The notes beneath the pieces were generated by a model. It had not been told where the DNA came from. It made no database searches and was given only the letters and a program-made list of their open reading frames with translations. A DNA stretch of 64,000 nucleotides from Mariniblastus sp. Its GTDB lineage: Bacteria > Planctomycetota > Planctomycetia > Pirellulales > Pirellulaceae. Made by a program: the position numbers and the translations under genes. Location of the stretch: the NCBI GenBank assembly GCA_028823415.1, contig JAPKBL010000011.1, positions 1 through 64,000 on the forward strand. The letters run 5' to 3'. Shown here piece by piece: positions 1-64,000 of this stretch. The number at the start of each line of letters is the position of its first letter. The stretch's first letter is position 1.

Positions 1-57
1 CGATTAGGCGGCGTTACTTCGATTAGGCGGCGTTACTTCGATTAGGCGGCGTTAGAA
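1..57. repeat. 19-bp direct tandem repeat, three copies
   Basis: The unit CGATTAGGCGGCGTTACTT occurs at 1-19 and 20-38. A third copy begins at 39 and diverges in its last bases (39-57). On the minus strand the unit holds the last codons (Asn-Ala-Ala-stop) of the gene at 42-515, so the gene's 3' end has been copied downstream of its own stop. Because 19 is not a multiple of three, extra units do not extend the frame. The array may continue to the left of the window. Confidence 0.9.
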
Positions 58-515
58 AGCCGTCGAATTCGCTTGACCTCGCTCGAATCCATCTCAACCC
101 ACTCATGGTGCATCAGAAATTCTAAAAAACACATTGCATCCTGCGTTGCTCGCCGGGAATTGCTTTCGCGATCATCAAGAACAAAAGCGTGAAACGCGAC
201 TTCTGCCCGTTTCTCTAGCTTGTTGAGCGTCAAGGGCAATAGACGGCGTAGTTCATGCCATCGTTTTTGCTGTTTCAGAGAATTGGTATGCCCCTGATCA
301 TCAGTATCAAATAAAAGCAACTCATCCCAATGGAGAGGATTCAGATCGAGAACCCGCGGCGCATCTTCGGGCGCGTTGATCACGTTTTCCTGTAGTTCAC
401 GGTTACTGAACAAACGACTCATGGCCCAACCAATCGCCACGCCCGATTGCGAATTCGATAATTTAAGTGCCGATTTTCGCAATTTTCTCAAATCGATCAA
501 ACTCGTATTTGACAT
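42..515 (-). CDS. Hypothetical protein, 157 aa
   Basis: I do not recognise the family. The product has no signal peptide and no membrane segment. It is rich in charged residues and looks mostly helical, with a basic N-terminus (RKLRKSALK), an acidic middle (LLLFDTDDQ) and a basic C-terminus (VKRIRRLSNAA). A cytoplasmic protein is likely. The ATG at 513-515 is the only good start. The stop lies inside the third unit of a 19-bp tandem repeat, so copy-number change downstream would leave the reading frame intact. No neighbour gives a clue to function: the next gene downstream is outside the window, and the gene upstream (783-2243) is a separate DUF1501 protein on the same strand, 267 bp away. 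Confidence 0.6.
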   Translation of the reverse strand: MSNTSLIDLRKLRKSALKLSNSQSGVAIGWAMSRLFSNRELQENVINAPEDAPRVLDLNPLHWDELLLFDTDDQGHTNSLKQQKRWHELRRLLPLTLNKLEKRAEVAFHAFVLDDRESNSRRATQDAMCFLEFLMHHEWVEMDSSEVKRIRRLSNAA

Positions 516-630
516 CTCACGTACCCAATGGATTCAATACACGAAGGCTCAACTAATCGTCGGTGGCGACACCTGACACCAATCATTCAACACTCTTTTT
601 GAAACCGCTCATGACGGGGCACAACAAGAG

Positions 631-645
631 GACGGAGCGTCCGTC
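631..645 (-). terminator. Possible weak terminator hairpin after the DUF1501 gene
   Basis: GACGGA (631-636) and TCCGTC (640-645) form a perfect 6-bp stem with a GCG loop, about 140 bp beyond the stop at 783. Read on the minus strand, the hairpin is followed by CTCTTGTTG, which is a poor U-tract. The rest of 516-782 shows nothing I recognise. Confidence 0.3.
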
Positions 646-782
646 ACGCGTGCTGAATGATAACCGATGCGCGGCCCTCGGGAAGACACAATTTGGCGAA
701 CCCGCAGAAATTTCTCCAAGCACACTTTCGGTGCCTGGTGGCTCTCGGTTTCTTGATAGCTGAAAGAAATAACGCGTTTGCT

Positions 783-2243
783 TTATGCCATTAATTCTCG
801 GATCGGCTCGGTATTCTGAACGCCAACAAGGCGTTGATCGAGCCCACCATAAAAATAGGCAAGTGCATTAGGATCGAGCCCGAGTTGATGGAGAATGGTC
901 GCATGAATCCGTTTGACATGCATCCGATCCTCAACCGCAGTCGCACCGAGTTCATCCGTTTTCCCGAGGCTAACGCCCCCTTTAATGCCGCCACCGGCCA
1001 TCCACATGGTAAAACCATAGGCATTGTGGTCACGGCCAGACCCTTTGGCATACTCCGCGGTCGGTTGACGGCCGAATTCTCCACCCCAAACGACGAGCGT
1101 CTCGTCAAGTAAGCCTCGGTCTTTGAGGTCTTTGAGGAGCGCAGCGATCGGCTGATCAGTTTCTGCCGCGTGCAAGTTGTGATTGACCTCAAGATCGCCG
1201 TGAGCGTCCCAATTGTCGTCATTGTGAGCACCGCCGGAGTAAACCTGAACAAACCGAACCCCTCGCTCTACCAGACGCCTGGCCATCACACATTGGCGAC
1301 CAAAATAACTGGTCGGTTCTTTCCCAATCCCATAAGCATCGAGCGTTGATTGAGTCTCTGTCCCCAAGTCTACCGCCTCAGGTGCGGTGCTCTGCATTTT
1401 GTAAGCCAATTCGTAACTGGCGATCCGAGCCGCCAATTCACTGTTTCCACCGCGAGACGATTCATGGCTTTCATTTTGCGCCAGAAGGGAATCCAGTAGT
1501 TTTCGCTGCGCTCCATCAGTCATTCGCTCGGGGCGTTTAAGATCCAAAATCGGCGTCCCCTCGCTTCGCACAACACATCCCTGATAGGTCGCCGGCATGT
1601 AGCCACTTGTCCAATTCGTCGGTCCACTGATCGGCCCCCCTTTGTCGTCGAGCATCACGACAAAACCGGGAAGATTCTCATTCTCACTTCCTAGACCATA
1701 ATTGATCCACGAACCGAGGCAGGGATTCCCACTTTGTATTTTCCCAGAATTCATCTGCAGCATCGCAGATCCATGAATCGGCGAATCGGCAGTCATGCTG
1801 TGGACAAAAGCGATGTCATCCACGCACTTGCCGACGTTGGGAAACAAGTCCGAGACCCACTTGCCGCATTCTCCATACTGTTTGAACTTCCACCGCGGCT
1901 CGACAATCCGCCCCTGGTTACGATGACCACCACGACCAAACGTTTTGACCTCGATTGTCTTGCCATCCATGCCGTACATTTTGGGCTTGTAATCGAAGGT
2001 ATCGATATGGCTCGGGCCACCGTACATGAATAGAAAAATTACTGACTTTGCCTTGGGGGCAAAGTGGGGCTTCTTCGCCGCCAGCGGATTCACCCAGTCG
2101 GTTCCATCGGCACGAACGTCCTGGGCAGCAAGGAAGTTTCGATCCAGCAACCCCGACAATGCCAAACCGGCAAATCCGCCACCCGCTTGCCACATAAACT
2201 CGCGCCGTGTTTTCCCGCAAAAATTTCGATTCATTGTTTTCAT
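783..2243 (-). CDS. DUF1501 domain-containing protein, Tat-exported
   Basis: DUF1501 proteins belong to the alkaline phosphatase/sulfatase-like fold; their exact reaction is unknown. They are very numerous in Planctomycetota, where they are usually encoded beside PSD1 cytochrome proteins. The N-terminus carries a twin-arginine signal (KTRREFMWQAGGGFAGLALS), which predicts export to the periplasm as a folded protein. Typical family features are the SVIFLFMYGGPSHIDTFDYKP stretch near residue 70, GGGIKGGVSLGKTDELG, and the C-terminal LHQLGLDPNALAYFYGG. The length of 486 aa is normal. It lies 89 bp downstream of the PSD1 gene on the same strand and is probably cotranscribed. The two products are presumed to work together on an exported substrate, perhaps a sulfated polysaccharide (inference). 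Confidence 0.9.
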   Translation of the reverse strand: MKTMNRNFCGKTRREFMWQAGGGFAGLALSGLLDRNFLAAQDVRADGTDWVNPLAAKKPHFAPKAKSVIFLFMYGGPSHIDTFDYKPKMYGMDGKTIEVKTFGRGGHRNQGRIVEPRWKFKQYGECGKWVSDLFPNVGKCVDDIAFVHSMTADSPIHGSAMLQMNSGKIQSGNPCLGSWINYGLGSENENLPGFVVMLDDKGGPISGPTNWTSGYMPATYQGCVVRSEGTPILDLKRPERMTDGAQRKLLDSLLAQNESHESSRGGNSELAARIASYELAYKMQSTAPEAVDLGTETQSTLDAYGIGKEPTSYFGRQCVMARRLVERGVRFVQVYSGGAHNDDNWDAHGDLEVNHNLHAAETDQPIAALLKDLKDRGLLDETLVVWGGEFGRQPTAEYAKGSGRDHNAYGFTMWMAGGGIKGGVSLGKTDELGATAVEDRMHVKRIHATILHQLGLDPNALAYFYGGLDQRLVGVQNTEPIRELMA

Positions 2244-2268
2244 TCCGTGTGGGGCAGTCCGCTGTGTG

Positions 2269-2310
2269 CGTTCAAATTCTGCCGTTCAAATTTCGCCGTT
2301 CAAATTTCGC
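2269..2310. repeat. 14-bp tandem repeat, three copies
   Basis: Three head-to-tail copies of CGTTCAAATTTCGC lie at 2269-2282 (TCTGC instead of TTCGC at the end), 2283-2296 and 2297-2310. They occupy half of the 89-bp spacer between the PSD1 gene and the DUF1501 start. This is a short microsatellite-like expansion. It could change the spacing in the intercistronic leader but has no evident protein or RNA structure. Confidence 0.9.
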
Positions 2311-2332
2311 TAACGTTTAATTTTCATTTAGA

Positions 2333-4885
2333 TCAATCAATGTACGCAAATTCATTCAGGTTGATCGCTAACAAACAGTAATACTGCAAGGCCTGCTGGG
2401 GCGAAGCGTCTTCATGGTCAATCCACGACTGAATCAAATCGACACCCTGCTGTATTTCCTTTTCAGTCGGTGGACGCTGGGTGACTTTCTGAAGAATCGA
2501 CTCCACTTGAGCCTCCCGCTTTCCAGGAAATTCTTTCTCAATCGCAGCCGCAAACTTCGCCGCCTGCTGATTCGTGAAATCACTATTCATCATCCCCAGT
2601 GCCTGCGTTGGTTGCGTTGTGATGAATCGCACAGGACACGTAGTGTCGGTCGGTGCCGAATCATTTGTCGTGAGAATCGGCAATCCCAGCGACCGCTTAA
2701 TATGCACGTAAACACTTCGTCTTCGGCGGTCTTCATCGCTCGAATTCTCCCACCCGGATCCGGGCCGCGACTGACCGGCCAAGACTTCGCGAGGCATTAC
2801 AGGATAAATACTTGGTCCGTACATTTTTTCTAAATTTAACTCTCCGGAGACCGCCAGGATCGAATCACGAATTTCCTCGGCGGTCAGGCGTCGCAAGTTA
2901 AATCGCCACAACAAATCATTACCTGGATCTTTCTCAAAACCCTCAGCACTGAACTGGCTAGACATTTGATAAGTCTTGGACATCAAAATCAGCCGATGCA
3001 TTGCTTTCATGCTCCACCCCTGATTCACAAATTCCGCTGCCAACCAGTCCAGTAATTGAGGATGGGTTGGTTTAGATCCCTGAAACCCAAAATCGCTGCT
3101 AGTCCTGACGATGCCTCGACCGAAATGGTATTGCCAGATGCGATTGGCCATGACACGCGCTGTCAACGGATTCTCGCCACCGGTCAACCACTTAGCAAAC
3201 GCTAGACGCCGGCCAGTACTTTCGCCATGAGCTGGCAATTGAACGACGGCCGGCGGAGGGGAGAGTACCGAAATGAACCCCGGTTCAACTGCGGATCCTT
3301 TTACGTTCGGATTTCCACGAATCCTGATAAAACTCGGCAGAGGCTCAGGGCCGGATTCTTTGACCGACAAAATATTGACAGACCCCGGAGGGTTTTTGAG
3401 CAGGTTCCCGCGATTCCTCAACAAGTCGCGAAACTCGTTGAATTGCTTTTTGGTAATTTGCTTCCCGACTCTCTTTTTCATGATCGGAAGCTTGTTCATC
3501 TCGAACTGAAAGTCCTCGTGTTCCACCGATTCAAAATCAGGCTTCGCCAGTGCGGCAATCGCATCAATTTTCTCATCAACTTTCTTCATTTCTCGTTCGT
3601 AATTGGCCGTCATTTCTTCGGACGCTTCGCCCGGCACGATCCGTACTGAAGCATCCAATACAGAATCATGACCTCGCACGCCATAATGACGAATGTTCTC
3701 GAAAAACGAAACCATTTTGTAGTAATCCGCCTGCGGAATGGGATCGATCTTATGGTCGTGACACCTTGCACAATTGACGGTCAAGCCCAACATCGTTTGC
3801 GAGGTTGTGGCGACAATGTCGTCCAGATCATCGTACTTCGCCTTTAAACGATCGACCGGTTCATCGTCCCACTGTCCCAAACGGAAGTACCCCGTGGCCG
3901 CGATCGATGCCTGGGTTGGGCTCTCTATTTCATCACCGGCAAGCTGCTCGATTAAAAATTGATCGTAGGGTTTATCGTCATTAAAAGATCGAATCACATA
4001 GTCTCGATACCGCCACACAAATGGCTTCGCGCCATCTCGTTCAAAACTGTTGGTTTCCGCGTACCGAACGAGATCGAGCCAATGCCGCCCCCATTTTTCT
4101 CCGTAATGCGGTGAAGCCAATAACTCTTCGATCAGTTGGGGATAGGCTTGCGAGTCCTCGTTATTAGCAAACGCCTCGACCTGAGAAGGCGTAGGAGGCA
4201 GACCCAGCAAATCGTAATACACGCGTCTAACCAAAGCTCGCCGACTCGCCGGCGATGCCGGAGTAAGGCTGGTGGATTCCAATTTGGCCAACACAAAATT
4301 GTCAATTTCATTATTCGGCCAACTCTTATTTTTGACTTCTGGAATTACGGGGTCTGCAACCGGAAGAAACGACCACCACTTTTTCGTCTCCGCGTTCACT
4401 TGTGGAACCGTGGAATGCAAATTCGCAGTAAGATCTTTTTCGTCTTTGGGGTCAATCGGCAAACCCATTTTCACCCATTGCGTCAAAACATTAATCTTCT
4501 CATCCGGCAACTTCCCACCCGGGGGCATTTCGTAGAGTTGATAATGAATGACTTTGAGAATTAAACTTTCCGAGGGATCGTCGGCGTTGACTGCCGGGCC
4601 AGAATCTCCGCCGCGCAGAATCGAGGCTCTCGAAGTCAACGCTAGTGCGCCCCCGAGGTCGTCCGGATCATTCGCGTGACACTCAAAACAATTCTGCTCG
4701 AGAATAGGTTTGACTTTGAGATTATAAAACTCGATAGCCTTCGTTTGGGCGGGAGTTAATTGAGCGCCCTCGTCTTCTTGGGCGTGGCTAGGAAACACTC
4801 CCCAACCCAAAACGCACCCCCAACCAATCGTCAGCGAAACCAACCAATGAAATCTGCGTCGCGTTTTTTTCGTTCTCGAAAACAA
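2333..4885 (-). CDS. PSD1 and planctomycete cytochrome C domain protein (DUF1549/DUF1553)
   Basis: This is an 850-aa exported multidomain protein. A signal peptide (residues about 10-35, ending SHAQ) is followed by PSCyt1 with a c-type heme motif CFECH (66-70). Next come PSCyt2 (DUF1549) with a second heme-like motif CARCH (372-376) and the C-terminal PSD1 (DUF1553) domain, which includes NPLTARVMANRIWQYHFGRG. The family is typical of planctomycetes and is thought to be a periplasmic redox partner in polymer breakdown; no reaction is established. It is the first gene of a two-gene unit with the DUF1501 gene at 783-2243. A second PSD1-DUF1501 pair lies at 43635-48165. The chosen ATG gives a positively charged signal-peptide start. 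Confidence 0.92.
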   Translation of the reverse strand: MFSRTKKTRRRFHWLVSLTIGWGCVLGWGVFPSHAQEDEGAQLTPAQTKAIEFYNLKVKPILEQNCFECHANDPDDLGGALALTSRASILRGGDSGPAVNADDPSESLILKVIHYQLYEMPPGGKLPDEKINVLTQWVKMGLPIDPKDEKDLTANLHSTVPQVNAETKKWWSFLPVADPVIPEVKNKSWPNNEIDNFVLAKLESTSLTPASPASRRALVRRVYYDLLGLPPTPSQVEAFANNEDSQAYPQLIEELLASPHYGEKWGRHWLDLVRYAETNSFERDGAKPFVWRYRDYVIRSFNDDKPYDQFLIEQLAGDEIESPTQASIAATGYFRLGQWDDEPVDRLKAKYDDLDDIVATTSQTMLGLTVNCARCHDHKIDPIPQADYYKMVSFFENIRHYGVRGHDSVLDASVRIVPGEASEEMTANYEREMKKVDEKIDAIAALAKPDFESVEHEDFQFEMNKLPIMKKRVGKQITKKQFNEFRDLLRNRGNLLKNPPGSVNILSVKESGPEPLPSFIRIRGNPNVKGSAVEPGFISVLSPPPAVVQLPAHGESTGRRLAFAKWLTGGENPLTARVMANRIWQYHFGRGIVRTSSDFGFQGSKPTHPQLLDWLAAEFVNQGWSMKAMHRLILMSKTYQMSSQFSAEGFEKDPGNDLLWRFNLRRLTAEEIRDSILAVSGELNLEKMYGPSIYPVMPREVLAGQSRPGSGWENSSDEDRRRRSVYVHIKRSLGLPILTTNDSAPTDTTCPVRFITTQPTQALGMMNSDFTNQQAAKFAAAIEKEFPGKREAQVESILQKVTQRPPTEKEIQQGVDLIQSWIDHEDASPQQALQYYCLLAINLNEFAYID

Positions 4886-5331
4886 GGCTCTACCTTCAGG
4901 TTAAATCAATCTGTGCTCGCATTAACGATCTGTCTGGCATCTTCACATTCGAGGCACTTAAAAATCATCACCGCGACAGAAGTCCGCGGCGGAGGCTAAC
5001 GGGTTGGCGAAAAAAAATCCAGACTCATATCTTTTCGCTCCGCCGGTGCTTTAGTTTAAAACCAGAGAGCTCCAGAATCAAACACCAAGCGGTTTTCCTT
5101 GAATGAATTCAGAGCAAGTCGGTCCATTTCATTCGCATCACACGCAATCCAGTGAAAACGGTCAAACCACCGGATCGGCTAGAAATGGACTTGAAAGTGA
5201 GATACCCAACCAATCGCGGCCGGGCAATGCAACATCTGAACGGGCGGAAAATTCCAATCGATTCGACCTGTCGAACCAAATTAAACGCCCCGAAGACCGA
5301 CCGCATGCAAAACCCAAAACTTGCGAACAGC
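4886..5331. other. 446-bp spacer without a recognised gene
   Basis: The region lies between the start of the PSD1 gene and the stop of the rhomboid gene. Both are on the minus strand, so it should carry the promoter of the PSD1-DUF1501 unit. I found no convincing -35/-10 pair, hairpin terminator or RNA gene. Short open frames here have no ribosome-binding site and no coding character. Confidence 0.5.
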
Positions 5332-6222
5332 TTAGGAATTACGATTTTTACGCAGTCGGTCGCTGTACTTCTTTAATAGCTTGCGCTCTCGACCGGTAAG
5401 ACTTTCCTCGCCTTGCTCACTAATCTTGGCAAGTATCTTATCGGCATCGAGCTGAAGCTTTTGATCGATCTTGTCGGGATCGTGCAACTTGAGCTTCGTC
5501 CGCGAACGCTTCCATTTGGAGAATCCGTCCCAATGGAATTTGGCAAAACTCCAATTAAGCTTGAAATACAGAAATCCGAAGGCAGCGCCTACAAAGTGAG
5601 CCTCCCAGGCAATCGCACTTTCGGGATTCAAGGCGGTCAATAAATTACCGCCCAACAACAAGACTCCGAGCACCCAGGCGGGCAGCGGCAAGATACCCAT
5701 GAGCAAAATTGTCTCACGCGGGTACATGAATATAAACAGCACAACCACCGCCGAAACGGCACCGGAGGCGCCCATCAATGAGGCGACTCCAGAATCAAAC
5801 GCCAAGTACAGCACAAGCCAGCCAAGTCCAGAGACGAGAATGGAGGCAAAATAAAACTTTGTGAATTCACTCCGCCCGAGGCGTTGCTCCACTGGCCGAC
5901 CCAAAAACCAGAGCGTGATCATATTCCCGGCAATGTGCCAGATGCCCTCACGACTGCCGATGGGCGCATGGACAAACCCGTAGGTTATGTAGGACCAGAG
6001 GAAATACAAACGATCCGTACTCAGGCTCAGCCAACTATCGAGTGACGGGATCGCGCCTTCCGCTTGAGATGCGGGACCCTGAGTAAACATACTCACAACC
6101 CACACAATCACGTTGGCAACGACGAGGCTTGTCACAATCGACTGCTGGCCAAATTGGAAGCCTGGCATTCCGCCACGTGGTTCCTGATAATCTCGGTTGT
6201 AGTCTCTACTCTCAAAACCCAT
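5332..6222 (-). CDS. Rhomboid family intramembrane serine protease
   Basis: The protein cleaves transmembrane substrates within the inner membrane. The fold is visible as about six hydrophobic segments between residues 27 and 225. The conserved HIAGNM motif (His96, Asn100) supports the oxyanion region, the GASGA motif gives the catalytic Ser153, and AHFVGAAFG gives the catalytic His209. After the membrane core comes a basic, soluble C-terminal tail (about 230-296). Its end (LTGRERKLLKKYSDRLRK) resembles the short helical domain often found at the C-terminus of planctomycete rhomboids. The length of 296 aa is normal. The ATG at 6220-6222 gives a hydrophilic N-terminus of 25 residues before the first helix. 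It is probably a single-gene unit, and its substrate is unknown. Confidence 0.93.
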   Translation of the reverse strand: MGFESRDYNRDYQEPRGGMPGFQFGQQSIVTSLVVANVIVWVVSMFTQGPASQAEGAIPSLDSWLSLSTDRLYFLWSYITYGFVHAPIGSREGIWHIAGNMITLWFLGRPVEQRLGRSEFTKFYFASILVSGLGWLVLYLAFDSGVASLMGASGAVSAVVVLFIFMYPRETILLMGILPLPAWVLGVLLLGGNLLTALNPESAIAWEAHFVGAAFGFLYFKLNWSFAKFHWDGFSKWKRSRTKLKLHDPDKIDQKLQLDADKILAKISEQGEESLTGRERKLLKKYSDRLRKNRNS

Positions 6223-6348
6223 GGTTTACCAACGCTCTCGTGACTTTGTAACAGTGACCCCGGAATGAAAATCCCGTGACGATCTTAATTAACGGCAATC
6301 TGCATGATACTGCCTCGGCCCTTAAACGCACTATGCCAACACGACTAC

Positions 6349-6374
6349 AAAAAAAAAGCGTCCCGAAGGACGCT
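6349..6374 (-). terminator. Rho-independent terminator of the 6425-7990 gene
   Basis: On the minus strand the stem AGCGTCC/GGACGCT (6357-6363 with 6368-6374) closes a 4-nt loop and is followed at once by nine T residues (6349-6357). It lies about 50 bp past the stop at 6425, so it should end that transcript before the rhomboid gene. Confidence 0.8.
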
Positions 6375-6424
6375 GGTCGTTGACTTCAACATCGCTGATA
6401 ATGCCATCGATGGAGAAACCAAAC

Positions 6425-7990
6425 TCATTTCTTGGCAAATGCTTCTCGAGATAAAGCAATCGCTATTTTTCGAACTTCCTGATAGGCAGATGCGATTTTA
6501 GACTCAAGTGAACTGACGGTCTGCTTCAGGCCTGCGACTTCCTTGGTCTTGCTCAGAGCCAAAGTTGAGATGACGTTATAATCTTTCGTAAGATTAATTT
6601 TGTCCTCATCATTTTCAGCGATGATCCTGGCCCGCTCTTGCTCGTGCTTATCGGCCTCAGCCAATAACACCCCCTGAGTGACCTTGTTTTTTTCATACGT
6701 TTCAATTGATTCCGACAGGTTTTTGGTCTGCAATTTCAGCTTGGCGAACTCAAATGGATAGTCTCGCTTTTGACGAATGTAAAGTCGACCGAGTTCTTTG
6801 ACGTCCTCTTGATCCTTAATAATGAATCCATCGTTCAATCCCTCTTGGTCAGTCGTGACATCAATGAGAATGGTGTCTCCCTTTTTAAAACTGATCGAAC
6901 CACCATCGCCCGCTTTCAGGCTTTGCTCGATCGCAAATCCACTTTGATTGAACAAACCGTCGGTGTCCAAACTGCCAACTCCGTCAACGACGTAGCCGCC
7001 GTTCTTTTTTGAATTTGAATTAAATTCGTATTTGACAAAAGTCTCCTGAGTGTCTGGCGTAAAACGCTGTAATGACACATCTGTTCGACCTTCGGGATTC
7101 GCGTCAATCCACTCTTGGATTGTTCCTAGTTTCAAACCGTCGAATGCGTATCGATCAATTAGCTTTTCAAAATCCACATCGTTGAAGTACCCTTTGGACA
7201 CTTGGAACTGTGCCTTTAGGAAATCCCGATAGTCGTTAATGTTCAATTCAACATTTTCGTTTTCGAATGCAGCCGCAAGACCTTTGATGGGTTCCTCTGC
7301 TCCATCTTCCTCAGCTTCCTCCAAGATATAGTTTTTGAAAATATCTCGCCGGTCAAGCGGCATTTTCTCGAACAGCTTCCATTCAAGATTTGCTAAGTTA
7401 AATTGATTGGAAACAACCGCTTCTTCGGAAAATGTAACCGATGCGTTGTCTTCCGAATCCACCCGAACGGTGCCGATAAAATAATTTTCACCCTGGGCTT
7501 TGCCGTCCGCAAAGACGTACAACACAACATCCTGAAGGGGTTCATAACCATCGGCTCGAGGAGTTTGAAAAGTAAATTTTCGCTTGGCTCCCTCTTTAGC
7601 TACCGACCCACCGGCCCAAACTCGGCCACGCCCCAGCATCTCACGAGAGAGAACGCCGTCGATGTAACGCAACGAACCTTTGGTGTAAGTCGCTGAACTA
7701 CTATCTCCCGCAATCTGTTTTTCCGCCTCAGCTTTTGAATTTTCCGCAAGCTTCTCAGCCGTCTCAGCTTTATCCATTGCGGCATAACGCATACGCAAAA
7801 CATCCGTAGCCTGTAGGACCGTGAAGACTCCGGCAAAATAGATTAGGACGACAAAAGTAATGTCCACCCAATTCCAAGTCTTGGAGGCGAGTACAACAAA
7901 AACGATCAATAGAATAAAACCAAACGCAATTGCTCCCCAAGCTATCGTGGGATCCATGGCCGCGAGGATTGCGATGTCGTTAATGCCCAT
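6425..7990 (-). CDS. Membrane-anchored protein of unknown function, 521 aa
   Basis: I do not recognise a named family. Two hydrophobic helices near the N-terminus (about 14-34 and 42-62) anchor the protein. They are followed by an Ala/Glu/Lys-rich linker (KAETAEKLAENSKAEAEKQ) and a mixed alpha/beta region (about 100-390). This region has GRGRVWAGG, several VDV/VTVRVDS-type strands and a KKGDTILIDV segment that could be a small beta-barrel. The C-terminal 130 residues (about 390-521) are predicted coiled coil with heptad-like Leu/Ile spacing (KLKLQTKNLSESIETYEKNK, ISTLALSKTKEVAGLKQTV). A structural or scaffold role at the membrane is a guess. The gene stands alone, is divergent from the efflux operon, and ends in a strong intrinsic terminator. 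Confidence 0.75.
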   Translation of the reverse strand: MGINDIAILAAMDPTIAWGAIAFGFILLIVFVVLASKTWNWVDITFVVLIYFAGVFTVLQATDVLRMRYAAMDKAETAEKLAENSKAEAEKQIAGDSSSATYTKGSLRYIDGVLSREMLGRGRVWAGGSVAKEGAKRKFTFQTPRADGYEPLQDVVLYVFADGKAQGENYFIGTVRVDSEDNASVTFSEEAVVSNQFNLANLEWKLFEKMPLDRRDIFKNYILEEAEEDGAEEPIKGLAAAFENENVELNINDYRDFLKAQFQVSKGYFNDVDFEKLIDRYAFDGLKLGTIQEWIDANPEGRTDVSLQRFTPDTQETFVKYEFNSNSKKNGGYVVDGVGSLDTDGLFNQSGFAIEQSLKAGDGGSISFKKGDTILIDVTTDQEGLNDGFIIKDQEDVKELGRLYIRQKRDYPFEFAKLKLQTKNLSESIETYEKNKVTQGVLLAEADKHEQERARIIAENDEDKINLTKDYNVISTLALSKTKEVAGLKQTVSSLESKIASAYQEVRKIAIALSREAFAKK

Positions 7991-8392
7991 TTACTTTAAC
8001 CAGTCTTGCCGTTGAAATTTAATTGACGATTGAGGCTGGGTTCACTGCCCCGATCAAGCATAAGGTGCATTCTCTACCTCGGCGCGATTTGAAGCGCGGA
8101 AATAGCCCAAAATGCATCATAAATTGGGCAAAATCGCCCGTCAAGTTTTGCTATCGTCGCTTTTGGTCAGTCTGCTCCGGTTTAGTCCCTTAGATGCAAT
8201 TGATCGTTATTAACGTAATAAACGCTCAAGTCAGATACGTTAAATTCCCGAAAACCAGTAAATACGAAAAGATCGTCATATTCGAATTCTCTTGTAGATT
8301 CGTCCCGTTTTAATGCCGATTTGCTCAGTACGACTCGCTGGCAGCCCAAATCCCGTGAGGTTAGCCCGTTTTTTCAGGAGATCTGTTTGGCC
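7991..8392. other. 402-bp divergent promoter region
   Basis: The spacer separates the unknown membrane protein (minus) from the efflux outer-membrane gene (plus), so promoters in both directions are expected here. The only clear element is an AT-rich inverted repeat at 8207-8221. A TTG at 8321 could lengthen the plus-strand frame by 24 codons, but the lipoprotein signal favours the ATG at 8393. Confidence 0.5.
8207..8221. promoter_or_regulatory. Inverted repeat, possible operator of the efflux operon
   Basis: TTATTA-ACG-TAATAA is a perfect 6-bp inverted repeat about 170 bp upstream of the outer-membrane efflux gene. Its size and symmetry would suit a dimeric repressor of the TetR or MarR type. 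No regulator gene is adjacent, so this is only a candidate. Confidence 0.3.
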
Positions 8393-11300
8393 ATGACCCC
8401 GATTAATCGATTACTTATAGGCGTCATCCTATTTAATTTATTGACAGCAGTAGGTTGCCATCGCGGCTACTACCGTCGTCAGGCAGATGCTGAAGCCAGA
8501 CGTCTAATTCTCGAAAAAGCGGTCGATCCACGATGGGACTCGGCCACGGGATCGATTGAAATCAATCCAGCATCACGGATGTTTGACCCCTTTTCCGCCG
8601 ACCATCCTCCCATTCCGCCGGATGACGCGACCTCCCATCAGCTAATGCACTACGTCGATGGCAAAGAAGGCTATCCGCGTTGGAATGCCAACGGAGACAC
8701 CAACTATGTCGCGAATCCAGAGTGGCAAAAATATCTGAGTATGAACGACGAAGGCCAACTAGTGCTCTCACTCGATGCGGCCTTCCAATTAGCACTCCTT
8801 CACTCCACCGAGTACCAACGAGCGCGGGAAACACTTTATCTGTCAGCCCTCGATGTCAGCCTGGACCGATTTGGATTTGATTCTCAACTTCTCTGGGGAT
8901 TCGATACCTTTGAAAAATTGACTAGGGGAAATACTTCACTAGACCGAAGCGGCGATTTAAGCCTGAGCAAACTTGGAATTACCGGCACCAATTTCGCGGT
9001 CGGGCTCGCCAACACCATCTTATTTAATTTTGGTGGCAGTGACAGTCAAGCTGCTTCGACCCTTCTCGACTTCTCGATCATTCAGCCCCTCCTTCGTGGA
9101 GCCGGTCGCGAACGAGTGATGGAAGCATTAACTCAGTCCGAACGAACGCTTTTAGCAAATGTACGCCAGTTCGATCGCTTTCGCCGATCGTTTTATCTTC
9201 AAATCGCCATCGGGCGAGGGCTCAGCGCCACACTGAACCGGGCCGGCGATTATCTTGGAATCCCAGGCACAGCCGGCCTCGGTGCTAACGGCTACATCGG
9301 TTTGTTGGAACAGCAACAAAATATTCGCAACCAAGAATTTAATGTTTTGCAACTCGAGTCCGTATTGGAACTCTTTCGAGAACTCTTTTTAAGAGAACAA
9401 ATTGACGCCCAGCAATTAAAACAGTTTGAGAGCCGCGTCTACGGCCAGCAACGTTCTTTGCTAACCCGAAAAACGGGTTACCAAACTACGCTCGACCGCT
9501 TCAAGATCACGCTCGGCTTACCCCCGACGCTCGACATCCTGATTGACGATAGTTATCTGGAGCAATTTGAGTTCATCAGCGACGAAATTAATAAGCGATT
9601 GATTACAACGAATAAAATTCGCGAAATCGCCGGCGAGGAACTCAACATACTCGACAGATTATTCGATGGTTACGACGCCACCGACCCTGACAATGAAGAT
9701 TCCCAATGGCCCACCGATTTGGCTCAACGCGTTCAACAATTGGTGCCGAGACTCGATGTCGCTGAAGAAGAGATCAAGGCAATGTTCGATGAGGACATCA
9801 AGCAAATCGAAGCCGACTTTACGAAACTTGAACTGAGCACTTCTCGCCGTGGGGATTATTTGAAAAACCTCCGCGAATCAATTAGTTTGGGGAAAATCTC
9901 CTCACCCGTCGATATGGCCATCTTGGAAACGGACTCCATCCCCCAAGTTGACGAACTTCGCACCGCGTTAAACGACCTCAATCTTAGAGAATCGATTCTC
10001 AACCGCGTCAATAACGTGAAATCGGCAATTGCACAAATTAAAACGAAAGCCCAAAATTTCGGCACCCTAGAGAAAACGCTTTCGAAAAAAGAGGCTTTCG
10101 ATTATCTGTCTCGGGAGTTCCAAGACAAAATCCCCGGCGAACTGTCGGAGCTTAATCAAATTGCTCTCGAAATGTCGCTCCTCCAGGCCCGCACACGATC
10201 TAATTCGATCGAAATCATCGACATCAGTATCGAGGCGGATGAAGCAATCGAAATTGCTCGGTGTATGAGACGAGACTGGATGAACGCCCGAGCCAGTCAC
10301 GTGGACAACTGGAGAAATATTGATTTCGTCGCGAATCGACTCGAGGCGCAAGTGGATCTTGTTTTTGATGGCGATATCAGAACGCGCTCAGATGCCAGCA
10401 ATCCGTTCAAACTTCGTTACGACACTGGAAATCTGCGAGCTGGCTTCCGGTTTGACGCCCCAATCGTACGCCTTTCAGAACGCAACAGCTATCGCAATGC
10501 CTTGATCGGCTACCAACAATCAAGAAGAAGGTTCTATAAATTTGAAGATAGTATTGAGCAAAACCTTCGTGACATCGACCGAAATATCAAACAGAACAAA
10601 GTGCTCTTCGAGCTTGATCGCCGAACGGTTCAGGTCGACATTGAAAATGTAGAGATCAATCGTTTCAAATTGGACCAGCCCGGACGAGCTGGGCTCAGCA
10701 ACACCGTTGCACGTGACATCGCAGACGCCATTATTCGTCTTAACCAATCTCAAAACTCCCTTCTTAACTCGTGGGTCAGGTACGAAGTCCTCAGACGAAA
10801 TCTTGATTTCGATATGGGAACAATGCTCCTTGATGAAAATGGCAGATGGATCGACCCCGGCCCCATCGATTCGATGATTGGCCAACGCTCCGCTGAGGCG
10901 CTTGGAATCGAATTGGATTGCCAATTCTGCGAGGGGGTGGCTGCTCCTGGTTTTGTTGCCCCGCCGTTAAGCTCTATTGGGCTTCCTTCGGTTATCGCCC
11001 CACCAACACAAAACGATTCAAGCAACATCGCACCTCGAGGCAATGGCGACTCGAATTCGCCCCGGACTCAATCCGACTTGCCCAAAGTGGGGGTAAACTT
11101 GTCGAATCCTACGCCAAGTATGCAACCTCAACCCCGGGCAGAATCCTCAACCCAACTGACTTCAAAAACCGTCTCCCAGCTCTTGGCATCAATGAAAAAA
11201 AACAGAGTCCCCAGCTCGCAACTTGGGCTCCAGCAGGAAGCAAACGAGTTAGTTTCGCCCCGGCAATCCGTCCCACCCAATCCCCGCGTCAATGAGTATG

Positions 11301-11746
11301 ACTTTTCTCCCAAACCACTTGATCCCGTGAACCTGCTAAAAACAGGAATCAAAGTGGAACCTTTAAATCAATCAGATCCGATCTCGTCGAGCACCCGACC
11401 GTCCAAGCCCGAACCTTCCAAGCCCGAACCTTCCCTAAACCTGTTGATGCAAACATCGAGACTCTTACCCATTCAAATCTCTCCCCTGCAAATGAGACTG
11501 CCATCATCGCTCGCAAAAGAAGAAACCTCCGACAGCAACGTCGTCGTCAGGGCCTATCACAATCCGGTTGACGAATTCGGCCGCCGAGCCCATCAAGTCG
11601 ATCTGAAAATGATTGCCGTCCATAACCCTTCCCCAGTTGCCGCGACTGTGAAAGATGCCACATTTGTAGAAGAACCACATTGGCAAAGCCAATCATCCTC
11701 GCTGGGTGGTCTGCTAAACCGATTTAATGTCGAATCGAACAATTGA
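8393..11746 (+). CDS. TolC-family outer membrane efflux lipoprotein
   Basis: The protein is the predicted outer-membrane channel of the export system encoded with the adaptor, ATPase and permease downstream. The start ATG at 8393 follows AGGAG (8376-8380). It opens a lipoprotein signal with the lipobox Ala-Val-Gly-Cys22, whereas the upstream TTG at 8321 would bury that signal. Two outer-membrane efflux repeats are visible: about residues 110-430, and a second ending in the YEVLRRNLDFDMGTMLLDENG region near residue 800. A long charged, coiled-coil-like insertion (about 390-600) separates them. The last roughly 260 residues are Pro/Ser/Asn-rich and probably disordered, with a duplicated 15-bp unit at 11402-11431 (KPEPSKPEPS). 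At 1117 aa it is more than twice the size of E. coli TolC. Confidence 0.85.
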   Translation: MTPINRLLIGVILFNLLTAVGCHRGYYRRQADAEARRLILEKAVDPRWDSATGSIEINPASRMFDPFSADHPPIPPDDATSHQLMHYVDGKEGYPRWNANGDTNYVANPEWQKYLSMNDEGQLVLSLDAAFQLALLHSTEYQRARETLYLSALDVSLDRFGFDSQLLWGFDTFEKLTRGNTSLDRSGDLSLSKLGITGTNFAVGLANTILFNFGGSDSQAASTLLDFSIIQPLLRGAGRERVMEALTQSERTLLANVRQFDRFRRSFYLQIAIGRGLSATLNRAGDYLGIPGTAGLGANGYIGLLEQQQNIRNQEFNVLQLESVLELFRELFLREQIDAQQLKQFESRVYGQQRSLLTRKTGYQTTLDRFKITLGLPPTLDILIDDSYLEQFEFISDEINKRLITTNKIREIAGEELNILDRLFDGYDATDPDNEDSQWPTDLAQRVQQLVPRLDVAEEEIKAMFDEDIKQIEADFTKLELSTSRRGDYLKNLRESISLGKISSPVDMAILETDSIPQVDELRTALNDLNLRESILNRVNNVKSAIAQIKTKAQNFGTLEKTLSKKEAFDYLSREFQDKIPGELSELNQIALEMSLLQARTRSNSIEIIDISIEADEAIEIARCMRRDWMNARASHVDNWRNIDFVANRLEAQVDLVFDGDIRTRSDASNPFKLRYDTGNLRAGFRFDAPIVRLSERNSYRNALIGYQQSRRRFYKFEDSIEQNLRDIDRNIKQNKVLFELDRRTVQVDIENVEINRFKLDQPGRAGLSNTVARDIADAIIRLNQSQNSLLNSWVRYEVLRRNLDFDMGTMLLDENGRWIDPGPIDSMIGQRSAEALGIELDCQFCEGVAAPGFVAPPLSSIGLPSVIAPPTQNDSSNIAPRGNGDSNSPRTQSDLPKVGVNLSNPTPSMQPQPRAESSTQLTSKTVSQLLASMKKNRVPSSQLGLQQEANELVSPRQSVPPNPRVNEYDFSPKPLDPVNLLKTGIKVEPLNQSDPISSSTRPSKPEPSKPEPSLNLLMQTSRLLPIQISPLQMRLPSSLAKEETSDSNVVVRAYHNPVDEFGRRAHQVDLKMIAVHNPSPVAATVKDATFVEEPHWQSQSSSLGGLLNRFNVESNN

Positions 11747-12164
11747 GCAGTCTTTATTAGAGTAAAATTGAATTTAGAACCGGCTCAATCAATAGGAACA
11801 GGTCAGCAGACACCATTTCACATCAGAAATTAGTGATTTGCCTCCACAAAGCCTTAAAACTGCAGGAACCTAGCCCCGATGACACGGTTGAATAGGTAAT
11901 GGGGGGTTCCACTTTGGCAAAGCCAGCAGTCAACTAAGGCGAACTAGAGATTAAGTCGGTGAAGTGATCGACCGCTTGTCGGTTTTGTGATCCTCGATAG
12001 TCATCGATCTTCCGGATGGCCCCCCAAATAGCCCACTCGTAAATCGAGACTTTTTGTTACTTTAAAGCACCCCATTTGATTAAGATTGCGTGTTGCCCGC
12101 CTGCTAACTTTGGCCATTTTTCATTTGCGGCAACACGATCCACTTGTATTTCAGGAAAAAGAGA
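11747..12164. other. 418-bp spacer between channel and adaptor genes
   Basis: The gap is long for an operon, so the adaptor-ATPase-permease genes may have their own promoter. The region contains a strong inverted repeat just before the adaptor gene (12090-12136) and a few weak hairpins. No coding frame is convincing. Confidence 0.5.
12090..12136 (+). promoter_or_regulatory. Leader hairpin upstream of the HlyD-type adaptor gene
   Basis: GTGTTGCC (12090-12097) pairs perfectly with GGCAACAC (12129-12136) around a 31-nt loop. The hairpin ends 16 nt before the AGGA ribosome-binding site (12153-12156) and 28 nt before the ATG at 12165. It could be a 5' leader structure or a spaced operator. No U-tract follows, so it is not a terminator. 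Confidence 0.35.
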
Positions 12165-14039
12165 ATGTCCAAAATCGACGTTAGAAAAAATTCTCACCAC
12201 TCACTTAGGAGCGGCGCTGCAACCCCATTTCTCATCTTTGGATTTGTTGCGGTTAGTCTCTGTTTTGTCGGTGGCTATTTCTACATCACTCAAAACAACG
12301 GACCGGATGAGATCGATCCTATTTTATCGAAGGTCCAACTCGGGGAGTTTGTCTCTCAAGTACTTGACCAAGGCGAAGCCCAGAGTAGTGAGAACATCGA
12401 GATCCGTTGCGAGGCGCGCGCGAGAAACGGTTCACTCTCGGTTCTTTCTGTCGTTCCCGAAGGTTCGTTGGTCAAAGGGGGCGATTTCTTAGTTCAACTC
12501 GACTCGACCTCTTTCGAAAAAGAACTTGAACAGCAAAACATTTCTCTTGCTAATGCTGAGACAGGTGTGATTCAGGCAGAGTCTAACCTTGAGTCCGCCA
12601 AGGCTACCAAGAAAGAATACATTGAAGGAACTTTTTTGGCCAACAAGTTAGAGCTGAAAAATGCAGTCTTCAAGGGCGATGGCGATATCATAGAGGCGAC
12701 GCAAAACCTCGGCGTTGCGGTGGACATCCTGGAGCACGACCGCAAGCTTCAAGCCAAAGGGTATGCCACCAATCAGAAGCTCGAGATGTCCAGAAACGAA
12801 GTGGCATCAATGAAGATCAAGCTGGAACAAGGGAAGCTAAGCAGGCAACTAGCCGTGGAGAAGCTACGTGTTCTTGAAACGATTTCATTCGCAAAAGAAA
12901 AAGTACAACTGGACGCCGACATTCGAGCAGCTGAAGTGAAGCTCAGCAGTGAACGAAAGTCACTGGCGGTCGAAACTGAGAAACTCGCCGAAATCGAAGA
13001 CATGATTGACAAGTGCAACATCGAAGTCCCTGAGGGAGTCAAAGGTCAAGTCGTTTTCGCGAAAGAGTCATCCAGAGGTGGTAATGACTGGGTTCTCGAG
13101 GAGGGAACTTCCGTTCGACAGAACCAGGTGCTGATTCGCTTGCCCAATCCAGAAGAGATGGAAGTCAAGGCACTCATCAATGAGCAGAGTATTACTCAGA
13201 TCGAAATTGGAATGGCCGCGACGATCAAGGTTGATGCTCTCAACAATAAAACACTCACAGGAGTCGTAACCAAAGTCAATCAGTACGCTGAGTCGAGCGG
13301 TTGGATGAGCAGCAGTATTCGGAAGTATGCAGTGTTAGTTAAGATCATCGATCCACCTCCGGCGTTAAAGCCCGGAATGAATGCTTCGGTGACGATTCAG
13401 GTTCAGTATGAGCCCGAGGCCCTCCTTGCCCCAATTCAATGCATTTATTCGGTTCAAGACAGGCAGTTCTGCCTCGCGAAGATGGGCGAACAATGGAAAA
13501 CTCTCGAGGTCGATTTGGGCGGAGACAATTCTCAGATGGTCTACATTAAATCGGCTGCCTACGATGACAAGCCCGTCGAGTTGGAGAACATCGAGCTGGT
13601 CATGAACCCTGGAGCTTTCAAAGAATACATGGACCTGCCGGAATTAGAATTGGAAACAAAAATTGAACTCCCCGATGCTGTCACGGCCGAGATTAAAGCG
13701 GCATCTAAAGCAGCAAGCAAGTCTGCCGGCAAAAAGTCAGATACCGGAAAAAGTGGCGGTGGCGGTGGTGGAGCCGGTGCCAGTGGATTCGCCATGCCCA
13801 ATAGCGGAGCCGAACTGATCAAGCAAAAAGATACCGATGGAGACGGAAAGCTTACCAAAGACGAAGCCGGCTCACCCTATTCGTTCTTCTTCGACAGAGT
13901 TGATACAGATGGAGACACCTATTTAAGTGCATCCGAGCTCGACACTTCAATTAAGAACATGAAAAAAATGAGAGAGAGCGGCGGTGGCGGTGGCGGCGGT
14001 GGCGGTGGCGGCAGACGTGGTGGTGGAGGCCCTCAGTGA
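12165..14039 (+). CDS. HlyD/MacA-type periplasmic adaptor with C-terminal EF-hands
   Basis: This is the periplasmic adaptor linking the inner-membrane ABC transporter to the outer-membrane channel. Residues about 20-43 form the membrane anchor. A biotinyl-lipoyl half-motif (VVPEGSLVKGGDFLVQLDS, about 97-115) leads into a long coiled-coil hairpin (about 120-285), then the second lipoyl half and the beta-barrel. The C-terminus is unusual. Two EF-hand loops (DTDGDGKLTKDE and DTDGDTYLSASE) suggest calcium binding, and they are followed by eleven consecutive Gly and RRGGGGPQ. The ATG at 12165 follows AGGA (12153-12156) and is preferred over the TTG at 12144. The stop overlaps the ATPase start by 4 bp, so translation is probably coupled. 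Confidence 0.88.
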   Translation: MSKIDVRKNSHHSLRSGAATPFLIFGFVAVSLCFVGGYFYITQNNGPDEIDPILSKVQLGEFVSQVLDQGEAQSSENIEIRCEARARNGSLSVLSVVPEGSLVKGGDFLVQLDSTSFEKELEQQNISLANAETGVIQAESNLESAKATKKEYIEGTFLANKLELKNAVFKGDGDIIEATQNLGVAVDILEHDRKLQAKGYATNQKLEMSRNEVASMKIKLEQGKLSRQLAVEKLRVLETISFAKEKVQLDADIRAAEVKLSSERKSLAVETEKLAEIEDMIDKCNIEVPEGVKGQVVFAKESSRGGNDWVLEEGTSVRQNQVLIRLPNPEEMEVKALINEQSITQIEIGMAATIKVDALNNKTLTGVVTKVNQYAESSGWMSSSIRKYAVLVKIIDPPPALKPGMNASVTIQVQYEPEALLAPIQCIYSVQDRQFCLAKMGEQWKTLEVDLGGDNSQMVYIKSAAYDDKPVELENIELVMNPGAFKEYMDLPELELETKIELPDAVTAEIKAASKAASKSAGKKSDTGKSGGGGGGAGASGFAMPNSGAELIKQKDTDGDGKLTKDEAGSPYSFFFDRVDTDGDTYLSASELDTSIKNMKKMRESGGGGGGGGGGGRRGGGGPQ

Positions 14040-14812
14040 ACGCCAAGCCTACCAGAATGGCCGCAGTCATTCGTGATCTACAAAAGCACTATGTTCTAAA
14101 AAGCGAAACGGTTCGCGCCCTTCGAGGCGTGTCGTTTGACGTTCCCGAAGGGGATTATGTAGCTATCATGGGGCCTTCGGGTTCCGGCAAAAGTACGCTC
14201 TTAAATCTTCTCGGTTGCCTTGACCAACCGACGCATGGATCATTTCTGCTGGGCGACGAAGATGTCGCTCAAATGACCGACGATCAATTATCAACTATCC
14301 GCGCTTCACGCATTGGTTTTGTTTTCCAATCATACAATCTGATTGCGCAACTTAGCGTCGTCGAAAACATCGAAGTCCCCCTGTATTACATGGGAAATCT
14401 CACTGCCCAATCTCGTCTGCGAAGCATCGAACTTGCCAGCATGGTGGGGCTCGGAGAACGACTCGACCACCGTCCAGCCCAGCTTTCCGGTGGCCAGCAA
14501 CAACGCGTTGCGATTGCCCGATCACTTGTAAACGATCCGTATTTCATCCTGGCTGACGAAGCCACCGGCAACCTCGATTCGGTTACCACCGAGGAAATTC
14601 TCGCCCTCTTCCAACGACTCAACGACGAGGGGAAAACGATCATCATGGTGACCCATGAAGATGAGGTTGCACAACACGCCAAGCGAGTCATTCGTTTGCG
14701 TGATGGCGAAATTCAATTCGACAAACCCGTTGTCGACCGAAAGGTCTTCACCGCAGAGCAGATTCAGGAAATTGCTCACAACGCCGACGTAGCCTCACGC
14801 TCCGCTGACTAG
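14036..14812 (+). CDS. ABC transporter ATP-binding protein (MacB/LolD type)
   Basis: The protein powers the export complex by ATP hydrolysis at the inner membrane. All motifs are intact: Walker A GPSGSGKST (46-54), Q-loop near FVFQSYN, signature LSGGQ (150-154), Walker B ILADEATGNLD (171-181), and the switch His in IIMVTHEDE. The pattern matches the LolD/MacB branch, in which the ATPase pairs with a four-helix FtsX-type permease. A GTG start overlaps the adaptor stop (GTGA, 14036-14039). The permease gene follows after 59 bp. The length of 258 aa is slightly above the family norm because of a short C-terminal tail. Confidence 0.95.
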   Translation: MNAKPTRMAAVIRDLQKHYVLKSETVRALRGVSFDVPEGDYVAIMGPSGSGKSTLLNLLGCLDQPTHGSFLLGDEDVAQMTDDQLSTIRASRIGFVFQSYNLIAQLSVVENIEVPLYYMGNLTAQSRLRSIELASMVGLGERLDHRPAQLSGGQQQRVAIARSLVNDPYFILADEATGNLDSVTTEEILALFQRLNDEGKTIIMVTHEDEVAQHAKRVIRLRDGEIQFDKPVVDRKVFTAEQIQEIAHNADVASRSAD

Positions 14813-14871
14813 ACCATTCTCCCAATTGATACACTTTCACGGCTTCAATCCCTCATCAAGCGATCCCCGTC

Positions 14872-16212
14872 ATGCTTCACTTTCGAACTGTCAAACTAGG
14901 CACCAAGAGCCTATTGCTGCACCCGATGAGGTCTTTGTTGACAGTGCTCGGCATATTCATCGGCGTGGCAAGCGTCATTTGGTTGCTGGCCATCGGTGAA
15001 GGGATCAGCCAAGAAGCTCAACGCCAAATTGAAGATCTCGGCGCCGAAAATATCATCATCAGAAGTATCAAACCGCCAGATGAAAGCGGTGGAAATATTC
15101 GCCAAGTCAATGCTTTTGGCGTCACTCGGAACGAATGTAGCCTCATCGGAGATACCATCTCCACCGTCGACCGCGTACTGCCCATTCGGGAACTGCCACA
15201 GAAATTTGCGTACACCGGCAATGCAAATGCAAAACCCATTGACGGGAGGTTGGTGGGTTGCACCGCGGAGTATGCAGATGTCACCCGTCTGGTTATCGAA
15301 CGAGGCCATTTTCTAACCTCAAGAGAAGTCGCACTCAGTCGCCCCGTTTGCGTGATCGCCGCCAGACTCGCCGAGAAACTTTTCCCTTCAGAAGATCCAC
15401 TAAGCAAACAAATTTACCTCCCGGAAAAAAAAGAGTACTTCAGGATCGTCGGCGTGCTGAAGCATAGGAATGCGACCGCTGCGATCGGCGGATCACTCGC
15501 GGCCCAAGATTTTTCGCTGGACATCTATATTCCGATCACGACAATGCGCGTGAGAATGACCGACCAGGAAACCAAACGAACCGGGGGTTCATTCTCAACT
15601 CAGGTGTTCGAGTTATCGCAGATCACCGTGCAAGTAAGAAGTGCGGACGATGTTCCCAGAACGGCCGAATTGGTCGAGGCAACGTTGCGGCAAAACAACC
15701 CAGGACGGCAGGACATTTCAGTCGTTGTCCCTTTCGAATTGCTGGAGCAGGCGAAGACCACGCGATTGATGTTCATGATGTTTATGGGACTGATTGCGGC
15801 AATTTCGTTGATTGTCGGCGGAATCGGAATTATGAATATCATGCTTGCAACGGTCACCGAACGAACCCGGGAAATCGGTATTCGCCGAGCGCTTGGAGGT
15901 AAACAAAAAGATATCGTGCTTCAGTTTCTTGTCGAGACGATCACACTTTCGGTCGTCGGGGGAATTACCGGCATCCTCATGGGCCTGTTTTGCCCAATTG
16001 TGGTCGATATCTCTCGCTGGGGATTGGAGTACTTTGCACCCCAACTCTATGCCAGTCTCCCCGAAGTTGCCAGAGTGATGCGTCCGACCATTGTCCCAAT
16101 TTCTATTCCAGTTGCGTTTGGCATCTCCGTGATCGTGGGCGTCTTCTTTGGATTGTACCCGGCCGTTCGTGCCGCCCAGCTGGATCCAATCGAAGCACTC
16201 CGCCACGAATAA
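14872..16212 (+). CDS. ABC transporter permease, MacB/FtsX family
   Basis: This is the inner-membrane permease of the tripartite export system. The N-terminal helix (about 20-42, LLTVLGIFIGVASVIWLLAI) is followed by a MacB-type periplasmic core domain (about 45-285). Three C-terminal helices of the FtsX domain follow, including the MFMGLIAAISLIVGGIGIMN segment, the conserved TERTREIGIRRALGG coupling motif, and the terminal AAQLDPIEALRHE. The length of 446 aa suits a MacB permease without a fused ATPase, which is encoded just upstream. The substrate cannot be told from sequence; macrolides, lipoproteins or peptides are all possible for the family. Confidence 0.93.
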   Translation: MLHFRTVKLGTKSLLLHPMRSLLTVLGIFIGVASVIWLLAIGEGISQEAQRQIEDLGAENIIIRSIKPPDESGGNIRQVNAFGVTRNECSLIGDTISTVDRVLPIRELPQKFAYTGNANAKPIDGRLVGCTAEYADVTRLVIERGHFLTSREVALSRPVCVIAARLAEKLFPSEDPLSKQIYLPEKKEYFRIVGVLKHRNATAAIGGSLAAQDFSLDIYIPITTMRVRMTDQETKRTGGSFSTQVFELSQITVQVRSADDVPRTAELVEATLRQNNPGRQDISVVVPFELLEQAKTTRLMFMMFMGLIAAISLIVGGIGIMNIMLATVTERTREIGIRRALGGKQKDIVLQFLVETITLSVVGGITGILMGLFCPIVVDISRWGLEYFAPQLYASLPEVARVMRPTIVPISIPVAFGISVIVGVFFGLYPAVRAAQLDPIEALRHE

Positions 16213-16480
16213 CATCAGCTTTCGCTGGAAAATCGGCTTTATCACCTATTCCTTCGTTTTGCCCAACGGTCGGAAATACGGTCGCAGGGCTGGGATTCTC
16301 TCGGCTTTTGCCCGACGCAGGCAAAGGGATGGTTTTCGACCGGCATTTTTTTTGGCATAACAGTAGTCCGGTGCGTTATTGGCACAACTGCCAAACCCAT
16401 GATTTCAAATGCTGTCCGCGTTTGCAACTCGTGGGTATTTTCGGGGATTTCCCCTTCGACCCATTTCAACGAGGTGAATC

Positions 16481-17866
16481 TTGTCCAGTCCCAGTCGCAG
16501 CGGAGCATTCGATTCAGCCGTGGACAAACGGGTGGAACGATTCACCGAAAGTATCAGCTTCGATCAGAGGCTCTACCGTCACGATATTTCCGGAAGTATC
16601 GCGCACGCAAAAATGCTGACCGACCAAGACATCTTGACTTCAAAGGAGTGCGAAGAGATCGAGTCCGGGCTCAATGAAATTCTCAACGAATTACAAAATG
16701 GGACCTTTGTGATCCGCGAAGAGCTGGAAGACATTCACATGAATATCGAACAGGCTTTGATTGATCGCATTGGTGACACTGGGCGAAAACTACATACCGG
16801 TCGAAGCCGGAACGATCAGGTTTCAACGGACCTTCGACTGTGGATCCGTGATTCCATTGATCGCGTCGACGAGTTGCTGGAGGGTCTGCAAGCCGCCTTT
16901 GTAAACCGATGCCAAGGCGATTTCGATGTTGTCGTTCCTGCCTATACGCATCTTCAACGCGCTCAACCCGTTTTGCTGCCCCACGTCTGGCTCGCCTATT
17001 GTGAAAAATTCCAACGCGATCGAGAGCGGCTCGCCGATTGCCGAAAACGCGTCAATTTATGCAGCCTCGGAACCGCAGCACTGGCTGGGACAACCCTCCC
17101 CATCGATCGTGATAATACCGCAAAACGGCTCGGCTTTGAGGGCTTGGTGGCCAACAGTATCGATTCATCAAGCGACCGCGACTTCGTGATGGAGTCAATA
17201 TTTTGTCTTACGACAATCTCGATTCACTTAAGCACTTGGGCCGAGGAATGGATTTTGTGGGCCACTTCAGAATTCGATTTCATCCAATTGCCGCATGCTT
17301 TTTGCACCGGTTCTTCAATTATGCCGCAAAAAATCAATCCGGACGTCCTAGAGCTGACCCGGGGGAAAACCGCCCGTGTAATCGGAAGCCTTCAAACGCT
17401 ACTCGTGCTCTCAAAAGGCCTGCCACTGGCTTACAATCGCGACCTACAGGAAGACAAGCCACCGCTTTTCGATGCCTTCGATACCGTCACCGCCTGTTTG
17501 GAATTGGCAGCCCCACTCGTATCGGGGGCGAAAATGAAACGTGAATCAATCGATTTACGACTAGAGCGAGGGTTCCTCGACGCCACGACATTAATGGAAT
17601 ACCTAATTAAACGGGGCATTCCGCAAAGAAAAGCGCACCACATGATCGGTGACCTGGTTCGTTTGGCGACCGAAAAATCGGTGACTCTGGCCGAACTTCC
17701 ACTCGAAGACTTTCAGTCGGCCGATCCTACCCTCGATGCTTCGGTTTATAACTTCCTTGGGGTGAAAAATGCGATCGACGCATTCCAAAGCGTTGGCTCC
17801 ACCGGGCCTCGTTTTGTTTCAGAACAAATTTCGATGTGGAAAAACCGTTTGAACCTCAATTCTTAA
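16481..17866 (+). CDS. argH: Argininosuccinate lyase
   Basis: The enzyme splits argininosuccinate into arginine and fumarate in the last step of arginine synthesis. It belongs to the fumarase/aspartase superfamily. Key motifs are HTGRSRND (105-112), the [14 protein letters not shown] region, and the mobile signature loop [12 protein letters not shown] (277-288) with its catalytic Ser. The length of 461 aa is standard. The N-terminal GGRF-like motif is replaced by SRSGAF, which still fits. A TTG start at 16481 is supported by GAGGTG a few bases upstream and by full-length alignment with the family. It is separated by 268 bp from the transporter operon and is probably transcribed alone. No other arginine gene lies in the window. 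Confidence 0.95.
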
Positions 17867-17887
17867 CACTAAATTTAACCAGATTTC

Positions 17888-17904
17888 ATTGGTGATCGAC
17901 CAAT
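17888..17904 (+). terminator. Hairpin after argH
   Basis: ATTGGT (17888-17893) and ACCAAT (17899-17904) form a 6-bp stem with a 5-nt loop, 22 bp after the argH stop. A U-tract is missing, so it may only stabilise the 3' end. Confidence 0.3.
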
Positions 17905-18135
17905 ATTGAAGGTAGTTTAGTGGAGGTCATCGGAATCATGTTCAGCCTTCTCGACCGCCTGGGGAACGCTAGGAATAAACTCGGAAGACATCTCGACCAA
18001 CAAATAAATATCCTAACCCGTTTAATCCCTCTAAAACTTTCAAACTTATCTGGCTCATCGCTAACGTAAAATACAATCGTTAGAATTGATCTAAGCCTAT
18101 TGAAGTAGGTTCAGGAAAGACGATCTACTCCGGTC

Positions 18136-20421
18136 ATGTCTATGCAATCTTCGGAACCACTATCCCCTCACAAAAGCCTCATTCGATGGGAGCTCAAGCT
18201 GCTATTTTGCGCGATCGTGATGTTCTCCATTGTTGGACTGACGTCACACCTTCAACCGTCACTGCGTGCCCAGGATCAGGACTTAAAAGCAGCCCCTGAA
18301 TTGACGCTGGTTGACCAAGGCCTCGACGAAACGACTCGCTTGATTCTCCGAACGCTCCGCGATTCCGATCCTCAATCATCCGAGGAGTTAGTGAACGCAG
18401 CAAAGCTGATGATTGACATTCGCCTCGACGAGGACGCTCGATTTTACATCGGCCAGATCTCAAAACTCAAATTAAACAACGAACAACTTTATATACTCCA
18501 AAACAAAGTCGGAGCAGATTTCTTTTCGAGTATTCACGGCAGTGATTCCCTTCAACCCGAGGGACGTATACTGGCGAGAAAAGTCCTCGCAGCTTCCAAA
18601 GCCCTGGCCAATTCGCCGGCACGCATTGACGACCTGATCAAGACGCTTAACAACCCCGACATTTCAGTTCGCTCGGAGGCCTTTCGAAAACTTCGGCGAC
18701 TGGGTGAACCTGCGGTGGCTCAGCTGTTGGAAGTCTTTGCTCAAAAAGATCGTGTTGCCGATTTCCCAGGGATCCGCGGAGCTCTAAAGAGCATGGGCAT
18801 CCATGCCCAAGGACCACTCCTGGGGGCCGCACGAGCCAACGATATTCAAGTTCAAGCAGAAGCTCTCAGAGCGTTAGGCTATTACCGAACCTCGGAATCA
18901 CTCGACGTAATGATGCGAGCCTACCTCTCTCCCAACGTACCAAATTCTCTTAAGGCAATCGCACTACAATCACTTGATCGCGCTGAATTTGGTTACGATC
19001 CGGCAATCATTGAAGATCGACTTTACCGCCGTTCTCGGGAATTCCTTACAGGAAAACGACCGGTTGATGGCGCCGTGCTTAGCTCGGTCACGATCTGGTA
19101 CTGGGACAACCAAAAGAAAAAGATGATTTCCTCCGAGCTGGATCAACTCACCGCTACGCGAGTGACGGCCGCCCGGCGAGCCGCCGATCTCTATGAGATC
19201 AATCCGGCTTTAAAGCGAAATCGTGAATTATACCTGCTCACGCAACTAGAGGCCGCGAAACGAATTGCCGGCCCAAGTAAAAATACCGATGTTGAATTGA
19301 TCCAAAAGACACTCGGGATAACCCGGGAAGAAACACAAGCAGTCCTCGCCGAGGCATTGAAACTAGAACTCGTTCCTGCCGCAATCGCCTGTTGCGAGTT
19401 GCTTGAGAAAATCGGAGACGAGTCATCGCTATCGGCGATTGCTGGCCAACCCGCAGGACTAATCGACGCGATTGTGTTTGGCGATAGGCACCTGCAGTTT
19501 GCCGCGATGAAAGCGATCGCAAACATCGACCCTCAAAAGGCATTTGCCGGCAATAGCTACATGATTAAGCTCGCCGTTTTCCTGGCTCAAAGCGAAAACC
19601 GACCTTCCGGTTTAATAGGACATAATCGAGAGGATCTCGCACAAAACTACGCCGCAACCTTGCTGTCACTTGGCCTGTACGGGCGAGCCGCTGGCTCCAG
19701 TCGTGATTTCTTTTATGCCGCCACGAGCGATCCTGACCTCGAAGTTCTGCTGGTAACCGACACGCTGAGCAATCCAAATTATGGAAATCTCATTCAACAA
19801 TTGAGAACTGATTGGCGTACGCGGCGTCTGCCCATTGCCCTCCTGTATCGCGATGCCGATCGAGGTCGTCGAACTTCAATCCAACTTCAAAACGATCCCT
19901 TGTTCACAGCAATCCCTTTTTCACTCCAGCTAAACCTAGTCGCAACCCATATTGAACGACTCGATGATCGCATCAAACCCTGGAAACTTTCTAATTTTGA
20001 TCGTCGCCGGCATGGTGCTTTTGCGATGCAATGGCTGGCGAAAATCTCCAGCGATCGGGATCGGTACTATTTCTATCGACTCAGTTCTCGCGAACAGGCG
20101 CAGCTGACCAAACTACTTTACTTGCCCGGATTTGCCGGTAGCGCAAGTGCAGTACTTGGAAGTCTCGGTACTCCCGAATCGCAACGCTCTTTGGTGGACT
20201 TTGCCAGCCAAAATGCTATTCCTCTCGATGAACGTGAAGTCGCTGCAGAGGCATTTTCGCAGTCGGTAAAAAAAGGTGGCACGCTACTGACGGTCGCGGA
20301 CATCCAACTTCAATACGATCGTTACCAAGCGAGCGCCAACGAATCAAAGGAAAGTCGCAAAATACTTGCTGACCTTCTCGACGCTATCGAAGAACGAAAA
20401 CGAACTGCTGGCGTTCAGTAA
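18136..20421 (+). CDS. HEAT-repeat-containing exported protein, 761 aa
   Basis: An N-terminal hydrophobic segment (about 22-42, LKLLFCAIVMFSIVGLTSHL) followed by SLRAQD looks like a signal peptide or anchor, so the rest is probably periplasmic. The body is a helical solenoid. Repeats resembling HEAT motifs are visible around residues 165-270 (SVRSEAFRKLRRLGEPAVAQLLEVF and IQVAEALRALGYYRTSE-like units) and again near 430-480 and 660-720. Such solenoids normally bind proteins; no catalytic motif is visible. I cannot assign a specific role. It is flanked by argH and a small secreted protein with gaps of about 230-270 bp, so it may be monocistronic. A short inverted repeat (CTAACG/CGTTAG, 18061-18083) precedes it. 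Confidence 0.75.
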   Translation: MSMQSSEPLSPHKSLIRWELKLLFCAIVMFSIVGLTSHLQPSLRAQDQDLKAAPELTLVDQGLDETTRLILRTLRDSDPQSSEELVNAAKLMIDIRLDEDARFYIGQISKLKLNNEQLYILQNKVGADFFSSIHGSDSLQPEGRILARKVLAASKALANSPARIDDLIKTLNNPDISVRSEAFRKLRRLGEPAVAQLLEVFAQKDRVADFPGIRGALKSMGIHAQGPLLGAARANDIQVQAEALRALGYYRTSESLDVMMRAYLSPNVPNSLKAIALQSLDRAEFGYDPAIIEDRLYRRSREFLTGKRPVDGAVLSSVTIWYWDNQKKKMISSELDQLTATRVTAARRAADLYEINPALKRNRELYLLTQLEAAKRIAGPSKNTDVELIQKTLGITREETQAVLAEALKLELVPAAIACCELLEKIGDESSLSAIAGQPAGLIDAIVFGDRHLQFAAMKAIANIDPQKAFAGNSYMIKLAVFLAQSENRPSGLIGHNREDLAQNYAATLLSLGLYGRAAGSSRDFFYAATSDPDLEVLLVTDTLSNPNYGNLIQQLRTDWRTRRLPIALLYRDADRGRRTSIQLQNDPLFTAIPFSLQLNLVATHIERLDDRIKPWKLSNFDRRRHGAFAMQWLAKISSDRDRYYFYRLSSREQAQLTKLLYLPGFAGSASAVLGSLGTPESQRSLVDFASQNAIPLDEREVAAEAFSQSVKKGGTLLTVADIQLQYDRYQASANESKESRKILADLLDAIEERKRTAGVQ

Positions 20422-20654
20422 TCGCAAGTTCGCCAGCGCGTTGATTCGCCATTGCACTGAGACAGATGTTTTTTCATCCGCTCCACGGAAAAACGCTGAC
20501 CTGCGAACCATTGGTGGCAGTTGATTTTCCCCAATTGCAATTTCTCATCCGCGAAAGCAGTGCAATCCTGGCATGATAGATTAAACTGGGATGAGTCGCT
20601 AATTTTGCCCGCCTGATTAATTTTGCCGTTTCTAAGAATGCCAAACATCTCTCA

Positions 20655-21329
20655 ATGATCAAAAGCATGACGTCTGATTTTCGAACAGCTTCGGCGACCC
20701 GGATTGTGGTTAGCTGCCTGTTTCTTACCATTCTCAACGGCGCCCACAGTTTGTCCGGACAGGAATTCCAGGGCGAACTGAGCCAATGGAAAACACATCG
20801 GCCCTCCGAAGCTCGCGTTTCCTTTATGATGCCGAAAAAGCCGGCCTTCGTCGAACGCAGTTTCTCCCCGCTAGAGGGGAAACCACCAATCAAAATCCGC
20901 ATTTACGTCTCCTCTGTCCTCGAGGGCGACGTGACCTTTATTTTCTCTTACCACGACCTTCACGCCGCGCCAGCCAATCGGCAGGCAATTAACGAAGCAC
21001 TTCAAGGAGTGGTGAGAGGGAGTGTTTTCAATGTATTTGGCAATCTACTTCCAGCCGAAGAGGTCGGCATGACGCAAAACCCGCTTCCTATTTCGCTGGG
21101 TGACAACCGCGGACTGCAATACGTCTATCGGTTTGCTCGGAAGAAAGAGCCGTTCATCGTCACTTCGCGAGTGTTTGCGGTCGGCCAAAGGGTATACCAG
21201 TTGAATTGCATCATGATTGAGAGCAATTATGACGCATTTATTCCCGCAAAGTTTTTAAAATCCATAGAACTTTATGATCCTGATTCCGATCTTCCTCCAC
21301 GGCCTCGGGCACGATTGCCCCAACGTTAG
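20655..21329 (+). CDS. Small secreted protein of unknown function, 224 aa
   Basis: A signal peptide is clear (hydrophobic core IVVSCLFLTILNGA, ending near LSGQE, residue 36). The mature part of about 190 residues begins with strands such as EARVSFMMPKKPAFVERSF. It ends with RVFAVGQRVYQLNCIMIESN and FLKSIELYDP, a layout seen in small periplasmic proteins with a PsbP/DcrB-like alpha-beta fold. That fold assignment is tentative. A Pro/Arg-rich tail (PPRPRARLPQR) follows. The ATG at 20655 is used; a second Met at residue 5 would also keep the signal. The gene lies between the HEAT-repeat gene and carB and has no obvious functional partner. Confidence 0.65.
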   Translation: MIKSMTSDFRTASATRIVVSCLFLTILNGAHSLSGQEFQGELSQWKTHRPSEARVSFMMPKKPAFVERSFSPLEGKPPIKIRIYVSSVLEGDVTFIFSYHDLHAAPANRQAINEALQGVVRGSVFNVFGNLLPAEEVGMTQNPLPISLGDNRGLQYVYRFARKKEPFIVTSRVFAVGQRVYQLNCIMIESNYDAFIPAKFLKSIELYDPDSDLPPRPRARLPQR

Positions 21330-21648
21330 ATCGCGTGCGATCCAACAAACCGTCGGTTGCAATTCGCGTACCTTTCCAGCGCACATCGTGATGTAAATCG
21401 TTACCTCAGTTGGATTTCTTCGCTCGACCGCGTGTTTTCAGTTTTAAACAAGAATTCCCTCAATTAAATTCTCGGCCACCGAATCAACGGTTTCCAATTA
21501 AAAAATCTAGGCTTCTGTTCGCTGATACCCGATTTATTTCACCAGTTTCTAGCGTACCGCACCTTGATAAAACGAGGACGATTGGTACGCTTGGGAAATT
21601 TTGTAAACCGAGGCATTTTTCGCCAATCATCGACAACAAGGGAATAGC
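21330..21648. other. 319-bp region upstream of carB
   Basis: The region holds a near-perfect palindrome right after the upstream stop (GATCGC-GT-GCGATC, 21329-21342) and a strong inverted repeat at 21551-21591. Otherwise it is AT-rich and non-coding. It should carry the carB promoter, since the carA gene is not adjacent. Confidence 0.5.
21551..21591 (+). promoter_or_regulatory. Inverted repeat in the carB leader
   Basis: AGCGTACC (21551-21558) and GGTACGCT (21584-21591) form a perfect 8-bp stem around 25 nt. Within the loop, CCT and AGG could pair further. The structure ends 57 nt before the carB GTG. It is a candidate leader RNA hairpin or operator; pyrimidine or arginine control of carbamoyl-phosphate synthesis would be logical, but nothing here proves it. 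Confidence 0.4.
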
Positions 21649-24894
<3,246 letters not shown>

Positions 24895-24992
24895 GCGGTG
24901 TCGGCATCCAAAAGATTTCCGACCCACCGGCGCAACATAAATGCGCTGGAGATACGTCCACTCCACCGACTTGGTTTTTCACAAATTAACCT

Positions 24993-25017
24993 CGAGGAAA
25001 CGCCTCGCGTTGGCGTT
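24993..25017 (+). promoter_or_regulatory. Two mutually exclusive hairpins upstream of bioA
   Basis: CGAGG/CCTCG (24993-24997 with 25003-25007) and AACGCC/GGCGTT (24999-25004 with 25012-25017) share bases, so only one can form at a time. They lie about 140 nt before bioA. The arrangement recalls a switching leader, but the stems are short and no U-tract follows, so it may be chance. Confidence 0.2.
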
Positions 25018-25153
25018 CAATATTCGCGAGCATTGATTTTGATCATTTACGCCTCGTCGCTCCTTGGACTAGGATATTTAATGATTGGAACACCTTAGAA
25101 ACTGAAGTTAGCCGCGAGAGCATGGGCGCTCCGACTCACGACGAAAGCCGAAC

Positions 25154-26530
25154 ATGAACCAGATAGACAACCCCAAAATAACAGAGAAAAACAAAGATTT
25201 GATGCGGCGCGACCTCGCCGTTCTTTGGCACCCCTGCACCCAAATGAAAGACCACGAGTCTTACCCTTTGATTCCGATTAAAAATGGAAAAGGGGTTTGG
25301 CTTCACGACTTCGACGGCAATCGCTACATCGACGCAATTAGTTCATGGTGGGTAAATATTTTTGGCCACGCCAATCCCACAATAAACGCCGCTTTATCAG
25401 AACAAGCCAATCAACTCGAACACGTCATCTTCGCCGGTTTCAGTCACGAACCGGGAATCCGCCTTGCCGAAAGACTAGTGGCAATGACGCCCAATGGACT
25501 CGATCGAGTGTTCTATGGTGACAACGGTTCGTCGGCCATCGAAATTGCTTTAAAAATGAGTTTCCATTATTGGAAAAACAAAGGGAGGCCTGAAAAAACT
25601 GAGTTCGTTAATCTAGCCAATAGTTACCATGGTGAAACATTCGGAGCGCTTGCCGTCGGCGATGTTGCTCTTTACAAAGAGACCTACGAACCCCTGTTGA
25701 TGACGTGCCGAACTGTTGAATCTCCCGATTGCTTCCATCGAGAAGAACAAGAATCGTGGGAAGAACACACCCTCCGAAAATTTGATTCGATGCGTCGTGA
25801 AATCGAACAAAACCACCAAACAATTGCGGCGGTGGTCATTGAACCCTTGATTCAATGTGCTGGTAATATGCGAATGTACCACGCCGTCTACCTGCGGCAA
25901 CTTCGCAAACTGTGTGATGAGTTTGACGTCCACTTGATTGCGGATGAGATCGCGGTTGGATTTGGCCGAACCGGAACCATGTTCGGATGCGAGCAAGCAG
26001 AAATTTCTCCCGATTTCCTTTGCGTAGGAAAGGGACTTACCGCCGGATACCTCCCGCTTTCAGCCGTACTGACGACGCAGAACGTATACGATGCATTTTA
26101 CGATGACTATGAAACATTACGGGCCTTTCTCCACTCGCACAGCTACACCGGAAACCCTTTGGCGTGTGGTGTTGCCTTGGCAACCTTGGACCTGTTTGAT
26201 TCCGAAAACACCATCGAGGAAAACCAAGCCACTGCCAAAGCAATGGGCGAAGCGTTTGCCCACCTCAACGATCACCCGCATGTTGCGGAAGTAAGGCAAA
26301 CGGGAATGGTCTTGGCTGCCGAAATGGTCAGCGACAAAAAAAATCGCGTGCCTTATCCTTGGCAACAACGGCGAGGCCTGAAAGTCTATCAGCACGGATT
26401 AAAAAACGAATGCCTGCTAAGACCGATCGGCAACGTGGTCTATTTAATGCCGCCCTATGTCATCAATCATGAACAAATCAATCACCTCGCAAAAATTGCG
26501 ACCGAAGGTATCCAACTCGCGACTCGCTAG
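25154..26530 (+). CDS. bioA: Adenosylmethionine-8-amino-7-oxononanoate aminotransferase
   Basis: BioA transfers an amino group, normally from S-adenosylmethionine, to 7-keto-8-aminopelargonate (KAPA), giving diaminopelargonate in biotin synthesis. It is a class III PLP aminotransferase. Visible features are the substrate-site WHPCTQMKDH (25-34), the phosphate-binding GDNGSSAIE (122-130), the Asp of LIADEIAVGFGRTG (about 261-274) and the PLP lysine Lys293 in CVGKGLTAGYLPLS. The WHPC(T/F)Q and SSWW (63-66) motifs are diagnostic for BioA over other class III enzymes. The length of 458 aa is normal. It opens the biotin cluster but is 146 bp from bioB, so an internal promoter is possible. Confidence 0.96.
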   Translation: MNQIDNPKITEKNKDLMRRDLAVLWHPCTQMKDHESYPLIPIKNGKGVWLHDFDGNRYIDAISSWWVNIFGHANPTINAALSEQANQLEHVIFAGFSHEPGIRLAERLVAMTPNGLDRVFYGDNGSSAIEIALKMSFHYWKNKGRPEKTEFVNLANSYHGETFGALAVGDVALYKETYEPLLMTCRTVESPDCFHREEQESWEEHTLRKFDSMRREIEQNHQTIAAVVIEPLIQCAGNMRMYHAVYLRQLRKLCDEFDVHLIADEIAVGFGRTGTMFGCEQAEISPDFLCVGKGLTAGYLPLSAVLTTQNVYDAFYDDYETLRAFLHSHSYTGNPLACGVALATLDLFDSENTIEENQATAKAMGEAFAHLNDHPHVAEVRQTGMVLAAEMVSDKKNRVPYPWQQRRGLKVYQHGLKNECLLRPIGNVVYLMPPYVINHEQINHLAKIATEGIQLATR

Positions 26531-26676
26531 GCAGCCACATTCTCCAATACAATTAGAGAGCCCCATTCCTTAAATTTGCCACAAATAACGTCCAATTCAC
26601 GCGCCTACTCCTATCCCTCGCCGCTCCCACGTTGGGTTATACTGTAAGACTCTGGATGAAATACTTGGAATTTTAA

Positions 26677-27732
26677 ATGACACAAATCACGACAACCGAA
26701 CCCGAACAATTAAAACAAAACTGGACCCGCGAAACGGTCGCGGAACTGTTTGCACTCCCGCTAATGGACTTAATTTTCCAGGCTCAAACGGTTCACCGCG
26801 CACACCACGACCCCAATCAAGTCCAGCTCAGTAGCTTGCTAAGTATTAAGACCGGAGCTTGCCCAGAGGACTGCGCCTACTGCCCGCAGAGCGCTCGCTA
26901 TAAGACCGGCCTCAAGCCCGAACGCTTAATGCCGGTCGAACAGATCATCGAGGCTGCCAAAAAAGCCAAATCTAACGGCGCCGGACGGTTTTGCATGGGA
27001 GCCGCGTGGCGGAGCCCCAAGGACGGCGATATTGCTGCGGTCGCAGAAGCAGTCGCTGCCGTAAAAGAGTTAGGATTGGAAACGTGCGCCACTCTCGGAA
27101 TGCTAACCGAAGCACATGCGGATAAATTAAACGAAGCGGGATTGGATTATTACAATCACAACCTCGACACCTCCCCGGAGTATTACGGAGAAATCATCTC
27201 GACGCGAACCTACGACGACCGCCTCGAAACACTCGAAAATGTCCGACAAGCAGGGATGAAAGTCTGCTGTGGCGGAATCGTTGGCATGGGCGAATCGCAA
27301 AACGACCGTGTCGGTTTATTAACCACACTTGCCAATCTCGACCCTCCTCCGGAAAGCGTTCCGATAAATAACTTGGTTAAAATTGCGGGCACACCTTTGG
27401 CAGATCTCGAAAATATCGACTCCTTTGATTTCATTCGAACAATCGCGGTCGCGAGAATACTGATGCCGACTTCTTACGTCCGACTTTCCGCTGGACGCGA
27501 AGAAATGAACGACGAAATGCAGGCATTGTGCTTTATGTCAGGTGCTAATTCGTTATTCTACGGCGAACAATTATTAACGACCGGTAACGCGACCGTAAAC
27601 CACGACCGTGAATTATTCCGGCGGCTTGGGATTAACAGCACCTCGCCAGAGGCACCCAGCGAAACGGTGGATTCTTGCAATTCAAATCAGGATGCAGGAT
27701 CGTGCGGTTGTCATCACGGTGAAGGCGGATAA
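26677..27732 (+). CDS. bioB: Biotin synthase
   Basis: BioB is a radical S-adenosylmethionine enzyme that inserts sulfur into dethiobiotin to make biotin. The radical SAM cluster motif is Cys62-x3-Cys66-x2-Cys69 ([16 protein letters not shown]). The [13 protein letters not shown] motif is typical of BioB, as are [11 protein letters not shown] and the late RLSAGRE arginine that contacts the [2Fe-2S] cluster. The C-terminal tail has an extra Cys-rich end ([19 protein letters not shown]) whose role is unknown. The length of 351 aa is usual. TATACT about 40 nt upstream of the ATG could be a -10 element. The gene precedes bioF by 54 bp. Confidence 0.97.
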
Positions 27733-27786
27733 ACCAGGAAATCATCGAGATACACTCTCTTCCATCCTCGATTCGGTAGTTCGAAT

Positions 27787-28971
27787 ATGCCCTGGCGTGA
27801 ACAACTAATTCAACAACACCGAAACCGAGTGGCGGCAAAGACTTGGCGACAGCGGCACGCGACCCAAAGCCCTGTCGGTCGCGAGTTGAAAATTAAAGGT
27901 CGAACCTATCTGAACTTTTGCAGCAACGACTATCTTGGGCTCGCCAACCATCCTGCCCTTTCCGCCGCCGCGATCGAGGCCACTACAGATCGAGGAACGG
28001 GCGCCGCCGCATCCCACCTGATCTGTGGCCATCAAGATATTCATCAAGAATTAGAAAATGAACTCGCGGCGCATACGGGAGCAGAAAAGGCAATTGCATT
28101 TTCGACCGGATACATGGCCAACCTCGCAATTCCTCAGACCTTTCTCAAACGAGGTGACCTGGTTCTGCAAGATCGTTTGAACCATGCCTCTCTCGTTGAA
28201 GCAGGTAGATATTGCGAAGCCAACTTGAAAAGATATCGCCACCTTGACTTTGCCCATGCCCAAAATATTCTCCTGAAATCAAGCGCTAATAAAAAACTTC
28301 TCACCACCGACGGTGTTTTCAGCATGGATGGCGACCAGGCGCCACTTCGCGAACTCACGGAAATCTGCCGCCAAACAGAAACCCTGTTGCTCGTCGACGA
28401 TGCCCACGGCTTCGGAGTTCTCGGTAAAACGGGAGCCGGCTCGCTTGAACAACACGGGATCTCCGTCGGTGCTGGCGTGTTAATGCTGGGCACACTTGGA
28501 AAAGCGGCGGGTAGCTTTGGCGCCTTCATCGCGGGCGATGCCGTCTACATCGATTCACTGCTCCAGCAAGCTAGATCTTATATTTACACGACCGCCCTGC
28601 CCCCTGCGGTCGTTGCCGCATCGCGCGCTGCGATTCATATCTTTCAAACGGAACCGGAGCGCCGGGAGAAACTGAATTCAAATATCAATTACTTCCGACA
28701 GGCCGTCGCGAAGCTCCATTACCCAACCGTTGATTCCAAAACTGCAATCCAGCCAGTCCTTCTCGGCGATTCAAAAACCGCGATCCAAGCAACGCAATTA
28801 CTCCAACAACAGGGAATCTGGATCACTGCAATCCGCCCACCCACCGTGCCTGACGGTACCGCGCGAATTCGAATTACGATTTCATGTGAGCATCGTCAGA
28901 GCGACCTTGATCAACTCATCGATGTACTCGGCTCCGATGCCATGCTCGCACTTGCGGGAGGGGGCCAATGA
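27787..28971 (+). CDS. bioF: 8-amino-7-oxononanoate synthase
   Basis: BioF condenses pimeloyl-ACP (or -CoA) with L-alanine to form 8-amino-7-oxononanoate (KAPA), the first step of biotin ring assembly. It is a PLP enzyme of the alpha-oxoamine synthase family. Evidence includes FCSNDYLGLANHP (about 44-56), GTGAAASHLICG (70-81), VDDAHGFGVLGKTGAG (about 203-218) and the PLP Lys239 in MLGTLGKAAGSFG. The length of 394 aa is standard. The stop overlaps the start of the next gene by 4 bp (ATGA, 28968-28971), which indicates coupled translation in a bioF-bioH-bioC block. Confidence 0.96.
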   Translation: MPWREQLIQQHRNRVAAKTWRQRHATQSPVGRELKIKGRTYLNFCSNDYLGLANHPALSAAAIEATTDRGTGAAASHLICGHQDIHQELENELAAHTGAEKAIAFSTGYMANLAIPQTFLKRGDLVLQDRLNHASLVEAGRYCEANLKRYRHLDFAHAQNILLKSSANKKLLTTDGVFSMDGDQAPLRELTEICRQTETLLLVDDAHGFGVLGKTGAGSLEQHGISVGAGVLMLGTLGKAAGSFGAFIAGDAVYIDSLLQQARSYIYTTALPPAVVAASRAAIHIFQTEPERREKLNSNINYFRQAVAKLHYPTVDSKTAIQPVLLGDSKTAIQATQLLQQQGIWITAIRPPTVPDGTARIRITISCEHRQSDLDQLIDVLGSDAMLALAGGGQ

Positions 28972-29729
28972 CAATCCCCCTCGTCCTGCTTCACGGATGG
29001 GGCGTCAACGCCGCGATCTGGAGTACCCTCATTCCCCAACTCGAACCTGAATTCGAACTGCACATCATCGATCTTCCCGGGTACGGAGATTCGCCTCTCG
29101 CTCATCCCGAAATGTCGTTAGCGGAAGTAACCGAAGCCGTCCTGCATCGTGCGCCCGACCAAGCAGTCTGGGCCGGGTGGTCGCTCGGCGGCACAATCGC
29201 GATTAATGCCGCCCTGACACGTCCGGAGCGAATTAAGAAGCTTCAATTGATATCGACGACCCCGCGATTTCTCGCTGGCGCTGATTGGGAATGCGGCGTC
29301 GAAAGGGAAGCATTTGAAAAACTCGCCATCAGTTTTCGCGGTGACTACCCAAAAGCACTGCAATCGTTCTTGCGACTCCAACTCTATCGAGCAGATCGAG
29401 CTCAGCAGCGAATTTTTCGTCAATTCGCAAAAGACCTAACCGCTCAATTAGTAGCCCACCACACTCCATCGGTAGCGACACTTCAAAACGGACTCACGAT
29501 TCTTGCCAATACTGATCTACGACCCCAGCTACAAAATCTGACGGTCGATACCCAAATTATTGCCGGGAAAAATGACACGCTCGTGCCCTCCGGAGCCAGC
29601 CACTACCTTTACGAACATCTACCCAAAAAACATTCGTTCGTCAAAATGGACACAGGACACATCCCTTTTCTAGAATCCACCAATGGGTACATTGAAGCGC
29701 TAAAACGATTTGCCAATACTGACCTATGA
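28968..29729 (+). CDS. bioH: Pimeloyl-ACP methyl ester esterase-like alpha/beta hydrolase
   Basis: BioH removes the methyl group from pimeloyl-ACP methyl ester and so ends the disguised fatty-acid route to pimelate. The alpha/beta hydrolase fold is shown by LLHGWGVNAAIW (about 7-18), the nucleophile elbow GWSLGG with Ser72, the acid in IIAGKNDTLVP and the His in DTGHIPFLE. The nucleophile motif and the cap region match BioH of Gammaproteobacteria. The position between bioF and bioC, with 4-bp overlaps on both sides, strongly supports the role. Another esterase type doing the same job cannot be excluded from sequence alone. Confidence 0.88.
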   Translation: MTIPLVLLHGWGVNAAIWSTLIPQLEPEFELHIIDLPGYGDSPLAHPEMSLAEVTEAVLHRAPDQAVWAGWSLGGTIAINAALTRPERIKKLQLISTTPRFLAGADWECGVEREAFEKLAISFRGDYPKALQSFLRLQLYRADRAQQRIFRQFAKDLTAQLVAHHTPSVATLQNGLTILANTDLRPQLQNLTVDTQIIAGKNDTLVPSGASHYLYEHLPKKHSFVKMDTGHIPFLESTNGYIEALKRFANTDL

Positions 29730-30496
29730 AACTTGCCAAAGATCAAATCGCTCGCCAATTCAGTCGTGCCGCATCGACCTACGATACAGCTGCGCAACTG
29801 CAAAATGAAATGGCAGAAATTTTGATCGACGCAATCCCTGACCACTCCCAAGGGACGCTCGTCGATCTCGGATGCGGTACCGGTTGGCCGCTCCAACAAC
29901 TGAGGCAAACCAGTGATTACGACATGACCGCGATCGACATCGCTCCGGGAATGATCGAAATGGCCCGTCAAAAGGTGCCACAAGTCAATTTCATCTGCTG
30001 CGATCTTGAACGCACCCCATTATCCGATGATTTTGCCGATATCATATTTTCCAATGCAGCCATCCAATGGTGCGATACGGCAAGGGCACTCACCGAAATG
30101 AATCGAATCGCCAAGCCGAACGCTAACCTTTTGCTCTCCACCTTTGGCCCATCCACCTTCATTGAAATCCGTTCTGCGTGGGAAGCGATTGGAGATCGTT
30201 CGGATCGCATCCACAAATTCGAAAACCCGCAAACCATTGAACGCGTTCTCGAAGAACTTGAGTTGAAAAATATCGCAATCAGGCGGGAGAACCGGCAGCT
30301 CATTTATCATTCAGTTGACGATTTATTTCGGGGGATTCGAAACCTCGGTGCCACCAACGCTTCGTCCAATCGTCAACCGGGCTTATTAGGCAAGGAACGA
30401 TACCGCCAGTTTAAAGCCGTTTTTGAGAATCGACTGGCCAAGAATAATCGACTCGAACTGACGTTTGACTGCATTTTTGTCGTCGCCCAAAACTAA
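29726..30496 (+). CDS. bioC: Malonyl-ACP O-methyltransferase
   Basis: BioC methylates malonyl-ACP, using S-adenosylmethionine, so that it can prime pimelate synthesis. The N-terminus AKDQIARQFSRAASTYDTAAQLQ is the typical BioC entry. The SAM-binding motif LVDLGCGTGW lies at 45-54, and the later motifs are IDIAPGMIEMAR and FADIIFSNAAIQWC. The length of 256 aa is normal. It ends the biotin cluster; 167 bp of non-coding sequence follow before kdsC. No dethiobiotin synthetase (bioD) gene is present anywhere in the window. Confidence 0.93.
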   Translation: MKLAKDQIARQFSRAASTYDTAAQLQNEMAEILIDAIPDHSQGTLVDLGCGTGWPLQQLRQTSDYDMTAIDIAPGMIEMARQKVPQVNFICCDLERTPLSDDFADIIFSNAAIQWCDTARALTEMNRIAKPNANLLLSTFGPSTFIEIRSAWEAIGDRSDRIHKFENPQTIERVLEELELKNIAIRRENRQLIYHSVDDLFRGIRNLGATNASSNRQPGLLGKERYRQFKAVFENRLAKNNRLELTFDCIFVVAQN

Positions 30497-30663
30497 TTAG
30501 CTCCCACCCCCGTAGCGATTTCTCGACCGACGCTAAGGCTGAATCGAGTAAAAAAAGAAAGTGCTAGCGTTGCATGCCCCCTCTTCCAACGTTGCTCCCC
30601 GATAGGCTTCTAAGATAACCTAACACATTGAATTTTTTGAACTTTGCAAGATGGCTGGCGTAA

Positions 30664-31188
30664 ATGAAAATCGATCAGAGGATGCAACCAATCCGCCTGA
30701 TCCTGTCGGATGTAGATGGAGTCTTAACGAACGGAAACCTTAGTTTTGACAACCAAGGGATTGAGTCGAAAACCTTCCATGTTCGCGACGGGATGGGAAT
30801 TAAGCTGTGGCAACGGTCCGGCCATAAATTCGGAATCATCACGGCGCGTTCCTCACATATCGTGAAAATCAGAATGGTGGAACTGGGAGTTGAGATTGTT
30901 CGGCAAGGCTCCGAAAGCAAACTACCCGTCGGACTCCAGGTCATTCAGGAAATGGGACTAACACTCGACCAAGTTTGTTACATCGGTGACGATCTCTCTG
31001 ACCTTGGCCTCTTATCGAAAGTTGGCTTAGCCGCCACGGTTGCTGATGGCGCCCCCGAATTGAAATCAATGGCTCATATCACAACGACATCGAAAGGTGG
31101 CTCCGGAGCGATCCGAGAACTGATTGAATTGATTTTGAAATCTCAAAATCGCTGGCAAGAATTACTGCAGACCTACTACGACGCCTGA
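30664..31188 (+). CDS. kdsC: 3-deoxy-D-manno-octulosonate 8-phosphate phosphatase, HAD family
   Basis: KdsC releases phosphate from Kdo 8-phosphate, giving Kdo for the lipopolysaccharide core. It is a small HAD phosphatase (subclass C0, no cap) that forms tetramers. The nucleophile motif is LSDVDGVLT with Asp16 and Asp18. Family hallmarks are the FHVRDGMGIKLW segment, ITARSSHIV (motif II), the lysine in GSESKLPV, and YIGDDLSDLGLL (motif IV). The length of 174 aa is standard. The next gene encodes a large LptC/OstA-like protein 101 bp downstream, a pairing that mirrors kdsC-lptC-lptA in proteobacteria and supports an envelope role. Confidence 0.93.
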   Translation: MKIDQRMQPIRLILSDVDGVLTNGNLSFDNQGIESKTFHVRDGMGIKLWQRSGHKFGIITARSSHIVKIRMVELGVEIVRQGSESKLPVGLQVIQEMGLTLDQVCYIGDDLSDLGLLSKVGLAATVADGAPELKSMAHITTTSKGGSGAIRELIELILKSQNRWQELLQTYYDA

Positions 31189-31289
31189 CAAAAACGACTT
31201 GCCCGAACTTTGAAGACAAATGTCAGGATGACACGCGACTGAAACGGCAACGAAGAACCAACGACTGCCGTTGAAAAAGGATTTTTAAC

Positions 31290-34200
31290 TTGGCTACTGC
31301 GCAAACTCAAAAAATCGCACTCCCAAAACGAATCAATCCCGTTGCGCAATATTTGATGGCGCTAGCTGCAATCACATGTCTTTATTCTTGTTATGAAAAA
31401 TTCGCCGTCCCGTGGTTCGAGGGACCGCAAAGAACGATTACAAAAGTCGAATCTGATTTAGACGACGACACGGTACCACTTCATCAAGACAAATCGCGAA
31501 TCATTAGCTTACTGGGAGAGGGTTCGGACTATTGGGAACTCCAACCGTGTTCCACACTCAAACTCGATGAAGGCATTATTCTATTTCAAAAACGAAAAAA
31601 TTGTGCAGACGGCTCTGTCGAGTTTTCGCCATTCACGTTCGTTAGTGGCGAAGAGCCAGTACGCGATGGTGGCGAAAACACCTCTGCAAAACGGCCCTTC
31701 ATCGTACGCTCCACCGAAGGAGCAAACATCAAGTTCAACCAACCTTTTAACGGCATGAATCTCGACGGGATAAAACCCGTACTTTGCAAGTTACAGGGAG
31801 AGGTAGAGATTTACTCCCTCTCCGATGAAGCCAACGGCGAGTCATTGATTTACATCGCGACACGCAACGTCACCATAGATGCACATCGAATCACAACACC
31901 AGAAGCGGTCGAGTTTAAGTTTGGCGAGAGTCTCGGCATCGGCAGTGACTTGTCGGTCGAACTTGCCCACCCCTCTACTGCGTTAGCCGACTTTTCTAAC
32001 ATCACTGGAATCAACAGCCTGCAACTGACAAAAATCGAGAAAATTCACTTGGAACCTGAATCCGGAAAAACCGCAACCCCGTCCAACGCATCCCAAACAA
32101 CATTCACTTCAACGTCCCAATCGAAAAATAAAATCGAAAGTAAAAACGGGCCAATTGAAGTCACATGCAGCGGCCCCTTTAAATTTGATTTCGAAACTGG
32201 ACAAGCTGAATTCTTCGATTCCGTCACTGCCAACCAACCCGTTCAACAAAACAAAATAGAGTGTGACCACCTCGTATTGATATTTGGGTCCCCTTCGAAC
32301 ACTCAATCAACGCCCCTTAAAATCGCTCATGCCAAAACAAAAATATCCGAGCTATCACGACTAGTTGCCAACGGTGCGCCGGCGACGATCACAACTCCTT
32401 CGGCATCGATCAAAGCAAACATCCTCACATTTGATCCAGAAACAAATCTATTTTCCGGCCAAAAAAACCAAACGCCCGACGGACTTCCCGTACAAATCAA
32501 ATCCGACGAAATGCAATTGGAAGCGGAATTATTAAACTACCAAGCAAAACAAGATGGCTCATTGGGCGATTTGCAAATTGTCGGCCCTGGATGGATAAAG
32601 TTTGCAGGAAAAACCAACCAGGACGCGATCGCGGCTTCATGGAAGAATAATTTGAGAACGGTGCAGAATCCACAAAGTATAGACATTTTCGATCTGGTGC
32701 TGTCTGGTCAATCGGTCATCTCAACCGACGCTCAAACGAGTATCAGTGCCGACCAAATTAACTTGCAGATTCGCAAGACTTACGACCAGCGTTTAACCGC
32801 CCCAAATTTAACCGCCCCAACCGTCCCCTCCGCCAAACCAAACTACGTCCCCCTTCAACTTACAACGAAGGGAACGACCAATCTCCGCTCACCCGAAATT
32901 GAGGGGCAAACGGAAGAGCTGATTGCTATTTGGTTAAAAGCACCCATAGTTGGCAAAAGAATGATCACTCCGACGCCGCCCAACCAATTCCGTCCACAAA
33001 ACAGCGGGCAACTCGGATACATTCCACCAACCATTTCCACGCCCATTTCCACGCCCATTTCCGCTTCCAACCAAAGTAACCGACGGCTTCCCACAACGCC
33101 TCGCGGGTTGGCTCAATCTGCCCGTCCACGGAACCTTCTCAGTGCCAGCACAACCGACAATCGCAACACACAGACTTCCCAGACGGCTCTGCTTAAGCCT
33201 CGTCCCGATTTGAACCCACGACTAACCGATTCGCCCAAACTCGAGTTCAGCGGACAGAGATTAACGATTCTGCTCACAAACAACCAATCTCAAACCGAGG
33301 TAAAAAAAATGCTGATCCAGGGCGGGGTCACGATCAAACGAGGAACAAAATCCTTCGATGCAAACAACGCTGTAGGTCAGAAACAGAATTTACCCTTTGA
33401 AATCAAAAACAGCAGCGAGGTCGAACTTAAAAAAATTGACAACAGTGAGTTTCATCTGCTTACCATCGTCAGTGATCGGCCCGAGGGCGCGGAATTATCC
33501 TCAGCTGAATTCAGCATTTCTGGAAAGCGAATCGAAGTCAACGAACAACTTGACAAGATTGTGATCCGCGGCAAAGGCACGCTGAACTTCAATCCTAAAA
33601 AACAGGCTCAGGTCACACCCATTAAATTTAGCAAAGCTGGAACCCCCCCTCTGCAGCAAGACTCCACGCAGTTAAATGTCCAATGGGATGATGGGATGAT
33701 CTTCGATGGCTCTACCATCTACTTTCAGCAGGAAGTACATGCAAAAACTCAACAGCAGTCGCCTGACGGAGCAATCGCAACGCTCGAAACCCACAGCGAC
33801 GCCATGTCCGTTGAACTCCGCCAGCGATTTTCGTTTCGCAATTCAAAAAACGCTTCACCGGAGATCCGCGAATTCAAATTCAAGAATCACATCCCTAATT
33901 TGGATCGAGCGTTCCAGAACAATCGAAGACTACTTCCTGATCCCGTTCACCCCGAACCTGTCAGGATCCTTCGACAAAATTTCAATGCAAAACGGGAGCA
34001 AATCCAAACAGTACAGGCACAAATGGCGCTGGCCACCGTCAATATAGAATCTGGCAAAACCCAATTGGTGGGCCCCGGAAAGATTGCCATCCACCGACTG
34101 AATGCCGACAACTCCGGACTGCCCTCACTGTCCTTCGATCAACAGCAAAAACCGAACTTGGGTGCTCTGAGTTTTATCCAAATTGACTTTGAGAGGGAAA

Positions 34201-34631
34201 TGGAAATTGATAGCCAGGGCGACCGCTTAATCGCGGACGGCGGAGCCGACGTTTTCTATGACATCACTTCCAATTGGAACATCCCCAATCAAGCCAATCG
34301 AAATCCAGGAAGCGTAACGCTCCAATGCGAGACACTCGAGATCGACAAATGGGGACCCCGCAATCAAGAGGATCAAAGCGTTGAACTGCTCGCCAGTGGT
34401 AACGTTTCCTTTGAAAGTGATGCACTCGACATTACCGCCGATCGAATCACGTATAACGGCGGCGCCGAAATGATCACCATTAAAGGGAACAGTAGAAGCG
34501 ACGCTAACTTGATACATCGAAAATTTCTCGGTGACCTGAATCCGGATCGCCTCAACGCTCGAAGCTTCAACTATTTTGTCAAAGATAAATCTCTAAAAGC
34601 CGACGGCATGAGACAACTCAACATCAATTGA
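31290..34631 (+). CDS. Large LptC/OstA-like envelope protein, 1113 aa
   Basis: A single N-terminal helix (about 15-33) anchors the protein, and the rest is likely periplasmic. Several segments have the beta-rich pattern of OstA/LptA/LptC jellyroll repeats: around 275-320 (CSGPFKFDFETGQAEFFDSV), about 690-730 (QGGVTIKRGTKSFDANNAVG) and at the C-terminus (LLASGNVSFESDALDITADR to about 1110). These folds carry lipopolysaccharide from inner to outer membrane in proteobacteria. Position after kdsC supports such a role here (inference). A Pro/Thr/Ser-rich linker (about 500-640) holds two coding repeats: 15 bp at 32792-32820 and 12 bp at 33031-33062. At 1113 aa it is far larger than LptC (about 190 aa) or LptA (about 185 aa). 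TTG at 31290 is the likely start. Confidence 0.7.
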   Translation: MATAQTQKIALPKRINPVAQYLMALAAITCLYSCYEKFAVPWFEGPQRTITKVESDLDDDTVPLHQDKSRIISLLGEGSDYWELQPCSTLKLDEGIILFQKRKNCADGSVEFSPFTFVSGEEPVRDGGENTSAKRPFIVRSTEGANIKFNQPFNGMNLDGIKPVLCKLQGEVEIYSLSDEANGESLIYIATRNVTIDAHRITTPEAVEFKFGESLGIGSDLSVELAHPSTALADFSNITGINSLQLTKIEKIHLEPESGKTATPSNASQTTFTSTSQSKNKIESKNGPIEVTCSGPFKFDFETGQAEFFDSVTANQPVQQNKIECDHLVLIFGSPSNTQSTPLKIAHAKTKISELSRLVANGAPATITTPSASIKANILTFDPETNLFSGQKNQTPDGLPVQIKSDEMQLEAELLNYQAKQDGSLGDLQIVGPGWIKFAGKTNQDAIAASWKNNLRTVQNPQSIDIFDLVLSGQSVISTDAQTSISADQINLQIRKTYDQRLTAPNLTAPTVPSAKPNYVPLQLTTKGTTNLRSPEIEGQTEELIAIWLKAPIVGKRMITPTPPNQFRPQNSGQLGYIPPTISTPISTPISASNQSNRRLPTTPRGLAQSARPRNLLSASTTDNRNTQTSQTALLKPRPDLNPRLTDSPKLEFSGQRLTILLTNNQSQTEVKKMLIQGGVTIKRGTKSFDANNAVGQKQNLPFEIKNSSEVELKKIDNSEFHLLTIVSDRPEGAELSSAEFSISGKRIEVNEQLDKIVIRGKGTLNFNPKKQAQVTPIKFSKAGTPPLQQDSTQLNVQWDDGMIFDGSTIYFQQEVHAKTQQQSPDGAIATLETHSDAMSVELRQRFSFRNSKNASPEIREFKFKNHIPNLDRAFQNNRRLLPDPVHPEPVRILRQNFNAKREQIQTVQAQMALATVNIESGKTQLVGPGKIAIHRLNADNSGLPSLSFDQQQKPNLGALSFIQIDFEREMEIDSQGDRLIADGGADVFYDITSNWNIPNQANRNPGSVTLQCETLEIDKWGPRNQEDQSVELLASGNVSFESDALDITADRITYNGGAEMITIKGNSRSDANLIHRKFLGDLNPDRLNARSFNYFVKDKSLKADGMRQLNIN

Positions 34632-34682
34632 TTGGCTTGCGCGAACAGAGCAGCACTATCGGATTCCGCCTAACCTGAAGGG

Positions 34683-35654
34683 CTACTTTTCTTTCCGTTG
34701 TGGAACCGCAAGATAAAAGCGACCTTGGTACATTCCATAAGACCAAATAATTGCCTCATCTCCGTCCTCATAAATCAACTTGATGTCACCCACATGCTTG
34801 ATCCCAAATTCAACTGAATCGGGCAGCTCAATCTGACGGGGCATTAACGTGAGTGCTTTCACACCCTTGGGGGTTAGAGGGCGTTTTGAAATTAAGAGGC
34901 GAGAACGAGTGTCAGGGCTGAGTTGATCCCAGCACGTGCATCTCAGAATTTTCAGTTTCGATTCACTTTCCAATGCGCCAAGCAGGCCCTCGATGAGCGC
35001 ATCGGCGGATTCAAATCCCCCCTCAGTCAGATTGAAATTGTTCGGTGTGTCTCTCGGTTCATTTCGCCCTCGCCAAAAATCCAATGCGACTGAGTTGATG
35101 CAGTAGCGGAGGCCGGTTGGCTCAGGGCCGTCATCAAAGACATGGCCGAGATGGGCATCGCATCGCCGACAGACGACTTCTGTTCTAACAGCCCCCAACG
35201 TGTAGTCGGCCTTTTCTTTAATTGCCCCCTGCTCTCTGGGCTGATAGTAACTTGGCCATCCAGTCCCCGACTTGAATTTCGCCCGTGAATCAAACAGTTC
35301 CTGTCCACAACATCTGCACAGGTAAACCCCTTGCTCCCGATGATCCCAATATAATCCAGTGAAGGCTCGTTCGGTTCCCTTTTCGCGCGTGACCTCATAC
35401 TCGATTTCTGTGAGCTGAGATTTCCATTGTCTCTTTGACTTTGAGACCCGTCGCGGAACCGTTTTGGTTAGCACATTGGGATTTTCAGCCGCTTCGGTTA
35501 AAGTGGTCTTCTTGGTATCGCCCTGTTGCACCTGTCGAGCGTTAACGGAATTAGGTACAAGCAACTCAAGAATCAGCACAGCGCAAAAAATGAAGGATGT
35601 CTGGTATCCTAAACACCAAAACCGGCAATCACAGGTTCGAATTGACAAATTCAC
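34683..35654 (-). CDS. msrB: Exported peptide-methionine (R)-S-oxide reductase with extra C-terminal domain
   Basis: The MsrB domain (about 72-195) reduces methionine-R-sulfoxide in proteins. The two zinc CxxC pairs are Cys113/Cys116 and Cys162/Cys165. The catalytic Cys185 sits in GLRYCINSVALDF, and FKSGTGWPSYY is the usual substrate-site motif. The hydrophobic N-terminus (about 20-40) is a signal peptide, so the enzyme probably repairs envelope proteins. After the MsrB domain come about 125 residues (200-323) that I do not recognise, ending in a beta-rich stretch (IKLIYEDGDEAIIWSYG). The start is a GTG. Convergent with nothing nearby; the gene upstream on the plus strand overlaps only if its longest frame is used. 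Confidence 0.87.
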   Translation of the reverse strand: MNLSIRTCDCRFWCLGYQTSFIFCAVLILELLVPNSVNARQVQQGDTKKTTLTEAAENPNVLTKTVPRRVSKSKRQWKSQLTEIEYEVTREKGTERAFTGLYWDHREQGVYLCRCCGQELFDSRAKFKSGTGWPSYYQPREQGAIKEKADYTLGAVRTEVVCRRCDAHLGHVFDDGPEPTGLRYCINSVALDFWRGRNEPRDTPNNFNLTEGGFESADALIEGLLGALESESKLKILRCTCWDQLSPDTRSRLLISKRPLTPKGVKALTLMPRQIELPDSVEFGIKHVGDIKLIYEDGDEAIIWSYGMYQGRFYLAVPQRKEK

Positions 35655-35742
35655 GTGGGTTCCTCAATCTGAAACATCAGTTGGCGTCGTTGACTCGACT
35701 GTCATGCCGGTTTTTATTATCACTTGGACACGAAGCGTCGCA

Positions 35743-36534
35743 ATGAATTCAAACTCAAATCAAGCCTCGGGTCAAGAAGATCATCTCTCTGCGGAACCGA
35801 CAAAATTACACAAACACAACAAAAAATGGCTCATTGTTGTCATTGTGCTGCTTTTTGCGTTCTTGAGTTACCTATCTCGCTCCTATTTGAACCTCGATTA
35901 TCTGGCTCAGCAAGAAACCCAGTTAAAAGAGTTTTTTCAGTCTAATCCCCTTCTGGTTTATGCGGTCGCATTTTTTATCTATGTCGCCGTTACTGGACTT
36001 TCGATCCCAGGAGCGACGGCCCTGTCCCTGCTTTATGCCTGGTTTTTCGATTTTCTACCCGGTCTCATATTGATTAGTTTCGCATCGACAGCCGGCGCGA
36101 CGATCGCATTTCTTATCAGCCGGTATCTTTTTCGTGACTGGTTTCAAAAACGATTTCACGACCGCATCGTGATCATCAACGAAGCCATAGAACGGGAAGG
36201 GAATTCGTACCTATTCATGATGCGGCTGATCCCCGTCTTTCCATTTTTTGTTGTCAACGCGGTGATGGGATTAACTAAAATTAAAATCCTGACATTTTGG
36301 TGGGTCAGTCAAATCGGAATGCTCGCGGGGACAATCGTGTACGTCTACGCGGGTTCGCGAATCCCAAATCTCGCTACGCTCCAGCAAGAGGGAATCAAAG
36401 CCGTCTTCTCGGGGCCACAGCTTATCCAGCTGACCCTGGCGTTCTCAATGCTGGGCACTTTTCCAATCGCCGCGAAAAAAATAATTTCGTTTTTACGACA
36501 TCGATCTCAACAGGCAACGCAAAAAAATAACTAG
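35743..36534 (+). CDS. TVP38/TMEM64 (DedA-like) membrane protein
   Basis: The protein is an integral membrane protein of the SNARE-associated/VTT family. Homologues have been linked to lipid scrambling or transport, but the exact activity here is unknown. Visible are a first helix (WLIVVIVLLFAFLSYLS), the re-entrant VTT region with YVAVTGLSIPGATALSLLYAWFF, the FLISRYLFRDW motif and RLIPVFPFFVVNAVMG. The final helices include the family's VYAGS. The frame is open further upstream, to 35464, but that part overlaps the msrB gene and looks non-coding. The ATG at 35743 gives a normal 263-aa protein. The stop lies 7 bp from the stop of the convergent crotonase gene. Confidence 0.88.
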   Translation: MNSNSNQASGQEDHLSAEPTKLHKHNKKWLIVVIVLLFAFLSYLSRSYLNLDYLAQQETQLKEFFQSNPLLVYAVAFFIYVAVTGLSIPGATALSLLYAWFFDFLPGLILISFASTAGATIAFLISRYLFRDWFQKRFHDRIVIINEAIEREGNSYLFMMRLIPVFPFFVVNAVMGLTKIKILTFWWVSQIGMLAGTIVYVYAGSRIPNLATLQQEGIKAVFSGPQLIQLTLAFSMLGTFPIAAKKIISFLRHRSQQATQKNN

Positions 36535-36541
36535 GCGAAAA

Positions 36542-37285
36542 CTAGAGCCGGCCGTCAATATATTGCTGAATCGTTGCATCGGTTTCGGGTTGATTCCAGA
36601 CCTTAAAAACTTCAGGGTCGAACTGAGGCGAATGCAGGGCCAATCGATCGATGACCGGTGCCCTCAGCTGCCGCTTTGTTATTTGAAAAACTGATTCCGG
36701 CAATTCTGCGAGCGATTGCACTGCTTTTATCGAGTCTTGGATTAGTTTTTCTGGAGAACACAACCCATTCACCAAACGCGCTGAGATCGCCTCCTCGTTT
36801 ACATATGTCTTTCCAGCAAACACCACGTCCTGAGTCCCGCGATTCCCAAGTGAAAATCGCATCATCTCGATAGCAATCGTCGGTAACGGAACTCCTAATC
36901 GTCGCTCTGGCATTCCAATTTTCACATCCCTCGCAATCAGCCGCTCATCACAAGCCAACGCCAAAGCACACCCCCCCGCGATAGCAGGACCATTGATCGC
37001 AGCGACAATCGGCTTAGAGAATCGAAATGCAGTCTCAAAACACTCAATCAACGCTCTCAGAAACGCCTCTCGCTGCTGATCCTTGAGTTTCAACAACTTC
37101 TTCAAATCGACACCGGCGGAAAAAACACGATCGTTACCAGTCAGCAAAACAGCGGAAACGTCGGATTCTTCAATCGACCTCAACGAATCCGTCAACAACT
37201 GACAAAACGTTAAATCCATTGCATTGACTTTTCCGTCATCCATTCGAATCGTGCTGACGCCTTCGTTGTTTTCTACCGTTAACAT
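36542..37285 (-). CDS. Enoyl-CoA hydratase/isomerase family protein
   Basis: The protein has the crotonase fold and should act on an acyl-CoA thioester. Typical features are the KVNAMDL N-terminal motif, the oxyanion-hole segments FSAGVDLKKLL and AAINGPAIAGGCALALACDERL, and GMPERRLGVPLP, which contains a candidate catalytic Glu. The substrate cannot be predicted because crotonases include hydratases, isomerases and hydrolases. The open frame reaches a TTG at 37348, but AAGGA sits 6 nt before the ATG at 37285, and the MLTVENNEGVSTI start matches the family. The length is 247 aa. Upstream, at 37366-37399, lie putative enhancer sites of the divergent small RNA. Confidence 0.88.
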   Translation of the reverse strand: MLTVENNEGVSTIRMDDGKVNAMDLTFCQLLTDSLRSIEESDVSAVLLTGNDRVFSAGVDLKKLLKLKDQQREAFLRALIECFETAFRFSKPIVAAINGPAIAGGCALALACDERLIARDVKIGMPERRLGVPLPTIAIEMMRFSLGNRGTQDVVFAGKTYVNEEAISARLVNGLCSPEKLIQDSIKAVQSLAELPESVFQITKRQLRAPVIDRLALHSPQFDPEVFKVWNQPETDATIQQYIDGRL

Positions 37286-37365
37286 TCTTTTCCTTGTAAC
37301 CATCGATTTAGTTTTGCCACCTTCGGCCAACTCATCGTTAAAAAGCAAATCTCAGCCTCAGAACC

Positions 37366-37399
37366 GTCTCAATGTGAGACAAATTTCTCAAAACGAGAC
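37366..37399. promoter_or_regulatory. Tandem inverted repeats, putative enhancer (activator) sites
   Basis: GTCTCA-ATG-TGAGAC (37366-37380) is a perfect 6-bp inverted repeat. TTCTCAAAACGAGAC (37385-37399) is a closely related second copy (11 of 15 positions, sharing TCTCA and GAGAC). The centres lie 19 bp apart, at about -139 and -120 from the predicted start 37512. A weaker third copy may lie at 37350-37363. Distance, symmetry and duplication are what is expected for sites of a sigma-54 enhancer-binding protein. Confidence 0.7.
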
Positions 37400-37484
37400 A
37401 ACTTCCAGTCCCCCAAAAATGATGTTGAATGAAAATTACGTCTGAACTCCGGTCGTTTTAGCAACTTAACAAAAAACTTGCCGA

Positions 37485-37501
37485 TTGGCACAGAGATTGC
37501 A
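37485..37501 (+). promoter_or_regulatory. Sigma-54 (RpoN) promoter
   Basis: TTGGCACAGAGATTGCA carries the invariant GG (37487-37488) and GC (37499-37500) with exactly 10 bp between. It also has the flanking TGGCAC and TTGCA preferred by sigma-54. Setting the C of GC at -12 puts +1 at the G of 37512, which begins the predicted structured RNA. No protein-coding start lies within 290 bp downstream, so the transcript is probably non-coding. Confidence 0.85.
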
Positions 37502-37511
37502 TTCTCTTATT

Positions 37512-37583
37512 GTCAGTCAGCGGGTATCAGTCCCCCAACGCTCTAATCCCATCCGCCTCCGGGGCGTCCCGCTGACTCTTTTC
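37512..37583 (+). ncRNA. Candidate sigma-54-dependent small RNA, about 72 nt
   Basis: From the predicted start at 37512 the RNA enters a perfect 10-bp stem, AGTCAGCGGG (37515-37524) with CCCGCTGACT (37568-37577), followed by CTTTTC. This closing stem plus U-rich tail also forms an intrinsic terminator. Inside, a small hairpin (CGCC 37554-37557 with GGCG 37563-37566) sits beside a roughly 29-nt unpaired stretch, 37525-37553, that is rich in C (UCCCCCAACGC, UAAUCCC). CCTCC at 37556-37560 and UCCCCC could pair with Shine-Dalgarno regions. No open frame with a ribosome site is present. Known sigma-54 small RNAs (Qrr, GlmY/GlmZ, CrcZ) provide a precedent, but I see no sequence match to them. Confidence 0.7.
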
Positions 37584-37598
37584 AATTGACCATCATAC

Positions 37599-37646
37599 CA
37601 AACGTGACCTGCGAACGAACTTATCAGCAGTGTCACGTTTGTTTTT
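37599..37646 (+). terminator. Second intrinsic terminator downstream of the small RNA
   Basis: CAAACGTGAC (37599-37608) and GTCACGTTTG (37632-37641) form a perfect 10-bp stem with a 23-nt loop, followed by five T. If transcription reads through the first stop at about 37583, it should end here, giving an RNA of about 135 nt. Confidence 0.7.
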
Positions 37647-37797
37647 GCGCCTTCTGAGAAATTTTCTTCCGCGGAAATACGTAATCAAGCGTGGCCCATC
37701 GTTTGTTTTTGGTGACATTCTCGCAAAAACACAGTCCACTCCAAAAATGAACGCACTCTAAATCGCGAGATTAACTGCCTGCTTTGCCAGTCAAAGC

Positions 37798-37803
37798 TAT
37801 AAT
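37798..37803 (+). promoter_or_regulatory. -10 box (TATAAT) immediately before the 37810 gene
   Basis: A perfect TATAAT ends 6 bp before the ATG at 37810. Initiation 6-8 nt after the box would fall on or beside the start codon, giving a leaderless or nearly leaderless mRNA. No good -35 element at 17 bp is visible, so the call is tentative. Confidence 0.4.
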
Positions 37804-37809
37804 TCAGGG

Positions 37810-39141
37810 ATGAATAGCTTTTCCCACTCAATCGCTACCGGCTTAAATCTCTGGACGCCAGTGACCGTTCTGATTGTCTTGGTTTACTCTATTTCGCCGC
37901 TGCAAGCCCAGCTGCCATCCAGTTCGAAAAAATCCCTCGCCGTCGACGAAGTCATCACAATTGACGGCAAACGCTTCTACGGCATCATTTTAGGGAATTC
38001 CAATCGCGATGGATTAACGATTATGGTCCGTCGATCATGGCTTGATAAAACCCACCCAGAGTTTTATCAAGTCCATCTCAAGGAGGAATCTGAAAAAGAA
38101 ACGGAAGCGATGTCTAATCATCTTTTTCGATTGGAAGCTTGGTGGAAATCCCGCAAGGAAAATGCAGAGTTGGTGACATTTGTAGATCGTGAAATGGCGC
38201 GTATTGAGAACGAGCGCGAGTCCAAACAGAAAAATCAAAATGCCGAATTGAAACCTTTCACTCTGCTTAATTTCCCGGCAACCGAGTTACGAAAAGTTTA
38301 TCAGCAAACACGTGATCGCCACCAAATGGCTGGAGTTGCCTGGAAGCACAATATCGATCGAGTCACCACGCGATCGATCAAAGCCATCCAACGAGATCTT
38401 GAATCCAAAAAAGTTGATTGGAAAAAGGAGACCTTCGACCTCTCTGACAAACTAACGATCTCACAGGAACAATCAGAAACTCAATGGAGGACCAGGGTTG
38501 CTTTGATCGAATACCAACTCTGTCAGCCGCTTGATTTTCAAGGAACCGGCTCGATGTTAGTGCGTATCGAACCCAATCAACCCAATCTAATGCCGGGTGA
38601 CATCAACACCTTGATGAGCCAGCTAATGAATTCGAAAATGCCATCGGATTTGAACGACCTCTTATCGGGTAACCCGCTTCTTAAGGAATTGGGAATTAGC
38701 GGCAATTCAAAAAGCAACAAATCAAAACCGGAGTCCGACTGGTGGCAGAGTGCAGCAAAAATTGCCGAGTCAGAAAAAATCAATGGTTTCTCGACCGCCC
38801 GAGTGGTCAGTGAAATGAGCGGCAACGACGCCCGAGTTGAGCTGTGTTTCTTTGCACAGATCAAACCAGGTCAATGGAAGCAAGTCGTCACCTTCGAGTC
38901 CCACGCGTCCCACAACGACGTCGACGGGGCCGAGGTCGATCGGATCAACAACGATCCGCAAATCAAGGGCCTGTTAGATATCACCCGCGGCTTGGGAATT
39001 GGGTCAACCGACATGATCGACAAAGCGGTTCGCCACGGCGCTGCCACCAAAATAGCATTAGACAAGTCCAGAGATAAATTCTATCAATTCCTGGAGAAGC
39101 ACGTTAAGCGCTCTGACAGCCCGCCGCTACCGATCAAATGA
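37810..39141 (+). CDS. Exported protein of unknown function, 443 aa
   Basis: A signal peptide is visible (hydrophobic VTVLIVLVYSISPLQA, with likely cleavage near Ala34-Gln35). The mature protein begins with a short strand-rich part (AVDEVITIDGKRFYGIIL), followed by long charged helices (about 90-190, EARNER- and KEE-like). The second half is mixed (about 210-443), with VALIEYQLCQPLDF, a GSMLVRIEPNQPN strand and VELCFFAQIKPGQWKQVVTFES. I recognise no family and no catalytic motif. The early part could be a small SH3-like segment, as seen in other planctomycete exported proteins; this is a guess. The gene is preceded by TATAAT and by the candidate small-RNA unit, and ends near a palindromic hairpin shared with the convergent PhyH gene. 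Confidence 0.7.
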   Translation: MNSFSHSIATGLNLWTPVTVLIVLVYSISPLQAQLPSSSKKSLAVDEVITIDGKRFYGIILGNSNRDGLTIMVRRSWLDKTHPEFYQVHLKEESEKETEAMSNHLFRLEAWWKSRKENAELVTFVDREMARIENERESKQKNQNAELKPFTLLNFPATELRKVYQQTRDRHQMAGVAWKHNIDRVTTRSIKAIQRDLESKKVDWKKETFDLSDKLTISQEQSETQWRTRVALIEYQLCQPLDFQGTGSMLVRIEPNQPNLMPGDINTLMSQLMNSKMPSDLNDLLSGNPLLKELGISGNSKSNKSKPESDWWQSAAKIAESEKINGFSTARVVSEMSGNDARVELCFFAQIKPGQWKQVVTFESHASHNDVDGAEVDRINNDPQIKGLLDITRGLGIGSTDMIDKAVRHGAATKIALDKSRDKFYQFLEKHVKRSDSPPLPIK

Positions 39142-39151
39142 TACTTCGAGT

Positions 39152-39167
39152 CAGACCTCGAGGTCTG
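39152..39167. terminator. Palindromic hairpin between convergent genes
   Basis: CAGACCTCGAGGTCTG is a perfect 16-bp palindrome that folds into a 6-bp stem with a TCGA loop. It lies in the 57-bp gap between the stops of two convergent genes. On the plus strand it is followed by GAATTTCG. It is a plausible bidirectional terminator, though the U-tract is poor. Confidence 0.4.
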
Positions 39168-39198
39168 GAATTTCGATCGCCTAACACTCAATCGAATT

Positions 39199-40038
39199 TC
39201 ACTTCAACGACTCAAGATGCGTTGACCAACTGATCTTGTCATTGTGGGAATGTGTAAATCCAATTTCACGTTCAAAGTCGACGGTTTGCTTGGATCGGTG
39301 AGCAACAATGTAGGTTCGTCGCCAGCGTTCCGACTGATTCCCCCCTGAGCCGTGAACAATGCGTTCATTATGCACACTGATACTACCGCGTTTAACCGGT
39401 AAAAAAACGACTTGATCCTCAGGCTTCAATTCGGCCGTCAACACGTGCGAGTCTTCACGGTTGTCAACATCATCCGAAGATAGCATTGGCCGGTGAGGCC
39501 GCAAATCCGTTTCTAGGTGAGAGCCAGGAACAACTTGCAAACAACCGTTATCCTCATCGGCATCATCAAGTGCCAGTGAACAGGTCGTCGTCACCGTATC
39601 GGGGGTACCAGTCGGCCAATAACCCAAATCCTGATGCCACGCGAATTTCGCGCCACCTTTTTTAGGTCGCTTTGCGAGAAACTGATCGTAATCAAGAGTA
39701 ATTTGATCCCCAATTAACTGACGACCGATCGACTCGGCACGACGTTCGTAAATATTTCCAACCAATTCGGGTCGATACTTACGTGGCAGCACAGCATTAA
39801 CCAGTTGAAAATCCTCAAAACTTCGATCGTACGGCCCGCTCATGTCGCAAAAATCTCGCCCCATTCCAGGAACCTCGCCCGCAATGAATGCCTGGTAGAC
39901 ACTCTCAAACGTCGCGATCTCGGGCTCTGTGATCACTTCCTCAAGCACGATGTAACCCTTTCGGTGATAGGTCGCAATCTGTTCTTCGCTAAGCCAGTAA
40001 TTGTCTCCGTCAATTCCCAGCGTTTCAGTCTCGGCCAT
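39199..40038 (-). CDS. Phytanoyl-CoA dioxygenase family protein (PhyH)
   Basis: The enzyme is a predicted Fe(II)/2-oxoglutarate-dependent oxygenase. The iron ligands His-x-Asp are in FAWHQDLGYW. The distal His is in ERIVHGSGGNQ, followed by the Arg (RRTYIVAH) that normally binds 2-oxoglutarate. NCLQVVPGSHLETDL-type residues around 175-190 are also typical of the PhyH family. The length of 279 aa is normal. The substrate is unknown; planctomycete genomes hold many PhyH paralogues, often next to sugar or sulfatase genes. It is the last gene of the minus-strand cluster 39199-48165, 90 bp after the esterase gene. Confidence 0.9.
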   Translation of the reverse strand: MAETETLGIDGDNYWLSEEQIATYHRKGYIVLEEVITEPEIATFESVYQAFIAGEVPGMGRDFCDMSGPYDRSFEDFQLVNAVLPRKYRPELVGNIYERRAESIGRQLIGDQITLDYDQFLAKRPKKGGAKFAWHQDLGYWPTGTPDTVTTTCSLALDDADEDNGCLQVVPGSHLETDLRPHRPMLSSDDVDNREDSHVLTAELKPEDQVVFLPVKRGSISVHNERIVHGSGGNQSERWRRTYIVAHRSKQTVDFEREIGFTHSHNDKISWSTHLESLK

Positions 40039-40128
40039 CTTACTACTCTCTTTTCTAAAAATAAAAAACCCGCTTCTCTTTGGCTGACACCATGACGATC
40101 ACATCGACCAACCAACCAAAACCAAATT

Positions 40129-41142
40129 TTACTTTGTTCCAACACCAAAGTTCTTCTCGTGAAACCTCATGATCTCGAGTCCACGATTTTTATAAATTTC
40201 CATCGCACTGTGCCCAACCTCGGGTACGATTATTTTTTGATGTTTGATCCCTTGTGATTCTAAATAGGCCATCCACTCTAAATTATTTTCATAATTAAAC
40301 CCTTTATCACCAACGTGGACCAGAATATTCAGCGGTGCTAGTCCGGTATTTGATTTTAATTTATCTAAGTAGACCGAAGCTAAATCCCAAGTATTATCTC
40401 CTTTGGCAAAACTTAATTTTGGCGATTCTTGTCCGCCACTCTCGGATATCTTTTTTTCTGTTGCATGCCCACCACCACCGGGGGATGCACTGCAGAACAA
40501 TTCCGGGTACCGAAACATTAGCCGCGCCGTCCCGCGACCACCTTGTGAAAAACCCTCAATCCCTCTGCCGGCACGCGCTGCGATTGTCCGATAGGTCGAA
40601 TCGATGTGAGGGATCAATTCTTTGATAAAAACATCCGCGCCCTGCGCTCGGCGATCATTCGGCATGTTGTAATGACTGACAGGGCCACCGTTGACGAATA
40701 CATAAATCATCGGTGCAACTTTTCCGGTAGCTATCGCACGGTTAATTTCAGCAATTAACTTGATCGACTTGAGTTCACTTCCAGGACGCCCTCCGTGAAG
40801 ATAGTAAACCACTGGATATCTTTTCTTCGAACCCACCGATTTTGCATACTCCGCAGGAAGGTAAATGCAGTAACCCACCTTCGTATTCAGGCTCGGACTC
40901 TCGAACGTTCCATGCCGTAGACCTGGGATTTTCACTCCCGACGGTTGCAGCCGATTCACCCAACGAAACGGAGCGGGCGCCTTTTTCGCGCCACCGTTTT
41001 TCTGTTTTTTAGTGACTCTCGGATTTTGAGAATTCTTTGACTTGGCTTCCTCTTGCGCGATAACTCCCTGCCCTCCCAAAACAGCAGACAACAAGCCAAT
41101 CAGCAAAACAAGACAAAACCTCTGCAAATAACATCGGAACAT
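40129..41142 (-). CDS. Exported esterase, alpha/beta hydrolase (esterase D-like, PF00756)
   Basis: The protein is a secreted carboxylesterase-like hydrolase. The ATG at 41142 is preferred because GGGAG lies 7 nt upstream and the signal peptide (FRCYLQRFCLVLLIGLLSAV, ending near VIAQE) starts there; an earlier ATG would add nine residues. A Lys/Ala-rich linker (about 32-60) precedes the hydrolase domain, with YPVVYYLHGGRPGS (oxyanion loop), the nucleophile in EGFSQGGRGTARLM, and a candidate His in VPEVGHSAMEIY. The closest known group is the esterase D/feruloyl esterase/XynZ type. Removal of acyl groups from polysaccharide is a sensible role in this cluster (inference). Confidence 0.85.
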   Translation of the reverse strand: MFRCYLQRFCLVLLIGLLSAVLGGQGVIAQEEAKSKNSQNPRVTKKQKNGGAKKAPAPFRWVNRLQPSGVKIPGLRHGTFESPSLNTKVGYCIYLPAEYAKSVGSKKRYPVVYYLHGGRPGSELKSIKLIAEINRAIATGKVAPMIYVFVNGGPVSHYNMPNDRRAQGADVFIKELIPHIDSTYRTIAARAGRGIEGFSQGGRGTARLMFRYPELFCSASPGGGGHATEKKISESGGQESPKLSFAKGDNTWDLASVYLDKLKSNTGLAPLNILVHVGDKGFNYENNLEWMAYLESQGIKHQKIIVPEVGHSAMEIYKNRGLEIMRFHEKNFGVGTK

Positions 41143-41237
41143 GAATAACTCCCACGGGCACCGGGGCATTACCCCCTTGAATAATTAAAACAATGACCCT
41201 TCATGAGCCCCGGCAACAAGCAGCGATTTTTGATCGC

Positions 41238-42689
41238 TCAAACTAATTCGGGAACTTCATAACCGGCTCGATATTCCCGTTTAATGAACTGGTTGGCCCG
41301 TTTCGCTTCCTTCCCGATAAACCTTCCGGCTTCAGGATTAAGCTCCAGCATCGGGCTCAAGCGAATTTGGTCGCTTTCCATTTTGATGCCATGAACTTGC
41401 GTGTGGGCATTCATTTCGTTCATCAAGGTTGACCACTGCGTTATATCGATCTCTTTGGCCTGATCGGAAGAATACTTATCACCACATTGAAATGCAATAT
41501 TCGCGAGATTGCACCAACCCGTGCTGTGGTGACCCACTTCGACTTCCGCATTCTGTTGCGAGCGATCTCGATCTCTTACTGCATTTAGAAAATTCTGCTG
41601 ATGTAAACCATTACCACTGTTTCCACTAAATTGTTTAATCAACTTGCCATCATTATCGTACGCGGCCCCCCTCCCCCGCTGTCCGTGATAGTATCCACCT
41701 TCGCCATAAACAATGTATCCGCTACCAGGTCCAGGATGCGGAGCGGATTTTTTTCCACCGGGAACTGATGGCAGATTGGAAAGTCCAATGACCACCGGAA
41801 TTCCGCCCGTGTCAAAATAAACAAAGTGAACATTCGGCGTCTCGCCAGCATCATTCCAAACAATTCTACCGCCACCGCCAAAGATCTTTTGCGGAAGAGT
41901 TACTTTGTCCAAAAAGACATTATTCCTAACATCATCGAGAACGTGCACACCCCAATTGCCCATTTCGCCTGAGCCGGTATTCCAGTCCCAGTGCCAATCG
42001 TAATGCAGGCTCTTGCGGAATATCGGTTTGTCTTGAGCAGGGCCAAGCCAAAGGTCATAAGCGATGTTTTTGTCAACACTCAGCGGAGTTTCGCGTTTTC
42101 CAATCGAGGCCCGGACACCGAATCGATTTACACGACAGGCCTTGAGATCTCCAATCGCCTTGTCTTCATGAAGCAATTGTTTGACCTGAGCCTGCATCGG
42201 ATCGGACCGTTGCTGCGTTCCAATTTGACAGATTCGGTTGTACTTGCGAGATGCCGCTACGGTCTGCTCACCTTCCCACTGACTATGGGAAAGTGGCTTT
42301 TCTACATACACATCCTTGCCCGCTTCCATCGCCCTAATGGCTCCAAGGCAATGCCAATGGTTACAAGTTGCCACAACAGCTACGTCAACATTATCACTGT
42401 CACAAAGGCCTCGCATGTCCGCCCAGCCTTCGGCCTTTTTATACTCCCGGCTCATCTTATCAACGCGGCTTAAATCCGGATCACACAAGCCGGTGATATT
42501 CACTCCATCCACTTTGGAAAACTGTTTTGCCAGCTGGCCAGCGCGACTGCCACAACTAATGAAACCCACATTGATTGAATCGTTCGCACTCATGTGGCGA
42601 GAAGCTCTCAATGAACTTGCGGGCAATGACATCATTACTCCCGCGCTTAGCCCACCAGCGACGAATTGACGACGTGAAATTTTTGACAT
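41238..42689 (-). CDS. Gfo/Idh/MocA family oxidoreductase, Tat-exported
   Basis: The protein is a predicted NAD(P)-dependent sugar or inositol oxidoreductase. The start MSKISRRQFVAGGLSAGVMM is a twin-arginine signal, so it should act outside the cytoplasm with its cofactor bound before export. The Rossmann domain follows (INVGFISCGSRAGQLAK, about 39-55), with the conserved EKP (130-132; VEKPLSHS) that carries the catalytic Lys. The second half (about 160-480) is the alpha/beta C-terminal domain of the large, planctomycete-type subfamily. The length of 483 aa suits that group. It lies between the esterase and the DUF1080 gene, about 95-103 bp from each. Confidence 0.92.
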   Translation of the reverse strand: MSKISRRQFVAGGLSAGVMMSLPASSLRASRHMSANDSINVGFISCGSRAGQLAKQFSKVDGVNITGLCDPDLSRVDKMSREYKKAEGWADMRGLCDSDNVDVAVVATCNHWHCLGAIRAMEAGKDVYVEKPLSHSQWEGEQTVAASRKYNRICQIGTQQRSDPMQAQVKQLLHEDKAIGDLKACRVNRFGVRASIGKRETPLSVDKNIAYDLWLGPAQDKPIFRKSLHYDWHWDWNTGSGEMGNWGVHVLDDVRNNVFLDKVTLPQKIFGGGGRIVWNDAGETPNVHFVYFDTGGIPVVIGLSNLPSVPGGKKSAPHPGPGSGYIVYGEGGYYHGQRGRGAAYDNDGKLIKQFSGNSGNGLHQQNFLNAVRDRDRSQQNAEVEVGHHSTGWCNLANIAFQCGDKYSSDQAKEIDITQWSTLMNEMNAHTQVHGIKMESDQIRLSPMLELNPEAGRFIGKEAKRANQFIKREYRAGYEVPELV

Positions 42690-42792
42690 GCAAAACTCTG
42701 AGATAGTTATTGACGATTTTTAAAAACTGATTGTACCCTAGGGAGCGCTGGATTTCATCGAACGCGCCATCCCCTCTCTTCCTTTCGATATT

Positions 42793-43530
42793 TTACTTGA
42801 TCACAGGTGCTGTGTTCGACTCATCTGCCATTCCATCAGGAAGTTCCATAATTTTGATAGTACGAAAGTGGATTTCCCGCCCCTCGGACTCCAAACACAA
42901 ATACCCTTTTTTTACCGAAGCGTCCCGGATCCCATTTACGAATTTTCCGTTGATCGATAATTTCACATTCCCGTCAACCGCCACCACAACATATCGGTTC
43001 CACTGCCCCACACCTTTGCAACGGTGCTCCACCGATTTACTGCGATTCCCACGAGGATTTTCAGGTGTCGCAGTCATCCCTCCCGCCCCAAACAATTCGC
43101 CCTGCACGTAAGCAATCGGAGGCAAGGACCCATCTTTCCTTTTATGTTGATTGACCCAATCCAGTTCGAGCATCTGAACCTCCATGCCTTTAGGCAATCG
43201 AATTCGCGGATCGGGAATCGCATCACACCATAAAAAGACACCTGAATTCCCCCCAGGCTGCATGTGTCGCCATTCAATTTCAAGAATGAAATTTTCATAC
43301 TGTCGGTCCGATCGCATCACGCCAATCGGCTTGCCAGTGCACACCAACAATCCATCTTTGACCGACCATGTCTCCGGTGATGTATTCACGTCGACCCAAC
43401 CGGTTAGATCCTTCCCATTGAAAAGATCTCGAAAACCCAGTTCCTCTTTTCCTTGACTCTCCTGCCCACCAACGCCCCCCAGACCGCACATGAATCCGAC
43501 AAATAAAAACACGGTAAATCTTAAAATCAC
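42793..43530 (-). CDS. DUF1080 (3-keto-disaccharide hydrolase-like) exported protein
   Basis: The N-terminal hydrophobic stretch (about 1-22) is a signal peptide. The body is a concanavalin-like beta-sandwich of the DUF1080 family, recognised by [12 protein letters not shown] (about 36-47), SVKDGLLVC and [18 protein letters not shown]. The final strand is [19 protein letters not shown]. Some members have been shown to cleave 3-keto-glycosides, a reaction that fits well with neighbouring Gfo/Idh/MocA oxidoreductases, which can make 3-keto sugars (inference). The length of 245 aa is usual. The gene is in the middle of the minus-strand cluster. Confidence 0.9.
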
Positions 43531-43634
43531 CTGGTCACCTCATTTAGTTAAGTCTTCAGCAATTCCCATGATTGCTTGATCTTGTTCTTCCATCTCTTCG
43601 TCAATTTTTTCGAACTGTCACAACTGGAGCTACG

Positions 43635-45104
43635 TTAAATAATCTCACGAATGACGTGCCCGTGCACGTCAGTCAATCTTCGATCGATTCCATTATGTCG
43701 GACTGTCAGTTTCAAATGATTCAAGCCCAATAAATGAAGCAGCGTCGCGTGAATATCGTAAACCTGTGTTGGGTTCTCCCGGTCGAGTGGTTTAAATCCC
43801 CACTGATCCGATTCACCATGTGACATGCCACCACGAATGCCCCCGCCACATAACCAATTCGTAAACACATGGGGATTGTGATCCCGCCCAGTACTGCCTT
43901 GCGTCGATGGCATCCGCCCGAATTCTGTCGTCCACAACACGATCGTATCGTCCAACAACCCTCGCTGTTTCAAGTCTTGAATCAGCGCAGATGCCCCGCG
44001 GGCCATCCCGCGGGCCAACGGACCGTGTTCTCGTTTTAGATCTTCGTGACTGTCCCAGTTGCGTCGAGGAAAACTGTTATCGTTCCCCGACCAAATCTGG
44101 ACATATCGAACACCACGTTCCAGCAACCGCCTCGCAATCAAACACTTCCTGCCAAAGTACTCGATTTCCTCCGGCACATTAATGGTCTCAGGATATTCCG
44201 CACCCGCCCGATCAAGCCCGTACATTTTCATGATATGAGCCGGCTCGGACGACAAATCGAGAGCCTCCGGAGCACTCAATTGCATTTTGGCCGCAAGTTC
44301 GTAAGTTCGCAGTCTCGATTCTAACCGCTCGTCTCCCTCACGCGTTGTGGCGAAGTCACGATTCAATTTATCAAGTAGCTTGAGTCCCTGAGCATGACTT
44401 GCCGGCGTCACCAATTCACTTTTCGGAAACAAATCTCGAATCGGTCGCTCTCGCTGCGGAAAAATCGTCGTGCCTTGCGAACTGGTGGGCAAAAAAGCGG
44501 AACCCCAGTTTTTAGGCCCATTGCTTGCAAACCCCCGATGATCAGGCAGCACGACAAATGCCGGAAGATTTTCGTTCTCGCTCCCCAATGCATAGCTAAC
44601 CCACGAACCGACTCCAGGGAATCCAGGACGCTGAAAACCCGTAGCCTGCAAATAGGTAGCTTGACTATGGACTCCCGTTTTCCCAGTCATGTTGTGAATG
44701 AATGCCATCTCATCAACACAGCAGCCAAGATCTGCAACTGCGTCGCTGAGCATCTTGCCGGAAGCACCGTATGGCCGAAATTGAAACGGGGATTTCATCC
44801 ACGGGCCGAGACCATTTTGAAACGCCTCAACTTTTTCGCCAAAATCAGAAGGCTCGCCATGATGTTTTTCAAGCGCCGGTTTGTGATCAAAAAGATCGAT
44901 ATGACTTGCAGCGCCCGCCATAAAAAGCTGAACCACTCTCTTGGCCCGCGGAGGATGATGCAAAATGCCAGAGGTAGCGCCTGGCCGGTTCCCCTCCGGC
45001 TCACTTGCTCGACTTTCTAAGTTCAATAAATCCATGAGCGCGAGGGAACCGAAACCCCATGCGCTCTCAAACAAAAACTTTCGCCTTAACAGATCAATTG
45101 CCAT
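43635..45104 (-). CDS. DUF1501 domain-containing protein
   Basis: This is the second DUF1501 protein of the window, 489 aa. Family markers are KRVVQLFMAGAASHIDLFDHKP (about 54-75), LWTTEFGRMPSTQGSTGRDHNPHVF-type residues in the last third, and the C-terminal LLHLLGLNHLKLTVRHNGIDRRLTDVHGHV. It starts MAIDLLRRKFLFESAWGFGSLALMDLL, which is Tat-like (LRRKFL) but with a weaker hydrophobic core than the copy at 783-2243. It lies 85 bp after the PSD1 gene at 45190 and is probably translated from the same mRNA. Its function should parallel the first copy, but the neighbours (DUF1080, oxidoreductase, esterase) suggest a carbohydrate substrate. Confidence 0.9.
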   Translation of the reverse strand: MAIDLLRRKFLFESAWGFGSLALMDLLNLESRASEPEGNRPGATSGILHHPPRAKRVVQLFMAGAASHIDLFDHKPALEKHHGEPSDFGEKVEAFQNGLGPWMKSPFQFRPYGASGKMLSDAVADLGCCVDEMAFIHNMTGKTGVHSQATYLQATGFQRPGFPGVGSWVSYALGSENENLPAFVVLPDHRGFASNGPKNWGSAFLPTSSQGTTIFPQRERPIRDLFPKSELVTPASHAQGLKLLDKLNRDFATTREGDERLESRLRTYELAAKMQLSAPEALDLSSEPAHIMKMYGLDRAGAEYPETINVPEEIEYFGRKCLIARRLLERGVRYVQIWSGNDNSFPRRNWDSHEDLKREHGPLARGMARGASALIQDLKQRGLLDDTIVLWTTEFGRMPSTQGSTGRDHNPHVFTNWLCGGGIRGGMSHGESDQWGFKPLDRENPTQVYDIHATLLHLLGLNHLKLTVRHNGIDRRLTDVHGHVIREII

Positions 45105-45189
45105 AAACCTAACTCTTCACGACTGATAAACAACCCAGAATCGCCAGCACGAACACACCTCCGGATCGTACTCCTTCACTCTCATTCGA

Positions 45190-48165
45190 TCAGTCAATAA
45201 AAACAAATTCACTCAAGTTGAAAACAATACGAATCAAATTCACCAGCCCATGCTGTTGAACGAAATCATCCATCATTGTTAGCTCCAATTCGGTCGGATA
45301 TCGACCCAACGATCGCCGAACGACTTTTTGAATTTTTACAGACCGGTCAGCGGTTTCCGATTCAATTCGATTCGCAAATTTCTCAGCCATCACCAAACTA
45401 AAATCACTATTGAGCATCGTCAGCGACTGCAATGGCGTTTGCGTTTCGTTTCGAGCGGGCGTGCTCTGAGACGAATCTGCGCAATCCAGCGTAGTCATGA
45501 AGGGATCTGGTTGTGAGCGAACGATAAACCGATAAATTGATCTACGGTAAGAATCAGAATCAGTATGATCAAATTTGTGGTATTCGTAATGCGGCGAATG
45601 TTCAGTTTTTTCCAATTGAAATAGAAAATAGCCAGCCCCTCCCATTTCTAAATTCAGCAAACCACTGGCCTGCAAAATAGAATCGCGTATTTCCTCCGCA
45701 GATAATCGGCGTCGATTCATCCGCCATAAAAAGCGGTTTCCAGAATCCACTGTCATCCCTAATCCTGAATAACTTGAGGACTGGCGATATACCGAACTGG
45801 TCACAATCAAGCGGTGGAGGTTTTTGAATGACCCCGCGGAAACAGACTCCCCGCCATCTCTAAAGGTCGCCGCCAACCAATCGAGAAGTTCCGGATGAGA
45901 ACGCTCGCCACCCATGCGACCAAAATCATTTGGAGTATCAACGATCCCTCGACCAAAATGATAATGCCAGATTCGATTTACGACACTTCGCCACAACAGC
46001 GGATTGCTTTCGTCAGTTAGCCAAAGAGCGAGTTTGGCACGGGCGACCGATTCATTTTCACCCGGTTTGATTTTCATTACCGACGCTTCACCGGCAGCGA
46101 GAGGAACAATCCCAGGTTTCAAAATCGGACCTGGATAGGCAACCTCTCCACGAGGCAGAAAATAGACCGGACGGGGCTGACCCTGGGTCGCCTTGAAATT
46201 CCCCTGCGACTTAAATTCAGTCGCCGCAGCGTATACTTTTTTTCCATCCGGCAACTGCGCCAATGATTTCCGCGATTTTGAAATTCGATTTTCTAAACTT
46301 GATTTCTGCTCAACCCCAGACTTCCCAAGTAGATTTAGAACTAGCGATTCCACGTCCGCTTGTAATTCCTTTAACGTCGCACCATTGGGTTCATACCAGA
46401 TTCCATCCACCAAATTTGATTTCCTCCAACGAATCGGGGCTTCAATGGAATCCAACGCCGTCACTTTTCCAGTTCCCGCAATATTCTCTCCGCGTGCATT
46501 GAGCAATTCAATCTCGGCCATTGCCAAATGATAATCTTGACTTCGCTTCGCAAGCTTTGTTGCTACAAGCCGAACTGACTTGAGGGGTTGGGAAACAGGA
46601 ATGGCGATCGGTGCCTGTTGCGGATTTGGAAAATCAACTTCCTCCTGATCGAATATGGTGCTCCCATTTACCTCCACTCGAAATCGTACTGGAAAGCCAA
46701 AACCGGCCCCTATGTTATTGAATTCGTCGTGAGCGCCATGCAACACGATCTGTTTTACGACCGTCGCCTGAGCGAGTTCAATCTCGACCCACTTCTGAGA
46801 ATCTTGACGCGCTTCAACTTTGCTGTGATACCCGAATTCTGGCTTTTTTGAGTCGACTTTAACGGCAGCGATCCTCGCTCGCAACTTGACCAATGCTTGA
46901 CCACCGGATCGATTAATTTGCTCATTTAGCTGAGCGAGTGATTTTTGGGCGTTCGCAATTTCATGCTTGAGGGCATCGCGTTGAAGCTCAATCTTTGGAT
47001 CGACGGCGTAAACACGGTCTGCCCGATCCACCGCTGCAAAAATGGCTTGAAGCCCGTAGTAATGGTCTTGGGTAATGGGATCGAATTTATGATCGTGACA
47101 TCGAGCACACTGCACGGTCAGACTGCAAAACGAGTTGAACGTATTAGAAACCATATCGTCGCGATCGAGGTTCCGCGCGATCCGCCCATCCAACTTGGAC
47201 TCGGATACCTCGACATGCCCAATGAAATCCCAGGGACCTGCGGCGATAAACCCAAGCCCCAATACGCCATCCTCAGTTCCGGGAAAAAGCACATCGCCGG
47301 CAATTTGCTCCTGGACAAATTGCCGATACGGTTTGTCATCATTGAAAGCTCGAATCACATAGTCGCGATACGGCCATGCATTAGGCCGCAGCTTATCTTT
47401 ATCGTAACCACAAGTATCCGCATATTTAACGACGTCCAACCAGTGCCGCGCCCACCGCTCACCATAACGAGGGGAATCCAGCAACCGGTCAACCAGTTGT
47501 TCGTACGCATCCTCTGACTTATCCCGTTCAAACGCTTCGATTTCTGCAACGGTAGGCGGAAGCCCAGTCAGGTCGTAGGTGAGTCTGCGAATGAGGGTCC
47601 GCCGATCCGCTTCCTGAGAAGGAGAAAGACCATTGGCTTCCAACTTTTCCAAAACAAACGCATCCACAGGGGTTCGCACCCATTGGCGGTCTGGAGAACC
47701 CACCAAATTCGGGGCAGGAGGTTTTACTATCTCTTGAAAAGACCACCAATTATAATCGAGCGTTCGTGCAGCTTTGGCATCGTAAGTGAACTTATATCCC
47801 TCCGGCCAAGGCGCTCCCATGTCAATCCACAATTGAATCGTCTCAATCTGATCGGCAGCAAGCGGTGCACCATTCTTCGGCATTTCAGCACGATGGTTCC
47901 CTTGGGATGAAATCAATTCGATGAGGTGACTATTGGCCGAATCGCCTCGCTCAACGTAGCCTTCCTCGAAAAAACCAGTGGCGTCCTGAAGAGAAAAATC
48001 TCCTTTCGCCAAATCTGTCCGATGACACTCGAGGCACCGTGTTTGCAATATCGGAGCAACGCGATCAAGAAAAATATCATCATCGAGACCATAGCTACGG
48101 GTTATTCCGCAACTGCACAGAAAAAGCACGGCTATTAAAATTTGTAATCGAAATTTGGTCATCAT
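45190..48165 (-). CDS. PSD1/planctomycete cytochrome C protein with discoidin-like insertion
   Basis: This is a 991-aa exported protein and the first gene of the cluster. After a signal peptide (about 4-26) comes PSCyt1 with heme motif CLECH (44-48). PSCyt2/DUF1549 follows with CARCHDHKFDPI, and the C-terminal part is PSD1/DUF1553 with NPLLWRSVVNRIWHYHFGRG. Between PSCyt2 and PSD1 there are about 130 extra residues (roughly 455-590: QKWVEIELAQATVVKQIVLH, RFRVEVNGSTIFDQEE, SVRLVATKLAKRSQDYHLAM). They look like an F5/8 type C (discoidin) carbohydrate-binding domain. The first copy (2333-4885) lacks this. The insertion supports a polysaccharide substrate for the whole cluster (inference). Confidence 0.9.
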   Translation of the reverse strand: MMTKFRLQILIAVLFLCSCGITRSYGLDDDIFLDRVAPILQTRCLECHRTDLAKGDFSLQDATGFFEEGYVERGDSANSHLIELISSQGNHRAEMPKNGAPLAADQIETIQLWIDMGAPWPEGYKFTYDAKAARTLDYNWWSFQEIVKPPAPNLVGSPDRQWVRTPVDAFVLEKLEANGLSPSQEADRRTLIRRLTYDLTGLPPTVAEIEAFERDKSEDAYEQLVDRLLDSPRYGERWARHWLDVVKYADTCGYDKDKLRPNAWPYRDYVIRAFNDDKPYRQFVQEQIAGDVLFPGTEDGVLGLGFIAAGPWDFIGHVEVSESKLDGRIARNLDRDDMVSNTFNSFCSLTVQCARCHDHKFDPITQDHYYGLQAIFAAVDRADRVYAVDPKIELQRDALKHEIANAQKSLAQLNEQINRSGGQALVKLRARIAAVKVDSKKPEFGYHSKVEARQDSQKWVEIELAQATVVKQIVLHGAHDEFNNIGAGFGFPVRFRVEVNGSTIFDQEEVDFPNPQQAPIAIPVSQPLKSVRLVATKLAKRSQDYHLAMAEIELLNARGENIAGTGKVTALDSIEAPIRWRKSNLVDGIWYEPNGATLKELQADVESLVLNLLGKSGVEQKSSLENRISKSRKSLAQLPDGKKVYAAATEFKSQGNFKATQGQPRPVYFLPRGEVAYPGPILKPGIVPLAAGEASVMKIKPGENESVARAKLALWLTDESNPLLWRSVVNRIWHYHFGRGIVDTPNDFGRMGGERSHPELLDWLAATFRDGGESVSAGSFKNLHRLIVTSSVYRQSSSYSGLGMTVDSGNRFLWRMNRRRLSAEEIRDSILQASGLLNLEMGGAGYFLFQLEKTEHSPHYEYHKFDHTDSDSYRRSIYRFIVRSQPDPFMTTLDCADSSQSTPARNETQTPLQSLTMLNSDFSLVMAEKFANRIESETADRSVKIQKVVRRSLGRYPTELELTMMDDFVQQHGLVNLIRIVFNLSEFVFID

Positions 48166-48414
48166 AATTCAATCGCAACGTTAATAATCAACTGCCTCCT
48201 AGGATAACCGATATCATGCAGCTCGTCCTTGGAAACAGATGGAGAGACTTATATATCCATAGAAAAGCGGCCCGCGGTTTGTAAACCATGCCACGAAGTG
48301 CCAAAATTCAGGCTTATCGTTTGCCAAAATCAAATTGGTTCACTACAGCCTCCGGCCAGTCTTTCCAAAATATCCGCCTCATCTCCCCTTAGCTAATAAG
48401 CGATTCTGGATTCC

Positions 48415-49398
48415 ATGTCATCACCAACCCATCCCGATCTCCAATCGATTCACGACCAGATTCCCGAAGCGGCACTCAAAATCAAACCGCTACTAAAGAA
48501 CACTCCACTACGTTACTCGACTTGTTACAGCGACCTCACTGGAGCCAACGTTTTTTTCAAATACGAAAACCTGCAAACCACAGGATCTTTCAAAATCCGC
48601 GGTGCTGCCGCGAAACTAATCGGATTGCCAAAAGAAACCCTTGCCAAGGGTATTGTAACTGCCTCCACCGGTAACCACGGGAAAGCCGTTGCCTTTGCCG
48701 CTCAAGCGCTCGGAGCGACATCAACGGTCTATGCGCCGATCCAATCAGATCCATCTAAAATTGCGGCGATTGAAAAACTGGGGGGAAAAATAATCTTCGC
48801 TGGGTCCGATTGCGTCGAGACCGAACTCGTTGCGATCGAATATGCCCGTGAAAACAGCGCGACTTACGTGGCACCCTATAACGACATGGACGTCATTGTT
48901 GGTCAGGGCACCCTTGGCTTTGAAATTTCAAGTCAGTTAGATTCCATCGACGCGGTTTTCTTATCAATCGGCGGCGGTGGACTGGCTTCCGGAGTCGGGG
49001 CATTCCTCAAGACTAAGATTCCGGCTTGTAAAATTATCGGATGCTCACCCGAGAACTCCTGCGTGCTGATCCAATCGCTAGACGCAGGAGAACTGCTAAC
49101 TCTTCCTTCTACCGAAACGCTTTCCGACGGGACGGCCGGCGGTGTCGAACCCGGTTCAATCACCTTCCCGCTATGCCAACAAATAATTGATCAATGCTGC
49201 ACGGTATCAGAAGCAGAAATCAAAGCCGAATTACTCCGATTCAGGCGGAGCGACGAAACTCCAATCGAAGGGGCCGCCGCGGTCGCGATTGCCGGATTTA
49301 TAAAGTCCTGTAACTCGTTAAAAGACAAGAACGTGGTGGTCTTGCTTTGCGGTGGCAACATCAGCTCAGCAACTCTCAATGCAATCGGCCAGTGGTAA
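48415..49398 (+). CDS. Threonine/serine dehydratase-like PLP enzyme
   Basis: The protein is a fold-type II PLP enzyme of the threonine ammonia-lyase/serine racemase group. The PLP lysine is Lys60 in TTGSFKIRGAA. The phosphate-binding glycine loop is SIGGGGLASGVG, and a late LLCGGNIS segment binds the pyridine ring. The length of 327 aa without an ACT domain points to a catabolic or racemase type rather than biosynthetic IlvA. It cannot be assigned more closely: threonine dehydratase, serine racemase or hydroxyectoine-type EutB are all possible. It is divergent from the PSD1 cluster (249-bp gap) and ends at a bidirectional terminator shared with the next gene. Confidence 0.88.
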   Translation: MSSPTHPDLQSIHDQIPEAALKIKPLLKNTPLRYSTCYSDLTGANVFFKYENLQTTGSFKIRGAAAKLIGLPKETLAKGIVTASTGNHGKAVAFAAQALGATSTVYAPIQSDPSKIAAIEKLGGKIIFAGSDCVETELVAIEYARENSATYVAPYNDMDVIVGQGTLGFEISSQLDSIDAVFLSIGGGGLASGVGAFLKTKIPACKIIGCSPENSCVLIQSLDAGELLTLPSTETLSDGTAGGVEPGSITFPLCQQIIDQCCTVSEAEIKAELLRFRRSDETPIEGAAAVAIAGFIKSCNSLKDKNVVVLLCGGNISSATLNAIGQW

Positions 49399-49433
49399 GC
49401 AAACCTAGCCGAAAACTTTGGAGGAAAGGGAAT

Positions 49434-49453
49434 CAAAAACGACCTCGTTTTTT
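49434..49453. terminator. Bidirectional intrinsic terminator
   Basis: AAAAACG (49435-49441) pairs with CGTTTTT (49446-49452) around a 4-nt loop, with a further T at 49453 and A residues on the left side. It lies between the converging stops of the dehydratase gene (49398) and the Gfo/Idh/MocA gene (49453). It can therefore give a U-tract on both strands. Confidence 0.6.
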
Positions 49454-50760
49454 CATGTCGGCAACTGAAAACCTTTGCGGTATTCATAGTGCAACAACTC
49501 ATTGGCAGGCTCGTTGTCGATAAATCGCTCATTGCTCGAATCCCACTCGAGCCGTGACTTGGTTGCCAATGAAATATTTGCGAGGTGTGCGAACGTGGTC
49601 GAACGGTGTCCCTCTTCCATTGGGCAATGTGTTTGCTTACGCGACTTCACGCTATCGAGAAAATTTCTCGCGTGGTTCGCAGTAGCCACTCCGTTGGGTT
49701 CATTGAGCATAAATTCAGAGGCCTTTCCCCGGGCTCCCTTTGCTTGAAATTGCCCAGGCTTCTCAGCCAGGACCTTATACCCCGTCGAAGAAGAATACAC
49801 GGTGCCTTGCGTCCCGCGAAACTCAATCTCCCCGTAAGCTAACGCCGGATTACTGGTCGCTTCATATTGCCCGAAGGTAAGCAGCGAACCACCACGTAAT
49901 TCAAACACCGCCTCAGCGGTATCGGGGATAGTACGATCATCGTCAATCGCAAAACTCCCACCTATCGCTACGACCGACGACGGAGAGGTTTCTCCGAGCA
50001 TCCAGCGAATCGTATCAAAATAATGAACACCCCAATTTCCCATTTGAGATGAAAATCGCTGCCACCAACGAAATTTATAAGGGGCGATATTCTGTTGATA
50101 GGCTTGCTTGGGGCGTGGCCCAAGCCAAAGATCCCAATTTAAATCGGCAGGAGGATTTTCATAGGGCATCCGCCCGATACCATCGGGGAACATATTGTTC
50201 AAACGATAGGCTCTCGAAACGGTGATCTTCCCCAGTTGGTCGGTTTTCATGAATTCGGACAAATTCCGATAGAGCTTCATCGAGCGACGGTGCAAACCCA
50301 CCTGCGAAATCCGATTGTATCGCTTTGCAGCCTCCACCATTTGCCGCCCCTCATGAATGGTCACGCTCAACGGTTTTTCAACGTACACATCCTTCCCAGC
50401 AGACATTGCAGTAATCGCTTGAATCGCATGCCAGTGGTCAGGAGTCGCAATGACAATCGCATCGATATCCTTGCGATCCAACAACTTGCGATAATCCTCG
50501 ACAGCTACCAGATTCGCTCCATAATTCTGCTTGGCTCTTTCGCGATACGGTTGATAGACATCGGCAACTCCTACGAATTCGCAGTCTTCCTGAGTTGCAA
50601 AGGCTTGCATCAACTGAGAACCCCGATTGCCGACACCGACAAACCCGACTCGGATTTTATCCGGCCGCTTCGAAACTACGGCAGTAGAAGGCATTGAAAC
50701 TGCAACCGCAGAAGCGGCACCGGCTTTGGCGAATTCACGACGGGACAAATGACTGCTCAT
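49453..50760 (-). CDS. Gfo/Idh/MocA family oxidoreductase, Tat-exported (second copy)
   Basis: The start MSSHLSRREFAKAGAASAVAVS is a twin-arginine signal. The NAD-binding site is RVGFVGVGNRGSQLMQAF (about 37-54). The EKP motif is at 128-130 (VYVEKPLSVT) and the substrate domain fills the rest. The protein, at 435 aa, is clearly related to the one at 41238-42689 and shares YDFDTI/HVLDD-like residues (NWGVHYFDTIRWM), but it stands outside the cluster. The product should oxidise a sugar or polyol in the periplasm; the substrate is unknown. Its stop codon touches a bidirectional terminator shared with the convergent dehydratase gene. Confidence 0.92.
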   Translation of the reverse strand: MSSHLSRREFAKAGAASAVAVSMPSTAVVSKRPDKIRVGFVGVGNRGSQLMQAFATQEDCEFVGVADVYQPYRERAKQNYGANLVAVEDYRKLLDRKDIDAIVIATPDHWHAIQAITAMSAGKDVYVEKPLSVTIHEGRQMVEAAKRYNRISQVGLHRRSMKLYRNLSEFMKTDQLGKITVSRAYRLNNMFPDGIGRMPYENPPADLNWDLWLGPRPKQAYQQNIAPYKFRWWQRFSSQMGNWGVHYFDTIRWMLGETSPSSVVAIGGSFAIDDDRTIPDTAEAVFELRGGSLLTFGQYEATSNPALAYGEIEFRGTQGTVYSSSTGYKVLAEKPGQFQAKGARGKASEFMLNEPNGVATANHARNFLDSVKSRKQTHCPMEEGHRSTTFAHLANISLATKSRLEWDSSNERFIDNEPANELLHYEYRKGFQLPT

Positions 50761-51064
50761 GGAGAGATCTCAGCTAAACGAGAAGTGGAAAACAACAATC
50801 CCAAGTTCGTTATGATAACGCAGTTTTCGATGAGAAGAAAAACAATTTCGTAATCACCAGCAACTCTCAAGCTCGTTGAGAACTTCCGTTTATTTCTCTG
50901 ACGCAGGGGACAAGCGTCTGCAAGCGAAATTGAAACAGCCAGTAAGTGCATCCGATGGATACCTACGGACCAAGCAAGCAATTCACCGAGGAAAAATGCC
51001 AATCAGAACTATCTCCGGCAATCAGAGAACAGGCACAGTAAACGGCCTTCGACCGGTAAGGTAC
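50761..51064. other. 304-bp non-coding spacer
   Basis: The stretch lies between the Gfo/Idh/MocA start and a small membrane-protein gene. It has an inverted repeat TCTCAA-gctcg-TTGAGA (50865-50881) and a weaker one around GACGC/GCGTC. Nothing else is recognisable. It should contain the promoter of the oxidoreductase gene on the minus strand. Confidence 0.5.
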
Positions 51065-51268
51065 TTAAACCTGCTCGCGAAGGGTGAACCAGCTCATGAG
51101 AGCTAGAAGCAACGAGCAAACGACAAAAACAATGTCGATATACATATTCGCAAATTTAAACGGCGCAACCTGTTGCATCCCGGAAAATCCCAGAACTAAG
51201 TCGGCAAGGAATAAAGCGAAAACGATGATAGCGATCGTTAGCGCGGCGATACATAGCCCCTTCTGCAC
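51065..51268 (-). CDS. Small two-helix membrane protein
   Basis: The product of about 67 aa consists of two hydrophobic helices (CIAALTIAIIVFALFLADLVL and IDIVFVVCSLLLALMSWF) joined by a polar loop (GFSGMQQVAPFKFANMY). It ends with TLREQV. The GTG at 51268 follows AGGA by 8 nt; a TTG 15 bp upstream is an alternative start (72 aa). The amino-acid pattern is that of a real membrane protein rather than a shadow. Function is unknown; a role as a membrane accessory peptide is only a guess. No partner gene is adjacent. Confidence 0.6.
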   Translation of the reverse strand: MQKGLCIAALTIAIIVFALFLADLVLGFSGMQQVAPFKFANMYIDIVFVVCSLLLALMSWFTLREQV

Positions 51269-51800
51269 AGAAGTTATCCTCAAAATTGCGTTCGCGAGTC
51301 GGACTTGCCAAAACAGCTATCCGATCATCGACAAAAATAAACAGCCCGATTCAATGGGAAACAGGATGCCCGTTACTAAATAATAGACTCTACGTTAGTA
51401 TAATTGGCCTTTGGGTGGTGTCACGATGGCATATCAAAGAGAATGCGATGAACCTGTTTTTCAGTATCGACGATTCCGGTTATCACGCGTAGTCCTTCCA
51501 CATAAGGTGGGCTTGTAGCATTTTTTCCAGTGTTTTCGGCATGAGTATCGGACCCGTTTTCAATCACACTTCCACTTTAAAGCCATCGGGGACTTTAATT
51601 ATATGGATTGAACCGCCCACAAACCAACCTCTTTCCTAAAAAACTTTCCTCGTAACGTCGAAAAACGGCGTATTTGATTATCAACAAGCCGATATCTCGC
51701 CCCTACTCCGTTTTATTCACTCGCATTCGTTACACTTATTAGTATTAAATAAAGTCTCTCTCGACTGCATTACAAAAACATCCAAGAGGATAATTTCCTT
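51269..51800. other. 532-bp AT-rich spacer before coaD
   Basis: I found no supported gene here. A TATAAT at 51399-51404 on the plus strand lacks a well-placed -35. Two short frames after it (about 14 and 30 codons, starting near 51426 and 51448) have no recognisable product. A small CCAC/GTGG hairpin lies near 51500. AAGAGGA at about 51784-51790 is the coaD ribosome-binding site. Confidence 0.5.
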
Positions 51801-52286
51801 ATGAAGACCGCCGTTTACACCGGCTCGTTCGACCCGATCACGCTGGGACACCTTAATGTTATCGAACGAAGCAGTCGACTTGTTGACCATCTGGTGATTG
51901 GAATCGGTGTCAATATTGAGAAAACTGGTCTTTTTAAGTCAGACGAGCGACTGGACTTAGTCCATCGAGTGACAGCCCATCTAGACAATGTCCAAGTCGA
52001 AACCTTCGAAGGCTTAGCGGTTAACTTCGTCAAGAAGTGCGATGCCAAAGTGATGATCCGTGGCGTTCGTCCGCTGACCGACATCGCAGCCGAATTTACA
52101 ATGATGATGGCCAACCGCGCACTCAACGATGAATTGGAGACTGTCTTTCTAATGGCCGACGGCGAATACGCCCACGTCTCGAGTTCGCTGATTAAACAGG
52201 TGACTCCCCTGGCAACGGACGAACAACTTGCGAGATTCGTTCCATCCGAGATCATCCCTGATTTGAGAAGAAAATTAACGCCTTGA
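51801..52286 (+). CDS. coaD: Phosphopantetheine adenylyltransferase
   Basis: CoaD transfers AMP from ATP to 4'-phosphopantetheine, the penultimate step of coenzyme A synthesis. The nucleotidyltransferase motif is YTGSFDPITLGHLNVIERS (T/HxGH at residues about 15-18). The conserved IRGVRPLTDIAAEFTMMMANRAL segment binds phosphopantetheine. HVSSSLIKQV with its ISSS-like signature closes the ATP site. The length of 161 aa is exact for the family and a good ribosome site precedes the ATG. The gene stands alone; a candidate terminator follows at 52311-52333. Confidence 0.97.
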   Translation: MKTAVYTGSFDPITLGHLNVIERSSRLVDHLVIGIGVNIEKTGLFKSDERLDLVHRVTAHLDNVQVETFEGLAVNFVKKCDAKVMIRGVRPLTDIAAEFTMMMANRALNDELETVFLMADGEYAHVSSSLIKQVTPLATDEQLARFVPSEIIPDLRRKLTP

Positions 52287-52310
52287 TTCGTGAACGGTTA
52301 TTGCGCCCAG

Positions 52311-52333
52311 ATTTCTCTGAGAAATTAATTTTC
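52311..52333 (+). terminator. AT-rich hairpin after coaD
   Basis: ATTTCT-CTG-AGAAAT (52311-52325) followed by TAATTTTC is a likely weak terminator for coaD. A second stem, GCGAACC/GGTTCGC (52339-52345 with 52354-52360), follows and may serve the convergent minus-strand gene. Confidence 0.4.
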
Positions 52334-52437
52334 AATTAGCGAACCGACCGATGGGTTCGCCAGGGGCCTCGTCAAGAAAAATCTTATAGCAATTACGAAT
52401 CTCATTCGACACGCAGACTTCGGTGGTTCAAGTTGAA

Positions 52438-53247
52438 TTACCGGCTACACTCGGCCCAAGTTTTGGGGGTTTCATAAACCCGAACACGCTCCAGCGTTGC
52501 CTGCTCAAAATGACCGTCAAGCCACTCAAAGACCGCGGCTGCAATGTTCTCAACTGTCGGATTTAGATCCGAAAAATAATCAACATCGAGGTTCAAATGC
52601 TTGTGGTCGAGCTGGTCGATAACACGCTGTTTGACCGTTTCCTCGAATTGCCCCAACGAAAAAATAGCGCCGGTCTGCTCTTCCACCTGGTTAGACAAAG
52701 TGACATCGACAACGTAGTTGTGTCCGTGCCCCGCAGGGTTGTTACACTTCCCAAATAATTGCCGATTTTCCTCATCCGAAAGCTGGCTGCAGTGCAAACG
52801 ATGCGCCGCTGAGAATTCGAACTGCTGTGTCAACTGAACAGTAACATCATCTTGTGCAGTTAGATTCATATCTTGCTCTAAATGGATTGAAAACTCTAAA
52901 TAGGGGTTCGTCGCCAGCGAGATGGAAACTAATCTTGCAGGGTGAGTCCAACGATTCAAAAATTCCCGATAAATGCCCAACACCATCAACTCGCCCGTCG
53001 GAAATCGCTGGGGCTGAAAAATCAGCAGATCCGTCGCTATCGACCTCAATAAATCATCGATGATTGAAATGTCACAAAGATAACCGGATCCCGAATCGGG
53101 ATCTCCTTCGATCACACAACTCAATACGAGCGAGGGTACCACGGCATTCGTCGACGGCCAGCCAGCCCATGAATTTTTTGATTCAGAAGAGGCGGCGGGA
53201 TCCGGGGGGACGAGCGAAAATCGAATTTCTCTGGAAAGGCGCGTCAT
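52438..53247 (-). CDS. 6-pyruvoyl-tetrahydropterin synthase/QueD-like protein with extra N-terminal half
   Basis: The C-terminal half (about 137-269) is a complete PTPS/QueD domain. The zinc ligands are His149 (SAAHRLH), His174 and His176 (GHGHNY), with the catalytic Cys168 in LFGKCNNPAGHGHNY. DHKHLNLD and VRVYETP (Glu259) complete the site. The FGKCNNP pattern is closer to true PTPS than to many QueD proteins. The N-terminal half (1-135) shows a faint similar layout (REIRFSLVPP, VLSCVIEG, VSISLATNPYLEF) but lacks the histidines, so it may be a degenerate second copy. The ATG at 53247 is used; the longer frame overlaps the SDR gene. The SDR next door could be a sepiapterin-reductase partner. 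Confidence 0.85.
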   Translation of the reverse strand: MTRLSREIRFSLVPPDPAASSESKNSWAGWPSTNAVVPSLVLSCVIEGDPDSGSGYLCDISIIDDLLRSIATDLLIFQPQRFPTGELMVLGIYREFLNRWTHPARLVSISLATNPYLEFSIHLEQDMNLTAQDDVTVQLTQQFEFSAAHRLHCSQLSDEENRQLFGKCNNPAGHGHNYVVDVTLSNQVEEQTGAIFSLGQFEETVKQRVIDQLDHKHLNLDVDYFSDLNPTVENIAAAVFEWLDGHFEQATLERVRVYETPKTWAECSR

Positions 53248-53282
53248 ACAACTTGTATTATTCTCGTGGATAAAAAAACAAA

Positions 53283-54008
53283 TTAGGGTTGAGCCGTAAC
53301 CGTAAAAGCCTCGCCGCTTGGATAATTCTCTGGTTCGGAAACGCATCCCCAAATCGCTTCGGCGATGATTCGTGGCTGAACGCATTGTTCGGCAGGAAAA
53401 TCAGGGAATAACCTTCGAAGCATCGGTGTCTCCACCGCTCCAGGACGAATCGAACAAACACGCAGTCCTAATTCCGCCCCTTCGCTTGCCAAAGCCTGTG
53501 TCATCAAGTCCATCCAAGCCTTACAGGCTCCATAGAAGCCTAGGCCCTTGAACGGGTCAACCGCTGAAAGAGACGAAATATTAACGACTACGCCCGAACG
53601 CTGAGTCCTCATTTTTTTCCAAATTGCCTGCGTCAGATAAAATAAACTTCTTACATTCGTATTAATGGTAGTCTCAAAGGTCTCCGAGGAGATTTCATGA
53701 AACATCTCCAACGGGGATGCCGCCGCATTATTGACCAACAAATCGATCCGCCCAAAACGGCTCATCGTCTCCTCGGCAACCTCCAAGGCCCGATCAGTAT
53801 CTTCCAAATCAGCCACCATAGCCAGAGTTTCCCGTCCATCTAACGCTGCATCGATCACTCGTTTCGCTTCCAACAAATTTGATTCTCGTCTGCCGCAAAT
53901 CGCGATCTCATAGCCTTTTTCGGCAAAAAGTAACGCCGTCGCCAAGCCAATTCCGCTGCTCCCACCGGTCACGAGGCAGACCGGAGTGTGATTTGTTTTA
54001 AGATTCAT
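53283..54008 (-). CDS. Short-chain dehydrogenase/reductase (SDR)
   Basis: This is a classical SDR of 241 aa. The cofactor motif is TGGSSGIG (14-21), followed by CGRRESN (suggesting NADP) and NNAA. The catalytic Ser is in VVNISSLSAVDP and the Tyr-x3-Lys in FYGACKAW. The ATG at 54008 gives the normal N-terminus NHTPVCLVTGGSSG; the open frame continues 28 codons upstream with no family similarity. It lies 35 bp before the PTPS-like gene on the same strand and is probably cotranscribed. A sepiapterin-reductase-like role is possible, but SDRs are too diverse to be sure. Confidence 0.88.
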   Translation of the reverse strand: MNLKTNHTPVCLVTGGSSGIGLATALLFAEKGYEIAICGRRESNLLEAKRVIDAALDGRETLAMVADLEDTDRALEVAEETMSRFGRIDLLVNNAAASPLEMFHEISSETFETTINTNVRSLFYLTQAIWKKMRTQRSGVVVNISSLSAVDPFKGLGFYGACKAWMDLMTQALASEGAELGLRVCSIRPGAVETPMLRRLFPDFPAEQCVQPRIIAEAIWGCVSEPENYPSGEAFTVTAQP

Positions 54009-54018
54009 AGGTCGGCTG

Positions 54019-54031
54019 TCCAATAATTGGA
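54019..54031. promoter_or_regulatory. Palindrome in the divergent SDR/homogentisate dioxygenase promoter region
   Basis: TCCAAT-A-ATTGGA is a perfect inverted repeat, 11 bp upstream of the SDR start, in the 233-bp region between two divergent units. It may be an operator, but it is short and AT-rich. Confidence 0.25.
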
Positions 54032-54241
54032 ACTTCAAATTCGGATCGACGGTCGATTGTGTTACCTTACAGACGAATAAACAAGTTGCCAATTCCTGCT
54101 AACCAAGATAAATTTCGGGTTTTGGTTCGGCCACTTATTGGTAAATCCCAAAATATTTAGGGTCGTATTTTTTGAACTCGATTCATCCAACGTAAATCTG
54201 TCCCTGCATCGTAACCCATTTTTATCTAACGGTTTGTCGTT

Positions 54242-55411
54242 ATGCCTAGTTATCGCCGCCTCGGTGAAATTCCACCCAAACGCCACATGCAATTTGAAAA
54301 TCATGGCGAAAGCTATTTAAACGAGGGGCTGTTCTATGAGCATGTCGTAACCACGCAAGGTTTCGATCGTGTCTACAGCATCCTCTACCATCGCCGTCCC
54401 CCCACACGCGTCGTCTCAACGGCAACCGTCGGCACACTCGAACTTAACGCTTGCTCGGATCAGGAACTGCGCCATCACCACATCAAATCCGGCGATCTTG
54501 TTCGAGGAGGCGACCCCATCACCGATCGCATCCCGATGATGTTCAACGAAGATCTCACCACCTATCGTGTTCGTCCAGACCGACAACAGGCTGAGATCTA
54601 TCGGAATGCAGCCGCCGATGAAATTATTTTCATCCATCATGGCCAGGGATACATCCAGACAACCTACGGCCGCCTTCCCTACCGTCGAGGCGACTATTGT
54701 GTCATCCCCAGAACTTGTAATTATCGCATCGTTAGCGAATCCATTTCGCAAGAAGACCATCTAATCATCGAAAGCAACGGCCCGGTCCGGATTCCGCAAC
54801 AGTATCTCAATCAAGATGGACAGATGCTTCTCGGCTCACCCTACAGCGAGAGAGATTTTCACAGCCCGATTGAGCTTGATTCGATAGATGAAGATGTCGA
54901 GACACCTATCCTCATCAAAAATGGCAACCAGTTGACGCGCGTCGTCATGGCCAACAATCCATTCGACGTCGTTGGCTGGGACGGTTTTCTTTATCCATTC
55001 ACTTTCAACGCTTGGGATTTTGAACCACTCACCGGCACACTACATCTGCCGCCGCCTTATCAACAAACATTTGAGATGAGAGGGTTTGTCGTCTGCACGT
55101 TTGCCCCAAGACACCTCGACCACCATCCAAAAGCCGTAAAAGTACCCTACGTTCACAGTAATGTGGAAGCCGATGAAGTGCTGTATTACGTGGATGGCGA
55201 ATTCGGTTCACGCAAAGGTGTCGACATGGGTAGCTTGACGCTCCACCCCGGGGGCATTCCCCATGGCCCACACCCGGGTACTATCCTAAAAAGCATGGGA
55301 GTGGACTTCACGAACGAGATGGCAGTGATGTACGACACCGACCGTCCTCTTTTTCTCACTCAACAGGCGATGGAAATGGATGACCCGAGTTACCCCATGA
55401 GTTGGCTCTAA
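54242..55411 (+). CDS. hmgA: Homogentisate 1,2-dioxygenase
   Basis: The enzyme opens the ring of homogentisate to maleylacetoacetate in tyrosine and phenylalanine breakdown, using non-heme iron. It is a cupin-fold protein. The iron-site segments are VPYVHSNVEADEVLYY, with its His and Glu, and HPGGIPHGPHPG, with a second His. The N-terminal part (GEIPPKRHMQFENHGE and GFDRVYSILYHRRPP) is also family-like. At 389 aa it is shorter than the fungal or pseudomonad enzymes (about 430-445 aa) and matches a shorter bacterial group. It is followed after 57 bp by a flavin reductase gene and is divergent from the SDR-PTPS pair, which could supply pterin for phenylalanine hydroxylation (inference). Confidence 0.92.
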   Translation: MPSYRRLGEIPPKRHMQFENHGESYLNEGLFYEHVVTTQGFDRVYSILYHRRPPTRVVSTATVGTLELNACSDQELRHHHIKSGDLVRGGDPITDRIPMMFNEDLTTYRVRPDRQQAEIYRNAAADEIIFIHHGQGYIQTTYGRLPYRRGDYCVIPRTCNYRIVSESISQEDHLIIESNGPVRIPQQYLNQDGQMLLGSPYSERDFHSPIELDSIDEDVETPILIKNGNQLTRVVMANNPFDVVGWDGFLYPFTFNAWDFEPLTGTLHLPPPYQQTFEMRGFVVCTFAPRHLDHHPKAVKVPYVHSNVEADEVLYYVDGEFGSRKGVDMGSLTLHPGGIPHGPHPGTILKSMGVDFTNEMAVMYDTDRPLFLTQQAMEMDDPSYPMSWL

Positions 55412-55468
55412 ACCGATCGGTCATTCCGTGGACTCAAAAATGCCAACCAATTTCCTGAATCTGAAATC

Positions 55469-56089
55469 ATGTTAATCGATCCCGAGGCCGAATCCGCGGC
55501 GCTTGTTTACTCAACAATGATCCGTGCGATCACGCCGCGACCCATTGCATGGGTATCGACCGTTTCGCCGGGAGGGGTAACCAACCTCGCCCCATTCAGC
55601 TATTTCAATGGCATCGGCAGCAAACCCGCCGCGCTCATGTTCTCCCCAGTAAACCGTCCTGACGGGTCGCCCAAAGACACCCTTGTCAACATTCGCTCTA
55701 ACGGTGAGTTTGTCGTCAATGTCGTCCCCTTTTCGATCGCTCAACCGATGTTGGAAACCGCCGGTGATTTTCATTACGAAACGAGTGAGTTCTCAGAGGT
55801 TGGAATGACTCCCTGCCCAAGTCGAAGGGTACAGCCACCCGGTGTCCTCGAATCTCCGATTCAGTTTGAGTGCGAAGTCATTCAAATCGTTCCCGTTGGA
55901 GAGGGACCACTCGCCGCCAATGTTATTATTGGCAAAATTATATTAATGAACATTGCTGATCATGTCCTCGACGAAAACAATAAGATTGACCCAGCCAAAC
56001 TCGATACGATCGGGCGCATGGGGGGAAGAGGATATTCCCGGACGACCGAACGGTTTGAATTAAAACCGCTCGGCTCCGAGAAAAAATAA
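55469..56089 (+). CDS. Flavin reductase family protein (FMN-binding split barrel)
   Basis: The protein has the split-barrel flavin-binding fold of the DIM6/NTAB group. The signature is RAITPRPIAWVSTVSPGGVTNLAPFSYF (about 19-46), followed by SPKDTLVNIRSNGEFVVNVV. Such proteins either reduce free flavin for a partner oxygenase or use bound flavin directly. The length of 206 aa is normal. It lies 57 bp downstream of hmgA, probably in one mRNA, so a part in aromatic breakdown is likely, though none is needed for HmgA itself. Its partner oxygenase is not in the window. Confidence 0.9.
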   Translation: MLIDPEAESAALVYSTMIRAITPRPIAWVSTVSPGGVTNLAPFSYFNGIGSKPAALMFSPVNRPDGSPKDTLVNIRSNGEFVVNVVPFSIAQPMLETAGDFHYETSEFSEVGMTPCPSRRVQPPGVLESPIQFECEVIQIVPVGEGPLAANVIIGKIILMNIADHVLDENNKIDPAKLDTIGRMGGRGYSRTTERFELKPLGSEKK

Positions 56090-56149
56090 GATTCGACCGG
56101 CGCGCCCCCCCAAAAACACAAGTAACCCTTGCGAGTGAACTGCGTCAAT

Positions 56150-58717
56150 CTATTTGGCGCCAGCTGCCTTCTTCCCGACCGATTTCATATAAGCCAACAA
56201 GTCGAGAATCTCTTCTCGCGTCAAAGTATCGAGTAATCCAGTTGGCATCATTGAAACTTTAGACGGTTTCATCGCTTCTATTTGATCGACTTGAACATTG
56301 GTAAACCTGCCTGGGTCGATCATGTTTTCCTGAACCATGTACCGATTGCCATTTAAGTTCGCGACCCTTCCAGTCACCATCGTTCCGTCGTCCAATTGGA
56401 AGATTGTGGCCTCGTATTGATCCGAAATTTCTTTACTCGGATCAACAATTGTTTCAATTAAATCCCGAGTGCTAAATCGATGGCCAGCCGGCGTCAGGTC
56501 GGGGCCAACGATTCCCCCCTGCCCTTCCATTCGATGGCATTTATAGCATGTGGCTAAAGCAAACATCTTTTTTCCATTCTCCAAATCTCGACCTTCGAAC
56601 AATTGGTTCGCGTTGTCAACGAAATCACTCATCCCCCACTGTTTCACGACCGGCCTCGCCTTCAGGTCAGCATAAGGGTCACTAACCGTTGGCTTCAAAG
56701 CCAAAACCTCCGACAAGGCCTCTTTCTCTTTGTTCGATAATTTTTCGACCGCGTATTTTTTAATATTGCTGATATATCCGCCGAATGAATTCCCACCCTT
56801 GGATTTCGCTGACTCCACAAACCAACGAAAATATTTTTCCCGCAGGTCATGATCCCATCCGGTTTGTGCGTCGCTCAAAATCATCGCGTACGCGATCTGT
56901 GGTTCTTGTGCGCTGGGCGTTAGTAATTTATCAACAATTTTAGCGGTCGCCCCCTCCGCCTTTACAGCCACCAATAGCTTGGCGAGTTCCCGATCTAATT
57001 GCTCGTCGTTGACTGGGAAATATTGGGCCAAACGTCGGATGGACGCTTGAGTTTTTTCAGTTGGCTCACCTAATCGACAAAGCGTCAAACCGTAAACTCG
57101 AATCAAATGAATTCTCTGATCCCTGGAAAGCTGATTCCAATCTAATGCCGCGAGTTTCTCAACTACCATCGCCTGACTTTGTTCATCGCCACAACGCGAG
57201 ACCGCAGTCATGAGCTCTAAAACACGTTGAGGTTGTGTCGCTCGGGCAACCCGATCCTTCCACTTGTCAAACGCCTGCAACTCCAGTGCGGTTCTGGCAG
57301 CATAGCGAATCATCCGATCGGGATCTGACAGCTTTTCCCACACCATTGGCCAATCCACCACAGCCTCAGGAACATGAAATGACTCTAGCTTTCGTCTCAC
57401 CGCTACCGAACTATCGAGTTCTTGATAGGTTGCCGGCGCAACAGATTTGTCGCCGACGTAGGTCACGCGGTAAAGTGCGGATTGAGAACGCCGACCGCCG
57501 ACTAAAAAGTACATCGCTCCATCAACGGGATTAATAACAAGGTCTGTCACCGGTAGCGCCGGCGCGGAGCAAAACTTTTCTTTGGTCGCTCGATAGGTTG
57601 ATCCATCGGAAGACATTCGAACGGCATAGATCATCCCGTAACTCCAGTCAGAGATGAATAACGCGTTTTGGTAATCCGCCGGAAATTTCGCCCCAGTTCC
57701 AAACACGATGCCGGTTGGGCTACCCGGCCCAATATTCAATACAGGAGGAACGCTGTCTGGATAATATTCTGGCCATTTACCAGATCCATGCCGCCAACCG
57801 AACTCACTCCCGCTGACCACATGACAGACCCGCGTCGGTCTGTACCAAGGCAACCCAACATCCCACTCCATGTCCGCATCGTAAGTGAATAGCTCACCGT
57901 TGGGATCAAAGGCGATGTCGTATTCATTTCGAAATCCCATCGCTACTAATTCAAATGATTTCCCCTCAGGATCGGTTTTGCAAATCCAACCGCCAGGCGC
58001 GAGACGACCGGCAGCGTGCCCGCGGGCGTCCGGCAGTCGATTCAGAATTTGATCTTCTTGCCATAATTTCGGGACGCGTGTCGTTTCAGGATTGGGAATC
58101 TTTGTGGCGTTTCCAGCACAAATATAAAGTGATTTCTTGTCTGGACTGAGAATCACAGCATGGGGGCCATGCTCCGATTTTCCAACAAACTCACGCAGCA
58201 ATTCGACGCTGTCATATTTGTCATCCTGATCGGTGTCCCGCACGCGGTATAATCCGGCAGGTTTCGATTCTGTCTTTGTGGGCTTGCTTCCCTTTTTTGT
58301 CTTGGGAGGACTGATTCCATAGGAAACGACATACAAACTGTCGAACGCACACAACAATCCCTGTGCGAATCCGATGCTCAATTCGATCTCTTCCACTCTT
58401 GGGGATTCCCCAGCTCCGGGAGTGATCCGGTAAAGTTTTCCGTACTGGTCGGATGCGATCAATCGTCCCTGCGGATCGGGCGTCATCGACACCCAGGAGC
58501 CTTGCTCACTGGGCACGTTGTACAACAATTCCCCCTTAAACCCCGGAGGCAATTTCAAATTCTCTGCAGATGTCGTCTGGGCTTGCGTATTCGCGGGTCC
58601 AAGAAAAACCAGTTGAAGGATTAGCATCGTCGCAGTGAAAACGCTATTTCGGCATCGAACCATTAAACATTTGACCGGTGCAAATCGTATAATCATAGAT
58701 ATTAACCTGAGTGGCAT
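56150..58717 (-). CDS. NHL/HEAT/c-type cytochrome protein (TIGR02603-like)
   Basis: A hydrophobic N-terminus (about 23-40, VFTATMLILQLVFLGPANTQA) exports the protein. The first half (about 55-370) is a six-bladed propeller of the sorbosone/glucose dehydrogenase type, with MGFRNEYDIAFDPNGELF and FGWRHGSGKWPEYYPDSVPP. A helical HEAT-like part (about 400-650) follows. The C-terminus is the putative heme-binding domain of the Pirellula/Verrucomicrobium type: CYKCHRMEGQGGIVGPDL, then VDPSKEISDQYEAT and LTREEILDLLAYM. Together this suggests a periplasmic oxidase or dehydrogenase passing electrons to cytochrome. The longest frame starts at 58885; the ATG at 58717 is a better start because it leaves the divergent methyltransferase free. 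The length is 855 aa. Confidence 0.88.
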   Translation of the reverse strand: MPLRLISMIIRFAPVKCLMVRCRNSVFTATMLILQLVFLGPANTQAQTTSAENLKLPPGFKGELLYNVPSEQGSWVSMTPDPQGRLIASDQYGKLYRITPGAGESPRVEEIELSIGFAQGLLCAFDSLYVVSYGISPPKTKKGSKPTKTESKPAGLYRVRDTDQDDKYDSVELLREFVGKSEHGPHAVILSPDKKSLYICAGNATKIPNPETTRVPKLWQEDQILNRLPDARGHAAGRLAPGGWICKTDPEGKSFELVAMGFRNEYDIAFDPNGELFTYDADMEWDVGLPWYRPTRVCHVVSGSEFGWRHGSGKWPEYYPDSVPPVLNIGPGSPTGIVFGTGAKFPADYQNALFISDWSYGMIYAVRMSSDGSTYRATKEKFCSAPALPVTDLVINPVDGAMYFLVGGRRSQSALYRVTYVGDKSVAPATYQELDSSVAVRRKLESFHVPEAVVDWPMVWEKLSDPDRMIRYAARTALELQAFDKWKDRVARATQPQRVLELMTAVSRCGDEQSQAMVVEKLAALDWNQLSRDQRIHLIRVYGLTLCRLGEPTEKTQASIRRLAQYFPVNDEQLDRELAKLLVAVKAEGATAKIVDKLLTPSAQEPQIAYAMILSDAQTGWDHDLREKYFRWFVESAKSKGGNSFGGYISNIKKYAVEKLSNKEKEALSEVLALKPTVSDPYADLKARPVVKQWGMSDFVDNANQLFEGRDLENGKKMFALATCYKCHRMEGQGGIVGPDLTPAGHRFSTRDLIETIVDPSKEISDQYEATIFQLDDGTMVTGRVANLNGNRYMVQENMIDPGRFTNVQVDQIEAMKPSKVSMMPTGLLDTLTREEILDLLAYMKSVGKKAAGAK

Positions 58718-58769
58718 TGATTTAGTCTTCTCGAACGTGTGGAATATAGTTTGAAACAGAAAGGAAACA

Positions 58770-59768
58770 ATGTCCAGTTCACAACAAAAAACACTTGAAG
58801 ATTTTATTTCTCTCCAGCATCGAAATGCACTTTCCCATGCAATTCGTGCCGCGGTCGATCTAGGCGTTATTAACGCACTTCGCAATGGTCAACGTACTGC
58901 CGCTCAACTGGCTGAAGAACTGGGCGCTCATCCAGAGGCACTTTCCCAACTGCTCGATGTGGTGGCGGAAACGGAACTCGTTGAAAAATACGGTGAAGAT
59001 TACGCACTCTCATCGATTGCGAGATTGATCCCGGATCGCTTTTACGATTTCGGGGACGAATACTGGAAACATCTCGTCCTCTACGCCAAAACCGGTGCAC
59101 CGCTTCCTATTTGCGACGAAGTTCCACTGGAGGATATCGATTATGTCGCCAATAAAACGAGCGAAGAATGGACCCTCACGCCAACGGCGATGGTCGCCGC
59201 TCAGGCACTGGACATTGGGAATTCGAGAAAGGCTTTGCGAATCCTCGAAATTAGTTGCGGCTCGGCAATCTTCTCAGCGACCCTGACTCATTCAGATCCG
59301 GGTGCGGAGATTACCCTTCTCGACCATCCCATCGGAATTCAGCGTGCCAGGAGAACGATTGATAGTATCGGCTCAGAACATAAAGTGACTTACATCGAAA
59401 CAGAAGACATCCTCAACCTTGATTCTATTCCTGAGATTCAAAACGATTCGTTTGATTTGGTGTTAATCGCAGGCCAACTTCACCAAATGACTGTGGGTGC
59501 CTGCCAGAGACTTTTCAGTCAAGTCCACAAGCTTGTTAAACCTGATCGCGAATTCGCCATTGTTGACATTTTCCCGGGCCAAGAGCACGGCGACAGAAAC
59601 CTGGCGATTTTCAATCTCGAATTAGGTTTACGCTCCTCACAAGGGCGACTGCATGACCCTTTGGTCATTGAAAATGAACTCCGCGCAACCGGATTTGACC
59701 AAGTTCAATTCGCGCACTTACCGGCGACTCCCTATTACTGGGGCCTGATTCTTGCCCAGCGTAAATGA
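58770..59768 (+). CDS. SAM-dependent methyltransferase (O-methyltransferase, acetylserotonin type)
   Basis: A winged-helix dimerisation domain (about 10-80: RAAVDLGVINALRNGQRTAAQLAEELG) precedes the class I methyltransferase domain (about 140-330). The SAM-binding region is ALRILEISCGSAIFSATLT (the usual GxGxG is replaced by ISCGSA), and LLDHPIGIQRARRTI follows. In place of the common His-Asp pair there is FDLVLIAGQLHQM. This architecture is typical of plant-like O-methyltransferases and of bacterial polyketide methyltransferases. The substrate is unknown. It is divergent from the cytochrome gene with a 52-bp gap, so both promoters must lie in that short stretch. Confidence 0.87.
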   Translation: MSSSQQKTLEDFISLQHRNALSHAIRAAVDLGVINALRNGQRTAAQLAEELGAHPEALSQLLDVVAETELVEKYGEDYALSSIARLIPDRFYDFGDEYWKHLVLYAKTGAPLPICDEVPLEDIDYVANKTSEEWTLTPTAMVAAQALDIGNSRKALRILEISCGSAIFSATLTHSDPGAEITLLDHPIGIQRARRTIDSIGSEHKVTYIETEDILNLDSIPEIQNDSFDLVLIAGQLHQMTVGACQRLFSQVHKLVKPDREFAIVDIFPGQEHGDRNLAIFNLELGLRSSQGRLHDPLVIENELRATGFDQVQFAHLPATPYYWGLILAQRK

Positions 59769-59790
59769 TTCTTGGGAGCGGGTGCCCAGT

Positions 59791-60669
59791 TTATTTTAGA
59801 GAAAATCGGGAACACTCTGCGTCGTTCTCAAAATCGACGAGTTCATCGAGCAACAACTGCGTATCGACTTGAGCTTTTTCCATCCAAATCATTCGAGTTG
59901 ATTTGGGCATACTATTCGAATCAAATCGGTCCGCGGTAAAAAAGTCTAAAATTCCAGCGGCCAATTTTCGATTGAGATCTGGATTGGCGGAATAAGGAGT
60001 TTGATCTCGGATAACATCGACCGAAAATGAAGCCGAAATCACGCGTTGTCGCATCACGATTTCAGATTCCAACGCATCGTCTTGCTCGCGATTAAAATCC
60101 AGCACACGATTCCGGTCAAAACCAAAAATTGATGCTTTTTCACCATTGGGAAGTTGGCCTAAAAACATATCGGTCCAACGTTCCACCCGTCGCCGCAGTC
60201 GATTCAGCCGATCAAATACGACTTCATTTTCCGGTCGGGCGTGAAGCAGAATTCGGATTGCCCGATTCTTTGCTTCAATGTGGGCTACATGAACCGAATG
60301 AGCTACTCCGTGCATTTCATCTTGCTGATGGTACCAATCATGGGTAATCACCGTGGCCGACCAAACACGCGTCAGTAATTCCGAAAGTAATATTTCCTGC
60401 ACCACAATTTCAAATGCCGGCCATGGGTCGTGACCTGGCTCGCAATTTGCAAAATCCTGCTCAAACATCTTCAAGGCAGCGACCCATCGCTGATGCCGAA
60501 TCTTGGAAGCCGTCCAATAGTGAGTTGCTGCGAGCGAAGGCTGGTGATTTTCGCCGTAGATGAAATTACCAGAATGAAGTGCGATCCAACTTCCAAGTTC
60601 TGCGAGTTGACTAGCGTGCATTGTTTGTTTTTTCGAAAAGTAAACGCGGGTAATGAAAAAGTCTTCCAT
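59791..60669 (-). CDS. Hypothetical protein, 292 aa
   Basis: I do not recognise the family. The protein looks soluble and helical, with no signal peptide. Striking parts are HYWTASKIRHQRWVAALKMF (about 48-67), VQEILLSELLTRVWSATVITHDWYHQ (about 85-110) with an HDWYHQQDEMHGVAHSVHVAHIEA stretch rich in His, and LNRLRRRVERWTDMFL. The His/Glu/Asp-rich helices could bind metal, as in diiron or hemerythrin-like bundles, but no exact motif is met. A second ATG at 60621 (MHASQLAELG) is also plausible; the first 16 residues have little character. It is convergent with the methyltransferase (22 bp) and divergent from the deoxyhypusine synthase-like gene. Confidence 0.7.
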   Translation of the reverse strand: MEDFFITRVYFSKKQTMHASQLAELGSWIALHSGNFIYGENHQPSLAATHYWTASKIRHQRWVAALKMFEQDFANCEPGHDPWPAFEIVVQEILLSELLTRVWSATVITHDWYHQQDEMHGVAHSVHVAHIEAKNRAIRILLHARPENEVVFDRLNRLRRRVERWTDMFLGQLPNGEKASIFGFDRNRVLDFNREQDDALESEIVMRQRVISASFSVDVIRDQTPYSANPDLNRKLAAGILDFFTADRFDSNSMPKSTRMIWMEKAQVDTQLLLDELVDFENDAECSRFSLK

Positions 60670-60948
60670 TGCTCCATTTGCAAACTTGATGCCGAAGCAA
60701 AATTCTGTTGCGAATTGCCAAAAACCCTTGGTTTTTATAACATTTCAGCGATCTGGGCCTGATGCATTTTTGCATCGTGTCGAATTGCTGCAACCTGTTG
60801 TTTCGTTTGTGCATCCCCCTTTTTGAATTTCATCCCCGACTTACTACGTTCCATCAAAACGCCATTCAGGACCTAGCGGGCTTGCATTGGCTTACTCCAA
60901 CGCTCAATCTAATCACTGAATATCACCCCACTGAAAAAAGTCACCGTC

Positions 60949-61920
60949 ATGTCGCAATCCCCAGTTTCTGATTTCTTGGACCGGAATTTTCTGCACTTCA
61001 ACGCGCGAGAAACCGTCGCCGCGGCCCGAGCCTATAAAAAACATCTCGAGGATGGGGGCAAAATGCTGGTCAGCTTGGCAGGGGCGATGAGCACTGCTGA
61101 ACTGGGGATCTCACTTGCTGAGATGATCCGGACGGACAAAGTCCACGCCATCTCCTGTACCGGCGCCAATTTGGAAGAAGATGTTTTCAATTTGGTTGCC
61201 CACAATGAATATCGAGTAGTTCCAAACTACAGAGACCTTTCGCCGGCCGACGAGACCGCGCTCCTAGAAGAAGGATTCAATCGCGTTACCGATACGTGTA
61301 TTCCCGAAACCGTCATGCGACATCTTGAGGGAAACTTCATGTCGATCTGCGCGGAGAATGCGAAAAACGGCACCAGCCTGTTCCCCTATGAAGTTTTTTA
61401 CCAGCTATTTGAAACCGGCGTGCTGAAACCTCACTTTCAGATTGATCCGAGTCATTCCTGGCTCTTGGCAGCCTACGAAAAAAAGATACCGGTATACTCT
61501 CCAGGGTTCGAAGATTCCACGCTGGGAAATATTTTTGCCGCTCGATGCATTGAAAAGAAAATCGAATCTCACCATGCCCTTCGCTCGGGAACCGAGCAAA
61601 TGGAACATCTAGTCAACTGGTATTTAGAGACAGATGCTCATTCGCCAATCGGTTTTTTTCAAATTGCCGGTGGAATTGCTGGAGACTTTGCGATCTGCGC
61701 AGTCCCAACGATCATTCAGGATTTAAAAAAAGACATCCGACTCTGGCAGTATTTCGCTCAAATCTCGGATTCAACCACTTCTTATGGATCTTATTCAGGC
61801 GCCGTTCCAAACGAAAAAATCACGTGGTGTAAATTAGCCGCCGACACACCTCGATTTATGATTAACTCCGATGCATCGATCGTCGCGCCGTTAGTTTTCG
61901 CATACGTTTTAGAGCAATGA
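60949..61920 (+). CDS. Deoxyhypusine synthase-like protein
   Basis: The protein belongs to the deoxyhypusine/homospermidine synthase family, NAD-dependent enzymes that move the aminobutyl group of spermidine. The N-terminal NAD segments are LVSLAGAMSTAELGISLAEM and ISCTGANLEEDVFNLV. The substrate region is GSYSGAVPNEKITWCKLAAD, where Lys295 aligns with the lysine that carries the intermediate. The length of 323 aa is slightly below the eukaryotic enzyme (369 aa in human). True deoxyhypusine is an archaeal/eukaryal modification of IF5A, so bacterial members may instead make homospermidine or act on another amine acceptor. The gene is convergent with the tubulin-like gene, 40 bp away. Confidence 0.9.
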   Translation: MSQSPVSDFLDRNFLHFNARETVAAARAYKKHLEDGGKMLVSLAGAMSTAELGISLAEMIRTDKVHAISCTGANLEEDVFNLVAHNEYRVVPNYRDLSPADETALLEEGFNRVTDTCIPETVMRHLEGNFMSICAENAKNGTSLFPYEVFYQLFETGVLKPHFQIDPSHSWLLAAYEKKIPVYSPGFEDSTLGNIFAARCIEKKIESHHALRSGTEQMEHLVNWYLETDAHSPIGFFQIAGGIAGDFAICAVPTIIQDLKKDIRLWQYFAQISDSTTSYGSYSGAVPNEKITWCKLAADTPRFMINSDASIVAPLVFAYVLEQ

Positions 61921-61960
61921 CACTCACTTACCTAAACCGAGCATCCGTTGAGAATGGCGA

Positions 61961-64000
61961 TTAGAGTAATTCGTCGAGCGTTGACCAATCAATATCATTT
62001 CGCGTATTTATTCGCATGACTAATGCGGGAGCGGCGGGCTGGCTCTCCAGCAAACGATACGCAACATTGGCAAGAGGGACATCCTCTCCCTCAAAACAGA
62101 GCACAAAATTCCCTTGAGTTCCGTGAACCGCACAATTCTTTAAATTGAATTTACTTTCCAAAATTCTCGGCAACATCGACTCGCCGGAAAGCGCCGGCAT
62201 CCCGACCATCAGGCGGCAAGTTCCACCACAATCGTCAACTTTTGGCCTCGCCTCACGCACACGATCTTTTGCCCATTTCACTAATTGCTCGGGGCCAATA
62301 TTCTCACTTTGTACCACGTCGTCTAATGAAACCTTTTTATACGCATTGGTTAACACTCGCTGAGCTGACATTCTAATTTGCTGCGGCAATTGACTTCTCA
62401 TTAGCGATGCATCGTTAAACACACTGACATAGTCTCCCCAGTCACGAATCAATGATTGGTAAACTTGCAATTCTGTTTTCAATATTTGTTGTTCTAAATC
62501 TCGGTTGATACTGTCGCTAAAAATTTGGTTCATATCGAACTCGTCGGTCGTCTCGACCTTCTCAACATCTTCGAATAACTCAAAATCAACTTGTATTTTT
62601 TCAAGTTTGTTTTTGAATTTAATGACCATCTCTCGCGTCGATGTTAATTTACGGGTCACTGTCCGGTAGTAGGAGGTAGCGAAACGCGTGTAAAAATCGG
62701 TACACCGGGCATCGCAGTAAGCACTGACCGCATGATCGAATCGTTTCTCAAACTCTCGACTCGACCTTGCTCGTTCGTCGGAAAACGGACGTAAATCATT
62801 CAGGTTGGCCCCCAGTTCCGAGCGATGATTGCGAATCGATTGCTTGAGCTTTACCTGAAGCCCGTCGAGCCGTCCAAGTAAACAATCGATCGACCGTTGA
62901 GCCTTAAAAATATTCAGCTCTTGGTTACTGACCATTTTCAATATCTCTGCCCGCAAGCGTTCCGCATCGTCATTGGCCAGGTTCTGAATGAGTTCTTCCA
63001 TTTCATGGCAGACTTCCAACTTAACTTCGTCGGTGTCTCGAGCGTCGGACGAACCGAACACACCATCTAGAAACTCCTGAATCGTACGTCTCGAATCGTT
63101 CGAACTCGTCAAGGCAATTTCTTTGGCGTCGGAGACGATTGTCCCGATTTTTCCATCAAATACTATCTCTGCGGTCGCAGAGATTCGCTGTACTAACTGA
63201 GATTCACCTAAACCTAACATCTCAATTTGTCGGTCAACAAATTCATTCGCATTAAATTGAATGCCGCGGTCACCGCCTAGCCAACGATAAACTAACCCGC
63301 TCGCCACGCGACTGACCGCGTCTTGTCCTGTTTTTAAATTCCCCGGCCCAGTCGAGCTCATTCCAAAAGTACGCAAGGAAAAATGATCAAAATCAGACTC
63401 AATATCTCGGCACTTATCTAAAAATTCAGCGCAACGAGAAGTGGTCGATAAATAAAGGTACTCCGCGACTTGATCAAGATTTTTATCGAATTCACTCGCC
63501 CGCAGGTCATGTCCAAGATCATTAAAGTAAGTAAAGTCAAACGGCGGCTCATTTTCGAAATCAGGTAACCCGATCGTCGAATCTCCCGTGAATCCACGCT
63601 CAACAAAGTGCCGCATCTCAGTCAAAAATGAAATGGCATTGGCCGTCGAGAGGGTCGGATCACGTGTTTGCTTGCATGTCGAATGCAACAGAATCCCAGA
63701 AAGCGTACTGGAATCAATATTATTCTCGTTCATCAATAGTTTGAGCGTGTAGGCCAGGTCCAAGGCCATTCCGCTTCCGACGCCGCCGCTTATTGACGTC
63801 ACCAAAAATACGCGAGGCGATAATTCCCCAGGATCGATGTTCAACTTGTCTGCTGATTTTGCCAAATTTTCGACCTCCATAATCTTACGAAGGCTCTCCT
63901 GAATTCGATTGCAAATCATGTCGAAGTGATCTGCAAAAGCCAGTCTTCCAAGCGGCCGCAAACCCTCAGTTTGCAACGATCGTGGAACATTATAAATCCA
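61961..64000 (-). CDS. Tubulin-like domain protein (PF13809-like), 5' end outside the window
   Basis: The frame is open to the right edge, so the N-terminus is missing; the visible part is about 679 residues. The tubulin/FtsZ glycine-rich phosphate loop is seen as SISGGVGSGMALDLAY (63758-63795), the counterpart of GGGTGSG in FtsZ. After the GTPase-like region (up to about residue 250) the rest is mainly helical and rich in charged residues, including probable coiled coil (about 320-500). It ends with a beta-strand-rich section (CAVHGTQGNFVLCFEGED, APALVMRINTRND). Proteins of this size with a tubulin-like domain occur in planctomycetes and some other bacteria; they are not FtsZ, and their role is unknown. 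The stop is 40 bp from that of the convergent deoxyhypusine synthase-like gene. Confidence 0.8.
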   Translation of the reverse strand, partial: WIYNVPRSLQTEGLRPLGRLAFADHFDMICNRIQESLRKIMEVENLAKSADKLNIDPGELSPRVFLVTSISGGVGSGMALDLAYTLKLLMNENNIDSSTLSGILLHSTCKQTRDPTLSTANAISFLTEMRHFVERGFTGDSTIGLPDFENEPPFDFTYFNDLGHDLRASEFDKNLDQVAEYLYLSTTSRCAEFLDKCRDIESDFDHFSLRTFGMSSTGPGNLKTGQDAVSRVASGLVYRWLGGDRGIQFNANEFVDRQIEMLGLGESQLVQRISATAEIVFDGKIGTIVSDAKEIALTSSNDSRRTIQEFLDGVFGSSDARDTDEVKLEVCHEMEELIQNLANDDAERLRAEILKMVSNQELNIFKAQRSIDCLLGRLDGLQVKLKQSIRNHRSELGANLNDLRPFSDERARSSREFEKRFDHAVSAYCDARCTDFYTRFATSYYRTVTRKLTSTREMVIKFKNKLEKIQVDFELFEDVEKVETTDEFDMNQIFSDSINRDLEQQILKTELQVYQSLIRDWGDYVSVFNDASLMRSQLPQQIRMSAQRVLTNAYKKVSLDDVVQSENIGPEQLVKWAKDRVREARPKVDDCGGTCRLMVGMPALSGESMLPRILESKFNLKNCAVHGTQGNFVLCFEGEDVPLANVAYRLLESQPAAPALVMRINTRNDIDWSTLDELL

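Follow-up and report, generated by a model that had tools for sequence, protein, structure and literature searches.

The window, meaning the whole 64-kb stretch of DNA analysed here, carries a predicted small RNA (sRNA) that belongs to a conserved, multi-copy, sigma-54-linked family, and this family is absent from Rfam, the RNA library searched. Sequence comparison showed a promoter at a fixed place, activator palindromes upstream of it, a covarying hairpin near the predicted start, an open loop and, in most members, a terminator. It is very probable that the locus specifies a real sigma-54-dependent sRNA. This was the overall interpretation of a first-pass annotation of the same DNA, and it is supported by the comparisons presented below. 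That annotation overlooked the predicted 3' end, the upstream boxes, the conserved pyrimidine-rich loop, which is probably the active part, and a sister copy on contig C171.

The predicted RNA and its sigma-54 promoter

The sigma-54 promoter TTGGCACAGAGATTGCA is located at 37485-37501 on the forward strand. Its GG (37487-37488), its GC (37499-37500) and the +1 predicted from them (37512) are as first annotated. The element is of the -24/-12, TTGGCAC-N5-TTGCA type. The string TTGGCA-N7-TGC has a single occurrence in the window, and three TGGCA-N7-TTGC strings were found elsewhere in the same scan. Throughout the genome, TTGGCAYN5TTGC occurs 27 times, some of them intragenic, versus 4 times for the reversed pattern.

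The predicted RNA, copy A, spans approximately 135 nt (37512-37646, forward strand), both ends being predicted from sequence. Its hairpin domain (37515-37577) contains the perfect 10-bp stem P1 (37515-37524/37568-37577), already described in the first-pass annotation, and a second stem P2 (37530-37534/37561-37565), with strong covariation in P1 and weaker covariation in P2. The stems enclose a pyrimidine-rich loop, AACGCTCTAATCCCATCCGCCTCC (37537-37560), identified as conserved by comparison with relatives. The RNA had been proposed to end near 37583, directly after a CTTTTC that follows P1. The CTTTTC is present at 37578-37583, but it is not the RNA end: a linker follows, and conservation extends to a terminator-like hairpin of 14 bp with a U tract at 37599-37646, which is kept in relatives and makes the predicted RNA longer than proposed. 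This hairpin was not listed by the automated terminator scan because that scan admits only loops of 3-8 bases and the loop here has 14. Another terminator-like hairpin, at 37686-37705, lies 3' of the RNA; it has a T run that is partly retained in close relatives. The predicted fold of a 72-nt segment has an energy of -26.7 kcal/mol, versus -15.2 +/- 2.35 in shuffled sequences (z -4.89; 0/200 as low), and that of the 138-nt segment 37512-37649 has an energy of -47.6 (z -5.62).

The association between promoter and RNA was examined with two models, R1 (RNA) and R2 (hairpin alone). As both were built without promoter columns, the co-occurrence test is not circular. R2 yielded 49 matches in 241 family genomes, with readable upstream sequence in 47; two contig-end matches (G003:C24 and G102:C25) are outside the promoter count. 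In 42 of these 47 matches, and in 34/35 of those at E <= 1e-6, TGG[C/T]A-N7-TGC stood at the corresponding position, so that these 42 retain the GG/GC pair proposed for the window. The bases separating GG from GC vary among the promoter-bearing members, and every one of the 42 has its first paired base between +1 and +6. The five promoter-less matches comprise L043, the second of two tandem copies, and four weak matches (G020:C6, G180, G081 and G096) that also lack the loop and were judged false, although they are counted as misses in 42/47. The invariant promoter columns of alignment A3, described below, restate this result and are no additional evidence.

Distribution, sibling copies and structural conservation

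A blastn search with 37440-37660 as query found strong matches in 10 of the 27 other genomes of the genus. In the aligned relatives, TTGGCAC, TTGC, the stem, the loop and the terminator are kept, while the leader and the inter-box bases vary. R1 matched 22/28 genus genomes and 26/241 family genomes, one of the 26 (G197) being judged false. R2 matched 33/241 family genomes at E <= 0.05, including 24/28 in the genus, and also gave a second set of weaker matches; three of the 33 (G081, G096 and G180) were judged false. With G026 and G010, which were added through the box and promoter pattern described below, members are present in 26 of the 28 genus genomes; no member was found in G015 and G023, which are 84% and 71% complete. 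Outside the genus, members were identified in G102, G104, G118, G119 and G133, with weaker ones in G083 (22 bits) and G084 (R3 only), a total of seven genomes from five genera of Pirellulaceae.

Model R3, in which the promoter is included, matched 24/396 order genomes and 6/392 phylum genomes. Neither the other families of the order nor the phylum sample yielded a convincing member with R3. The loop is not present in the matches from G091, G092, G111, G267, G370, G351, G400, G477, G409, G283, G575, G622 and G816, which were rejected. The match in G084 resembles type C, and that in G701 has promoter and stem with a different loop. At this last locus (L304; G701:C123:6684-6807), from another family of the same phylum, a sigma-54 promoter directly precedes a GTGAGCGGG...CCCGCTCAC hairpin whose C-rich loop is a different one, together with a terminator-like hairpin; the RNA may be an analogue or a very remote relative. 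In the sequence upstream of the R3 match at L294 (G400:C27), also from another family, TTGGCACAGCTCTTGC is followed by a hairpin, after which a short leader runs up to a start codon, an arrangement that reads as a sigma-54 promoter with a hairpin within a predicted mRNA leader. In a loose contig scan, 6 of 80 loci among the matches listed exceeded 30 bits with R2, and the others scored <=18.2.

The family occurs as siblings. The window genome has two copies, A in the window and B on C171 (C171:7579-7660), and relatives contain one to three sister copies per genome. A third type, C, with a different loop, was found in G027, G003, G004 and probably G084. G005 carries three type-A copies, two of them in tandem. 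Counting the copies read, at least 16 of the 28 genus genomes have two or more, 10 show one and 2 show none.

In the eight closest genomes, own included, the type-A locus lies between an enoyl-CoA hydratase gene and the gene at 37810. The latter (37810-39141) encodes a 443-aa protein without a Pfam match and with 73-81% identity in the seven other closest genomes. Since the RNA is oriented towards this gene, which comes next in all eight, it might be a cis-acting leader, riboswitch or attenuator for it. We regard this as very improbable: the terminator-like hairpin stands between the RNA and the gene, and of the 19 non-core type-A loci, which are more distant, 15 were examined and 11 of these have the next ORF (>=120 codons) on the opposite strand, which argues against a leader of the downstream gene. 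Proteins related to the SelR (methionine sulfoxide reductase) and VTT-domain proteins of the window are found among the neighbours of the more distant type-A loci, and their recurrence indicates that the genomic place is partly kept. By its layout, the RNA is predicted to be an independent transcript untied to a neighbouring gene.

Alignment A3 contains 35 rows from the 42 promoter-bearing members, 7 near-identical ones being omitted. The stem proposed in the first-pass annotation covaries among relatives: the covariation score is 0.356 in A3, versus 0.205 when shuffled (0/500) and <=0.142 with partners slid, and 0.372 in A2 (27 rows) versus 0.204 in shuffles, both scores being favoured because the structures were drawn from the alignments on which they were scored. 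In A3, 88.2% of cells pair, and changes on both sides occur in 11/13 pairs. P1 pairs in 94.9% of cells, and P2 in 77.5% for three pairs and 45.8% for the fourth. In A2, further pair types are no more numerous than in shuffles (249/500). The type-A row of G018 has a predicted fold that differs from the family hairpin. A terminator was recognised by a crude test in 35/42 members and was absent in seven.

Within type A the loop is almost letter-for-letter constant while the stems vary: AACGCTCTAATCCCATCCGCCTCC is identical in the eight closest genomes, and TCCGC is retained in 27/27 type-A rows. This pattern suggests that the loop is probably the active part. Loops differ between types A, B and C. 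Similar CU-rich motifs are shared by the siblings, and 3' of the stem type B contains another AUCCNGCC-like stretch.

Upstream boxes and candidate activators

Two exact copies of the palindrome TCTC-N5-GAGAC are located upstream of copy A on the forward strand. Box 1, TCTCAATGTGAGAC, is at 37367-37380, 118 bp upstream of TTGG, and box 2, TCTCAAAACGAGAC, is at 37386-37399, 19 bp from box 1. A second box at 19 bp from the first is found in many relatives, in most of them with 1-2 mismatches. Within 250 bp upstream of the promoter, a box is present exactly in 33/42 members, with <=1 mismatch in 41/42 and with <=2 mismatches in 42/42 (two members having shorter upstream sequence), versus 0.05%, 2.1% and 21.8% of shuffled upstream sequences. 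In 34/42 members a box with <=1 mismatch lies within 140 bp, and in the remaining ones boxes sit further upstream. The exact box nearest to the promoter lies 75 to 173 bp away, at 14 distinct distances. These distances cluster near a period of 11 bp (mean vector 0.80 at 11, 0.57 at 10.5), this being the best of seven periods tried with kinship among genomes ignored. A spacing of about 11 bp would be expected if the activator had to occupy one face of the DNA.

The combined pattern of exact box and promoter was found at 30 sites in 16/28 genus genomes. The reversed control gave none in the 28 genomes. Hairpins of the family kind stand behind 27 of the 30 sites: 22 of the sites are type A or B model matches, and five of the eight others (L327, L328, L344, L337 and L352) carry family-type hairpins by reading, L344 being cut by a contig end and possibly duplicating another contig. 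GG-N10-GC by itself is frequent by chance, and the locus could in principle comprise DNA elements only, namely a chance promoter-like string beside a terminator-like repeat. With members of the same architecture in 26/28 genus genomes and the reversed pattern absent, we give this explanation hardly any weight.

The three remaining sites (L345, G000:C135; L351, G019:C185; L350, G018:C19) precede genes for secreted proteins. A CARDB domain is present in one of these proteins. The other two are small, secreted and orthologous to each other, and their repeated AIEYGLIA-type stretches resemble Flp pilin; the one scanned of this pair gave a Flp/Fap match below the cut-off. Sigma-54-type promoters also precede genes elsewhere in the window genome, at 40-320 nt before the first Met, at seven loci (L220, L239, L219, L222, L221, L241 and L240) that encode HSP70 (DnaK), Cpn60, SecA, an OmpH-like protein, a MoxR-type AAA protein, Usp and a sigma-70-type factor.

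Such genes lend some plausibility to the idea that the family transcript is a small mRNA encoding a short protein, as sigma-54-type promoters of the same genome and three box-bearing sites of the genus do precede real genes. However, its base pairing is conserved, single-base gaps occur close to the loop among close relatives, and a start codon with a ribosome site is not obvious by eye, which makes a coding function most unlikely.

The TCTC-N5-GAGAC box was not found within 200 bp of the promoters at the seven loci (DnaK, Cpn60, SecA and others). These box-less promoters perhaps represent a sigma-54 stress regulon of their own. In Planctomycetia, sigma-54 has been predicted to control chaperones and universal stress proteins (PMC12316311), and the occurrence of TTGGCAYN5TTGC upstream of the DnaK, Cpn60, SecA and Usp genes indicates that the window genome agrees with that prediction.

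The first-pass annotation had suggested control by an enhancer-binding protein, and the conserved palindrome upstream of the promoter lends support to this. We infer that an activator protein binds the TCTC-N5-GAGAC boxes. Twelve strong sigma-54 activator domains are encoded in the window genome, and the box is absent within 250 bp upstream of the ORF in all 12 activator genes.

Mode of action and relation to known regulatory RNAs

It is likely that the sRNA acts in trans through its loop, and base pairing with mRNA has about an even chance of being the way in which it does so. We moderately favour the reading of a trans-acting sRNA of approximately 135 nt, one of two siblings in this genome, which is controlled by an activator and whose loop would pair with mRNAs without Hfq. 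Under this reading, one enhancer-binding protein would bind TCTC-N5-GAGAC and switch on the siblings together, so that they would sum to one output; envelope or protein stress is a guess at the triggering signal. The RNA would then display its loop, pair with a small set of mRNAs independently of Hfq and repress them, which is the least certain step.

Pairing independent of Hfq is preferred because Hfq passes the cut-off in 0/28 genus genomes, two weak matches (E 0.011 and 0.098) falling short of it, in a search whose control was positive in 5/14 known genomes, E. coli and B. subtilis included.

Candidate targets were searched with the reverse complement of the loop (17-mer, <=3 mismatches) in the eight close genomes. 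The search gave 132 matches, of which 8 are the RNA itself, versus 59 for the reversed pattern. The regions read numbered 38, comprising all 18 other matches of the window genome and 20 from the other seven genomes; some matches beyond these 38 recur in two genomes. No site at a gene start was found among the 38 regions by the first-ATG rule, the nearest being 44 nt inside an ORF (L411), and in 6/38 regions the strand concerned lacks an ORF of 90 codons. The sole string present in 6/8 genomes lies 333 nt within a gene. Thus, none of the 38 regions offered a convincing mRNA target by loop complementarity.

Anti-Shine-Dalgarno pairing was evaluated by computing duplex energies for each of the two loops at 510 gene starts from 0.86 Mb of the window genome, window included; the test is rough, every start being simply the first ATG of its ORF. 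Such pairing is unsupported for type A, where 28/30 shuffled loops were as start-biased or more, and the signal for type B is weak (1/30 shuffles by mean energy, 7/30 by strong sites). Feedback on an activator gene of the Qrr/luxO kind was also rejected: at L318, one of the 12 loci with an activator gene, a duplex of -19.6 kcal/mol was predicted near the first start, but it is interrupted, and stronger duplexes occur elsewhere in these loci.

The same target searches, which yielded no mRNA, are compatible with a protein decoy, that is, a sigma-54-controlled RNA whose loop would titrate an RNA-binding protein, like CrcZ or CsrB. The near-constant type-A loop on varying stems, the similar CU-rich motifs of the siblings and the second AUCCNGCC-like stretch of type B would also suit such a role. 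Against a decoy, the loops differ from one type to another, and each RNA has only one or two motifs, fewer than typical sponges. We hold a decoy with a putative protein partner to be the main rival of mRNA pairing, possible but less likely than not.

For the circuit as a whole, the evidence is evenly poised on a dedicated sigma-54 activator whose regulon would consist mainly of one to three sibling RNAs. As 27/30 box and promoter sites lead to such RNAs, the signal would be passed chiefly via their loops, by Hfq-independent pairing or as a decoy, and the same balance applies to the claim that pairing or decoy of such kind is not yet described in Planctomycetes. If the family is what it is read to be, it would offer a sigma-54 sRNA circuit that can be tested outside Proteobacteria and that combines siblings and activator boxes with an apparent lack of Hfq, and it would open the question of how multi-copy sRNAs function without the Hfq chaperone.

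Regulatory sRNAs of Planctomycetes have received little study; a table of a 2022 review gives 8 for the PVC group as a whole versus 345 for Proteobacteria, with the unit unstated (PMC9029176). The terms 'sRNA', 'small RNA' and 'non-coding' do not occur in the main text of a sigma-54 regulon survey from 2025 in which Planctomycetia are covered (PMC12316311). No description of the family was found in titles and abstract starts among the matches listed in the literature, which is weak evidence of absence. The Rhodopirellula-1 motif, which is listed without an Rfam number (PMC2864571), may coincide with the family.

Neither the window nor 17 relatives gave a match to Rfam 15 at the gathering score, which favours the first-pass reading, and at E <= 10 only two chance snoRNA matches were found in 37350-37820. 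Qrr, GlmY/GlmZ and CrcZ were included, and the early view that the locus is unrelated to them in sequence agrees with this result. The family is apparently a new set of predicted sigma-54-driven sibling sRNAs, newness being relative to Rfam.

CrcZ and CrcY of Pseudomonas are sigma-54-driven RNAs with unpaired motifs, and CrcZ sequesters Hfq via A-rich motifs. The RNA described here is likewise predicted to be sigma-54-driven and to have an unpaired motif, but its loop is pyrimidine-rich (CU-rich by inspection) rather than A-rich, and no Hfq above the cut-off was found in the genus. For RNAIII of Staphylococcus and sX13 of Xanthomonas, we know of no sigma-54 control. Both resemble the family in their C-rich hairpin loops (PMC2837412, PMC3771888), whereas no bias towards start regions was seen for the type-A loop. 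GlmY and GlmZ of enterobacteria are, like the family, paired sibling sRNAs under sigma-54 (PMC7073468). They differ in that an Rfam match is absent here and that both siblings in the window genome share a single box type.

The Qrr RNAs of Vibrio, controlled by sigma-54 and LuxO, are several sibling sRNAs, every one of which has a sigma-54 promoter and an activator site to itself. The family resembles them in having multiple siblings per genome, each with its own predicted sigma-54 promoter and activator box. As no Rfam match was found, there is no detectable sequence relation to Qrr, and the family further differs in its long hairpin with a CU-rich loop and in the Hfq result for the 28 genus genomes. 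By analogy, the family appears to work like the Qrr set while not being a member of it.
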